A stretch of DNA of 49,702 bases, taken from positions 1 through 49,702 of the forward strand of contig DASYTI010000177.1 of assembly GCA_036002485.1 (NCBI GenBank), in the 5' to 3' direction. Both the position numbers and the translations under genes were made by a program. The notes under the pieces were generated by a model. It made no database searches. It was not told where the DNA came from and saw only the letters and a list, made by a program, of their open reading frames with translations. The DNA comes from Candidatus Methylomirabilota bacterium (GTDB lineage Bacteria > Methylomirabilota > Methylomirabilia > Rokubacteriales > CSP1-6). Of the stretch, positions 1 to 49,702 are shown piece after piece; position 1 is the stretch's first letter; the number at the start of each line of letters is the position of its first letter.

Positions 1-219
1 CGACAGCTTGTCCCAGAGGGGGCTGCCGTAGATGTCCACGAGCTCGTCGGCGAGGGGGCGGCCGTCCTCCGGCTCCGGGGTATCCCAGGCGATGTCGCGG
101 GAGGCATTCCACTGATCGCGCTTGGCCTTCTCGTAGAGGCCGCGCATGTCCTCGGCCTGCACCGCGTAGTCGAACTCGAAGACTGTATCCATCGGGCTGG
201 GGATCACGCGGCGATCCAT
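1..219 (-). CDS. Ferritin-like domain protein, N-terminal part (runs off window)
   Basis: An open frame on the minus strand starts with ATG at 217-219 and runs without a stop to the window edge (73 codons). The start reads MDRRVIPSPMDTVFEFDY, followed by a stretch with YEKAKRDQWNASRDIAWDTP. That YEKAKRDQWN-type segment is, from memory, typical of the N-terminus of ferritin-like (di-iron carboxylate) proteins annotated near lipid or aromatic metabolism. The metal-binding ExxH motifs would lie further downstream and are not in the window. It is divergent from a TetR regulator with a sigma70-like promoter between them, which suggests the regulator controls it. Substrate unknown; family call moderate. 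Confidence 0.55.
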   Translation of the reverse strand, partial: MDRRVIPSPMDTVFEFDYAVQAEDMRGLYEKAKRDQWNASRDIAWDTPEPEDGRPLADELVDIYGSPLWDKLS

Positions 220-308
220 GGCGGAACCTCCCGGGCGGCCCTGGCCGTCCTCTTTGGATGGCAACACGATCGCAAAAAACTCCAAGGTATTCTTTTGAGA
301 CTATACGG

Positions 309-337
309 TTTTTAGCATGCCGGAGGCGTCCCGTCAA
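309..337 (-). promoter_or_regulatory. Sigma70-like promoter for the ferritin-like gene
   Basis: On the minus strand a -35 box TTGACG (332-337) is followed after exactly 17 nt by TAAAAA (309-314). Transcription would start near 302, about 80 nt before the ATG at 219. The -35 box lies inside the longest possible TetR reading frame (ATG at 317), which favours the TetR start at 353. Pattern match only. Confidence 0.45.
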
Positions 338-352
338 GTAGACTCCGGAGCC

Positions 353-1015
353 ATGAACGCCCGGCGGCAGGCCGTCCGCGACCAGATCCTCCGCACGGCG
401 GCAGACCTCTTTCGCGAGCGCGGGTATCGGGCCTCCACCCTCGACGACATCGCCCGGCGGCTCGGCATGTCCAAGGCCTCGCTCTACGCGTACTTCCACG
501 CCAAGGACGAGATGCTCGCGGCCATCTCCCGGGAAACCATCGAGGGATTCACCCGGGAGCTCAGCCTGGTGCTGCGCTCGAGCTTGCCCCCGGAAGACAA
601 GCTCCGCCGGGTCGTCCGGCAGCACGTGCGCTTCGTCATCGCCAACCGCTCGTTCCTCACTGTCTTCTTCAGCGAGGAGGCCAACCTGCCCGCGCGCTTC
701 GCGCGCCAGCTCGCCGCGCAGAAGGACCGGTATGACAAGGGCGTGGAGTCCATCGTGGACGAAGGCATCCGGCGGGGGATCTTCCGCGACGTGCCCCCCC
801 GCCTCGTCGTCTTCGGGCTCCTGGGGATGCTCAACTGGCTCTACAAGTGGTACAACCCGGCCGGCCGCTGGGGCGCCGAAGAGGTGTCCGGCGCGTTTCT
901 GATGCTGGTGGAAGACGGGTTGCACCGGAAGCCGCCGCGGGGGCGGACCCTGACGGGAAAGATGCGGCGGCTCAAGCGCGAGCTCCAGGCGGTGGAGCGG
1001 GCGCTCGATGCCTGA
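353..1015 (+). CDS. TetR/AcrR family transcriptional regulator
   Basis: Repressor-type regulator of about 220 residues. The N-terminal helix-turn-helix is clear: ILRTAADLFRERGYRASTLD, then IARRLGMSKASLYAYFHAKDE, the usual TetR DNA-recognition segment. The remaining helical domain would bind a ligand (unknown) and dimerise. I chose ATG 353 because the upstream ATG at 317 has no ribosome-binding site and lies under a divergent promoter; a GGAG sits just before 353, though only 2 nt away. The ligand domain ends with a basic tail (residues about 190-220). Its stop overlaps the start of nfo by 8 nt. It probably regulates the divergent ferritin-like gene; that is inferred from arrangement only. Confidence 0.85.
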   Translation: MNARRQAVRDQILRTAADLFRERGYRASTLDDIARRLGMSKASLYAYFHAKDEMLAAISRETIEGFTRELSLVLRSSLPPEDKLRRVVRQHVRFVIANRSFLTVFFSEEANLPARFARQLAAQKDRYDKGVESIVDEGIRRGIFRDVPPRLVVFGLLGMLNWLYKWYNPAGRWGAEEVSGAFLMLVEDGLHRKPPRGRTLTGKMRRLKRELQAVERALDA

Positions 1016-1874
1016 TCTTCTCGGGGCCCACATGTCCATCGCGGGAGGAGTCCACCGGGCTCTCGAGCGCGGGCGCGAAGTCGGCTGCTCGGTCGTCCAG
1101 ATCTTTCTCAAGAACCAGCTGCAGTGGACGGCCGCCCCCTACACGGAGGAGGACATCCGACGATTCAGCACAGCGTGGAAAGCCACGCGCATGCGGACGG
1201 TCTTCGCCCACTCGAGCTACCTGATCAATCTCGCGGCCCCGGCGGAGACGGAGTGGAAGCGCGCGGTGGCGGCGTTTCACGATGAGCTCGAGCGGGCGGA
1301 GGCGCTCGGGCTGCCCTTCGTGATCATCCACCCCGGCTCCCACCGGGGCGAAGGCCTCGAGGCCGGCATCGACCGCATCGTGGCCGCCCTCGACGAGTTG
1401 ACGGCGCGCACGCGGGGCTATCGCGTCATGGTGCTGCTCGAAAACACCGCGGGCGGCGGCGCCACCATCGGCCGGACCTTCGAGGAGCTGGAGAAGCTTC
1501 TGGACGCCGTCAAGGCGCCCGAGCGGGTCGGCGTTTGCCTCGACACTTGCCACCTCTTCGCCGCGGGCTACGACCTGCGTACACTCGAAGGCTACGAGGC
1601 GGCCATGCAGGCGTGTGCCCGCCACCTCGGGATCCGGAGGGTCCGCGCCTTTCATTTGAACGACGCCAAGGCGCCGCTGGGCTCCGGGCTCGACCGCCAC
1701 GAGAAGATCGGCAAGGGCAAGCTGGGCGTAGCCGCGTTCCGCCGGCTCATGACCGACCCGCGCTTCCTGCGCGTGCCCATGGCCCTCGAGACGCCGAAGG
1801 AGCCAGAGCCGCAGTCGGACCGAGCCGCCCTCGCCCTCCTGCGCAAGCTCCGCGCCGGCGGTCCGTCCACATAG
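1008..1874 (+). CDS. nfo: Endonuclease IV (AP endonuclease, deoxyribonuclease IV)
   Basis: Base-excision-repair enzyme that cuts the DNA backbone 5' of abasic sites. The 288 residues match the usual family length (about 285). Visible family motifs in a TIM-barrel order are LGAHMSIAGGV near the N-terminus, a HPGSHRGEG segment, LLENTAGGG (metal-binding Glu), VCLDTCHLFAAGYD (Asp and His ligands), FHLNDAKAPLGSGLDRHE and ALETPKE near the C-terminus; these supply the trinuclear zinc ligands. ATG 1008 overlaps the TetR stop, so the two are co-transcribed. It faces endonuclease III (nth) across a structured repeat, so two base-excision-repair nucleases sit tail to tail. Confidence 0.96.
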   Translation: MPDLLGAHMSIAGGVHRALERGREVGCSVVQIFLKNQLQWTAAPYTEEDIRRFSTAWKATRMRTVFAHSSYLINLAAPAETEWKRAVAAFHDELERAEALGLPFVIIHPGSHRGEGLEAGIDRIVAALDELTARTRGYRVMVLLENTAGGGATIGRTFEELEKLLDAVKAPERVGVCLDTCHLFAAGYDLRTLEGYEAAMQACARHLGIRRVRAFHLNDAKAPLGSGLDRHEKIGKGKLGVAAFRRLMTDPRFLRVPMALETPKEPEPQSDRAALALLRKLRAGGPST

Positions 1875-1896
1875 TTGGTGTGTCCTCGCCAGCAAG

Positions 1897-1986
1897 AATG
1901 CTCCGCTCCGAGCGCCGGCTTCGCCGGCGCAATCCCATCGTGGGGGAGGCTCGGAGGGGGCCGTCGAGGCCCCCCTCCGATTGTGA
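1897..1986 (-). repeat. Family A structured intergenic repeat, short copy A1
   Basis: This lies between the convergent nfo and nth genes and ends exactly at the nth stop codon. It contains the hairpin GCGCCGGC/GCCGGCGC (1912-1919 and 1923-1930, 3-nt loop TTC) and a longer GC hairpin TCGGAGGGGGCC (1951-1962) against 1968-1980. Compared with copies A2 and A3 it lacks the middle hairpin and about 55 bp. No T-run follows, so it is not a standard intrinsic terminator, although it may still block transcription from both sides. Confidence 0.75.
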
Positions 1987-2634
1987 CTAGCGCGAGCGCA
2001 TGACGCCCACGCGGGCGCAGCGGGGGCTCACGGGGCACTCCGAGCATCTGGGCGAGACGGGCTGGCAGATGTTCTGCCCGAAGGACACGAGCAGATCGTT
2101 GTAGCCGATCCAGTACCGGCGGGGCAGCTGCTTTCTCAGCGCCGTCTCGGTCTCGGTGGGGTTCTTCGTCTTCACGTAGCCCAGGCGGTTCGAGATGCGG
2201 TGGACGTGGATGTCCACGCAGATGCCCGGCTTGTTGAAGCCCTGGGTGACCACGAGATTGGCGGTCTTTCGGCCCACGCCCTTGAGGGTGAGGAGCTGAT
2301 CGATCTCGTCCGGCACCTGTCCTCCGAAGCGCTCCAGGAGATCCCCGCACACGCCCAGGATGACGCGCGCTTTGGTGCGGTAGAAGCCGACGGGAAAGAT
2401 CGCGCGCTCGATCCGCTGGGCGGGCAGCCGGAGCATGGCTTCCGGCGTGTCGGCCATGGCGAAGAGGCGGGCGGCCGCGGGCCCCGTGGTCTCGTCCTTG
2501 GTTCGCAGCGAGAGCAGACAGGCGATGAGCACGCGGAAGGGGTCGCGGCGCTCCGCCGCCACCTCGGCCATCGACGTCTTGCGCCAGCGCGGGGCGTGCC
2601 GGGTCAGGGTCTCGATGACCCGGCCGATCTCCAC
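1987..2634 (-). CDS. nth: Endonuclease III (DNA glycosylase/AP lyase)
   Basis: Removes oxidised pyrimidines and cleaves abasic sites. Translation is best read from GTG 2634, giving 215 residues, close to the family norm of about 211. A purine-rich site (AGGGGGAAAGGG) precedes it and the upstream TPR gene stops 17 nt earlier. The helix-hairpin-helix LKGVGRKTANLVV carries the catalytic Lys, VDIHVHRISNRLG the catalytic Asp, and the C-terminus has the [4Fe-4S] pattern C-x6-C-x2-C-x5-C. A longer frame reaches 2796 but has low-complexity sequence there that overlaps the TPR gene. Confidence 0.95.
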   Translation of the reverse strand: MEIGRVIETLTRHAPRWRKTSMAEVAAERRDPFRVLIACLLSLRTKDETTGPAAARLFAMADTPEAMLRLPAQRIERAIFPVGFYRTKARVILGVCGDLLERFGGQVPDEIDQLLTLKGVGRKTANLVVTQGFNKPGICVDIHVHRISNRLGYVKTKNPTETETALRKQLPRRYWIGYNDLLVSFGQNICQPVSPRCSECPVSPRCARVGVMRSR

Positions 2635-2651
2635 CCGCCGCCCTTTCCCCC

Positions 2652-3386
2652 TCAGGTGCGCGCCTTGATCTTGGCGAGGAGGGCCTTGGCGTCCGGCACG
2701 TCCTTCATGGTCCAGTCCGCGGGATTGAAGGGCGCCTTCTCTTCGAGCACGGCCTCGAGCTCGCGCCGGGCATCGGCCCCGCGGCCCTTCTTCCACAGCG
2801 TGCGGGCGAGGCCGAGCCGCATGTTGGTGTGGTGCGGGTCGATCTCGAGACCCTTGCGGAAGAGGGCCTCGGAGCGGTCGAGGTCGCCGCCCGCGAAGGC
2901 CGGGACCTCGTAGTAGATGGTGCCCCCGAGGGCGTAGGCGGGCGCGTAGGAGGGATCGAGATCGAGCGCCGTCTGCATCGCCTCCTTGACCGCGGGCAGG
3001 AGAAAGAGCGAGCGGAGCACGCCCTTGGTCTGCCCCCAGCGGCCCGTGTTGGTGCCGTACCAGAACCGGGCGGCAGGACTCTTGGGGGCGAGCTCGATGG
3101 CGCGCTGGGCGGCCTGACGTCCGCGGTCATAGGCCTCGAGCTTTTCCTGCGTGCTCTTCGCGCGGACATCGCCGTACATGAAGCAGGCCTCGGAGAGAGC
3201 GAGGAGGATCTCGGGCTGCGGGTCCGACTGCGCGGCCTTCTCGAGGGCGGCCCGGAGCTCGTCGATGCGCGGGAGGTTCTCGTGATAGCGCGTCGACAGG
3301 AAGCGGAGCTCGCTCACGAGCGACGATTCGGCTCCCGCCGTGATCGCGGTGGCCATCACGAGCAGAGCGACCACGAGCGCGCGCAT
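2652..3386 (-). CDS. Secreted tetratricopeptide-repeat protein
   Basis: 244 residues starting with a signal peptide (MRALVVALLVMATAITAGAE, cleavage near residue 19). The rest is helical and TPR-like: AAQRAIELAPKSPAARFWYG (about 105-125), AMQTALDLDPSYAPAYALGG (about 145-165) and EALFRKGLEIDPHHTNMRLG (about 182-202) each have the TPR spacing of small and large residues. It is probably a periplasmic protein-protein interaction module. It lies directly upstream of nth and may be co-transcribed with it. No enzymatic motif is seen. It somewhat resembles TatT-like TRAP accessory proteins, but I would not assign that. Confidence 0.75.
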   Translation of the reverse strand: MRALVVALLVMATAITAGAESSLVSELRFLSTRYHENLPRIDELRAALEKAAQSDPQPEILLALSEACFMYGDVRAKSTQEKLEAYDRGRQAAQRAIELAPKSPAARFWYGTNTGRWGQTKGVLRSLFLLPAVKEAMQTALDLDPSYAPAYALGGTIYYEVPAFAGGDLDRSEALFRKGLEIDPHHTNMRLGLARTLWKKGRGADARRELEAVLEEKAPFNPADWTMKDVPDAKALLAKIKART

Positions 3387-3458
3387 GGTCTGATGCTAGG
3401 GGCCGCCCGCGAAGGTGTCAACTTGAACTGGGGCGAAGGGGCCGCTACTGTGGACGCG

Positions 3459-3911
3459 ATGAAGCAGGTGACCGTGGCCGCCCTCGGACTCTGGCTCGGC
3501 GCCATGGGCTTCTTTGCCTTCGTGGTGGCGCCCGCGGCCTTCTCGACGCTGGACCGGGAGGCGGCGGGCCGCTTCGTGGGGGTGGTCTTTCCGAAGTACT
3601 ATGCGGTGGGATTGGGGCTCGGGCTGATGGCCCTGGCCAGTGTGGTCGTGCGGGTGCTCGGGCGCGGGGTCCGGCCGCTGGACTGGGTGCCCATAGGCCT
3701 CCTCGTGCTCATGCTGGCCCTGACGCTCTACGCGGGCGCCGTGGTCCTGCCCGCGGCCCATGCCGCTCGCGAGGCCGTGCGCGCGGCCGGCGCGGATCCG
3801 GCGACGGCGGCCGGTTTCGCCCGGCTCCATCGCCTGTCGAGCATCCTGAACGTCATCGTCATGCTCGCGGGCATCGTGACCTTGATCATGGAGGCGGTGA
3901 GGACCCGATGA
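3459..3911 (+). CDS. DUF4149-type integral membrane protein
   Basis: About 150 residues with four predicted transmembrane helices: 5-27, 43-63, 72-92 (LDWVPIGLLVLMLALTLYAG) and 130-147. Spacing of small and aromatic residues, with FFAFVVAPAAF after helix 1 and KYYAVGLGLG before helix 2, matches DUF4149/TMEM205-like proteins; function unknown. ATG 3459 is used; GTG 3450 in the same frame has a better-spaced GAAGGGG site (3435-3441) and may be the true start. Its stop overlaps the next ATG (ATGA), so it is in an operon with the VOC gene. Confidence 0.7.
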   Translation: MKQVTVAALGLWLGAMGFFAFVVAPAAFSTLDREAAGRFVGVVFPKYYAVGLGLGLMALASVVVRVLGRGVRPLDWVPIGLLVLMLALTLYAGAVVLPAAHAAREAVRAAGADPATAAGFARLHRLSSILNVIVMLAGIVTLIMEAVRTR

Positions 3912-4279
3912 AAACCTTCGACCCGCTCGGTCTCGACCACATCGTGTTGCGCGTGAGCGATCAGGAAGCCTCCCAGCGCTTCTACGTCGACATCCTGGGC
4001 TGCACGCTCGACCACGTCAATGCCCGCATCTCGCTCGTGCAGCTCCGCTTCGGCGAGCAGCTCATCGATCTCCTGCCCGGCCGGCCCTCCGCGGAGGGTC
4101 TCGATCACTTCTGCCTGTCCATCCGCTGCGCCGATCTCGGCGCGGTCAGGGAGGCGCTGGCGGACCGCGGGGTCAAGCTCGAGGGCGAGGTGGTGGAGAG
4201 GCGCGGGGCCTATGGCACGGGGCCGTCGCTCTATCTCCGCGATCCCGACGGCTACCTGATCGAGCTCAAGCCCCGCTGA
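3908..4279 (+). CDS. VOC (glyoxalase/dioxygenase fold) family protein
   Basis: A 123-residue single-domain VOC protein made of two beta-alpha-beta-beta-beta halves. The first half starts GLDHIVLRVSDQEASQRFYV (His metal ligand), the second at GLDHFCLSIRCADLGAVREA, and it ends YLRDPDGYLIELKP with the typical C-terminal Glu ligand. Members include glyoxalase I, fosfomycin resistance proteins and extradiol dioxygenases; the exact reaction cannot be told here. It is translationally coupled to the DUF4149 gene and converges with the TetR-like gene, overlapping it by 14 nt. Confidence 0.88.
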   Translation: MKTFDPLGLDHIVLRVSDQEASQRFYVDILGCTLDHVNARISLVQLRFGEQLIDLLPGRPSAEGLDHFCLSIRCADLGAVREALADRGVKLEGEVVERRGAYGTGPSLYLRDPDGYLIELKPR

Positions 4280-4790
4280 GGGTCAGGCCCAAGAGGGTTC
4301 GCACGATCTCCCCGGGCGGCACCGCGCCCCCTTGCGTCGCCGATTGGAGGAGGCAGCCCTCCGCCGCTCCCAGGATGACGGCGGCCACGGCGCCGGCGTC
4401 GAGATCTTTCCGAAAAGTGCCCGCGGCCGCTCCCGCCTGAAGGATCTCCTGGAGGGCGAGGCGGAGCTGCTCCCGCTGCCAGGCCAGGGCCAGCCGATGG
4501 TGCTTGTCGCGGCGCGCCCGCATCCAGGCCGTGAGGAGGAGCTCGGAGAAATCCGGATCGCTCTGCCCGTGGGCGCCGAAGATGATCTCCATCGCCCCCT
4601 CCAGCCTCACCGCGGGCGATTCGCTTCCCCGGGCCACGCGGTCCACGGCGGCCACGATGGGAGCGAAGCGCTCCTCGATGGCGCGGACGGTGTCGGCGGC
4701 AGCCTCGGGGCCGGGCGCGGGCGACGCCGCCTTGGGAGCGTCCGGCGTGATCCGCGGCGCGGGCGGCGGGCGGGGAGCTTTGCGCTTCAC
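4266..4790 (-). CDS. TetR-type ligand-binding domain protein lacking the HTH
   Basis: 174 residues from GTG 4790. The C-terminal two thirds look like a TetR effector domain, including the family-typical FRKDLDAGAVAAVILGAAEG followed by CLLQSATQGG. In place of the helix-turn-helix, the first 40 residues are Pro/Ala/Lys-rich. The upstream DNA is occupied by the divergent acyl-CoA dehydrogenase, so no HTH is hidden by a frameshift there. It may be a heterodimer partner or ligand sensor for another TetR protein, or a decaying regulator. The 14-bp gap to the dehydrogenase frame means the two genes share a very short promoter region. Confidence 0.65.
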   Translation of the reverse strand: MKRKAPRPPPAPRITPDAPKAASPAPGPEAAADTVRAIEERFAPIVAAVDRVARGSESPAVRLEGAMEIIFGAHGQSDPDFSELLLTAWMRARRDKHHRLALAWQREQLRLALQEILQAGAAAGTFRKDLDAGAVAAVILGAAEGCLLQSATQGGAVPPGEIVRTLLGLTLSGA

Positions 4791-4822
4791 GCGTCGATTA
4801 TCCCATGCGACAATCCCCGCTC

Positions 4823-5998
4823 ATGGACTTCCGCCTCTCGCCTGAGCAGGAGCGATTCCGCGCCGAGCTGGGCGAGTGGCTCGCCGTCAATTCTCCCGGG
4901 GACTGGGGGAAGATCCGCGCGGAGCTCAAGAATCGGGACGCGCAGGCCGCCTTCCTCATCGACTGGCAGCGAAAGCTCCACGCGGCGGGCTATGTCGGGC
5001 TTCAGTGGCCGGCGGCGTATGGCGGCCGCGGGGCCACCATCATGGAGCAGGCGCTCTTCTACGAGGAGATGGCTCGGGCGCGGGCCCCCGAGCTGCCCAA
5101 CGCGATCGGGCTCGACATGGCGGGCCCGGCCCTCATGACCCACGCGACAGAGACCCAGAAGCGCCTGCACCTGCCGCGCATCCTCTCGGCGGAGCATATC
5201 TTCTGCCAGGGCTTCTCGGAGCCCGATGCGGGAAGCGATCTCGCGTCCGTGCAGACTCGGGCCGAGCGCACGAATGGCCGATACGTGATCAACGGGCAGA
5301 AGGTGTGGACCTCCTATGCCCACTACGCCAACTGGTGCATTCTCCTCGCCCGCACCGACCCCGCCGCCCCCAAGCACAAGGGTCTGACCTTCTTTCTCGT
5401 GGACATGCAGAGCCCGGGCTTCACCGTCAAGCCGCTGCGCCAGATGAGCGGGGACGCCGAGTTCAACGAGCTCTATTTCGACAACCTCGAGGTGCCGGCG
5501 GACAACGTGGTCGGGCGGGAGAACGGAGGCTGGGCAGTGGCCATCACCACGCTCATGTTCGAGCGCGGGCCCCGCGCGCTCTCCCGCCAGCTCATCCTCC
5601 GCCAGGGCCTGGCCGAGGCGCTGGAGCTGGCCAAGGCGCGCGGCAAGGCGGGTGACCCGGTCATGCGCCAGCGACTGGCGCAGGCGTTGATCGACAGCGA
5701 AGTTCTCCGCTATGCCAATCTCCGCCTCCTGACGCGGCTGATCCGCGGCGAGCCGCCGGGCCCCGAGGGCTCGGCCTCCAAGCTCTTCTTCAGCGAGACC
5801 TGGCAGCGGCTGCTCGAGCTCGGCGTCGAGCTGCAGGGGCCCTATGCCGCGCTCTGGCAGGGGACGGATCGCGCGGTCGAGGATGGGTGGTGGCAGTTCC
5901 GCATGCTGCGCTCGCGCGGGGACACCATAGCCGGCGGCACCTCCGAGGTCATGAAGAACATCCTGGCCGAGCGGGTGCTGGGCCTGCCCAAGGACTAG
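4823..5998 (+). CDS. Acyl-CoA dehydrogenase family protein
   Basis: FAD-dependent dehydrogenase of about 391 residues. The N-terminal helical domain begins MDFRLSPEQERFRAEL; the middle FAD-binding region has QGFSEPDAGSDLASV and WTSYAHYANWCILLARTDP; the C-terminus ends RGDTIAGGTSEVMKNILAE. ATG 4823 gives the usual family start; ATG 4805 adds six residues. The position that holds the catalytic Glu in medium-chain enzymes (YEGT) is Gly here (AGGT), as I recall for FadE-like enzymes on bulky or branched substrates, where another residue may act. Substrate unknown. It is divergent from the HTH-less TetR-like gene. Confidence 0.92.
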   Translation: MDFRLSPEQERFRAELGEWLAVNSPGDWGKIRAELKNRDAQAAFLIDWQRKLHAAGYVGLQWPAAYGGRGATIMEQALFYEEMARARAPELPNAIGLDMAGPALMTHATETQKRLHLPRILSAEHIFCQGFSEPDAGSDLASVQTRAERTNGRYVINGQKVWTSYAHYANWCILLARTDPAAPKHKGLTFFLVDMQSPGFTVKPLRQMSGDAEFNELYFDNLEVPADNVVGRENGGWAVAITTLMFERGPRALSRQLILRQGLAEALELAKARGKAGDPVMRQRLAQALIDSEVLRYANLRLLTRLIRGEPPGPEGSASKLFFSETWQRLLELGVELQGPYAALWQGTDRAVEDGWWQFRMLRSRGDTIAGGTSEVMKNILAERVLGLPKD

Positions 5999-6004
5999 AG
6001 AGCG

Positions 6005-6397
6005 CTACGGGCTCTCCGTCCGTCGGGCGCCGCTGACAAACTCGAAGGCCTCGATCTCCACGCGATAGCGGCGGTCCGTCCCCGACGACGAGAGCCTGAT
6101 CTCGAAGGGCACCGTGGCCTTCGCTCCCACGGTGCCCGGCACATAGGCCCGACCTCGGCTCACCACCCGGCCATTCTCGTCGAGGCCCTCGGCCCTGACG
6201 ACGACGCGCTCGCAGGCCTGGGCCGAGGCATTGCGCACCTCGCCCAGGATGAGCACGCGAGCGCCCCCCTCCCGCTGCGTCTGGAACGTCAGCGTAAGGT
6301 CCTTGGAGGACTGGGGCGTGAAGGTATATGTCTGGGCGGCCGCCGGGCCAAGCCAGGCCGCGGCCACTACGCAGGCCAGCAGGAGCCGGGCCGTCAT
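6005..6397 (-). CDS. Small secreted beta-rich protein
   Basis: 130 residues with a clear signal peptide ([22 protein letters not shown], cleaved near residue 21). The mature part is beta-strand-rich with ILGEVRNASAQACERVVVRA and VPFEIRLSSSGTDRRYRVEI, a pattern seen in FxLYD/DUF3426-like Ig-fold domains of envelope proteins. Its ATG overlaps the stop of the MacB-like permease (ATGA), making it the last gene of the ABC export operon. It may be an accessory protein of that exporter. The fold is inferred from pattern only. Confidence 0.6.
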   Translation of the reverse strand: MTARLLLACVVAAAWLGPAAAQTYTFTPQSSKDLTLTFQTQREGGARVLILGEVRNASAQACERVVVRAEGLDENGRVVSRGRAYVPGTVGAKATVPFEIRLSSSGTDRRYRVEIEAFEFVSGARRTESP

Positions 6398-7622
6398 TCG
6401 TAGCGGAGCGCTTCGATGGGATTGAGGCGGGCGGCCTTGCGGGCTGGATAGAAGCCGAAGAAGATCCCGATGGCCGCCGCAAAGCCGAAGGCGATGACGA
6501 TGGCTTCCGGCCGGACCAGGGTTCGCCAGCCCGCGAAATAGGGAATCGTGTACGAGGTGACGAGACCGAGCACCACGCCGATCGTCCCCCCGATCAGCGA
6601 GAGGGTCACCGCCTCCACGAGGAACTGCATCAGGATGTCGCGCCCGCGCGCGCCCACGGCCATGCGGAGGCCGATCTCGCGGGTCCGCTCCGTCACCGAG
6701 ACGAGCATGATGTTCATGATACCGATCCCCCCCACGAGCAGCGAGACGGAGGCGATGGCGGCGAGGAGGATGGTCATCACGCGCGAGGATTCTTCTTGCG
6801 CCGCCGCGTACTCGGCGAGGTTGCGGATGTCGAAGTCGTCGTCCTGATACGGCTGGAGCCGATGGCGCTGGCGCAAGAGCTCCCGCGTCTGGGTCTCCGC
6901 GTTCTTCATGTCCTCGCCCTCGCGCACCTTGACGGAGATGGCGCCCACGGAGCGCGCATTGGCCTGGCTCACCCCGAGGAGCTTGCGCTTGGCCGTGGAG
7001 AGCGGAACCAGGATGATGTCGTCCTGGTCCTGGCCCCAGGTGGTCTGCCCCTTCTTGCCGAGGACGCCCACCACGGTGAAGGGGACCTTGCGGATGCGAA
7101 TGACCTGGCCGAGAGGATCCGAGTCGGCGAAGAGATTGCGGGCCACGGTCTCGCCCAGGAGCGCCACCTTGGTCGCGCCGTCCACTGCATCCTGGGCAAA
7201 GGCCTGCCCCGCCACCACCGACCAGTCCCGTGCCTCGAAGAACTCGGGCGTGATGCCCTGCACCTGGGTCGACCAGTTGAGGTTGCCCCAGACCACCTGG
7301 GACCAGCCGCGCATGCTCGGCGCGGCGGCCTCGACAAGCGGGACCTCGCGCTTGATGGCCCAGGCATCCTCCTCGGTGAGGCTGAGCTGGGAGCCCGTCC
7401 CCAGGCGCAACCCGCCCGTCGTGCGGGAGCCCGAGAGCACGATCAGCATGTTGGCGCCGAGACTCTGGATCTGCTCGGCGATGCGGGCCTGCGCGCCCGA
7501 GCCGACCGAGATCATGGCGATCACCGCGGCCACGCCCATGATGATGCCGAGCATGGTCAGGATGCTCCGGAGCTTGTTCACGCGGAGGGCGCGAACGGCG
7601 ATGCGGGCGCCCGCGAGGATGT

Positions 7623-7626
<4 letters not shown>
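6394..7626 (-). CDS. MacB-type ABC transporter permease
   Basis: 410-residue permease of the MacB/FtsX family. There is one N-terminal transmembrane helix after [20 protein letters not shown] (residues about 14-45), a large periplasmic domain (about 50-275), and three C-terminal helices, the first at [20 protein letters not shown] and then [19 protein letters not shown], which is diagnostic for the family. Unlike E. coli MacB, the ATPase is a separate gene just upstream (ATGA overlap at 7623-7626). With the adaptor and TolC nearby it would drive mechanotransmission-type export of peptides, siderophores or lipids rather than transport through the membrane core. Confidence 0.93.
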
Positions 7627-8369
<743 letters not shown>

Positions 8370-8370
8370 G

Positions 8371-10020
8371 CTAGAGCCTCAGCCGGGGACTATCGCTGGG
8401 CCGCGAGGGTGAGCGCGAGTCCGCCGTGCCCACCAGAACCTCCTGGCCCTCCTTGAGGTCGGAGGCGAGCACTTCGGTGAAGCTCCCGTCGCTGATGCCC
8501 AGCCGCACCGTGACGGGAACGGGCTTGGCGTCCGGCCCGAGCACGAATACGCGCCCCGAGACGGCCTGGCGACCCGCCCGCGCGTCGGCCATCTCCTTGT
8601 CGTACTTGGCGCGCTGCTCCGACGTCAGGATGGCCCGGATCTGCTCGCGCGAGGCCTCGCGGATCCGCTGGCTCTCGAGGCGGCGCTGATTGTCATTGGC
8701 CCCGGGCGTGGCGAGCGCGCGGATCTTTTCCCGAGTCTCCTGCAGGATGGGCTCGAGCTTCTGCACCTGCTCCGGAGTGAGCCCCAGGGACTTGGTGAGG
8801 CGCTCCCGGATCTCATCGATCGAGGGTTGTGCTGCACCGCCGCCCGCGCCGGCGCCGGGGGCGACGCCTCGCACGGGCACGCTGTCATCGCCGGGCAGGC
8901 GGAAGCGAAGGGCGGAGTTCGGCACCTTGAGGACGGAGTCCTTCTGGTCCACGATGAGGCGCACGTTGGCTGTCATGCCGGGCAGGAGCCTGAGGTCCGG
9001 GTTCCGCGCCGAGATCACGACATTGTAGGTGACGACGTTCTGGAGCACCTGGGGCGCCTTGCGTACCTGCATCACCTCGCCCGAGAAGGTCTGGTTGGCG
9101 AAGGAGTCCACCGTGAAGGTGGCGTGCAGCCCTTCCCGGATGCGACCGACATCGGCCTCGTCCACGTTGGTATCCACCTGCATCTGCGTCAGGTCCTGGG
9201 CGATGGTGAAGAGCGTGGGGGCCTGGAGGCTCGCGGCCACCGTCTGACCGACGTCCACGGTACGCGAGACGACGACCCCGTCCACGGGTGCCCGGATCTC
9301 GGTATGGTCCAGGTCGACCTGGGCTTGTCTGAGACCGGCCTCCTGCTGAACGACGTTCGCGGACGCGGCCTGGAGCTGCGCCTCCACGACGCGCAGCTGC
9401 GCTTGAGCCGATCGAATCTGAGAGGCCTGAGCGTCCTCCTGGGCCTTGGCGGACTCGGCCTGGGCCACGGCGGAGTCATAGGCCGCCTGCGCCGTGTCCT
9501 CGTCGGCCTGCGCGATGAGGCCCCTCTTCCTGAGATCCGTGTTTCTGGTGAGAGTGCGACGGCTATCGAGCACGGCCACCTGGGCCTTGGCGGTCTGCGC
9601 CTTGGCCACGGCCAGCGCCGCCTGGGTGTTGGCGAGATCAGCCCGGGTCTTCTCGACGAGCGCCCGCTGATTGAGGACGTTCGCCTTGGCCGCGTCGACC
9701 TGGGCCTTGGCCTGGGACACCGCGGCCTGGAACTTTTCCGGATCTATCCGGGCCACGAGCTGGTTGCGCTTGACCTGGGAGTTGAAGTCGGCGAAGAGCT
9801 CCTTGATCTGCCCCGAGACCTGGGAGCCGACCTGGACGGTGACGACGGCATTGAGGGTGCCCGTGGCGGAGACGGTGGCCGTGAGCGGCCCCCGCTCAAC
9901 CTTGGCCGAGCGGAAGCGGGGCGTGCTGCCGCGGCTCTGCGCGTAGAACCAGGCGCCGCTGGCCCCCGCGGCCAGCACGACCATGACGACGATGATCCAC
10001 GCACGACGACCCATAGCCAT
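8371..10020 (-). CDS. MacA/HlyD-like periplasmic adaptor with LTxxQ-like insert
   Basis: 549 residues, far longer than MacA (about 370). Residues 8-26 form the membrane anchor. The order is barrel-sandwich half (about 45-95), a long helical hairpin rich in AKAQ repeats (96-235), lipoyl second half [20 protein letters not shown] (242-261), beta-barrel (about 275-375), and membrane-proximal strands at the end (485-535). Residues about 385-483 are an inserted helical segment with a Gly/Ala linker and two LTxEQ motifs (LTPEQ 414-418, LTSEQ 465-469), resembling Spy/CpxP chaperone-like domains. It would join the MacB-type pump to TolC. The extra segment may sense or bind envelope clients; that part is inference. 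Confidence 0.88.
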
Positions 10021-10117
10021 GAGACTAACCTGCGAGAGGCTTTATTCCTAGAGCCGGGCTCCGCGCCCGCGACAACGGACTGTCCCAAGTAGCTCTCATG
10101 CCCTCGCGCGCAGGAGC

Positions 10118-10260
10118 GTTCCACTTCGAGCGCCGGCGTCGCCGGCGCAGTTTTAGGATTGCTCGCCTCGGACGGTGGGGCCCCAGCCCCACGACGTCCT
10201 GCGGCTCGCCCTGCATCGGGGGAGGCATCGGAAGGGGGGCGGAGCCCCCCTCCGACCCAT
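10118..10260 (-). repeat. Family A structured intergenic repeat, full copy A2
   Basis: This fills most of the 240-bp gap (10021-10260) between the tolC-like stop and the adaptor gene and abuts the tolC stop. Three hairpins are visible: GCGCCGGC/GCCGGCGC (10130-10137 and 10141-10148), GTGGGGC/GCCCCAC (10175-10181 and 10186-10192), and GGGGGGC/GCCCCCC (10234-10240 and 10244-10250). Compared with copy A3 the middle stem has a paired change (T-A here, C-G there). I see nothing else in 10021-10117 beyond the adaptor's leader. Confidence 0.8.
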
Positions 10261-11913
10261 CTAGCGCCGGCCGAGGAACCGCTCGAGCTGGGCGATGGCG
10301 ATTCGGTAGTTCGCCAGGGCCTGGACCAGGGTGGCCTGGGCCGTGGTCAGGGCGAGCTGCGCGTCGGTCAGCTCGATGATATTGGCCACGCCGGCATCGA
10401 ACCGCCCCTGGCTCAGGCGGAAGTTCTCGTCGGCGGATTCCACGCCCTTGGTGGCCGCGCCGATGGATTCCTCGCTCTGGATGGCCGTGTTGTATGCCTG
10501 CTCCACCTGCTGCCAGATGGTCAGCTCGGTGTCCCGCACCCTCGCTTGCGCGGCGTCCCGCTGGGCCTGGGCCTGCTTGTAGAGCGCGATCTTTCCCCCG
10601 CCATCGAAGATGGTCCAGTTGAGCTGGACGCCGTAGTTGTAGATCTCGTTCATGTCGGCGCGCGCGGCCCCGTAGGTGCCGCTGGCGGTGATGTTCGGGA
10701 AGAAGTTGCGGAATTGCTGCTTGACCGTCTGCTCGGCCTGCTCGAAGCGCGCCTTGATCTGGCGGTACTCGGGACGCCGGGCGAAGGCTTCCGGCAAGAG
10801 CGTCTTCGGATCGAAGTCCACGTGCTGGTAGGCCAGGATGTCCCGGACCCGGGTCGGCGTGTTCACGGGGATGCCCATGAGCGTGTTGAGCGTGGTGCGC
10901 GAGATTACCACGGCATTGAGGGCGCCGATCAGGTTGACCTGGGCCGTGGCCACGTCCACCTCGGCGCGCGTCACCGCGGACTTGGGCTGGGTGCCGACGT
11001 CGAAGAAGCCCTTGGCGCTGCGGAGATTGACGAGGGCCCGCTCGAGGGCCGCCTGGTTGACCTCGACGAGCCGCTCGTTGAGGATCAGATTGAAATAGCC
11101 CGTCTTGACGAGACGCACGCTCTCGTCCTTCTGGATCTCCACGTCCTCGGCCGAAGACTTCGCGCCCGCTTTGGCGGCGGCGGTGGCGGCCAGGGTCTTC
11201 CCGAAGTCCCAGAGGAGCTGCGAGGCGGTCACCGTCGCCGTGGTCGAGAGCGAGTGCGACGTCGTGGTGACGTTGCGGATCTGGGAGAGCGGAGCCAGCT
11301 GGCCGGAAGGGGACGGGCCCGATGAGACGGTCTGCTGCTGGAAGCCGTTCCACTGGCCCGTGAGCTGAGGCAGCTGGGGGGCGAGCTGGATGTAGATGTT
11401 CTGGATCGAGGACTGGTAGTCGCCGATCCGCGCCAGGATGAGCGGCTGATTGTCGAGGGCGATCTTGATCGCCTCCTCGAGCTCAAGCTCTTTGCCCTTG
11501 AGCTCGTCCGGAGTCGGGAAGGCCCGGATGCCGGGGGGCGTGGGCAGCATTTCTCGAATGGGAACCTGGGTCGCAGGGAGGCCCGGGATGGACCCGGTTC
11601 CCGCCGGGGGTCTCGTGGCATCGCTCGGAGGCGTGATCGTCATGGGAGGCGCCGTCACGGGCCCGGACGGCGTGGCAGGACCGGGAGCAGGCGTCGGGGG
11701 GGCGCCCGGCGTGGCCGGCGGCGTACCCGGCAACGTCTGGATGGTGCCCGGGGGAGTCTGGGTGGCGCCCGGCGGCAACTGGGAGCCTCCGGGCGGTATG
11801 ACCTGCGATCCCCCTCCTGGCGGCGGCTGGGTCTGCCCGGCGGCCAGGGAGACACAGAGCGCGGAGCCCAAGAGGGCCAGCACGAGGAGCCTTCGCGGTG
11901 CCCGCCCGCTCAT
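10261..11913 (-). CDS. TolC-family outer membrane efflux protein
   Basis: 550 residues from ATG 11913, which overlaps the RND permease stop (ATGA). Signal peptide at 1-27 (LLVLALLGSALCVSLAAG). Residues about 28-125 are an unusual Pro/Gly/Thr-rich stretch with repeated PPG units. The OEP channel domain follows, with two related halves: LELEEAIKIALDNQPLILA at the start of the first, then long coiled-coil segments rich in Gln/Ala/Glu and a C-terminal LVQALANYRIAIAQLERFLG. It forms the outer-membrane duct for the RND pump encoded upstream and probably also for the MacAB-like system downstream. The Pro-rich spacer is not part of normal TolC proteins. Confidence 0.92.
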   Translation of the reverse strand: MSGRAPRRLLVLALLGSALCVSLAAGQTQPPPGGGSQVIPPGGSQLPPGATQTPPGTIQTLPGTPPATPGAPPTPAPGPATPSGPVTAPPMTITPPSDATRPPAGTGSIPGLPATQVPIREMLPTPPGIRAFPTPDELKGKELELEEAIKIALDNQPLILARIGDYQSSIQNIYIQLAPQLPQLTGQWNGFQQQTVSSGPSPSGQLAPLSQIRNVTTTSHSLSTTATVTASQLLWDFGKTLAATAAAKAGAKSSAEDVEIQKDESVRLVKTGYFNLILNERLVEVNQAALERALVNLRSAKGFFDVGTQPKSAVTRAEVDVATAQVNLIGALNAVVISRTTLNTLMGIPVNTPTRVRDILAYQHVDFDPKTLLPEAFARRPEYRQIKARFEQAEQTVKQQFRNFFPNITASGTYGAARADMNEIYNYGVQLNWTIFDGGGKIALYKQAQAQRDAAQARVRDTELTIWQQVEQAYNTAIQSEESIGAATKGVESADENFRLSQGRFDAGVANIIELTDAQLALTTAQATLVQALANYRIAIAQLERFLGRR

Positions 11914-14900
11914 GCGGTCTCTCCCTGGAGCGACAGTTGGGCCGCGTCTTCCATCCGGCGCGGGAAACGCTCTTCGAGGATGACGTAGAGCGTGGGGATG
12001 AAGAGAAGCGTCAGAACCGTGGACACGGCGAGGCCACCGATGACGGCTCGGGCCAGCGGGGCATTGGCCTCGCTGCCCGTGCCGATCCCGAGCGCCATGG
12101 GGAGGAGGCCCACGAGCGTGGTCAGGCTCGTCATGAGGATGGGGCGGAGCCGGGTGCGGCCGCCCCTGACCACGGCCTCGCGGAGGGGCAAGCCTTGCCG
12201 CCTCAGCTCGTTCATGTACTCGACGAGCAGGACGCCATTGGATACCACGATGCCCACCATCATGATGATGCCCATGAACGACGTGACGTTGAGCGTGGTG
12301 CGCGTGAGGAAGAGCGCCCACACGACGCCGATCATCCCGAGGGGCACCGAGAACATGATGATGAAGGGATCGAGGAGCGAGCGGAACTGGGAAGCCATGA
12401 CCATGTAGACGAGGACGATGGCGAGAGCCGAGGTGAACTTGAGGCTCCCGAACGCCTCGCGCTGCTGCTGGATCTGGCCGCCCATCTGGAAGGTGAAGCC
12501 GGGGGGTACGGGCAAGGCCTTGAGATTGTCCTCGATGTCCTGGGCGATGGCTCCAAGGTCACGGTCTGCGGCCGGCTGGGCGTTGATCTTGATGAGGCGC
12601 TGCTGGTACTTCCGCTCGATCATGACGGGCCCGACGCCCTGCTTGACCTCGGCCACGGCGCCCAGGAGAACCGGCCGGCCCCCTTCACCCATGACAAAGA
12701 GGCGCGACAAGTCCTCGGACGTGGTGCGAAAGGGCTCGTCCAGCTGCACGACGACATTGTATTGGTTGCCGGTTCGGGGATCGGTGAAAATAGACGGGTT
12801 GAGGCTGACGTTGCTGTTCAGCGAGATCAGGGCCGCCTGGGCGATGTCCCGCTGGCTCAGCCCCGCCATGGCCGCCTTCTCCCGGTCAACCACGATGTCG
12901 AACTGCGGATAGTTCTCCTCCCTGCTTATGAAGGGGAAGGTGACGCCCGGCACGTCCTGGATGCTCCGGACGACCTGGCGGGCGGTATCCCTGGCGTCGC
13001 GAAGGTCATAGCCCAGTTGCTCGATCTCGATGGGCTGCTGCGCCCCCGAATTGATGACGCGGCTGACGATGCCGCCAAACTGAATGGTGAAGATCGTTCC
13101 GGGAGACTGCCCGCCGAGCTTTGGACCAATCTCGGCGAAGATTTGCTTGTCTTTCCGGGTCCTTTTGTCTGGGTCGCTCAGATAGACCTGGAGCTGGGCC
13201 GCATGCGGCCCCGTGTTCTGGGAAAAGAGTCCCGACCGGCCCCCGGGCACCCCGATGGATGACACGATGGTCTTGATCTCTCCCGGCCTGGCCGTGGAGC
13301 GAATGACGTCCTCCATCCGCTTGACGATGCGCTCGGTCTCCTCCACGCGGGTCCCGACCGGAGCCCTCACCTGAAGGCGAAACTGGCTTTCGTCCGAGGC
13401 CGGGAAGAACTCGGTTCCCACCGCATTGGGGATGAGATAGATGACGACGGCCGAGGCCGACATCGCGAGGATGCCGCCGATCAGGGCTCGGCGGTGGTCG
13501 AGGGACCACTCGAGGCACCGCTGATACCAGGCGTCGAGCCGCTGGAAGATCTTGCCGCTCCACACGAAGAGCCGGTCGAACCGTCCTCGGAGACTCCGGT
13601 GCTCCGTCATCTCGTGCTCGCTCTTGAGCCACTGCAGGCACAGGAGCGGGGTGACCGTTCTCGAGACCAGGAAGGAGGCGAAGAGCGAGAACGAGATGGT
13701 GAAGGTCAACGGGATGAAGAGCAGCCTCGACTGGCCCTCCAGGAAGACGGTGGGCAGGAAGACGACGATGGTGGTGATGGTGGACACGAAGATCGGCATG
13801 GCCACCTCGCGGGCAGCGTCGAGCACGGCCTTGCGGCGCGGCTTGCCCGGCATGTCGAGGTGACGGTTGATGTTCTCGAGCTCCACGATCGAGTCGTCCA
13901 CGAGACGGCCGACGGCGAGGGCCAGCCCGCCCAGGGTGAAGATGTTGAGGGTCTGGCCGAGGAAGTACATGGCGATGAGGGTCAACAGGAGGGACAGGGG
14001 GATGGCAATCGAGATGATGATGGTCGACACGAAGGAGCGCAGGAACACCAGGATGACCAGGAAGGCCAGGATGGAGCCCATGGCCGCCTCGTGCCAGAGG
14101 CTTTCGATGGACTGGCGGATATAGGTCGACTGGTCGAAACTCAGATTGACGTTGACGCCCGGGGGCACGCCGAGGAGCTTCGGAACGGTGGCCCTGACCG
14201 CGTCCACCACCTCGACGGTGTTCGCTCCCGGCTGCTTGTTGATGCGCAGAAACACCGAACGCTCACCGTTGACGCGGACGATGGAGACCTGGGTCTCCGC
14301 CGAGTCCTCCACCCGCCCGATGTCGCGCAGGCGGATCGGGGTGGTGCCCGTGCGGCGCACGATGATGTCCTCCATGGGCTCGACCACGGAGAACTGGTTG
14401 TTGGTGAACACGTTGTAGTCGAAGGAGCCGACCTTGACGTCACCTGAGGGCAGGAGGAAGTTGGCGTCGTTGACCGACTTGGTGACCTCATTGACCGAGA
14501 GCCCCTTCGAGTAGAGCCGGTCGCGATCCAGGTTGATGGTGATCTGCCGGATCTTCCCGCCGTCCACGCTCGCGGAGGCGACGCCGGACAGCCGCTCGAA
14601 CTGTGGCTCGATGGTGTTGTAGGCCAGATCGTAGAGGGCGCGCTCGTCGAGGCCGCCCCCCGAGACCGTGACCACACAGACCGGGATGTTCGACAGGTCC
14701 GACTTGACGATGAAGGGCTGCTGCACCCCCGGGGGGAGGGTGTTGATGATCTGGTTGATCCGCTGCACCACCTCGGTCAGGGCCGCGTCGATGTCGGTGC
14801 CCCACACGAACTGCACGATGACCAGCGAGAACCCCTGGCGCGAGCGCGACTCGACGTGCTTGACGTTGGCGACGGCCGAGACCGCCTTCTCGAGGGGATA

Positions 14901-15092
14901 GGTGACGCTGCGCTCGATGTCCTGCGCCGAGGCGCCCTTGTAGACCGTGCCCACCTGGATCTGGGGGAAGTTGATGTTGGGAAAGAGGTCGATGGAGATG
15001 CGATTGATGGACGTCATGCCAAGCAAGACGATGGCGAGCGACGCCATCAGCACGGCGATGGCGTTCCGCATGGCCGCCAGGGTCAGCCACAT
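11910..15092 (-). CDS. RND efflux transporter, inner-membrane permease (AcrB/MdtBC-like)
   Basis: 1060 residues, normal for hydrophobe/amphiphile RND pumps. Helix 1 lies at residues 10-28, followed by the family start ISIDLFPNINFPQIQV. Proton-relay aspartates are in LALAVGRLVDDSIVELENI (helix 4). The porter domain has GTEFFPASDESQFRLQVRAP opening the second half. The C-terminal half holds LVYMVMASQFRSLLDPFIIM and GIVVSNGVLLVEYMNELR, then RLRPILMTSLTTLVGLLPMA. It exports drugs or lipophilic compounds in a proton-driven trimer with the adaptor (3-nt gap upstream) and TolC (4-nt overlap downstream). Substrate unknown. Confidence 0.96.
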   Translation of the reverse strand: MWLTLAAMRNAIAVLMASLAIVLLGMTSINRISIDLFPNINFPQIQVGTVYKGASAQDIERSVTYPLEKAVSAVANVKHVESRSRQGFSLVIVQFVWGTDIDAALTEVVQRINQIINTLPPGVQQPFIVKSDLSNIPVCVVTVSGGGLDERALYDLAYNTIEPQFERLSGVASASVDGGKIRQITINLDRDRLYSKGLSVNEVTKSVNDANFLLPSGDVKVGSFDYNVFTNNQFSVVEPMEDIIVRRTGTTPIRLRDIGRVEDSAETQVSIVRVNGERSVFLRINKQPGANTVEVVDAVRATVPKLLGVPPGVNVNLSFDQSTYIRQSIESLWHEAAMGSILAFLVILVFLRSFVSTIIISIAIPLSLLLTLIAMYFLGQTLNIFTLGGLALAVGRLVDDSIVELENINRHLDMPGKPRRKAVLDAAREVAMPIFVSTITTIVVFLPTVFLEGQSRLLFIPLTFTISFSLFASFLVSRTVTPLLCLQWLKSEHEMTEHRSLRGRFDRLFVWSGKIFQRLDAWYQRCLEWSLDHRRALIGGILAMSASAVVIYLIPNAVGTEFFPASDESQFRLQVRAPVGTRVEETERIVKRMEDVIRSTARPGEIKTIVSSIGVPGGRSGLFSQNTGPHAAQLQVYLSDPDKRTRKDKQIFAEIGPKLGGQSPGTIFTIQFGGIVSRVINSGAQQPIEIEQLGYDLRDARDTARQVVRSIQDVPGVTFPFISREENYPQFDIVVDREKAAMAGLSQRDIAQAALISLNSNVSLNPSIFTDPRTGNQYNVVVQLDEPFRTTSEDLSRLFVMGEGGRPVLLGAVAEVKQGVGPVMIERKYQQRLIKINAQPAADRDLGAIAQDIEDNLKALPVPPGFTFQMGGQIQQQREAFGSLKFTSALAIVLVYMVMASQFRSLLDPFIIMFSVPLGMIGVVWALFLTRTTLNVTSFMGIIMMVGIVVSNGVLLVEYMNELRRQGLPLREAVVRGGRTRLRPILMTSLTTLVGLLPMALGIGTGSEANAPLARAVIGGLAVSTVLTLLFIPTLYVILEERFPRRMEDAAQLSLQGETA

Positions 15093-15095
15093 GCG

Positions 15096-16400
15096 CTACT
15101 GGCCTGTCGCCGGCGTCGTGCGAACCTTCTGCCCCTGTCGCACCAGGTCCTTGCCCTGGAGGATGACCTGGTCATGCTCGGCCAGACCCTTGACGATCTC
15201 GATGCCCTTGGTGTCCGCGGCGCCAAGCTGTACCGGTACGGGCTCGACGGCGTTGTTCCTGACCACCATGACGAGGGGCGGGCCATCGCCGATGCGAAGG
15301 GTTTCCATGGGCACCGAAAGCACGCCCTTTCGGACTTCGACCACGGCCTCGACGCGCGCGAACATGCCGGGCTTGAGCCGGGCATCCGGGTTCGGGATCT
15401 CCACCTCGACACCCATGGTGCGCGAGCGGGGGTCGAGGTTGTGGACCACCCGCGCGATGGACCCCGCGAAGACCTCACCCTTGTACGGATCGGCCGTCAC
15501 GCGTACTTCGCCGCCCACCTTCACCCGCCCGATGTCCCGCTCCGGCACCTCGAGCTGAACCTTCACGCTCTTGATGTCCTGGAGGACGATGATGCCCACC
15601 GATGTATTGGTGGTGCTCGAGGACTGCCCGCTCACCGCGGCCCCCTGATCAAGGTTGCGCTGGGCCACGTATCCCGCGAAGGGCGCGAGGAGCCTGGTAT
15701 TGCTGAGATTGGTTTGCGCGAGGGACAACGCCGCCCGGTATGTCTCCACCTGTGCCTGGGCGAGCCGCACCTGGCTTTCCTGGGTGGTGATCTGCACCGT
15801 GGCCAGCCTGACCTGCGCCTCCGCGGCATCCGTCGACGCGGCCGAGGAGTCGGCGGTGGTCCGCGCATTGTCCCAGTCGGCCGCCGCGACCATGCCCTTC
15901 TGAAACAGGGTCTTCATCCGCTCGGCCTGGCGAGCGTCATTGGCGGCGACGGCGCGGGCCTTGGCGAGGTTGGCTCGCTGATTCTCGAAGTTGGCGCGCT
16001 GTCCCTCCAGCGTGGAGCGAGCGACCTCGAGCCCCGCCTGGGACGAAACGAGCGCGGCCCGGGCCTGTTCGGCGGAGGCCCGAAGCTCGAGGTCGTCGAT
16101 CTCGGCCAGGAGCTGGCCCTCCTTGACGAAGTCTCCTCGCTCCACGTGGAGCTTGCGGATATAGCCGGAGACCTTCGAGAAGATCGCGGCCTGCTGGATG
16201 GGCAGGATGTCGGCCGTGAAGGAGAGCTTGACCTCTATGTCACGCCGCTGCGGGGAGATGATACCTACCAAGGGGTCTGGGCGACCCCGGGTCGCGCCGC
16301 GGGCCGGCTGAGCCCGGCTCCAGAGAAGGAGGCCGCTCCCGGTCGCCACGAGGAGGACGATGACGACGACCAGGACGCGATAGCGTCTGAGGAGACTCAT
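15096..16400 (-). CDS. RND efflux periplasmic adaptor (membrane fusion protein)
   Basis: About 434 residues from ATG 16400 (a purine-rich GAGAAGAG precedes it; an upstream ATG at 16478 would add 26 residues without signal character). The membrane anchor RVLVVVIVLLVATGSGLLLW is near the N-terminus. The barrel-sandwich starts at about residue 65, with GYIRKLHVERGDFVKEGQLL, then a helical hairpin, then the second lipoyl half LLAPFAGYVAQRNLDQGAAV, a beta-barrel, and a membrane-proximal domain with VPMETLRIGDGPPLVMVV. First gene of the minus-strand efflux operon and divergent from nrdJ. Confidence 0.94.
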   Translation of the reverse strand: MSLLRRYRVLVVVIVLLVATGSGLLLWSRAQPARGATRGRPDPLVGIISPQRRDIEVKLSFTADILPIQQAAIFSKVSGYIRKLHVERGDFVKEGQLLAEIDDLELRASAEQARAALVSSQAGLEVARSTLEGQRANFENQRANLAKARAVAANDARQAERMKTLFQKGMVAAADWDNARTTADSSAASTDAAEAQVRLATVQITTQESQVRLAQAQVETYRAALSLAQTNLSNTRLLAPFAGYVAQRNLDQGAAVSGQSSSTTNTSVGIIVLQDIKSVKVQLEVPERDIGRVKVGGEVRVTADPYKGEVFAGSIARVVHNLDPRSRTMGVEVEIPNPDARLKPGMFARVEAVVEVRKGVLSVPMETLRIGDGPPLVMVVRNNAVEPVPVQLGAADTKGIEIVKGLAEHDQVILQGKDLVRQGQKVRTTPATGQ

Positions 16401-16510
16401 CTCTTCTCGGGAACCGGAGGGGACAGGATCATCGGCTTTTGGCTGCAACCATTCTATGGATGGCGGGCAAAGAGTCAAGCCCGCGATTCTCCTATGTTAA
16501 GATGAGGTTC

Positions 16511-19324
<2,814 letters not shown>

Positions 19325-19449
19325 GTGCCGGGCCGATGTACTTCGCCATACTTCGTTCTCAGTCGCCCGCGACGCTCAACGTACATACAGGTACGCCTCG
19401 CGCCGCGGGCTCCTTCGGGCCTCGTCTGGCTCGCACCTCGGCCCGGCAC
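19325..19449. repeat. Family B long nested palindrome, short copy B2
   Basis: It begins directly after the nrdJ stop. Outer arms are a perfect 12-bp inverted repeat, GTGCCGGGCCGA (19325-19336) and TCGGCCCGGCAC (19438-19449). An inner stem pairs 19365-19375 with 19400-19410 (one mismatch). The centre 19372-19402 is identical over 31 nt to the centre of copy B1 (23531-23561) and contains GTAC-ATACAG-GTAC. Copy B2 is about 90 bp shorter than B1. The strong dyad could end or protect the nrdJ transcript. Confidence 0.8.
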
Positions 19450-19467
19450 GAGCAGTAGGAGAAGCGC

Positions 19468-19770
19468 GTGTTCAGCGGCGGTGACTACGACGAGGTGGCG
19501 CGCTGGCTCGCGAACTTCGCCACCTCCCATGCCAAGCGCGAAGATCTCCACGCGGAAGTGCGGCTCGACCGTGAGGGCCCGCGCGAGGGCAAGGCCTACG
19601 GGCTGCGCGTCAGGATCGGCGAGCGGCTCTCATCCGAGATCGAGCTGGCCTACCCGGAAGTGAGAGATCGCCGCGGCAGCCTGGCCTGGTGCCAGGCCCT
19701 CGCCGAGCGGATCCGCGGGCTCGTTCGCGACACAGTGGCGCCGGCGGCGGGCCAGCGAAGATCCGCCTAG
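19468..19770 (+). CDS. Hypothetical protein, 100 residues
   Basis: GTG start 19468 with a well-placed AGGAG (19457-19461). The sequence begins MFSGGDYDEVARWLANFATS, has alternating charged and hydrophobic strands (LRVRIGERLSSEIELAYPEV) and ends with a helix AWCQALAERIRGLVRDTVA. It is soluble, with no signal peptide or known motif. Only 1 nt separates it from the permease start (GTG 19772), so the two are co-transcribed. Function not recognised. Confidence 0.7.
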   Translation: MFSGGDYDEVARWLANFATSHAKREDLHAEVRLDREGPREGKAYGLRVRIGERLSSEIELAYPEVRDRRGSLAWCQALAERIRGLVRDTVAPAAGQRRSA

Positions 19771-19771
19771 G

Positions 19772-21325
19772 GTGACGGTGGCGCGCCGCGGCCCGCGCTG
19801 GGTCGCGCCCGGAGACGTGAACGCCTTCTTCGGGCTCGCCCTCGACAACACCACCCAGCTCGTCATCCTCTCCAGCATCCTCATCGGCGTCTTCAAGTTC
19901 CCGCCCGACCTCGTCCTCCAGCGCATCGTGCCGGGAACCGCCGCGGGCGTGCTCATCGGCGATCTCGTGTACACGTGGCTCGCCGTGCGCCTGGCCCGCG
20001 CCTCGGGTCGGGACGACGTCACCGCCATGCCCTTCGGCATCGACACCCCGTCGCTCTTCGGCATCGTCTTCGGCGTCCTCGGGCCCGCGATGCTCGCCAC
20101 CGGAGACCCGGTCCTCGCGTGGAAGATCGGCATGGGGGTCACCGTGGCCATGGGTGCCCTCAAGCTCGTGCTGGCGTTCGCCGGTGATTGGGTCCGGCGT
20201 CTCGTGCCGAGAGCGGCGCTCCTCGGCTCCATCGCGGGCGTGGCCATCCTGCTCATCGCCTTCCTGCCCGCCCTCAAGGTCTTCGCCGACCCGCTGGTGG
20301 GGCTCGTCTCGCTAACCGTGGTCCTCGTGGCCCTCGTGGGCCGGGTACGCCTTCCCGGCGGCGTGCCCGGCGCATTCGTCGCCGTGCTGGCAGGCGCGGC
20401 CGTCTTCTGGCTCCGCGCCGCCAGCGGCTGGGGGCCGGCATCGACGATGGAGCCACCCCACCTCGCCCTCGCCGTCCCCTGGCCGACCCTGGCATGGGTC
20501 GAGACCTTCGGCGCGGTCTTGCCGTACCTGTCCCTGGCCATCCCGTTTGCCGTCGCCACGGTGATCGGGGGTATCGACAACACCGAGTCCGCCATCGCGG
20601 CGGGGGACGAGTACCGCGCGCGAGATATCTTGCTGACGGAAGCCGTGGCGACCATGGCCGCCGGGCTTTGCGGGGGAGTCATTCAGAACACGCCGTACAT
20701 CGGCCATCCCGCCTACAAGGCCATGGGCGCGCGGGCGGGCTACACGCTGGCCACGGGCCTCGCCATGGGCGTGGGCGCTTCGCTCGGACTCGTGGGGCTT
20801 CTCGTGAGCGTCTTGTCCGAGGCCGCCGTGGCGCCCATCCTGATCTTCATCGGCCTGGAGATCACCGCCCAGGCCTTCATCGCCTCGCCGGCGCGACATG
20901 CGGCGGCCGTCGCCGTCTCCTTCATTCCCGCCGTGGCCGCCCTCGTCCTGATCCAGATCAACACGCTCCTGGCCTCGGTGGGGAAGGGCGCGGCGGATCT
21001 CCGCGGCGACGGCCGGCTCGCCTACGAGCACCTCCTCGTGCTCGGCAATGGCTTCATCGTGACCGCGCTCCTGTGGGGATGGGCCCTCGTGAGCATCGTC
21101 GAGGGACGCCTCCGTCGCGCGGCCGCCGTGTTCCTCGTGGCGGGGACGGCGACGCTCTTCGGGGCCATTCACTCGCCGCGGGCGAGCGGGGCGCTCTTCT
21201 GGCCATGGTCGGCGGGAAGCGCGTTTCCGCTCCTGCTCGCCGCCGGCTATGGACTGGGCGCGCTGATCCTCGTGCTCCTGTCGGCTTCGACGGGCAGGAC
21301 ACAAGCGCGCCCCCCGGCGGGCTAG
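19772..21325 (+). CDS. NCS2-like (xanthine/uracil/purine) permease
   Basis: 517 residues with about 12-14 hydrophobic segments. Family-type features are LALDNTTQLVILSSILIG near the N-terminus, GRDDVTAMPFGIDTPSLFG (the segment that in relatives reads DVTALPYGINT), VIGGIDNTESAIAAGDEYRA, and GVIQNTPYIGHPAYKAMGARAGYT. These fit AzgA/COG2252-like nucleobase permeases. The substrate is unproven; guanine/hypoxanthine or another nucleobase is likely, possibly linked to nucleotide salvage since nrdJ is close. It starts with GTG next to the upstream stop and converges with the reductase gene across repeat A3. Confidence 0.75.
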   Translation: MTVARRGPRWVAPGDVNAFFGLALDNTTQLVILSSILIGVFKFPPDLVLQRIVPGTAAGVLIGDLVYTWLAVRLARASGRDDVTAMPFGIDTPSLFGIVFGVLGPAMLATGDPVLAWKIGMGVTVAMGALKLVLAFAGDWVRRLVPRAALLGSIAGVAILLIAFLPALKVFADPLVGLVSLTVVLVALVGRVRLPGGVPGAFVAVLAGAAVFWLRAASGWGPASTMEPPHLALAVPWPTLAWVETFGAVLPYLSLAIPFAVATVIGGIDNTESAIAAGDEYRARDILLTEAVATMAAGLCGGVIQNTPYIGHPAYKAMGARAGYTLATGLAMGVGASLGLVGLLVSVLSEAAVAPILIFIGLEITAQAFIASPARHAAAVAVSFIPAVAALVLIQINTLLASVGKGAADLRGDGRLAYEHLLVLGNGFIVTALLWGWALVSIVEGRLRRAAAVFLVAGTATLFGAIHSPRASGALFWPWSAGSAFPLLLAAGYGLGALILVLLSASTGRTQARPPAG

Positions 21326-21366
21326 GAGTCTGTCTCAGTGAGCGCCAAGCTCTCGCCAGCCGGAAT

Positions 21367-21510
21367 GTTCCACTTCGAGCGCCGGCTTCGCCGGCGCGAT
21401 CCTCAGATTGCTCGCCTCGGACGGCGGGGCCCCAGCCCCGCGACGTCCTCCGGCTCGCCCTGCGTCGGGGGGAGGCTTCGAAAGGGGGGCAGAGCCCCCC
21501 TCCGAGCTAT
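21367..21510 (-). repeat. Family A structured intergenic repeat, full copy A3
   Basis: This lies between the permease and the convergent reductase gene and abuts the reductase stop codon. It has the same three hairpins as A2: GCGCCGGC/GCCGGCGC (21379-21386 and 21390-21397), GCGGGGC/GCCCCGC (21424-21430 and 21435-21441), and AGGGGGGC/GCCCCCCT (21483-21490 and 21494-21501). By eye the two copies are close to identical in order and spacing, and the middle stem differs by a paired change. Confidence 0.82.
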
Positions 21511-22842
21511 TTAGCCGGAGAGAAGGGCCAGCATCTCGTCATCGCTGGCGAACTTGAACTCCTCGACGCCTTCGCGGCTGGCGCGCTCGCGCTCCGCGTC
21601 CTCGATGCGGAGGACTTCGTCATAGGTCACGGGCCGTGCCCCGGCTGTGCGGAGCTCGTGCATGATCGCCGTCACCGGACGCTCCGCCTCGGCGGGCGAG
21701 CGCGTGGGCCGCGAGCCGAGGATCTTCAAGATGTGCTTGATCCCCGTCTCGGCGTCGAGACGGGCCCGGCCGACCACGCCGTCACTGGCCCGCCGAGCCC
21801 AGCCGACCACGAAAACGTCGGCGAGGGGCTGGCCCAGGGCGGGATCCCAGACCTGATAGGCCGCGGCCGGGTCCTGCTCTTCCCCGGGCGCCGTCACGTA
21901 GAGCCCCTCCTTGTAGGGCAGCCCCGCCCGCTCGTCCACGCGGTCGCCCACCGCGAAGACCACGGTGTCGCACGGTATGAGCGAGATCTCACCCGTGCCG
22001 ACCGCGCTGATCCGCTCGCCCTTGCGCTCGAGCCGCGTCTCCTCGACCTCGAGGGCGATGACGCGACCGCCTTCGGTCACCACGCGCCTCGGGGAAGCCA
22101 GGAAGCGGAAGGACAGGCGGGCCCGGCAGCGGCTCTCGGCCTCTGGCCGGGCGGCCAGCGCCTTCAGGACGTCCTCCGCGCTCTGTCCCGCGGCCTCGAG
22201 GCGGGGGCGAATGCGCTCGACCTCGCGCCGGTACGCCTCCCGGTCGAAGGCGTCCTCGACATCCTCGAACTCCCGGTCGTCGTAGGCCTTTTCGTGCGGC
22301 CCCCGGCGCGCCACGGCGATGATCTCATCGCACTCGCAGAAGTGCGCGCAGTAGTTCGCGATGTCCACCATGACATTGCCGACGCCCACGATGGCCACCC
22401 GACGTCCGATGGGGAAATGGCGCTCCGAGAAAGGGGGAAGGCGGTTGTAGTGATAGACGAGGTCCTTGGCATGGTAGACGCCCGGCCGTCGCTCGCCCTC
22501 GATGCCGAGGTACTTGGTGCCCTGGGCGCCGATGGCGAAGACCACGGCGTCGAAGCCGGCCGCGCGGAGGGCGGGAACGCTCAAGGGGGCGCCCTCGCCC
22601 ACCGCCACGTGACCGAGATAGGTGACGAGCGGATCCGTGAGGATCTTGTGGAACTGCTTTCGGAGGCCGCCCTTCATCTTGTACTTGTTGAGGAAGATCC
22701 CGTACTCGGCCAGTCCGCCCGCCTTGATGTCTCGGTTGATCAGGAGGACGCGGCATCCCGCCGCGGCCAGGGCGCGGGTCGCGAACAGCCCCGCCGGTCC
22801 CGCGCCCACGACCGCCACCGCGTGGGTCGCCGCTTCGGTCAT
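21511..22842 (-). CDS. FprA/adrenodoxin-reductase-like NADPH:ferredoxin reductase
   Basis: About 443 residues from ATG 22842 (an upstream ATG at 22860 is less typical). The N-terminal FAD-binding Rossmann is AVAVVGAGPAGLFATRALAA. The NADP-binding segment is VAIVGVGNVMVDIANYC, matching the GNGNVALDVAR pattern of FprA, and near the C-terminus VVGWARRASDGVVGRARLDA corresponds to the GW-KRG-tGViGtNk motif that closes over FAD in FprA. It would pass electrons between NADPH and ferredoxin. It is divergent from cytochrome c and could feed the same redox chain; that link is only positional. Confidence 0.85.
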   Translation of the reverse strand: MTEAATHAVAVVGAGPAGLFATRALAAAGCRVLLINRDIKAGGLAEYGIFLNKYKMKGGLRKQFHKILTDPLVTYLGHVAVGEGAPLSVPALRAAGFDAVVFAIGAQGTKYLGIEGERRPGVYHAKDLVYHYNRLPPFSERHFPIGRRVAIVGVGNVMVDIANYCAHFCECDEIIAVARRGPHEKAYDDREFEDVEDAFDREAYRREVERIRPRLEAAGQSAEDVLKALAARPEAESRCRARLSFRFLASPRRVVTEGGRVIALEVEETRLERKGERISAVGTGEISLIPCDTVVFAVGDRVDERAGLPYKEGLYVTAPGEEQDPAAAYQVWDPALGQPLADVFVVGWARRASDGVVGRARLDAETGIKHILKILGSRPTRSPAEAERPVTAIMHELRTAGARPVTYDEVLRIEDAERERASREGVEEFKFASDDEMLALLSG

Positions 22843-22893
22843 GGGCCGAGACGATAGCACAGGGCTCTTCGGGCCGCGAATGGAGGTGAATCG

Positions 22894-22919
22894 AAGATTC
22901 GGCTTGACCGTCGAATCTT
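22894..22919. promoter_or_regulatory. Inverted repeat overlapping a possible -35 box
   Basis: AAGATTCG (22894-22901) and CGAATCTT (22912-22919) form a perfect 8-bp inverted repeat with a 10-nt spacer, so half-site centres are 18 bp apart, close to two helical turns. TTGACC (22904-22909) lies in the spacer and could be a -35 box for the cytochrome c gene; the -10 17-18 nt further on (CTAACT or TAACTG) is poor. It is a plausible operator, unverified. Confidence 0.4.
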
Positions 22920-22931
22920 TCGGATGCTAAC

Positions 22932-22980
22932 TGATACGCGACTTGTCAGTGATACGCGACGTGCCCCAGTGATACACGAC
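22932..22980 (+). repeat. Three 11-bp direct repeats upstream of cytochrome c
   Basis: TGATACGCGAC occurs at 22932-22942 and 22950-22960, and TGATACACGAC at 22970-22980, with starts 18 and 20 bp apart. Flanks are also partly shared (CAG before copies 2 and 3). It may be a multi-site regulator-binding region or the left-over end of an insertion sequence, since some IS families (for example IS21) carry tandem terminal repeats. Nothing else coding is seen in 22843-23009. Confidence 0.6.
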
Positions 22981-23009
22981 GTACCAATGACGTATGCCAA
23001 GGGGGAGCG

Positions 23010-23426
23010 ATGGCGATGGGGGTGAGACGGTCAGCCGTGATGGCGACTCTGGCGCTCGCGCTGGCCGCGGTGATCGCGCCGGCCGGACTGGCGACAGCCC
23101 AGGCTCCGTGGACGGCGCCCGCTAGCGAGAAGGGCAAGAAGAACCCGCTGCCCGCCGATGCCAAGACCATCGAGCAAGGCAAGAAGGTGGCGGAGGTCAA
23201 CTGCGTCACCTGTCATGGGCCCAAGGGCAAAGGCGATGGAGCTGCCGCGGTGGCCCTCAACCCCAAGCCGGCCGATTGGACATCGAAGAAGGTGCAGGCC
23301 GAGTCGGACGGCGAGATCTTCTGGAAGATCAGCAACGGCCGCGGGCCGATGCCCGCGTGGAGGCATCTGCCCGAGAACGAGCGCTGGGCGCTGGTCCGGT
23401 ATCTACGTACTCTCGCCGTCAAGTAG
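23010..23426 (+). CDS. Secreted c-type cytochrome (class I, single haem)
   Basis: 138 residues. Signal peptide 1-31 (VMATLALALAAVIAPAGLAT). Haem-binding CVTCH is at residues 65-69, a Gly-rich loop follows (GPKGKGDGAA), and Met114 in NGRGPMPAW is the likely sixth ligand. It ends with the helix ENERWALVRYLRTLA usual for class I folds. A strong ribosome-binding site (AAGGGGGAGCG) precedes ATG 23010. A small periplasmic electron carrier; partner unknown. Divergent from the ferredoxin reductase and followed by the long palindrome B1. Confidence 0.9.
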   Translation: MAMGVRRSAVMATLALALAAVIAPAGLATAQAPWTAPASEKGKKNPLPADAKTIEQGKKVAEVNCVTCHGPKGKGDGAAAVALNPKPADWTSKKVQAESDGEIFWKISNGRGPMPAWRHLPENERWALVRYLRTLAVK

Positions 23427-23437
23427 CGCCGAGGGTG

Positions 23438-23653
23438 GGTGCTGGGCCAATTTGCTTCGCCAGTTCTACTCAGCCCTCGCTTCGCAGCTGCGCTGCTCAG
23501 CTCGAAGGGCCACGTTCTCGGTCGCCTGCAACGCTCAACGTACATACAGGTACGCCTCGCGTTGCAGGCTCCCTCGGGCGTGGCAGTTCGAGCCGAGGGC
23601 ACAGCCCGAGGTGAGGGCTGAGTTGAACTGGCTCGCAACTTGGCCCAGTACCC
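23438..23653. repeat. Family B long nested palindrome, full copy B1
   Basis: It occupies most of the 344-bp gap 23427-23770 and starts 12 nt after the cytochrome stop. The outer ends GGGTGCTGGGCCAA (23438-23451) and its near-complement at 23640-23653 pair with one mismatch; further in, CCAGTT/AACTGG and TCAGCCCTC/GAGGGCTGA continue the dyad. Closest to the centre is a perfect 11-bp stem (23524-23534 with 23559-23569) enclosing GTACATACAGGTAC. Total about 216 bp. The remaining gap (23654-23770) shows no gene and no clear promoter. Confidence 0.8.
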
Positions 23654-23770
23654 AGCGGGTCGGCCTCGGCCCTCACCCATTTGACTTGAGGAAATGACCT
23701 GCTCCTCGCCCGGCTGAAGTTTGCCAGGCAGGCGAGCACGACGCCGCAGTAGTATCTTGCCGGGCTGCCC

Positions 23771-26086
23771 ATGAGCGACGACGAGCAGGTCTCCCCGGAT
23801 CCGACTCCGCAAAGCCTCCACGGCGCGCTCCTCGAGATCCGACAGGGCATCGAGTCGCTGGCTGACCGGCTCCGGAGGATCGGGCTTCCCTCCGCCTCTG
23901 CCGCGCCGCGGGCCGCCGCCGAGGCTCCGGAAGAGCGAGACGCCCTCACCGTCGGCGAAGAGATCCTGGCCATCCCCTCTCGCGGCCTCGAGCCCTCTCA
24001 GATCTTTTCTCTCGCCATGGATCACGTGGCGCGTCTTCTCACGGCCGACCGCGCCATGCTCTTCACCTGGGAGGCGGAGGCTTCGAGGCTCGTGCCGCGC
24101 GCCGGTCGCGGGTTCCGTCGAGACGATCTCGACTCCATCTCCATCAAAGCCGGCGAAGGGCTCGTCGGCCAGGCCTTCCAGGACGAGAGGCTCGCCCGGG
24201 TTACCGGAGGCGCCCCCCGCATCGTCGAGGATCCTTTCCTGGTCCTCTTCCCCGTTTACGACGCGATCGCGGTGCCGGTCCGCACGGGCGGCAGCGCAGC
24301 GGGCATTCTCTACGCGGGCCGCCGCGCGCCGCGGCTGGCATTCTCGGAGCACGAGATCTTGCTCCTGCTCGTGATCGCCGATCGGATCGGCAATGCCCTG
24401 GGCCATCGTGACGCGATCGAGACCACCCGAGGCCACATTGGCCGGCTCCGCGAGCTCGAGGTCTTCCTGGGCCATGTCCTGGTGGGACAGGACATGGAGG
24501 CCGTCCTCGCGCGTGCGTGCGAAGTCGCCTGCCGGCTGACCGAGGCGCGTGTCGCGGCCATCGGCGTGCCGGGCGGCAGGGGGGGGTTTGCCCTCGCCGC
24601 GGCGCTGGGGCTCTCCGCCGACGTCCTCCACACCGTGCGCGTCGATACCGACCGTGGACTGACGGGGGAGATGTTCGCGACGCAGCGCCCGGCGTCATGC
24701 CGGGACATTCAAGGCCGCGCGGGATCCGAGGACGACTTCCTTCTCCAGGTGGGACTGCGCGCGTGTCTTGCCGTGCCCGTGCGTCTCCGGCGCCAGACCG
24801 TGGGCGCGCTCTATGTGGGCGACCCCGAGGCACGCGAATTCTCCCCTGACCAGATCGAAGCCGTCCAGGTGCTGGCCTCCATGCTCGCCCTGGGAATGGA
24901 AAACAACCGGCTCTACGGCGAGGTGCAGGGCGCTCTCCAGGGCCTCGAGAGCGCCCAGGAGCAGCTCGTCCAGACCTCGAGCGCGCGGGCGGTGGGCGCC
25001 ATGGCGGGCGGCATCGCCAACGAGTTCAACAATATCCTCGCCATCGTGCTCGGCAAGACTCAGCTCATGCTCTCGCGCGTGTCCGACGGGCCGCTGCGCG
25101 AGGACCTGGCCGACATCGAGGAGGCGGGCTGGCGCGCCGCGGATATCGTGCGGCGCCTTCAGGGCTTCGCGGCGACCAGCACGGACGATGCCACGGGGCC
25201 GGTGGACTTGGTCGCGGTCGTGCAGGACGCGGTGGCGCTGACCCGCGCGGTGTGGAAGGACGAGGCAGAGGCGCGCGGGGTGCAGATCGAGGTCGTGACC
25301 GATCTGGATCGTCTCCCTCCGATGGAGGGGCAGGCGACCGCGCTCCGCGAGGGCATCATGAACCTGATCCTCAACGCCATCGACGCCATGCCGCAGGGCG
25401 GCCGTCTGGGCCTGACCGCGCGCCGCGTGGACCCGGGAGTCGAGCTCCAGGTCTCGGACACCGGGGAGGGGATGCGCGAGGACATACGCCGGCGCATCTT
25501 CGATCCATTCTTCACGACCCGGGCCCCGCATCGTACCGGACTCGGCCTCTCGGTCGTCCGGGGGGTGGTCAGCCGCCACCGCGGCACCGTGCACATCCGC
25601 AGCGAGCAAGGCGCGGGTACGACGGTGGCGCTGTGGTTTCCCGCCGCTTCTGAACATGATGTGGAGGCGTCTCGGCCCGTGGCCGCAGAGGGCGGGGCGA
25701 CCGCACGGTCGGACGTCGCCTCCATCCTGGTGCTCGAGGACGAAGACCCGATCCGGGCCCTGCTCGTGGAGGCCCTGACCTCCGCAGGCCACCACGTCGA
25801 GTCGGCGACCGACGGCTTGACGGGCCTCGCGCGCTTTCAGGGTGGCGCCTTCGACGTCGTGCTGACCGATCTCTCGCTGCCGGAATGCTCGGGGCTCGAT
25901 GTCGCCAGCTCGGTGAAGCGCCTCCGTCCCGAGACTCCGGTCGTCCTGATCACGGGCTGGGGCCACCTGCTCGATCCCGAGCGTCTGCGGGAGGCGGGGG
26001 TGGACTTGATGCTCGTCAAGCCGTTCAGGATCGAGCGCGTGCTCGCCGTGCTCGCCGACGCGCTGCGCCTGCGTCCTTCCAAGTAA
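23771..26086 (+). CDS. GAF-GAF histidine-kinase-like protein with C-terminal receiver; phosphoacceptor His replaced by Asn
   Basis: 771-residue hybrid signalling protein: two GAF domains (about 55-205 and 228-385), a dimerisation helix, a kinase-type ATPase domain (about 515-630; N-box NLILNAIDAM, SDTGEGM, then FFTTRAPHRTGLGLSVVRGV), and a receiver domain (about 650-768) with its phosphoacceptor Asp700 (LTDLSLPE) and LVKPF. In the H-box the expected His in GGIA-H-EFNNIL is Asn (Asn417; codon AAC at 25019-25021). All other motifs of the ATPase and receiver are kept. So normal His autophosphorylation looks impossible unless another residue serves. No transmembrane segment; cytosolic. Confidence 0.9.
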   Translation: MSDDEQVSPDPTPQSLHGALLEIRQGIESLADRLRRIGLPSASAAPRAAAEAPEERDALTVGEEILAIPSRGLEPSQIFSLAMDHVARLLTADRAMLFTWEAEASRLVPRAGRGFRRDDLDSISIKAGEGLVGQAFQDERLARVTGGAPRIVEDPFLVLFPVYDAIAVPVRTGGSAAGILYAGRRAPRLAFSEHEILLLLVIADRIGNALGHRDAIETTRGHIGRLRELEVFLGHVLVGQDMEAVLARACEVACRLTEARVAAIGVPGGRGGFALAAALGLSADVLHTVRVDTDRGLTGEMFATQRPASCRDIQGRAGSEDDFLLQVGLRACLAVPVRLRRQTVGALYVGDPEAREFSPDQIEAVQVLASMLALGMENNRLYGEVQGALQGLESAQEQLVQTSSARAVGAMAGGIANEFNNILAIVLGKTQLMLSRVSDGPLREDLADIEEAGWRAADIVRRLQGFAATSTDDATGPVDLVAVVQDAVALTRAVWKDEAEARGVQIEVVTDLDRLPPMEGQATALREGIMNLILNAIDAMPQGGRLGLTARRVDPGVELQVSDTGEGMREDIRRRIFDPFFTTRAPHRTGLGLSVVRGVVSRHRGTVHIRSEQGAGTTVALWFPAASEHDVEASRPVAAEGGATARSDVASILVLEDEDPIRALLVEALTSAGHHVESATDGLTGLARFQGGAFDVVLTDLSLPECSGLDVASSVKRLRPETPVVLITGWGHLLDPERLREAGVDLMLVKPFRIERVLAVLADALRLRPSK

Positions 26087-26093
26087 CGTCCGA

Positions 26094-27020
26094 GTGAAGC
26101 GGGTCGCCGCCGTCGATCTCGGCACCAACACCGTGCGTCTCCTCGTGGGGGAAGCGCGACCATCCGAGTGGCGCCCTCTCCTCGAGACCCAGCGCGTGAC
26201 GCGCCTCGGCGAAGGCCAGGCCGCGCGCGGCGCGCTCGGGGACGCGCCCATGCGCCGGACCACGGCCGTGGTGGCGGAGTTCGTCGAGCGGGCTCGAGCC
26301 CTGGGGGCTGAGGAGATCCGGATCGTGGCCACGAGCGCGGTGAGGGACGCCTCGAACCGCGACGACCTCCTGGCCGCCGTTCGCGCGGCGTGCGGGTGTT
26401 CGGTCGAGGTGATCTCGGGTGAAGATGAGGCGCGCCTGACGCTCCTGGGAGTCTCGGCCGGGCTGCCCGCCCTCGGGGGCTCCTTCCTTCTCTTCGACAT
26501 CGGAGGCGGCAGCACCGAGTTCGTCTTGGCCGAGTCCGCGCGCCCTGCGGTCATGGTGAGCCTGAGGCTCGGTGTGGTCGCTCTCGCGGAGCGTCACACG
26601 GACGCGGGCCCCGTGGATCTGCGCCAGCTGGCTCGTCTGGAGGCGGCGATCGACCAGGCCCTGTCTGCCGGGCTCATCCCCGGCATCAGCGGCGCGCGGT
26701 CCCCGGAGCTCGTGGGCACCGCCGGCACGGTGACGACGCTGGCCGCCCTCGATCTCGAACTCACGGCCTACGATGCCGCCCGGGTCCAGGGCCACCGGCT
26801 CACCAGGCGCGCGATCGAGGTCCAGCTCGCGCGACTCGCCGGGCTGACCGTGAGCGAGCGGGCGGCCTTGCCGTGCCTCGAACGCGGGCGGGCCGACCTC
26901 ATCGTGCCGGGCGCGGCCATCTGCCTGGCCGTCCTGACGCGCCTGGGCTTCGACAGCCTGATCGTGAGCGACCGTGGTCTGCGGGAGGGCATCCTGTATG
27001 AGATACTGAGCAAGTCATGA
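26094..27020 (+). CDS. Ppx/GppA-family phosphatase
   Basis: 308 residues from GTG 26094, 7 nt after the signalling gene. The ASKHA fold shows the phosphate-1 loop VDLGTNTVRLLV at the start and phosphate-2 DIGGGSTEFVL (about residues 131-141), with SGEDEARLTLLG between and a GTAGTVTTLAALDL adenosine-type loop. It matches short Ppx/GppA proteins that hydrolyse polyphosphate or pppGpp; the long C-terminal HD domain of E. coli Ppx is absent. Which substrate is used cannot be told. A 25-codon frame (27017-27094) overlaps its stop before the next gene; I do not claim it is expressed. Confidence 0.9.
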   Translation: MKRVAAVDLGTNTVRLLVGEARPSEWRPLLETQRVTRLGEGQAARGALGDAPMRRTTAVVAEFVERARALGAEEIRIVATSAVRDASNRDDLLAAVRAACGCSVEVISGEDEARLTLLGVSAGLPALGGSFLLFDIGGGSTEFVLAESARPAVMVSLRLGVVALAERHTDAGPVDLRQLARLEAAIDQALSAGLIPGISGARSPELVGTAGTVTTLAALDLELTAYDAARVQGHRLTRRAIEVQLARLAGLTVSERAALPCLERGRADLIVPGAAICLAVLTRLGFDSLIVSDRGLREGILYEILSKS

Positions 27021-27106
27021 TGCGAAGATGGGCGGCCAGGCGCGGTGCCGAGCGGTCGAGCGTGCTCGGGGCCCTCGTGAGCCTGGCCCGCTGAGACGGA
27101 GGAACC

Positions 27107-27598
27107 ATGGCGAATCGATCCGGCCAGTACACCGAGAAGCAGGAGCGCCGATTGGGCATCCAGTTGGCGCCGCGAGCGCCCAAGCTGGCCTGGCTGGAGT
27201 GGGTCCTGCCCGTGTGCGCGGCCGCGCTCCTTCTCATCATGTTCCGTCCCGACGTCGTTCCGCGCCTGCTCTCGGAGCCCGCGGCCTCGCCCGCGGCGTG
27301 GGTCGCCTGGGGGCTGGTGGGAGCGCTCTCGGGGATCGTGCTCTTCTCGGCGGCCCTCGTCGTGTTCTTTCTCGTCTACTCGCCGGTCTATCTCGCGGGG
27401 AAGATGCCCCAGCTGGTGGGCAAGGGCGGCTGGACCGATCGGCGCGAGATCCGATTCTACGGCCTGTGCTTTTTGCTCCTCTGCCTCATGATCGCCCTCA
27501 TCGCCGTCTCGCTCATGACGGACGACTGGCGCTGGGTGGGCTCCGCTTTCCTCGCCCTCACCGGGTTCGCGCCGGTGGTCTGGCGGTCCCTGGTCTAA
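27107..27598 (+). CDS. Hypothetical integral membrane protein
   Basis: 163 residues after GACGGAGGAACC, a good ribosome-binding site. Four hydrophobic segments are at about 28-46, 64-92 (WVAWGLVGALSGIVLFSAAL), 117-136 (FYGLCFLLLCLMIALIAVSL) and 143-160. The N-terminus is basic and polar (MANRSGQYTEKQERRLG). No family recognised. It follows ppx and precedes a promoter, so it probably ends that transcription unit. Confidence 0.65.
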   Translation: MANRSGQYTEKQERRLGIQLAPRAPKLAWLEWVLPVCAAALLLIMFRPDVVPRLLSEPAASPAAWVAWGLVGALSGIVLFSAALVVFFLVYSPVYLAGKMPQLVGKGGWTDRREIRFYGLCFLLLCLMIALIAVSLMTDDWRWVGSAFLALTGFAPVVWRSLV

Positions 27599-27607
27599 GG
27601 CGCGGTG

Positions 27608-27636
27608 TTGACAGTGCTCGGACCGCTGACTATCCT
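27608..27636 (+). promoter_or_regulatory. Strong sigma70-like promoter before the HNH gene
   Basis: A perfect -35 TTGACA (27608-27613), 17-nt spacer and -10 TATCCT (27631-27636). Transcription would begin near 27643, only about 6 nt before ATG 27649, so the mRNA would be nearly leaderless. It could drive HNH-uvrB-uvrC together. Confidence 0.6.
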
Positions 27637-27648
27637 TGACGAACGGAT

Positions 27649-28179
27649 ATGAACGACATCGCGGTCCTGGTGCTCAACTACACATACGAGCCGCTCCATT
27701 TCACCAACGCCAAGCGCGCCGTCACCCTGCTCCTCGCGGGCAAGGCCGAGAGCGTGGAGAGCTCGCCCCGCGTGATCCGCTCGCCCTCGCGGGCCTTCCC
27801 GCTGCCCTCCGTCATCCGGCTGGCCGCCTATATCCGGAAGCCCTTCCTGGAGCGGGTAGCCTTCAACAAGAAGAACATCCTCCGCCGGGATGGCTACACC
27901 TGCCAGTACTGCTCCCGGCGCGGGGAGAAGCTCACGGTGGATCACGTCATGCCGCGCTCGCGGGGCGGCCAGACGACGTGGACCAATGTGGTGGCCGCCT
28001 GCCTCCGCTGCAACCTCTTCAAGGGCAATCGGACCCTCGACGAGTCCCGCATGCGTCTCATCCGAGAGCCGGTCCACCCGCAGTTCCTCTTCTCGGTCCA
28101 CCTGATGCGGCACCCGCACGCGACCAGCTTCCTCGACTCGTGGCGGAAGTACCTGGTGGCGGTTCCCACCGCCCCCTGA
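27649..28179 (+). CDS. HNH endonuclease
   Basis: 176 residues. The HNH core is [51 protein letters not shown], with two CxxC pairs for zinc (about residues 84-87 and 122-125) and the catalytic His in VDHVMP. The N-terminus ([20 protein letters not shown]) is typical of a widely conserved chromosomal HNH family of unknown role (often labelled HNH endonuclease 5). The gene sits 2 nt upstream of uvrB, which suggests a link with DNA repair; no toxin or restriction partner is nearby. Confidence 0.88.
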
Positions 28180-28181
28180 GC

Positions 28182-30209
28182 GTGTCTTTCAGGCTGTCCT
28201 CGGAGTACGCGCCCGCGGGCGATCAGCCCGGGGCCATCGAGCGCCTCGCCTCTCTGGTGGCCGAGGGCCACCCGCACGCCGTGCTCCTCGGGATCACGGG
28301 GAGCGGCAAGACCTTCACGCTCGCCAACGTGATCAGGCAGCTCGCGCGGCCCGCCCTCGTCATCTCGCCCAACAAGACCCTGGCCGCGCAGCTCTACGGC
28401 GAGTTCAAGTCGTTCTTTCCCGACAATGCCGTGGAGTATTTCGTGTCGTATTACGATTACTACCAGCCCGAAGCCTATATCCCGCAGTCGGACACCTATA
28501 TCGAGAAGGACGCCCTCGTCAACGACGAGATCGACCGCATGCGGCACTCGGCCACCACCTCGCTCTTCGAGCGCCGGGACGTCATCGTGGTCGCCTCCGT
28601 CTCGTGCATCTACGGAATCGGCGAGCCGGAAACCTACCAGGGCATGCACGTCGGGCTCGAGGTCGGACAGACGTTCGAGCGCGACGCCCTCATGCGGAGC
28701 CTGGTGGCCATCCAGTACGAGCGCAACGACGTCGACTTCCGGCGGGGCACCTTCCGCGTGCGGGGCGACGTGGTCGAGATCTTCCCGGCCGCCGCCGAGG
28801 CCGAGGCGCTTCGCGTCGAGCTGTGGGGCGATACCATCGAGAAGCTCTCCACCCTCGACCCTCTCCGCGGTGTCGCCACCGGCGCGGTGTCGGGGGCGCG
28901 CATCTATCCCGCCAGCCACTACGTCACCCCCGCCGACCAGACCGAGCGCGCGATCGCGGGCATCCTCGAGGAACTGGGGGAACGGCTGCGGTTCCTCAAG
29001 GCCCGGGGCAAGCTCCTGGAGGCCCAACGGCTCGAGCAGCGCACGCTGTTCGACATGGAGATGCTGCGCGAGATCGGCTATTGCCACGGCATCGAGAACT
29101 ACTCGCGGCACCTGTCGGGCCGGAAGCCGGGCCAGAACCCGCCCACCCTCATGGACTACCTGCCCAAGAATGCCCTCGTGATCATCGACGAATCCCACGT
29201 GACGGTGCCCCAGATCCGCGGCATGTACCCGGGCGACCGGTCGCGCAAGGAGGCCCTCGTCGAGTACGGGTTCCGGTTGCCTTCGGCCTTCGACAATCGA
29301 CCGCTCACCTTTCAGGAGTTCGCCGCCCTCGTGCCCCAGACCCTGTACGTCTCCGCCACTCCGGGACCGTACGAGCTCAGGCTGGCGGGGGGACGACGCG
29401 CGGCGCCCGGTCAGCCGTGGCTGGGCGGGGCGGTGGCCGAGCAGATCATCCGCCCCACGGGACTCATGGACCCGAAGATCACGGTGCGGCCCGCGGGCGT
29501 CCAGGTCGACGACCTGATGGCCGAGGTGCGGGCGCGGGCCGAGCACGACGAGCGGGTCCTCATCACCACCCTGACCAAGCGAATGGCCGAGGACCTGACC
29601 GAGTACTACCAGCAGAGTGGGTTGCGCGTACGATATCTGCACTCGGACATCGACACGCTCGACCGCGTGGCCATCATTCGCGAGCTCCGGCTCGGCAAGT
29701 ACGACGCCCTCGTGGGCATCAATCTGCTGCGCGAGGGCCTCGACCTGCCCGAGGTCTCCCTCGTGGCCATTCTGGATGCCGACAAGGAGGGCTACCTCCG
29801 CTCGGCGACCTCCCTCATCCAGACGGCGGGGCGGGCGGCCCGGCACGTCAACGGCGAGGTCATCATGTACGCCGACACCGTCACCGGCTCCATGCAGGAG
29901 GCCATCGCCGAGACCGAGCGGCGTCGGTCGGTGCAGCGGCGGTACAATGAGGAGCACGGGATCACGCCCGAATCGGTCAAGCGGTCGCTGCGCGACCTCC
30001 TGGACAGCGTGCCCGAGCGCGACTACTACACGGTCGAGGTGCCCACCACGGCGGAGCCGACCTGGGAGAGTCCGGCGGCGCTCCAGGCCCACATCGTGGA
30101 GCTCGAGGGTGCCATGCGCGAGGCGGCCCGGCGGCTCGACTTCGAGCGGGCGGCCGAGCTCCGGGACCGGATCAAGGCCCTGCGCAAGGTCGACCTCGGC
30201 GTGCACTGA
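28182..30209 (+). CDS. uvrB: UvrABC system protein B
   Basis: Damage-verifying helicase-like subunit of nucleotide excision repair. 675 residues from GTG 28182, 2 nt after the HNH stop. Walker A is [17 protein letters not shown], the beta-hairpin that grips DNA is [20 protein letters not shown], the Walker B is VIIDESHVT, helicase motif VI is QTAGRAARH, and the C-terminal UVR motif for UvrC binding is [20 protein letters not shown]. Complete. uvrC follows shortly downstream with one small frame between. Confidence 0.97.
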
Positions 30210-30222
30210 GGGTCTCCGCAAA

Positions 30223-30438
30223 GTGTTCGTGGTCAAGTGGACGCTGATATTCTTCGCCGTGCTCGCGGTGGCGCTGGTGGTGCTTTCCAAGCTGATCGCC
30301 TTTCTCAACCCGGCGAGGCGGGGGCGCGCCGGCGCGGTTGCGCTGCGGCGCTGGGGGGAGATGCTGACGTGGATGGTGCTGGTGCCGGCGCTGGTGGGCC
30401 TCGCCCTCCTCGCGGTGACCTTGTGGCTGGGCGCGTAG
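30223..30438 (+). CDS. Small two-helix membrane protein between uvrB and uvrC
   Basis: 71 residues from GTG 30223 (a second GTG at 30229). Two hydrophobic segments, WTLIFFAVLAVALVVLSKLI (about 6-25) and MLTWMVLVPALVGLALLAVT (about 48-67), are joined by a basic loop (NPARRGRAGAVALRRWGE). It overlaps the uvrC start by 16 nt, which argues for a real coupled gene. Function unknown. No clear ribosome-binding site. Confidence 0.55.
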   Translation: MFVVKWTLIFFAVLAVALVVLSKLIAFLNPARRGRAGAVALRRWGEMLTWMVLVPALVGLALLAVTLWLGA

Positions 30439-32312
30439 GGGCATCGGAGCTCGAGGACAAGCTCGACCGGCTGCCCGCCCGGCCCGGCGTCTACCTCTAC
30501 AAGGACGCCAAGGGCCAGATCATTTACGTGGGGAAAGCCGCCTCCCTCAAGAGCCGCGTCCGCTCCTACTTCCAGGAGTCCCGCACGCCCGACGCGAAGA
30601 CGGACGCCCTCGTCGCACAGATCCGCGACCTCGACTACATCGTCACCGGCAATGAGCTCGAGGCCCTCATCCTCGAGTCGAACCTCGTCAAGAAGCACCG
30701 GCCCCGCTACAACATCATCCTGCGGGACGACAAGCACTATCCGGTCCTCAAGCTCACCACCAACGAGGAGTACCCGCGGCTGGTGGTGGCCCGGCGCGTG
30801 CAGCAGGACGGCGCCGCCTACTTCGGGCCGTTCTACCCGGCCACGGCCATGCGGGAGACGCTCCGGCTCGTCCGCCAGCTCTTTCCCCTCCGGACCTGCC
30901 GGATCAAGATCGACGGCCAGCGATCGCGGCCGTGCCTGCAGTACTACATCCATCGCTGCAATGCGCCCTGCACGGGGTGGGAGAGCCGGGAAGGCTATGC
31001 GGGAACGGTGGCCGACGTCGAGCGTTTCCTCGAGGGGAAGAACGACGGGCTCGCTCAGGAGCTGACCACCCAGATGGAGACGGCGGCCGAGGAGCTCAAG
31101 TTCGAGCAGGCCGCGCGGCTGCGTGACCGCGTCCAGGCCCTGAACACGGTGCGGGAGCGGCAGAAGATCATCTCGACGGAGGACAGCGACCTGGACATCA
31201 TCGGTGGCGTGCGTCAGGGGGCCGATGCCTGCGTCCAGCTCTTCTTCGTCCGCCGGGGCCGTCTCCTCGGGCGGGAATCCTTCTTCTTCGAGCGGCTGGG
31301 CGGGGAAGGCGAGGGCGAGCTCCTCTCCGCGTTCCTCCGCCAGTTCTACGCGCGCGAGGTGACGCCGCCGCCCGAGATCCTCCTCTCCGCCGATATTCCG
31401 GAGGCGGATCTGGTCATCGCGTGGCTGGCCAAGCGGCGGGCCGGTCGCGTCGAGCTCCTGGCCCCCCAGCGCGGGCGGAAGCGCGAGCTCGTGGGGATGG
31501 CGGAGGAGAACGCGGCGCTGGCCCTGCAGACGCACCTGCTCTCGCGGGGCAACCGGGTGCAGGCCGTGCTCGACGAGCTGCAGCGCGCCCTCAATCTGCC
31601 CGAGGCGCCGCACCGGATCGAGGCCTTCGACATCTCGACCTTCCAGGGCGGGGAGACGGTGGCCTCCATGGTGGTCTGGCAGGACGGGGAGATGAAGAAG
31701 GACGACTACAAGCGCTACCGCATCCGCACCGTGACAGGCACGGACGACTTCGCCGCCATGCACGAGGTGGTGACGCGCCGCTACGGCAAGGCCCTCGAGA
31801 CCGACGGCGTGCTTCCGGACTTGGTCCTTCTCGATGGCGGCCGCGGCCAGCTGGGCGCGGGACTCAAGGCGCTCGAGGCGCTGGGTCTCGACTACCTGCC
31901 CATGGCCTCGCTGGCCAAGAGAGCCGAGGAGGTGTATACGCCGGACCGGCTCGAGCCCCTCGTCCTCGATCTGACCTCGCCCGCGCTCCAGGCGCTGCAG
32001 AAGGTCCGCGACGAGGCGCACCGCTTCGCCATTACGTATCACAAGAAATTGCGGACGCGGCGCACCATCAGCTCAGTGCTCGACCAGATCCCCGGGGTGG
32101 GGCCGACATTGAGAACGAGCCTGCTTCGCAGCCTGGGCTCGGCCCGCGCGGTACGCGAGGCCTCGGTCGCGCAGCTCGCCGCGGTGCCGAAGGTTTCGCC
32201 CAAGCTCGCCGAGCGCATCCACGACTTCTTCCACGCCACCCCTGGGCCTCCGGTGAATGAAGGGGAACCGGCGCCGTCAGATGGGGAACCCACCAGTTCG
32301 GATAGAGGTTAG
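30423..32312 (+). CDS. uvrC: UvrABC system protein C
   Basis: Dual-incision nuclease of nucleotide excision repair. 629 residues from GTG 30423. The N-terminal GIY-YIG nuclease is PGVYLYKDAKGQIIYVGKAA (3' incision), a Cys-rich stretch C...HRCNAPC follows, then UVR motif ELKFEQAARLRDRVQAL, an RNase-H-like half with FDISTFQGGETVASMVV and LLDGGRGQL (5' incision), and tandem helix-hairpin-helix IPGVGPTLRTSLLRSLG at the end. The 15-residue C-terminal tail is acidic and repetitive. Start by GTG is not certain as no ribosome-binding site is obvious. Confidence 0.95.
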   Translation: MAGRVGASELEDKLDRLPARPGVYLYKDAKGQIIYVGKAASLKSRVRSYFQESRTPDAKTDALVAQIRDLDYIVTGNELEALILESNLVKKHRPRYNIILRDDKHYPVLKLTTNEEYPRLVVARRVQQDGAAYFGPFYPATAMRETLRLVRQLFPLRTCRIKIDGQRSRPCLQYYIHRCNAPCTGWESREGYAGTVADVERFLEGKNDGLAQELTTQMETAAEELKFEQAARLRDRVQALNTVRERQKIISTEDSDLDIIGGVRQGADACVQLFFVRRGRLLGRESFFFERLGGEGEGELLSAFLRQFYAREVTPPPEILLSADIPEADLVIAWLAKRRAGRVELLAPQRGRKRELVGMAEENAALALQTHLLSRGNRVQAVLDELQRALNLPEAPHRIEAFDISTFQGGETVASMVVWQDGEMKKDDYKRYRIRTVTGTDDFAAMHEVVTRRYGKALETDGVLPDLVLLDGGRGQLGAGLKALEALGLDYLPMASLAKRAEEVYTPDRLEPLVLDLTSPALQALQKVRDEAHRFAITYHKKLRTRRTISSVLDQIPGVGPTLRTSLLRSLGSARAVREASVAQLAAVPKVSPKLAERIHDFFHATPGPPVNEGEPAPSDGEPTSSDRG

Positions 32313-32344
32313 AATGCCGACAGTCACGGAAAGGGGGTGAACAC

Positions 32345-32596
32345 ATGAGGAAAGTCCTGATAGCTCTTGCCCTGGTCGTCGCGACCGCCGGGGCGGCGCT
32401 GGCCAACCAGTGCCCGCTCCTGATCAAGCAGATCGAGGACGCGACCGCTGGCAAGACGGATGATGCGTCGAAGAAAGCTCAGGCCCTTGCCAAGGAAGCC
32501 AAGGCCCTTCATGACTCGGGCAAGCATGCCGAGTCGGTAGCCAAGGCCGACGAGGCCGCCAAGGCGATCAACCTGACCCTCACGAAGAAGAAGTAG
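32345..32596 (+). CDS. Small secreted Lys/Ala-rich helical protein
   Basis: 83 residues; AAAGGGGG is ideally spaced before ATG 32345. Signal peptide 1-20 (MRKVLIALALVVATAGAALA). The mature 62 residues are two amphipathic helices rich in Ala and Lys (KKAQALAKEAKALHDSGKHA, ESVAKADEAAKAINLTLTKK) with one Cys near the start. TAGAAT (32310-32315) could be a -10 box and a GC terminator follows directly, so it is likely an independent, well-expressed monocistronic transcript. No known family. Confidence 0.75.
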   Translation: MRKVLIALALVVATAGAALANQCPLLIKQIEDATAGKTDDASKKAQALAKEAKALHDSGKHAESVAKADEAAKAINLTLTKKK

Positions 32597-32606
32597 CCCT
32601 CTCCAT

Positions 32607-32631
32607 CCCCGGGGGCCGCCGGCCCCCGGGG
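32607..32631 (+). terminator. GC-rich hairpin terminator after the small secreted protein
   Basis: CCCCGGGGGCC (32607-32617) pairs perfectly with GGCCCCCGGGG (32621-32631) around a 3-nt loop. It is followed by GGCATTCTTG, which has only a weak T-run. The strong stem and its position 9 nt after the stop support a terminator. Confidence 0.65.
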
Positions 32632-32679
32632 GGCATTCTTGCGTCCCCCCAGCTAAGTGTGGTAAAAATCAGCCAGAAT

Positions 32680-35181
32680 ATGGCCACCGACGACCGCCAG
32701 GACCGCTATCCCTTCCGTGACATCGAGCCCAAGTGGCAGGGGGTCTGGGAGAAGAGCAAGCAGTTCCGGGTCACCGAGGATCCGGGCCGGCCCAAGTACT
32801 ACTGCCTCGAGATGTTCCCCTATCCCTCGGGCCGGATTCACATGGGCCATGTCCGCGTCTACACGATCGGCGACCTCTTGGCCCGCTTCAAGCTCATGCG
32901 GGGCTTCAACGTCCTTCACCCCATGGGATGGGACGCCTTCGGTCTCCCGGCCGAGAACGCCGCCATCGACAACGGGGTCCAGCCCGCCGTGTGGACCCTC
33001 GAGAACATCGCCAACATGAAGACGCAGCTCGGCCGTCTCGGCATGTCCTATGACTGGGACCGGGAGCTCGCGACCTGTGATCCTTCCTACTATCGGTGGG
33101 AGCAGCTCATCTTCATCCGCATGTTCGAGCGCGGGCTGGCGTACAAGCAGCGCTCCAAGGTTAACTGGTGCCCGTCGTGCCAGACCATCCTCGCCAATGA
33201 GCAGGTGGAGGCGGGCCGCTGCTGGCGCTGCGATTCCGAGGTCGAGGCCAAGGAGATCGAGGGCTGGTTCTTCAAGATCACCGATTATGCCGAGGAGCTT
33301 TTGGACTGGTGCGACCGGCTGCCCGGGTGGCCCGAGCGGGTCCTGACCATGCAGCGCAACTGGATAGGCCGGAGCGAGGGCGCCGAGTTCGACCTGCCCG
33401 TCGTGGGACGTCCGGGCCTCGCCATCACGATCTTCACCACGCGTCCCGACACGGCCTTCGGCATGACCTATGCCGTGCTCGCTCCCGAGCATCCCCTCGT
33501 GGACGCCCTCGCGTCCGATGCGGAGGAGCGCGCGCGCCTCGCCGCCTTCAAGCAGGAGGTGGCCCGGGAGTCCGAGATCGAGCGCCTGGCCGCCGACCGG
33601 CCGAAGCGCGGGATGCGGCTGGCCGTGCGCGCGATCAACCCGTTCACGGGTGCGGAGATTCCGCTCTTTCTCGCCGACTATGTCCTGATGGGTTACGGCA
33701 CCGGCGCCATCATGGCCGTGCCGGGAGAAGATCAGCGGGACTGGGACTTCGCCAAGCAGCACGGGCTCGACATCATCGCCACCGTCAAGCGCCCGGAAGG
33801 CTGGCAGGACAGCCAGGCTTATACGGGCGACGGCGTCAAGATCAACTCGGGCTTCCTCGATGGCATGCCCGTGGCGGAGGCCAAGCGCGCGGCCATCGAC
33901 TGGCTCGTGGGCCAGAGCATCGGGCGCTCCAAGATCAACTACCGTCTCCGCGACTGGGGCATCAGCCGGCAGCGCTACTGGGGCGCGCCCATTCCCATTC
34001 TCTACTGCGAGAAATGCGGCATGGTGCCCGAGCGTGAGGAGAACCTGCCCGTTGTGCTGCCTCAGAACGTCCAGATCAGCGGAAAGGGCGGCTCCCCGCT
34101 CGCGGGAGTGGCGTCCTTCGTCAACGCGACCTGCCCGCGCTGCGGCGGCAAGGCCCGGCGCGACACCGACACCATGGACACCTTCGTGGATTCGTCCTGG
34201 TATTTCCTTCGGTACTGCTCGCCGCACTACGAGCAGGGCATGTTCGAGCGCGCCGCCGCCGAGTACTGGATGCCCGTGGACCTGTACATCGGGGGCATCG
34301 AGCACGCCGTGCTCCACCTCCTCTACGCGCGCTTCTTCACCAAGGTCCTCCGGGACCTCGATCTGATTGCCCTCGACGAGCCGTTCCGCGCCCTCCTGTC
34401 CCAGGGCATGGTCATCAAGGACGGCGCGAAGATGTCCAAGTCCAAGGGCAATGTCGTGGATCCCGACGACATGATCCGGCGCTTCGGCGCCGACGCCACC
34501 CGACTCTTCACGCTCTTCGCCGCCCCGCCCGAGCGGGATCTCGAGTGGACGGAGAGCGGCGTGGAGGGCGCCTCGCGCTTCCTCAACCGTCTCTGGCGCT
34601 TCGTCCACGCGCATCGCGACGAGATCAGCGCGGCGGGGCCTCCCGGACCGGGCCCGCTCTCGGAGGCGGGCCGCGCCTTCCGCCGGGTCATCCACCAGAC
34701 GGTCGAGCGCGTCACCTTCGATATCGAGCGGGACTTCCACTTCAATACCGCCATCAGCGCCGTCATGGAGCTCGTCAACGCCCTCCACGACTTCGAGCGG
34801 GACTCGCTGGACCGCGTGGCCCGCGAGGAGCGGGCGGCCCTGCTGCGCGAGGCCGTCGACACCACGGTCCTCCTGCTGGGGCCGGTCTGCCCCCATGTCG
34901 GCGAGGAGCTCTGGACCATTCTCGGGCGCTCGGGCAGCCTGTTCACGCAGCGGTGGCCGGCGGCCGACCCCGGGGTGCTTCGCCGCGAGGCGGTGGAGAT
35001 CGTCGTCCAGGTCGATGGCCGGGTGCGGACGCGTCTCACCGTCGAGGTCGGAGCGCCCGAGCAGAGCATCCGCGAGGCGGCGCTGGCCGAGGACAAGGTG
35101 CGTCCGTGGATAGACGGCCGGCAGGTCGCCAAGGTCGTGGTCGTGCCCGGGAGGCTGGTCAATATCGTGACCAGTTCATGA
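32680..35181 (+). CDS. leuS: Leucyl-tRNA synthetase
   Basis: Charges tRNA-Leu. About 833 residues from ATG 32680 (GTG 32659 would add seven residues). Class I signatures: HMGH (HIGH) in YPSGRIHMGHVRVYTIGDLL and KMSKS in KDGAKMSKSKGNVVDPDD. A zinc-binding module CPSCQTI...CWRCDSE lies near residues 165-190, and the CP1 editing domain has TRPDTAFGMTYAVLAPEHPL. Complete, with the C-terminal anticodon-binding and tail parts. Its stop overlaps the lptE start (ATGA). Confidence 0.97.
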   Translation: MATDDRQDRYPFRDIEPKWQGVWEKSKQFRVTEDPGRPKYYCLEMFPYPSGRIHMGHVRVYTIGDLLARFKLMRGFNVLHPMGWDAFGLPAENAAIDNGVQPAVWTLENIANMKTQLGRLGMSYDWDRELATCDPSYYRWEQLIFIRMFERGLAYKQRSKVNWCPSCQTILANEQVEAGRCWRCDSEVEAKEIEGWFFKITDYAEELLDWCDRLPGWPERVLTMQRNWIGRSEGAEFDLPVVGRPGLAITIFTTRPDTAFGMTYAVLAPEHPLVDALASDAEERARLAAFKQEVARESEIERLAADRPKRGMRLAVRAINPFTGAEIPLFLADYVLMGYGTGAIMAVPGEDQRDWDFAKQHGLDIIATVKRPEGWQDSQAYTGDGVKINSGFLDGMPVAEAKRAAIDWLVGQSIGRSKINYRLRDWGISRQRYWGAPIPILYCEKCGMVPEREENLPVVLPQNVQISGKGGSPLAGVASFVNATCPRCGGKARRDTDTMDTFVDSSWYFLRYCSPHYEQGMFERAAAEYWMPVDLYIGGIEHAVLHLLYARFFTKVLRDLDLIALDEPFRALLSQGMVIKDGAKMSKSKGNVVDPDDMIRRFGADATRLFTLFAAPPERDLEWTESGVEGASRFLNRLWRFVHAHRDEISAAGPPGPGPLSEAGRAFRRVIHQTVERVTFDIERDFHFNTAISAVMELVNALHDFERDSLDRVAREERAALLREAVDTTVLLLGPVCPHVGEELWTILGRSGSLFTQRWPAADPGVLRREAVEIVVQVDGRVRTRLTVEVGAPEQSIREAALAEDKVRPWIDGRQVAKVVVVPGRLVNIVTSS

Positions 35182-35744
35182 GTGGGCGCGACAGGCTTTC
35201 ATGCGGTGGGGGGGTCTGGGGGAGGAGCGGCGCCGCTCCCCCCCAGATCCGGACAATACTCGCGCTGGTCGCTACGCTGTGTCTCGGAGGCTGCGGCTAC
35301 TCGCTGCAGGGCAATCTGCCGGATCACATCAAGAGCGTGGCCGTGCCGGTCTTCAGGAATCGGACGACCGAGCCCGGCGTGGAGAGCGCCATCAGCAGCG
35401 CCGTGGTCAATGCCTTCACCACCAACGGCAAGCTCCGCGTGGTCTCTCTCGACACGGCGGACTCCCTGCTCGAGGGGGAGATCACCGGCTTCGAGGTGCA
35501 GTCGCTGGCCTTCGACAGCCGCCTGAACCTGCGCTCCTACCGGCTCGCCGTGACCATGAATGTCCGGTTCCGCGATCTCAAGAAGAGCGCCATGCTCTGG
35601 GAGCAGCAGGGGCTGCGCGAGGTCGTGGACTTCCAGGTCGCGGGCCAGGTCTCCGACACCGTCAGCCGCGAGGAAGGGGCGGTCAAGCATGCCGCCGTGG
35701 AGATAGGGCGGAAAGTGGTCAATCACGCGGTCGACCGCTTCTAG
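35178..35744 (+). CDS. lptE: LPS-assembly lipoprotein LptE
   Basis: 188 residues. The lipobox LGGC (about residues 36-39) with an upstream hydrophobic segment (RTILALVATLC) marks an outer-membrane lipoprotein, and the mature start GCGYSLQGNLPDHIKSVAVP, with VFRNRTTEPGVESAIS, matches LptE. It would plug and assist the LptD barrel during LPS insertion. Its ATG overlaps the leuS stop. The first 25 residues are encoded partly by a near-perfect palindrome (35212-35250), giving an unusually long Gly-rich signal n-region; no other start lies between the palindrome and lipobox. Confidence 0.85.
   Translation: MSGRDRLSCGGGVWGRSGAAPPQIRTILALVATLCLGGCGYSLQGNLPDHIKSVAVPVFRNRTTEPGVESAISSAVVNAFTTNGKLRVVSLDTADSLLEGEITGFEVQSLAFDSRLNLRSYRLAVTMNVRFRDLKKSAMLWEQQGLREVVDFQVAGQVSDTVSREEGAVKHAAVEIGRKVVNHAVDRF
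35212..35250. repeat. Near-perfect palindrome inside the lptE 5' coding region
   Basis: Centre between 35231 and 35232. An 18-19 bp stem forms with one bulged A (35223) and one G-T pair, built on GGAGCGGC/GCCGCTCC and flanking runs of G and C, TCT/AGA. It looks like an intergenic hairpin but is read through by the lptE frame. See findings. Confidence 0.7.
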
Positions 35745-36670
35745 TGCAGTACGGTAGCTGGCTCCGGGCGGCCGAGGCAGGGCAGGTCGCCCCGGTGACG
35801 CTGCTCCACGGAGCCGAGCCGTTCCTGATCGACGAGGCCATCGGACGGGTCACACGGGCGCTCATTCCGGACGCGGCCGAGCTCGCGATGTCGCGCGATG
35901 TCCTCGAGGCGAGGGAGGTGGGCCCTGAAGGCATAGTCCGCGCGGCCCAGACCTTCCCGTGGGGAGCGGCACGGCGGGTCGTGGTGGCCCGCGGCGTGGA
36001 GGGACTCGGCCCCAAGCAGGCGGAGCCGCTCGTCGAGTACCTCGGCCAGCCGAATCCAGCGACGGCACTTCTTCTCCCCGTCTCCCAGCCCCTCGCCTCC
36101 TCGCACTGGCTGCTCAAGGCCGTGGCCTCGGCCGCCGCGCCCGCGTCGGGGGAGCCTGCGTCGGGCGAGCCCGCGTCGTTCTCAATAGTCGAGGTGCCGC
36201 GCCTCTCGGGTCGTTCTCTCATCGGATGGCTCCGGGCTCATGCCGCGAGCGCGGGGCTCGAGCTCGCCGAGGACGCCGCCCAGCTCCTCGTCACCTTCGT
36301 CGGCGAGGAGCCCGCCGCGCTCGCCGCCGAGCTCGGCAAGGCCGCCCTCGCGGGAGGTGCCGACAACCAGCGGGTCGGCGTCGGAGAGATTCGCGCCGTG
36401 GTCGGAGAGCATCGCTCGCGCGAGATCTTCGAGCTCACGCGCGCCGTCGAGCTCCGCGACGCGGGATCTGCGCTGCCGCTCCTGGACCGCCTCCTGTCAG
36501 CCGGCGAGGAGCCGCTGCGCATCCTGGCCATTCTGGCCGGGCAGGCGCGGCGCGCCACGCCGGCCGCCGCGCGTCTCGCCCGCTGCTGGAAGGCGGAACG
36601 TCGGCTGAAGCTGGGTGGCCTCGCGCGTCCCGAGCTCTGTCTGCTCGTCGCCGACTTGTGCGCCGACTGA
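35744..36670 (+). CDS. holA: DNA polymerase III subunit delta
   Basis: Clamp-loader subunit that opens the beta sliding clamp. 308 residues from GTG 35744 (TAGTG, one nucleotide shared with lptE stop). The N-terminal part has VTLLHGAEPFLIDEAIGRVT, typical of delta, then an AAA+-like domain and the C-terminal collar with ELTRAVELRDAGSALPLLDR and LRILAILAGQARR. A short tandem repeat (PASGEPASGEPAS, 36140-36178) lies in a linker. Placement just after lptE is the usual leuS-lptE-holA order of many Gram-negatives. Confidence 0.9.
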   Translation: MQYGSWLRAAEAGQVAPVTLLHGAEPFLIDEAIGRVTRALIPDAAELAMSRDVLEAREVGPEGIVRAAQTFPWGAARRVVVARGVEGLGPKQAEPLVEYLGQPNPATALLLPVSQPLASSHWLLKAVASAAAPASGEPASGEPASFSIVEVPRLSGRSLIGWLRAHAASAGLELAEDAAQLLVTFVGEEPAALAAELGKAALAGGADNQRVGVGEIRAVVGEHRSREIFELTRAVELRDAGSALPLLDRLLSAGEEPLRILAILAGQARRATPAAARLARCWKAERRLKLGGLARPELCLLVADLCAD

Positions 36671-37959
36671 CGGCCGCCACCCTCCTGCTCGCGATGGCCG
36701 CGTTCCCGCCCGCCGCGGCGGCGCTCGAGGCGGGCGCGGCCTCGGTGGTCATCGCGCTGCCCGTAGGCACGCCGCTCGCCGGCTACGGAGGATTTCCGCG
36801 GCGCGCCTGGGTGCCCGACCTTCTCGGCTGGCGGCCCTACGCCTTCTGGTTCAGGCCCTCGACGGGCGTCCACGATCCCATTCGGGTCCGCGCGCTCGTG
36901 CTGGCCTCGGGGGCCACCCGCATCCTGTGGCTCGCCGTGGACACGGTCGGCGTCGACCCCGCCCTCGTGGCCGAGCTGCGTCAACGGCTGGCCGCGAGGG
37001 GCGTGGCGCCCATCATGGTGCTGTCGGCCTCCCACACGCATTCCGGCCCGGGCGCCTATAGCGAATCGGCGTTCTTCGGCTTCCTGGCCCTCGACCGCTT
37101 CGTCCCCGAGGTGCGAGACCGGATCCTCGACGGAATGGAAGCCGCCGCGCGAGAGGCCGAGCGGCGCCGCGAGCCGGCGCGCGCGAGCACGGGGCTCGCC
37201 ACCGTGCCGGGCATAGGACGGAGCCGTCTGGGACAGCCGCTCGATCCCGAGCTCGGAGTGCTCAAGATCACCGGCGCGCGCGGCCGTCCCGTCGCCCTCG
37301 TCTGGAGCTATGCCGTGCACGGGACGGCCCTCGGCCGCGGCAATTTCCTTCTCTCCGGCGACCTCATGGCGGAGGCCTCGGCCCGTCTCGAGCGGGAGAC
37401 GGGGACGCCCGCCCTCTTCGTCAATGGCGCGGCGGGGGACGTGAGTCCCCTCCGACGCGGATGGGGAGGCGTCGAGGGGGCGGGCGCCGCGCTCGCGGAC
37501 GGCGCGCTCGCCCTCTGGCGCGGCATGGGCGAGGGAGAAGAGGTGCCGCTGGCCTCTCAAGCGATTCGCGTGAGGCTGCCCAAGCCGGCCCTGTCCCTGC
37601 ACAACTGTCTCGGCGGATGGGCGCCGCGCTTTGCCCGCATCGGGCTCGGATCAGCCCTGCCCCCGTCATCCGAGCTCCTCGCCCTGCGCATCGGCGACGG
37701 GGCGTGGGTGACCGTGCCCGGCGAGCTTCAGACGCGGCTCGGTCTCGAGATCAAGAAGGCCGGGCGGCGACACTTTGCCCAGGTCTTCGTGGCGGGCTAC
37801 AGCAATGACTACCTGGGCTACTTCCTCACCCGTGAGGACTATGCGAAGCCGAGCTATATCGCCTGCGGGAGCTTGTACGGAGAGCGGGGCGGGGAGATCC
37901 TGCGCGATGCCGCCACCGAGCTGCTCGAGCGGCTGGCCGCTCCCGTGTCCCGCAGCTGA
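36658..37959 (+). CDS. Neutral/alkaline ceramidase-like secreted hydrolase
   Basis: 433 residues from GTG 36658, overlapping holA by 13 nt. Signal peptide 1-22 (LTAATLLLAMAAFPPAAAAL). Ceramidase motifs: SASHTHSGPG (zinc His residues, about 121-130), YAVHGTALG (another His), and the nucleophile-Ser motif GAAGDVSP (about 259-266). The family splits ceramides into sphingosine and fatty acid. The Asn that usually follows GDVSP is Leu here, and the protein is shorter than animal enzymes, so the substrate may differ. Confidence 0.82.
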   Translation: MRRLTAATLLLAMAAFPPAAAALEAGAASVVIALPVGTPLAGYGGFPRRAWVPDLLGWRPYAFWFRPSTGVHDPIRVRALVLASGATRILWLAVDTVGVDPALVAELRQRLAARGVAPIMVLSASHTHSGPGAYSESAFFGFLALDRFVPEVRDRILDGMEAAAREAERRREPARASTGLATVPGIGRSRLGQPLDPELGVLKITGARGRPVALVWSYAVHGTALGRGNFLLSGDLMAEASARLERETGTPALFVNGAAGDVSPLRRGWGGVEGAGAALADGALALWRGMGEGEEVPLASQAIRVRLPKPALSLHNCLGGWAPRFARIGLGSALPPSSELLALRIGDGAWVTVPGELQTRLGLEIKKAGRRHFAQVFVAGYSNDYLGYFLTREDYAKPSYIACGSLYGERGGEILRDAATELLERLAAPVSRS

Positions 37960-37967
37960 TGCGCGCG

Positions 37968-38222
37968 CTAGGGGGCGAGGGAGCGGGCGAGCGCCGACTT
38001 CTTGCGGGCGGCCGTGTTGCGGTGGATGATGCCGCGGGTCACCGCGCGGTCGAGGACGCGGATGGCCTCGAGCACGACCTCCTTCGATTGCGGGCTCTTC
38101 TCGGCGGCGGCCGTGCGCGCGGACTTCATGGCGGAGCGGATGGTGCTGCGCGCGCCGCGGTTGCGCAGGCGACGCTTCTCGTTCTGCTTGATCCGCTTCA
38201 TGGCGGATCGCGTGTTGGCCAC
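37968..38222 (-). CDS. rpsT: 30S ribosomal protein S20
   Basis: 84 residues from GTG 38222. ANTRSAMKRIKQNEKRRLRN at the N-terminus, SAMKSARTAA in the middle and AVTRGIIHRNTAARKKSALA near the end are S20 signatures. A good GGGGAGGAC site precedes it. It ends 9 nt from the convergent ceramidase stop. Monocistronic with a clear promoter; S20 is usually expressed this way. Confidence 0.96.
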   Translation of the reverse strand: MANTRSAMKRIKQNEKRRLRNRGARSTIRSAMKSARTAAAEKSPQSKEVVLEAIRVLDRAVTRGIIHRNTAARKKSALARSLAP

Positions 38223-38292
38223 GGATGCTGTCCTCCCCTGATGGGACTTCGATGACGTGGACGTCGGACGCTCGAGCGCCGAGCGACAGTAG

Positions 38293-38321
38293 ACCCTACC
38301 GTCCACCCTCGCGACTGTCAA
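38293..38321 (-). promoter_or_regulatory. Sigma70-like promoter of rpsT
   Basis: Minus strand: perfect -35 TTGACA (38316-38321), 17-nt spacer, -10 TAGGGT (38293-38298). Start near 38286 gives a leader of about 64 nt. The -35 box lies 14 bp from the murJ start on the other strand. Confidence 0.55.
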
Positions 38322-38334
38322 GGACTATGTCCGC

Positions 38335-39918
38335 GTGAGCGACGCTCACCAGGACACGCGGCACGGCGTGGTGCGGGCCGTGGGCTCGATCGGACTGGCC
38401 ACGCTCCTCAGCCGGATCCTCGGTTTCGTCCGCGACATGGTGGTGGCGCGCGCCTTCGGCGCCGGCCCGGTGACGGACGCCTTCTTCGTGGCCTTCCGCA
38501 TTCCGAATCTCCTGCGGCGGCTCCTCGCCGAGGGGGCGCTGTCGACCGCCTTCGTCCCCGTGTTCACCTCGTCGCTCACCCATGACGGTCGGGCGGGGTT
38601 TCGGAGGATGCTCCGCGCCGTGACGGGTGCGACCGGTCTCGCCCTCTGCGTGGTCTCCGCCCTCGGCATGATCGCCGCGCCGTGGATCGTGCGCGTCATG
38701 GCCCCGGGCTGGAGCTCGGATCCGGCGCAGATCGGGCTCGCCTCGGATCTCACGCGGCTCATGTTTCCCTACCTGATCCTGGTGGGGCTGGCCTCCCTGG
38801 GCATGGCCGCCCTGAACGCGCATCACCGATTCTTCACCGCCGCGCTCGGGCCGGCCGTGCTGAACGTGACCATGATCCTGGCCGTGCTCGTCCTGGCCGC
38901 CCGGGTGGCCCCGCCCATCCTGTCGCTGGCCATCGGCGTCCTCGTGGGCGGGGCCGGGCAGTTTCTCGTCCAGCTGCCGGAGCTTCGCCGGCTCGGGGTG
39001 CCCCTCTGGCCCTCCGCCGAGTGGAAACACCCCGCCGTCCGCCTGATCGCGGGGCGCATGTGGCCCGCCGTCTTCGCGCTGGCCGCCGTGCAGGTGACCG
39101 TCCTCGTCAATACGTTGCTGGCTTCGCTCCTGCCGCCGGGCACCGTCTCCTATCTCTACTATGCCGACCGGGTCATGGAGTTCCCGCTGGGCGTCTTCGG
39201 CATTGCCCTGGCCACGGCTGCCCTGCCGAGCATGGCCGCGCAGGCGGCGCGCGGCGAGCACGCCGCGCTTCGCGATACCGTGAGCTTCTCGTTGCGACTC
39301 TCGGCCTTCATCGCCGTGCCCGCCGCCGTCGGCCTCTTGGCCCTCGGACATCCGATCGTGAGGCTTCTCTTCCAGCGCGGAGAATTCACGGCCGCCGATG
39401 CGATCTACACGGCGCAGGCGCTGGCCGGCTACGCGGTGGGGCTGCCCGCCTTCTCGACCACCCGCCTCGCCGCGCAGACCTTCTACGCTCTCGGCGATAC
39501 GCGGACCCCCGTGTGGGCCGGACTCATGTCCGTGGCCGTGAATGTCGTGCTCGCCCTCGCCCTCATGTGGCCGCTCCAGCATGCCGGGCTTGCCCTCGCC
39601 TCCTCGCTCTCCGCCTATGTCAACCTCGCCCTGCTGTACTGGCTCTTGCGTCGTCGTCTCGGCGGACTGGGCAGCCGCGGAACGGCGCGGTCGCTCGCCC
39701 GCACGGCCCTCGCCTCGAGCGCGCTCTTGGCGTGGTGCCTGTGGGCGGGACCCCGACTGGACGCGCGGCCAGGCGCCGCATGGACGGCCGGCGCGCTCAT
39801 CGTCGGCGTCTTGATCTTTGGCGGCGTTTCTGCCGCGCTCAGAGCGCCAGAGCTCCGTGCGCTTCGTCAGATCCTGCGCCGTCGCGGGCAAACCTTGCCC
39901 GCCACCGGCGACCGGTGA
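38335..39918 (+). CDS. murJ: Lipid II flippase MurJ
   Basis: 527 residues from GTG 38335. About 14 transmembrane helices. GLATLLSRILGFVRDMVVARAFGAG at the N-terminus, then DAFFVAFRIPNLLRRLLAEGALSTAFVPVF, are MurJ/MviN hallmarks (MOP superfamily). It flips undecaprenyl-linked peptidoglycan precursor to the periplasm. Divergent from rpsT; xerD follows after 134 bp. Confidence 0.95.
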   Translation: MSDAHQDTRHGVVRAVGSIGLATLLSRILGFVRDMVVARAFGAGPVTDAFFVAFRIPNLLRRLLAEGALSTAFVPVFTSSLTHDGRAGFRRMLRAVTGATGLALCVVSALGMIAAPWIVRVMAPGWSSDPAQIGLASDLTRLMFPYLILVGLASLGMAALNAHHRFFTAALGPAVLNVTMILAVLVLAARVAPPILSLAIGVLVGGAGQFLVQLPELRRLGVPLWPSAEWKHPAVRLIAGRMWPAVFALAAVQVTVLVNTLLASLLPPGTVSYLYYADRVMEFPLGVFGIALATAALPSMAAQAARGEHAALRDTVSFSLRLSAFIAVPAAVGLLALGHPIVRLLFQRGEFTAADAIYTAQALAGYAVGLPAFSTTRLAAQTFYALGDTRTPVWAGLMSVAVNVVLALALMWPLQHAGLALASSLSAYVNLALLYWLLRRRLGGLGSRGTARSLARTALASSALLAWCLWAGPRLDARPGAAWTAGALIVGVLIFGGVSAALRAPELRALRQILRRRGQTLPATGDR

Positions 39919-39976
39919 TAAACTTCGACATGCCTCAGTGGTGGGCTGGGTGCGCCCCGGTCATGGCCCAGGCGGT

Positions 39977-40022
39977 TCGAAGGGGCCGGTACCGGGGCGT
40001 CGCTGTGTCTCAGCCCCTTCGA
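39977..40022. repeat. 10-bp inverted repeat between murJ and xerD
   Basis: TCGAAGGGGC (39977-39986) and GCCCCTTCGA (40013-40022) pair perfectly with a 26-nt loop that contains GGTACC. It sits in the 134-bp murJ-xerD gap, which holds nothing else I recognise. Possible terminator or regulatory hairpin. Confidence 0.5.
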
Positions 40023-40052
40023 GCACGCCAACGCTCCTGCCGAAGGCCCTGA

Positions 40053-40949
40053 ATGGACCCGGTTCACGATTTTCTCGCCGCCCTTCAGACAGAGCGGGGC
40101 GCCTCCCCTCACACGCTGGCCGCCTATCGGCGGGACCTGACGGGATTTGTCGGCTTTCTCGAGCGTGAGGGACGCGCGGTGGCCTCGGCCCGCGTGGGTG
40201 ATCTGACAGAGTACCTGGCCGTGCTCCGGCGGCGAGGGCTGGGGGCACGCAGCACGGCCCGCCACCTTTCCGCCGTGCGCGGGCTCTACCGCTTCCTCCT
40301 CGGCAGCGGCGGGATACGGCGCGACCCCACCGAGCACCTCGAGGCGCCCCGGCCACCGCGGCGGTTGCCGCGCACGCTGTCGGTGGAGGACGCCGCGACC
40401 CTGGTCGAAGCCCCTGATCTCTCCGGTCCCGAGGGTCTGAGGGACCGGGCCATGCTCGAGCTCATGTATGCCGCGGGGCTTCGCGCCTCCGAGTGCTTGA
40501 GCCTCCGCATGGAAGATCTCAATCTCGCCGCGGGGTATGTGACGGCGACGGGGAAGGGCAGCCGCCAGCGGCTCGTGCCGGTGGGAGGGCAAGCCCTCCG
40601 CTGGGTCAATCGATATGTCGCCACGTCGCGCCCCGGCTTCGTCAAGCGCGGTGATCCCGGCCTCCTGTTCCTCAACCGCTACGGGCGGGCCCTCTCGCGC
40701 CAGGGACTCTGGGCCATGATGAAGCGGGCCGCGCGGCGGGCCGGCCTCCGCGCCTCCGTGTCGCCACATACCTTGCGCCATTCCTTCGCGAGCCACCTGC
40801 TCGAGCGGGGAGCCGACCTGCGCTCCGTTCAGGCCATGCTCGGCCATGCCGACATCTCGACCACGCAGATCTATACGCATCTGCCGTCGGCCGCCGTGCG
40901 CGCCATGTACCGCAAGTTCCACCCGCGGGCCGTGGGCAAGGCGAGCTGA
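40053..40949 (+). CDS. xerD: Tyrosine recombinase XerD-like
   Basis: 298 residues, exactly the XerD size. The N-terminal SAM-like DNA-binding part has GASPHTLAAYRRDLTGF. The catalytic part shows RASE (Arg), Lys in ATGKGSRQRLVP, HTLRHSFASHLLERGADLR (His, Arg), LGHADISTTQIYTH (His and Tyr nucleophile). It resolves chromosome dimers at dif together with a XerC partner not seen here. No dif site recognised. It could be XerC; the N-terminal pattern favours XerD. Confidence 0.9.
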   Translation: MDPVHDFLAALQTERGASPHTLAAYRRDLTGFVGFLEREGRAVASARVGDLTEYLAVLRRRGLGARSTARHLSAVRGLYRFLLGSGGIRRDPTEHLEAPRPPRRLPRTLSVEDAATLVEAPDLSGPEGLRDRAMLELMYAAGLRASECLSLRMEDLNLAAGYVTATGKGSRQRLVPVGGQALRWVNRYVATSRPGFVKRGDPGLLFLNRYGRALSRQGLWAMMKRAARRAGLRASVSPHTLRHSFASHLLERGADLRSVQAMLGHADISTTQIYTHLPSAAVRAMYRKFHPRAVGKAS

Positions 40950-40953
40950 GGCG

Positions 40954-42711
40954 ATGGCCAGATCGCGGCATGCCTATCCGCAAGTCGACGCGCGGGCGAG
41001 CGGGCTCATGGATGGTCGCGTGGTGAGCCTTCCCAGTTCATGGACCGTCTCTCGCGCGCTGGAGGCGGTGCGCTCGGCGGGGGCCCAGGTTGCCCTGGCG
41101 AAGCCGTCGGCGGCGGCCTCGAGGAAAGATCTCGAGCGCGCGGCCTCGTGGCAGCTCGGGCGTCTTCGCTGGATGGACCTGGCCTATCCTCGGCTGCCCG
41201 TCATTGCCGCGAAGGCGCCGGAGGTCGCGGTCCGCCGACTGGTGGACGGCGGCGCGCCCATCGTGCTGATCCGAGAAGGCCGTCGCATCGTGGGCACGGT
41301 AGAGGCATCGACCATCTCGAGGCCGACGCCCTCGCTGGCCGCCCGGCTCGACCGCCTTCCCCGCTCCGATGGTCCGGACGATCCGGGGGAGAGCAGGCTC
41401 TGGGTCCTTCGCATGGCGGGAAAGCTCGGCGAGGCCCAGGGTCAGGCCGTCTTCGTCGTGGGCGGCTTCGTCCGCGATCTTCTCCTGGGCGGCGAGTCCT
41501 TCATGCCCGATCTCGATCTCGTGGTCGAAGGAGACGGGGTGGCGTTCGGGCGGCGGCTGGCCGACGAGACGGGCGGACACCTCGTGGTGCACGCCGCCTT
41601 CGGCACCGCCTCGCTCGAGGGTGGCGTCACTCCCGACGGCACGCGACTCGGGCGCATCGACATCGCGAGCGCGAGGCGGGAGCGATACGGCTGGCCTGGG
41701 GTATTGCCCGAGGTCAGCCCCGCCTCCATCGAGGAGGACCTGGGCCGGCGCGACTTCTCGGTCAATGCCATGGCCGTGGCTCTCTCGCCGTCGGCCTGGG
41801 GAAGGCTCCACGATCCTCACGGCGGTGAGCGCGATGTCCGGGAGCGGCGCCTCCGCGTCCTTCGCCCCCTGTCCTTCGTCGAGGACCCGACGCGAATCTT
41901 TCGAGCCGCACGATATGCCACCCGGCTTGGACTCAGACCCGATCAGGCCTTTCGCCGCGCCATGGCCCTGTCCCTTCGGCTCGACGCGTACCCGGCGATG
42001 TCGGGCCAGCGCCTCGTGGCCGAGATCGAGCTCATCATGGAGGAGCCCGACCCGTGGCGGGCCCTCCGCCTGCTCCTCGGCTGGGGCGCCTTCCGCCTCT
42101 GGGACGCAGGCTATCGGCCCACGCGCGCGAGCGGGACGAGACTCGGCGCCGCGGGGGCGCTCATGCGCTGGGCGCGCGGCGCCGGGGTGGCGCTGGACGC
42201 GACCGAGCTGGCGATCCTCACCCTGCTCTTCGAACAGCCGAAGCCGGTGGCGGACCGCTGTCTCAGGCGACTCGCGGTCCGGGACCCCGGGGCGCGCCTG
42301 CTCGATGCGGGACCGGCGCGACAGCTGGCGCGACGCCTCGATCGGGCCAGGCGGTTGCGTCCGAGCCAGGTCGCCGAGGCCTTGAGACCCGCCGCCCCGC
42401 CGGTTGTCCTGGGGGCCTGGCTCTGTGGTGGCCGGCTGGCCCGGCGGCGCATCGAGTGGTTTCTCCAAACGGGCCGTGGCGCGCGGCCCCTCTCCTCGGG
42501 GGACGACGTGATGGCGGCGGGCGTGCCGCGCGGGCCGCTGGTCGCTCAGGCGCTGGCCATGCTGAGAGACCTGAAGCTCGACGGGCGGGTGCGGACCCTG
42601 GATGACGAGCGGGCGACCACCGACAAGTGGCGACTGAGGAGTGGACGTTCGAGCCGAGACGGTGCCGACGAGCCGCAAGCGAGGAGACCGGCGAGGCGAG
42701 GGCTGAGATGA
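40954..42711 (+). CDS. tRNA nucleotidyltransferase / poly(A) polymerase family protein
   Basis: 585 residues from ATG 40954, 4 nt after xerD. Residues about 1-150 have a CBS-like part (AVRRLVDGGAPIVLIREGRR, VGTVEAS). The nucleotidyltransferase head begins AVFVVGGFVRDLLLGGESF, with catalytic aspartates in MPDLDLVVEGDG, then RRDFSVNAMAVAL and EDPTRIFRAARYATRLGL. This matches CCA-adding enzymes of the long DHH-CBS-PAP type, but the DHH part is absent here. The C-terminal about 40 residues are basic and repetitive. Confidence 0.85.
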   Translation: MARSRHAYPQVDARASGLMDGRVVSLPSSWTVSRALEAVRSAGAQVALAKPSAAASRKDLERAASWQLGRLRWMDLAYPRLPVIAAKAPEVAVRRLVDGGAPIVLIREGRRIVGTVEASTISRPTPSLAARLDRLPRSDGPDDPGESRLWVLRMAGKLGEAQGQAVFVVGGFVRDLLLGGESFMPDLDLVVEGDGVAFGRRLADETGGHLVVHAAFGTASLEGGVTPDGTRLGRIDIASARRERYGWPGVLPEVSPASIEEDLGRRDFSVNAMAVALSPSAWGRLHDPHGGERDVRERRLRVLRPLSFVEDPTRIFRAARYATRLGLRPDQAFRRAMALSLRLDAYPAMSGQRLVAEIELIMEEPDPWRALRLLLGWGAFRLWDAGYRPTRASGTRLGAAGALMRWARGAGVALDATELAILTLLFEQPKPVADRCLRRLAVRDPGARLLDAGPARQLARRLDRARRLRPSQVAEALRPAAPPVVLGAWLCGGRLARRRIEWFLQTGRGARPLSSGDDVMAAGVPRGPLVAQALAMLRDLKLDGRVRTLDDERATTDKWRLRSGRSSRDGADEPQARRPARRGLR

Positions 42712-42757
42712 GCGTGGCAATTCGAGGTGAGCGCCGACGGCGCGAGGCGAGGGGTGG
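42712..42757 (+). repeat. Possible degenerate arm of family B repeat
   Basis: GCGTGGCAATTCGAG directly after the CCA-type gene stop resembles GCGTGGCAGTTCGAG in copy B1 (23578-23592), with CGAGG-GAGG matching further on. The central core and opposite arm are missing. Low confidence. The rest of the gap to 42807 holds the pyrG ribosome-binding site. Confidence 0.3.
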
Positions 42758-42780
42758 GTAGAATGCCACTGACGCGATAG

Positions 42781-45292
<2,512 letters not shown>

Positions 45293-45296
<4 letters not shown>

Positions 45297-46264
45297 TCGA
45301 TCGGGTTCGGCTCCTGGCCATGGCCGATCGGGTGCTGCGGCTCGAGGCGGAGAGCGTGGCCTCCCTGCGCGAGCGGCTCGACGAGCGATTCGTGCGGGCC
45401 GTGGAGCTGATGCACGGCTGCCGGGGCCGCGTGATCGTCACGGGCATCGGCAAGAGCGGCATCATCGGGCGCAAGATCGCCGCCACTCTCGCGAGCACGG
45501 GGACGCCCGCGTATTTCCTGCATCCCGCCGAGGGTGTCCACGGCGATATCGGGATGATGGCCAGGGAAGACATGGTCCTGGCCCTCTCCAACTCGGGTGA
45601 GACCGACGAGGTGCTCGCCGTGCTCTCCGCCATCAAGCGCCTGGGTGTCCCTCTCGTCGTGCTCACGGGCAGCGTGAGCTCGACGCTCGCCCGCCAGGCC
45701 GACGTGGCCCTGGACGTGGGGGTGGGCGAGGAGGCGTGCCCGATGAACCTGGCCCCCACCTCGAGCACGACGGCGGCCCTGGCCATGGGCGATGCGCTCG
45801 CCATGGCCCTCCTCGACCTGCGGGGGCTGCGCCCCGAGGACTATGCGGCGCTCCACCCGCGCGGGGCCCTGGGCTGGAAATCGCTCTTCCGCGTGCGCGA
45901 CCTGATGCACACGGGCGATGCCGTGCCCGTGGTCCGGGACAGCGCGACCATGAAAGAGGCCATCGAGGAGATGAATGCCAAGCGGCTCGGCATGACCACG
46001 GTGGTAGATGCAGCGGGTCGTCTCCTCGGCGTGATCACGGACGGCGACCTGCGGCGCCAGCAGCTCGCCCACGGCACCCTCCTCGACCGGCGTGCGGGCG
46101 AGTGCATGACGCCCGATCCGAAGCGGATCGGGCCCGATGAGCTCGCGGCGCGGGCGCTGTCCCTCATGGAGGGTGTGATCACGAGCCTCATCATCACCGA
46201 CGAGAGTGGCCGCCCGGCCGGGGTGATCCACGTCCATGACATTCTGCGCGCGAAGATAGTGTGA
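45293..46264 (+). CDS. kdsD: Arabinose-5-phosphate isomerase (KpsF/GutQ family)
   Basis: 323 residues from GTG 45293 (GTGA overlap; GAAGGGAGG precedes it). Converts ribulose-5-P to arabinose-5-P for KdsA. SIS domain with [20 protein letters not shown] and [20 protein letters not shown], then two CBS domains ([40 protein letters not shown]). Full length. Confidence 0.95.
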
Positions 46265-46770
46265 GGGCGAAGTCCCCGTCCTCCGCCGCGCGAATCCGGC
46301 TGCTCGTCCTCGACGTCGACGGGGTGCTCACGGACGGAACGCTCGTCTTCGGCTCCTCGGGCGAGGAGACCAAGCGCTTCCACGTGCGCGATGGCTACGC
46401 GATCCAGAGGGCCCGGAGCGCCGGACTCGAGATCGCGGTGATCTCGGGCCGCGCGTCGCCCTCCGTCACGCGTCGGATGACGGAGCTCGGCGTGGCCGAG
46501 GTGCACCAGGGGGTGGACGACAAGGCCGAGGTCTTCCGCGGCATCCTGTCGCGGCTGCGCCTCGAGCCCTCGGCCGCCGCGGTCATGGGCGACGACCTCC
46601 CCGACCTCCCGCTCCTGCGGCTCGCGGGCCTGGCCCTCGCGCCCGCCGATGCCGTGGCGGAAGTGAAGCGCACTGTCGGCTGGGTTTCCAGATTCGATGG
46701 GGGGCATGGGGCTGTCAGGGAAGCTATTGAAATGCTGCTCCGAGCGCGGAAGGCCTGGCCGCCTAAATAG
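46261..46770 (+). CDS. kdsC: KDO-8-phosphate phosphatase (HAD family)
   Basis: 169 residues from GTG 46261 (GTGA overlap). Removes phosphate to give free KDO. HAD motif I LDVDGVLTDGTLVFGSSGEE, motif II VISGR, Lys in DDKAEVFRGIL, motif IV MGDDLPDLPLL. It lacks a cap domain, as expected for KdsC. Confidence 0.95.
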   Translation: MRAKSPSSAARIRLLVLDVDGVLTDGTLVFGSSGEETKRFHVRDGYAIQRARSAGLEIAVISGRASPSVTRRMTELGVAEVHQGVDDKAEVFRGILSRLRLEPSAAAVMGDDLPDLPLLRLAGLALAPADAVAEVKRTVGWVSRFDGGHGAVREAIEMLLRARKAWPPK

Positions 46771-46798
46771 ATAGGCTTTTGGCTCTTGCCTTTCGTGT

Positions 46799-46827
46799 TT
46801 GCCACAGTAGGTGCTCTATGCTAGCGT
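46799..46827 (+). promoter_or_regulatory. Weak promoter candidate upstream of lptC
   Basis: TTGCCA (46799-46804), 17-nt spacer, TAGCGT (46822-46827). The gap 46771-46843 is noticeably richer in A/T than the genes around it. It would give a start about 10 nt before ATG 46844. The perfect 12-bp palindrome TTGCATATGCAA (46838-46849) covers that start codon. Speculative. Confidence 0.3.
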
Positions 46828-46843
46828 GGTCCCGAACTTGCAT

Positions 46844-47452
46844 ATGCAAAAGACCGCCGCCGGCATCCTGGTTGGAGTTGTTCTCTTCGTTACAGTCGTG
46901 ATCGGTGTCCTCATCGTCAAGGGACATCGGGCCGCGCGGCCACCGGCTGATATCGTCCCTGCCCAGTCCGATCAGCAGATCAAGGAGATTCACCTCCAGG
47001 AGGACGCCAAGAGCGGCTATCGCTGGAGTCTGGACGCCGAGCAGGCGGATTCCTACGAGAGCACCGGGAAGACGCTCCTCCGCAAAGTCGTGATCGGCAT
47101 CGAGGAGCCAACCCGGAAATGGACGATCACCGGTGACGAGGGCGATCTCATTCAGCAAACGCGCGACGTCGAGCTGCGCGGCCACATCGTGCTCGTCTCG
47201 AGCGATGGACTGAGACTCGAGACGACGCGCCTTCTCTGGAGCAGCTCCGAGAGCCGTGCCTGGACCGAGGAGCCCGTCACCGTGTACCGCGCGGGGGTCG
47301 TCGTCACGGGCAGCGGCCTCGACACGCGACCGTCCGAAGAAGTCACGGTCATCCGCGGTCCCGTGCGGGCGACCTTTGCGGGCGTCAAGGGCGGCGCCCG
47401 GCCAGTCGCCTCGGCGCCCGCCAGTTCGCAGACCGGGCGAGCGAGGCCATGA
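46844..47452 (+). CDS. lptC: LPS export protein LptC
   Basis: 202 residues from ATG 46844 (a GTG 33 nt upstream is possible). One N-terminal transmembrane helix (AAGILVGVVLFVTVVIGVLI), then a periplasmic beta-jellyroll with IKEIHLQEDAKSGYRWSLDA and VELRGHIVLVSSDGLRLET. It bridges the LptB2FG motor to LptA. No ribosome-binding site is clear. lptA overlaps by 4 nt. Confidence 0.85.
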   Translation: MQKTAAGILVGVVLFVTVVIGVLIVKGHRAARPPADIVPAQSDQQIKEIHLQEDAKSGYRWSLDAEQADSYESTGKTLLRKVVIGIEEPTRKWTITGDEGDLIQQTRDVELRGHIVLVSSDGLRLETTRLLWSSSESRAWTEEPVTVYRAGVVVTGSGLDTRPSEEVTVIRGPVRATFAGVKGGARPVASAPASSQTGRARP

Positions 47453-48030
47453 GCCTCGGCCGGACGGCGGCGATGGTCGGCATGCTCGCCCTGGGGGCGC
47501 TTGTCCTCGCGGGATCGACGGGGGCCCAGCCGGCCGCGCCCAAGGCACCTCCGGCGGCCTCGTCCTCCCCCAATGGCAAGAATGCGCCGGTGACCGTGAA
47601 CTCCGACACCCTCGAGAGTCTCCAGAAAGAGGGACTGGCCGTCTTCAAGGGCAATGTGGTGGCGCGTCAGGATAATTCCACCCAGTATGCCGACCGGATG
47701 GAGGTGTACACGGACGCCAAGACCCGGAGCATCGAGCGCGTGGTGTCGACGGGCAATGTCAGGATCATCACGCGCGACTGCCGCATGGGCACGGCCAATC
47801 GGGCCGAGTACTACGACGCCGAGCAGCGGGTGGTGCTGATCGGCAATGCGCGGGTCTGGCGCGAGGACAATATCGTGACGGGCGAGCGGATCACCATCTA
47901 TCTCGCCGAGGACAGGAGCGTGGTCGAGGGCGGCAAGCAGGAGAGAGTCAAGGCCATCTTCTATCCCTCGGCCCAGGATCGGCCCAAGGCGGACATGAAG
48001 GCAGGGCCCGGTGGCCCCGTCTGCCCATGA
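47449..48030 (+). CDS. lptA: LPS transport periplasmic protein LptA
   Basis: 193 residues from ATG 47449. Signal peptide 1-27 (MVGMLALGALVLAGSTGAQ inside). The LptA/OstA repeat strands are SDTLESLQKEGLAVFKGNVV, RIITRDCRMGTANRAEYYDA, QRVVLIGNARVWREDNIVTG and LAEDRSVVEGG, in the order expected for a jellyroll that carries LPS across the periplasm. Coupled to lptC. Confidence 0.93.
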   Translation: MSLGRTAAMVGMLALGALVLAGSTGAQPAAPKAPPAASSSPNGKNAPVTVNSDTLESLQKEGLAVFKGNVVARQDNSTQYADRMEVYTDAKTRSIERVVSTGNVRIITRDCRMGTANRAEYYDAEQRVVLIGNARVWREDNIVTGERITIYLAEDRSVVEGGKQERVKAIFYPSAQDRPKADMKAGPGGPVCP

Positions 48031-48057
48031 GATCAGCCGCCGCACGGAGCCTTTGAC

Positions 48058-48780
48058 TTGGAAGGACTCATCGCGCAGAACTTGAGGAAGCGCTTTAGGA
48101 ATCGCCTCGTGGTGGATCGTGTCACGCTGGACATCCAGCGAGGCGAGGTGGTGGGGCTGCTGGGGCCCAATGGCGCCGGCAAGACGACGTCCTTTTACAT
48201 GATCGTGGGGCTGCTGCGCGCGGACGGCGGACGGATATTCCTGGAGGGGCGTGAGGTGACCGACTTGCCCATGTACAAGCGGTGCCGGCTGGGCATGGGG
48301 TATCTGCCCCAGGAGTCCTCCGTGTTTCGCAAGCTCACGGTGGAGGAGAACCTGCTCGCCATCCTCGAGACGCTGGATCTGAGCCACCATGAGCGGCGCG
48401 CGCGTCTCGAGGAGCTCCTGGGCGAGCTCGACCTCACTCCGCTCGCCGGCCACAAGGCCTTCACCCTGTCGGGGGGCGAGCGCCGCCGGCTGGAGATCAC
48501 GCGGGCCCTCGTGACCAATCCCCACTATCTCCTGCTCGACGAGCCTTTCACGGGCATAGACCCCATCGCCATCGGCGATATCCAGGAGATCGTGGGCCGC
48601 CTCAAGGAGCGCGGCATCGGTGTCCTCATCACCGACCACAATGTGCGCGAGACGCTCGCCATCACGGACCGTGCGTATATCCTCCACAACGGCAAGATCC
48701 TGGCCTCCGGAACGGCGGCGGAGCTGGCGCAGAACCCCCGGGCCCGCGAGATCTATCTCGGCGAGAAATTCTCCCTTTGA
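48058..48780 (+). CDS. lptB: LPS export ABC ATPase LptB
   Basis: 240 residues from TTG 48058; CGGAG lies 8 nt before it. Walker [22 protein letters not shown]-loop YLPQESSVF, signature [16 protein letters not shown], Walker [14 protein letters not shown]-loop ITDHNVRE. It powers LPS extraction with LptF and LptG (not in the window). Confidence 0.97.
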
Positions 48781-48781
48781 T

Positions 48782-48809
48782 GCGACCCACGACGCGACCC
48801 ACGACGCAC
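48782..48809. repeat. Two 12-bp tandem repeats between lptB and rpoN
   Basis: GCGACCCACGAC occurs twice in tandem (48782-48793 and 48794-48805), then GCACC. Only 47 bp separate lptB and rpoN. Probably slippage. Confidence 0.5.
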
Positions 48810-48827
48810 CCCATGCGAGCCTGACCC

Positions 48828-49702
48828 ATGCGTCTTTCTCTCCGCACGACCCAGCGGGTGGTGATGACCCCACTGCTCCAGCAGGCCATCCAGCTCCTGC
48901 AGCTGTCCACCCTCGAGCTCGAGCAAGTCGTCCGCAAGGAGCTCGAGGAGAATCCCCTTCTCGAGGAGTTGCCCGAAGAGAAGCAGGAGGTGGACGGCGA
49001 GACTCCCGCGGCCACCTCCGCGGATGGCACGGATCTCCCGCCCACGCCCGCCCCCGCCGAGCCGGCGTCCAAGGAAACCTCGACGGTGGACGAGGAGCGC
49101 GCCGACGATCTGCCCTTCGACCTGACCTCGGCCGTCTTCGATCAGCAGGACGAGCGGACGCCCGTCTCCACGGAGGAGCGCGAGGATCTGCCCTTTGAGA
49201 ACCTGGGACGCACGGCCACCTCGCTCGCCGAGCATCTGGAGGAGCAGCTGCGGCTGGCCACGGATGACCCGCGCATCGTCGCCATCGGCGAGGCCATCAT
49301 CGGCAACCTCGACGAGGACGGCTATCTCCGCGCCGAGGTGGACGAGATCGCCAAGGGGATGGGGGTGACGGCCGAGGAAGTCGAGGTCGCCCTCCGCATC
49401 GTCCAGGGGTTCGATCCGACCGGGGTGGGGGCGCGGAGCGTGCAGGAGTGTCTGCTCCTCCAGCTCACCGCCGACGCCGAGCCCGATCCCGTGTCCGTCG
49501 AGATCGTGGAGAAGCATTTCGAAGACCTCGAGCGCCGGCGCTACGCGGACATCGCGCGGACGCTCAAGCTCTCCCTCGACCGGATCATGGAGTCGGTGGA
49601 GGAGATCCAGGGGCTCGAGCCCAAGCCCGGCCGGCGCTTCTCGCCCTCCGAGCAGCGGTACATCGCCCCCGACGTGTCCATCCACAAGGTGGGCGACGAC
49701 TA
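48828..49702 (+). CDS. rpoN: RNA polymerase sigma-54 factor, N-terminal part (runs off window)
   Basis: 291 codons from ATG 48828. Region I is LRTTQRVVMTPLLQQAIQLL with QLSTLELEQVVRKELEENPL, needed for activator response. Region II is acidic and low-complexity (about residues 45-115). The core-binding domain starts near residue 120 (SLAEHLEEQLRLATDDPRIV) and continues past FDPTGVGARSVQECLLLQL. The DNA-binding RpoN box lies beyond the window. Position after lptB is the usual one in proteobacteria. Confidence 0.95.
   Translation, partial: MRLSLRTTQRVVMTPLLQQAIQLLQLSTLELEQVVRKELEENPLLEELPEEKQEVDGETPAATSADGTDLPPTPAPAEPASKETSTVDEERADDLPFDLTSAVFDQQDERTPVSTEEREDLPFENLGRTATSLAEHLEEQLRLATDDPRIVAIGEAIIGNLDEDGYLRAEVDEIAKGMGVTAEEVEVALRIVQGFDPTGVGARSVQECLLLQLTADAEPDPVSVEIVEKHFEDLERRRYADIARTLKLSLDRIMESVEEIQGLEPKPGRRFSPSEQRYIAPDVSIHKVGDD

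Follow-up and report, generated by a model that had tools for sequence, protein, structure and literature searches.

The window, a stretch of 49,702 nt, contains a long palindromic element at 23438..23653 (+ strand), 3' of a small gene at 23010..23426 (+, taken from the ORF list) whose product, which we take to be cytochrome c-like, carries the motif CVTCHG. The gene ends with the stop codon TAG at 23424-23426, and the element begins 11 nt past it. The sequence-only reading had described a 216-bp nested palindrome at this position, and folding of the 216 nt bore this out with a value of -155.8 kcal/mol, against a mean of -85.8 (sd 5.1) for shuffled sequences (z -13.8; 0 of 200 shuffles were as good). 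The dyad is one long interrupted hairpin with an 11-bp stem, a 4x4 internal loop, and the apical stem CGTAC/GTACG around ATACAG. The conserved core, CTCAACGTAC-ATACAG-GTACGCCTCG, is located at 23534..23559 (+) and comprises the asymmetric CTCAA/CCTCG internal loop and the apical stem. Comparison of copies delimited the remaining parts, all on the + strand: the left end arm GGTGCTGGGCCAATTTGCTTCGCCA at 23438..23462, an end form common to many copies; an inserted module in the left arm at 23463..23512, which is missing from the short form (compared by eye); an inserted module in the right arm at 23580..23627; and the right end arm CTGGCTCGCAACTTGGCCCAGTACCC at 23628..23653, which was also placed by end-motif matches. 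The window copies terminate in the inverted repeats GGTRCYGGGCC.../...GGCCCRGYACC, and the window-type end pair is given by GTRCTGGGYCAATTTG and CAACTTGGCCCAGTAC. A search of the source genome for GNACTGGGYCAATTTG with at most one mismatch returned 48 matches, both ends counted, and none in the control.

A shorter second copy, also noted from the letters alone, was confirmed directly 3' of the nrdJ stop codon TAG (19322-19324): it spans about 125 nt at 19325..19449 (+), has its core at 19375..19400 (+), and is 90% identical to the first copy over the central 67 nt. The exact core is common to both copies, and an 18-nt core probe, for which 0.01 matches with up to three mismatches would be expected in the window, matched both exactly. 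Judging from this comparison, the 216-bp form corresponds to the nrdJ-type palindrome of about 125 nt carrying a roughly 50-nt module in each arm. Three forms were distinguished in the source genome: (a) short elements of about 125 nt with GTACTGGG-type ends, such as the nrdJ copy; (b) long elements of about 215 nt with the same type of ends and the module in both arms, such as the cytochrome copy; and (c) elements with CAGGCNGCTGAAAAA or related ends, to which 25 of 27 additional cores belonged. Hybrids of (a) and (b) with the module in one arm were recognized by eye, in the left arm of L001 and in the right arm of L011, L017, L022, and L023. In L002 and L012 the long-form module of about 50 nt occurs in tandem within the left flank, and a portion of a similar module recurs elsewhere in the genome with no exact core listed nearby. 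In L022 (approximately 1400-1620) the palindrome extends into what seems to be the beginning of an adjacent gene (CTCAGTCATC / GATGACTGAG), in the manner of a flank copied in inverted orientation.

The core with a loop of 3-14 nt, CTCAACGTAC-N-GTACGCCTCG, was found 45 times in the source genome (control, 0), so that it is far from being confined to the two copies seen in the window; the element and its end type are dispersed in many copies at unrelated sites. A relaxed core pattern gave 109 matches in the same genome against 11 in the control, some of the 109 being the inserted module. Among the relaxed-pattern variants, CGTAG/CTACG and CGTAT/ATACG retain the apical pair, the closing pair may also be G-C or T-A, and one copy is mismatched. 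Within the phylum the core was present in 18 of 95 genomes, the source genome included, at 20-60 copies in the four other genomes of the genus and in G077 and G088-G090, and at 0-3 copies in the remaining phylum genomes. A scan of genome contigs located it in at least 120 stretches elsewhere, mostly of Nitrospira. By record title, the 80 stretches listed comprised 58 from Nitrospira/Nitrospirota, nine from Rokubacteria, seven from Geobacter, Desulfuromonadales or other deltaproteobacteria (L075 and L079 are Geobacter records), and six from other taxa, which may be mis-binned contigs or chance matches; L062 and L065 seem to be coincidental hits within coding regions. The exact core had no match in viral contigs, blastn with the 216-bp element returned none in plasmids or in the E. 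coli genome collection, and one full-length Nitrospira copy likewise had none in plasmids. A search of Rfam with window positions 19200-24000 returned four weak matches (E 2.8-8.9), all far below their cut-offs and none within either copy.

The two copies in the window are insertions. At each of the two sites the element was absent from all four other genus genomes examined (G057, G058, G059, and G060), and the stop codon was already present there. The sites of L009, L013, L016, and L018 were empty in G057, and some of them also in other relatives, the flanks being joined and the element omitted; the sites of L176, L179, L180, L181, and L188 were empty in G057 and that of L190 in G060. Flank alignments were gappy at several of these empty sites, where the exact junctions are not always resolved. 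Element-like sequence was found at the L196 and L198 sites in G057, at the L179 site in G059 and G060, and at the L190 site in G059. Because the L179 and L190 sites are occupied in a further relative, the element may have been lost there along a single lineage; some insertions are shared between relatives or have disappeared from one lineage.

A likely mover and target can be named for one of the end types. The subfamily with CAGGNTGNTGAAAAA ends (CAGG ends), whose full-length Nitrospira copies measure about 196-200 bp between the ends, is flanked by YTAR 4-mers that were identical on the two sides in 32 of 36 end pairs, compared with a mean of 11.5 and a maximum of 22 in 20,000 shuffles. Of 379 raw end-motif combinations, these 36 were flanked by YTAR at both ends and a further 104 at one end only; the 36 take in five insertion sequence (IS) copies, six viral-contig elements with other interiors, and possible chance pairs (L109, L031). 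The identical 4-mers were CTAG (16), CTAA (6), TTAG (6), and TTAA (4). Transposases of the IS5 family generate a 4-bp YTAR target duplication. Ends of this type were found on both sides of five of the 20 transposase loci in related genomes (L260-L263 and L265), 1290-1373 bp apart and with identical YTAR 4-mers in each case; others had a CAGG-type end on one side or a different end. The L263 transposase matched NF033581 (IS5_4) at 270 bits with a cut-off of 140, and the L255 transposase fragment scored 124.9 bits, below the cut-off. In the 14 core-bearing genomes that hold 12 Nitrospira-type-end loci and three deltaproteobacterial ones, five had any transposase match; the best (L324, 65% identical) lay in the same Nitrospira genome as the hairpin element L042 and had CAGG-type ends, and its frame contains an internal stop. 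A 163-aa IS5-type query had two matches in G059 and none in the copy-rich source genome, G057, G058, G060, G077, and G088-G090; the mover may have been lost or be absent from these MAGs. For the window end type, the global permutation test for a target duplication was not significant (p 0.105, n=27), and an IS-sized pair of window-type ends did not occur among the matches listed in five genus genomes. In viral contigs, pairs of the same CAGG-type ends 149-160 bp apart, with matching YTAR 4-mers and a different interior (L236, L246, L247, L252, and L254), are probably other miniature elements of the same IS type. A unit of about 840 bp at L132:4045-4891 has CTAG on both sides and contains part of a hairpin together with a frame of 233 aa; it may represent the capture of a gene fragment.

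The window element is thus very probably a copy of a non-autonomous, MITE-like DNA transposable element, that is, a gene-less long imperfect hairpin mobilized in trans by a transposase acting on its ends. The empty sites and inverted ends, together with the target duplication and same-ended IS copies of one subfamily, lend good support to the miniature transposable element that the sequence-only reading had offered as one of three guesses. An IS5-type transposase would have moved the CAGG-end hairpins, and a different transposase the window end type.

Pairing of the arms was assessed in 30 non-redundant CAGG-end copies, window-type copies being outside this alignment. The consensus hairpin had 29 pairs, 16 of them with two-sided changes, and 95.6% of the cells were paired, compared with 38-43% in slid controls; two-sided cells numbered 85, against 19.5 in shuffled and 8-17 in slid alignments. 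The arms covary strongly in the CAGG subfamily, and those of the window end type also covary by eye. Three breaks in the stem have constant sequence in the CAGG-end copies: the CTCAA/CCTCG loop at the apex; about 20 nt outward of it, a loop of CGTT/CCTYG; and, another 20 nt outward, a G.G mismatch in CTGAAAAA/TTTTTGAG. As the aligned copies had been found through their core, its constancy among them is partly by construction. In eight further copies found through their ends and compared by eye, CTCAA was kept in six and the apical C-G was changed to G-C in three; two were strongly diverged. The pattern raises the question of why the internal loops are fixed, also from one end type to another, while the arms change freely. 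The loops may serve as a recognition feature or may protect the palindrome. A tentative and rather doubtful extension is that the central hairpin of about 75 nt with the fixed CTCAA/CCTCG and CGTT/GGCCTTG loops is a functional module that can be transplanted as a unit and is bound, as single-stranded DNA or as RNA, by a conserved protein. In several phyla it would have been fitted between unrelated transposon ends, and natural selection would then maintain the module rather than the transposon. G-U pairs occupied six cells in the 13-pair outer helix of the CAGG-end copies, and two inner pairs were mostly G-U; as they are rare in the outer helix and frequent in those inner pairs, DNA and RNA readings are both possible.

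Arms that change yet stay complementary, modules carried in one arm or in both, and the continuation of the L022 palindrome into flanking gene sequence would also be consistent with gene-less fold-back DNA spread by replication template switching or recombination and requiring no transposase. The precise inverted-repeat ends and YTAR duplication of the CAGG subfamily, and the many unrelated sites, argue against this explanation, which we consider unlikely.

A position after stop codons was frequent. In 51 of the 99 copies with settable ends, the stop of a long open frame lay no more than 6 nt from the left end, against 60 of 1758 control positions. These open-frame tests were used in place of a home-made gene scorer, which put 11 of 21 source-genome copies, and 15 of 123 from elsewhere, within genes that it called and was judged unreliable in GC-rich DNA. 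Among CAGG-type copies, 55 of 86 had a stop near the left end, namely TAG in 45, TAA in ten, and TGA in none, although background stops are most often TGA (41 of 62 in the source genome; 253 of 541 in the others); of the 31 lacking a left-end stop, ten still carry TAG or TAA where element and flank meet. Because the YTAR target contains TAG or TAA, such hairpins come to sit right at stop codons, and this, plus the loss of in-gene insertions, explains most of the placement. A few window-end copies are also at stops, TGA included (L210, L213), and a YTAR target would not account for these. An apparent orientation preference relative to genes (51 left and 14 right of 99) was rejected after being traced to right-truncated copies: in the 18 full-length copies with a core and YTAR on both sides, a stop was present at the left end in eight, at the right in nine, and at either in 14. 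The alternative that the element is a 3' UTR RNA, a terminator or mRNA stabilizer selected for its RNA structure and sited after stops, would fit the excess of left-end stops, the strong covariation, and the mostly G-U inner pairs. The frequent place after stops is, however, largely accounted for by the YTAR target, the full-length copies show no orientation bias, L003, L004, and L006 seem by eye of their flanks to sit between divergent genes, and the outer helix has so few G-U cells, so that this reading appears very improbable.

Also very improbable is a REP/BIME element moved as single-stranded DNA by a Y1 (HUH) RAYT transposase, to which the dispersed hairpins often found after stops, the non-significant target-duplication test of the window end type, and one Y1 match each in the copy-rich genomes G057, G059, G088, and G089 would conform, but against which stand the lack of any PF01797 match in the other five of nine copy-rich genomes (the source genome, G058, G060, G077, and G090) despite their 20-45 copies, the 0-1 copies in seven g28 genomes (G001-G007) with 3-13 Y1 matches, the length of 125-216 nt instead of 20-40, and the 4-bp target duplication of the CAGG subfamily.

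REP sequences are described as extragenic hairpins of 20-40 bp with a GTAG or CGTC tag, in many copies and phyla (PMC3733652). The present elements are likewise many-copy extragenic hairpins found across phyla, but they are longer, and neither tag lies immediately at an end of either window copy (125 and 216 nt). Bacterial MITEs are short and gene-less, with inverted ends, many intergenic copies, size variants, and truncated copies lacking an end (PMC10969869). All these traits recur here; the present family differs in having one structured core in several phyla, more than one kind of end, and fixed asymmetric internal loops. The IS5-family IS (NCBIfam IS5_4; DUF772) share their ends and the 4-bp YTAR duplication with the CAGG subfamily; in contrast, they are about 1.3 kb long with a transposase gene, have no hairpin core in the roughly 60 nt compared at each terminus, and differ in their ends from the window copies. 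The ERIC/YPAL sequences of enterobacteria are imperfect palindromes of about 130-170 bp, intergenic and structured as here; the difference lies in the blastn result for the E. coli genome collection, the ERIC sequences themselves not being part of that comparison. An attC-like reading was dropped, since conservation here lies in the centre instead of the ends.

Small palindromic repeats are usually described genus by genus, often with no named mover, and the single hairpin core connects elements of Rokubacteria, Nitrospira, and deltaproteobacterial records. Chunjie, a 178-235 bp MITE of Geobacter uraniireducens (PMC10969869), may belong to the same family; the present core also occurs in Geobacter, and the two were compared by description. 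For Geobacter, partly palindromic sequence families in multiple copies are on record (PMC2700814, PMC2996986), as are multicopy sequences for Pelobacter (PMC3543383), and Geobacter copies of the element may already be in print. None of the titles, abstract openings, and passages covered describes the core.

Two further features of the window were observed. The nrdJ frame (16439-19324) contains a presumably intein-like insert, named by its motif (CLAGETLVATDQGL...MIANGLVVHQC), within ribonucleotide reductase. A second, unrelated repeat family is present at 10097-10239 and 21346-21488 (143 nt, 83% identical), with a 51-nt part at 1885-1935, and includes the palindrome GCGCCGGCTTCGCCGGCGC.
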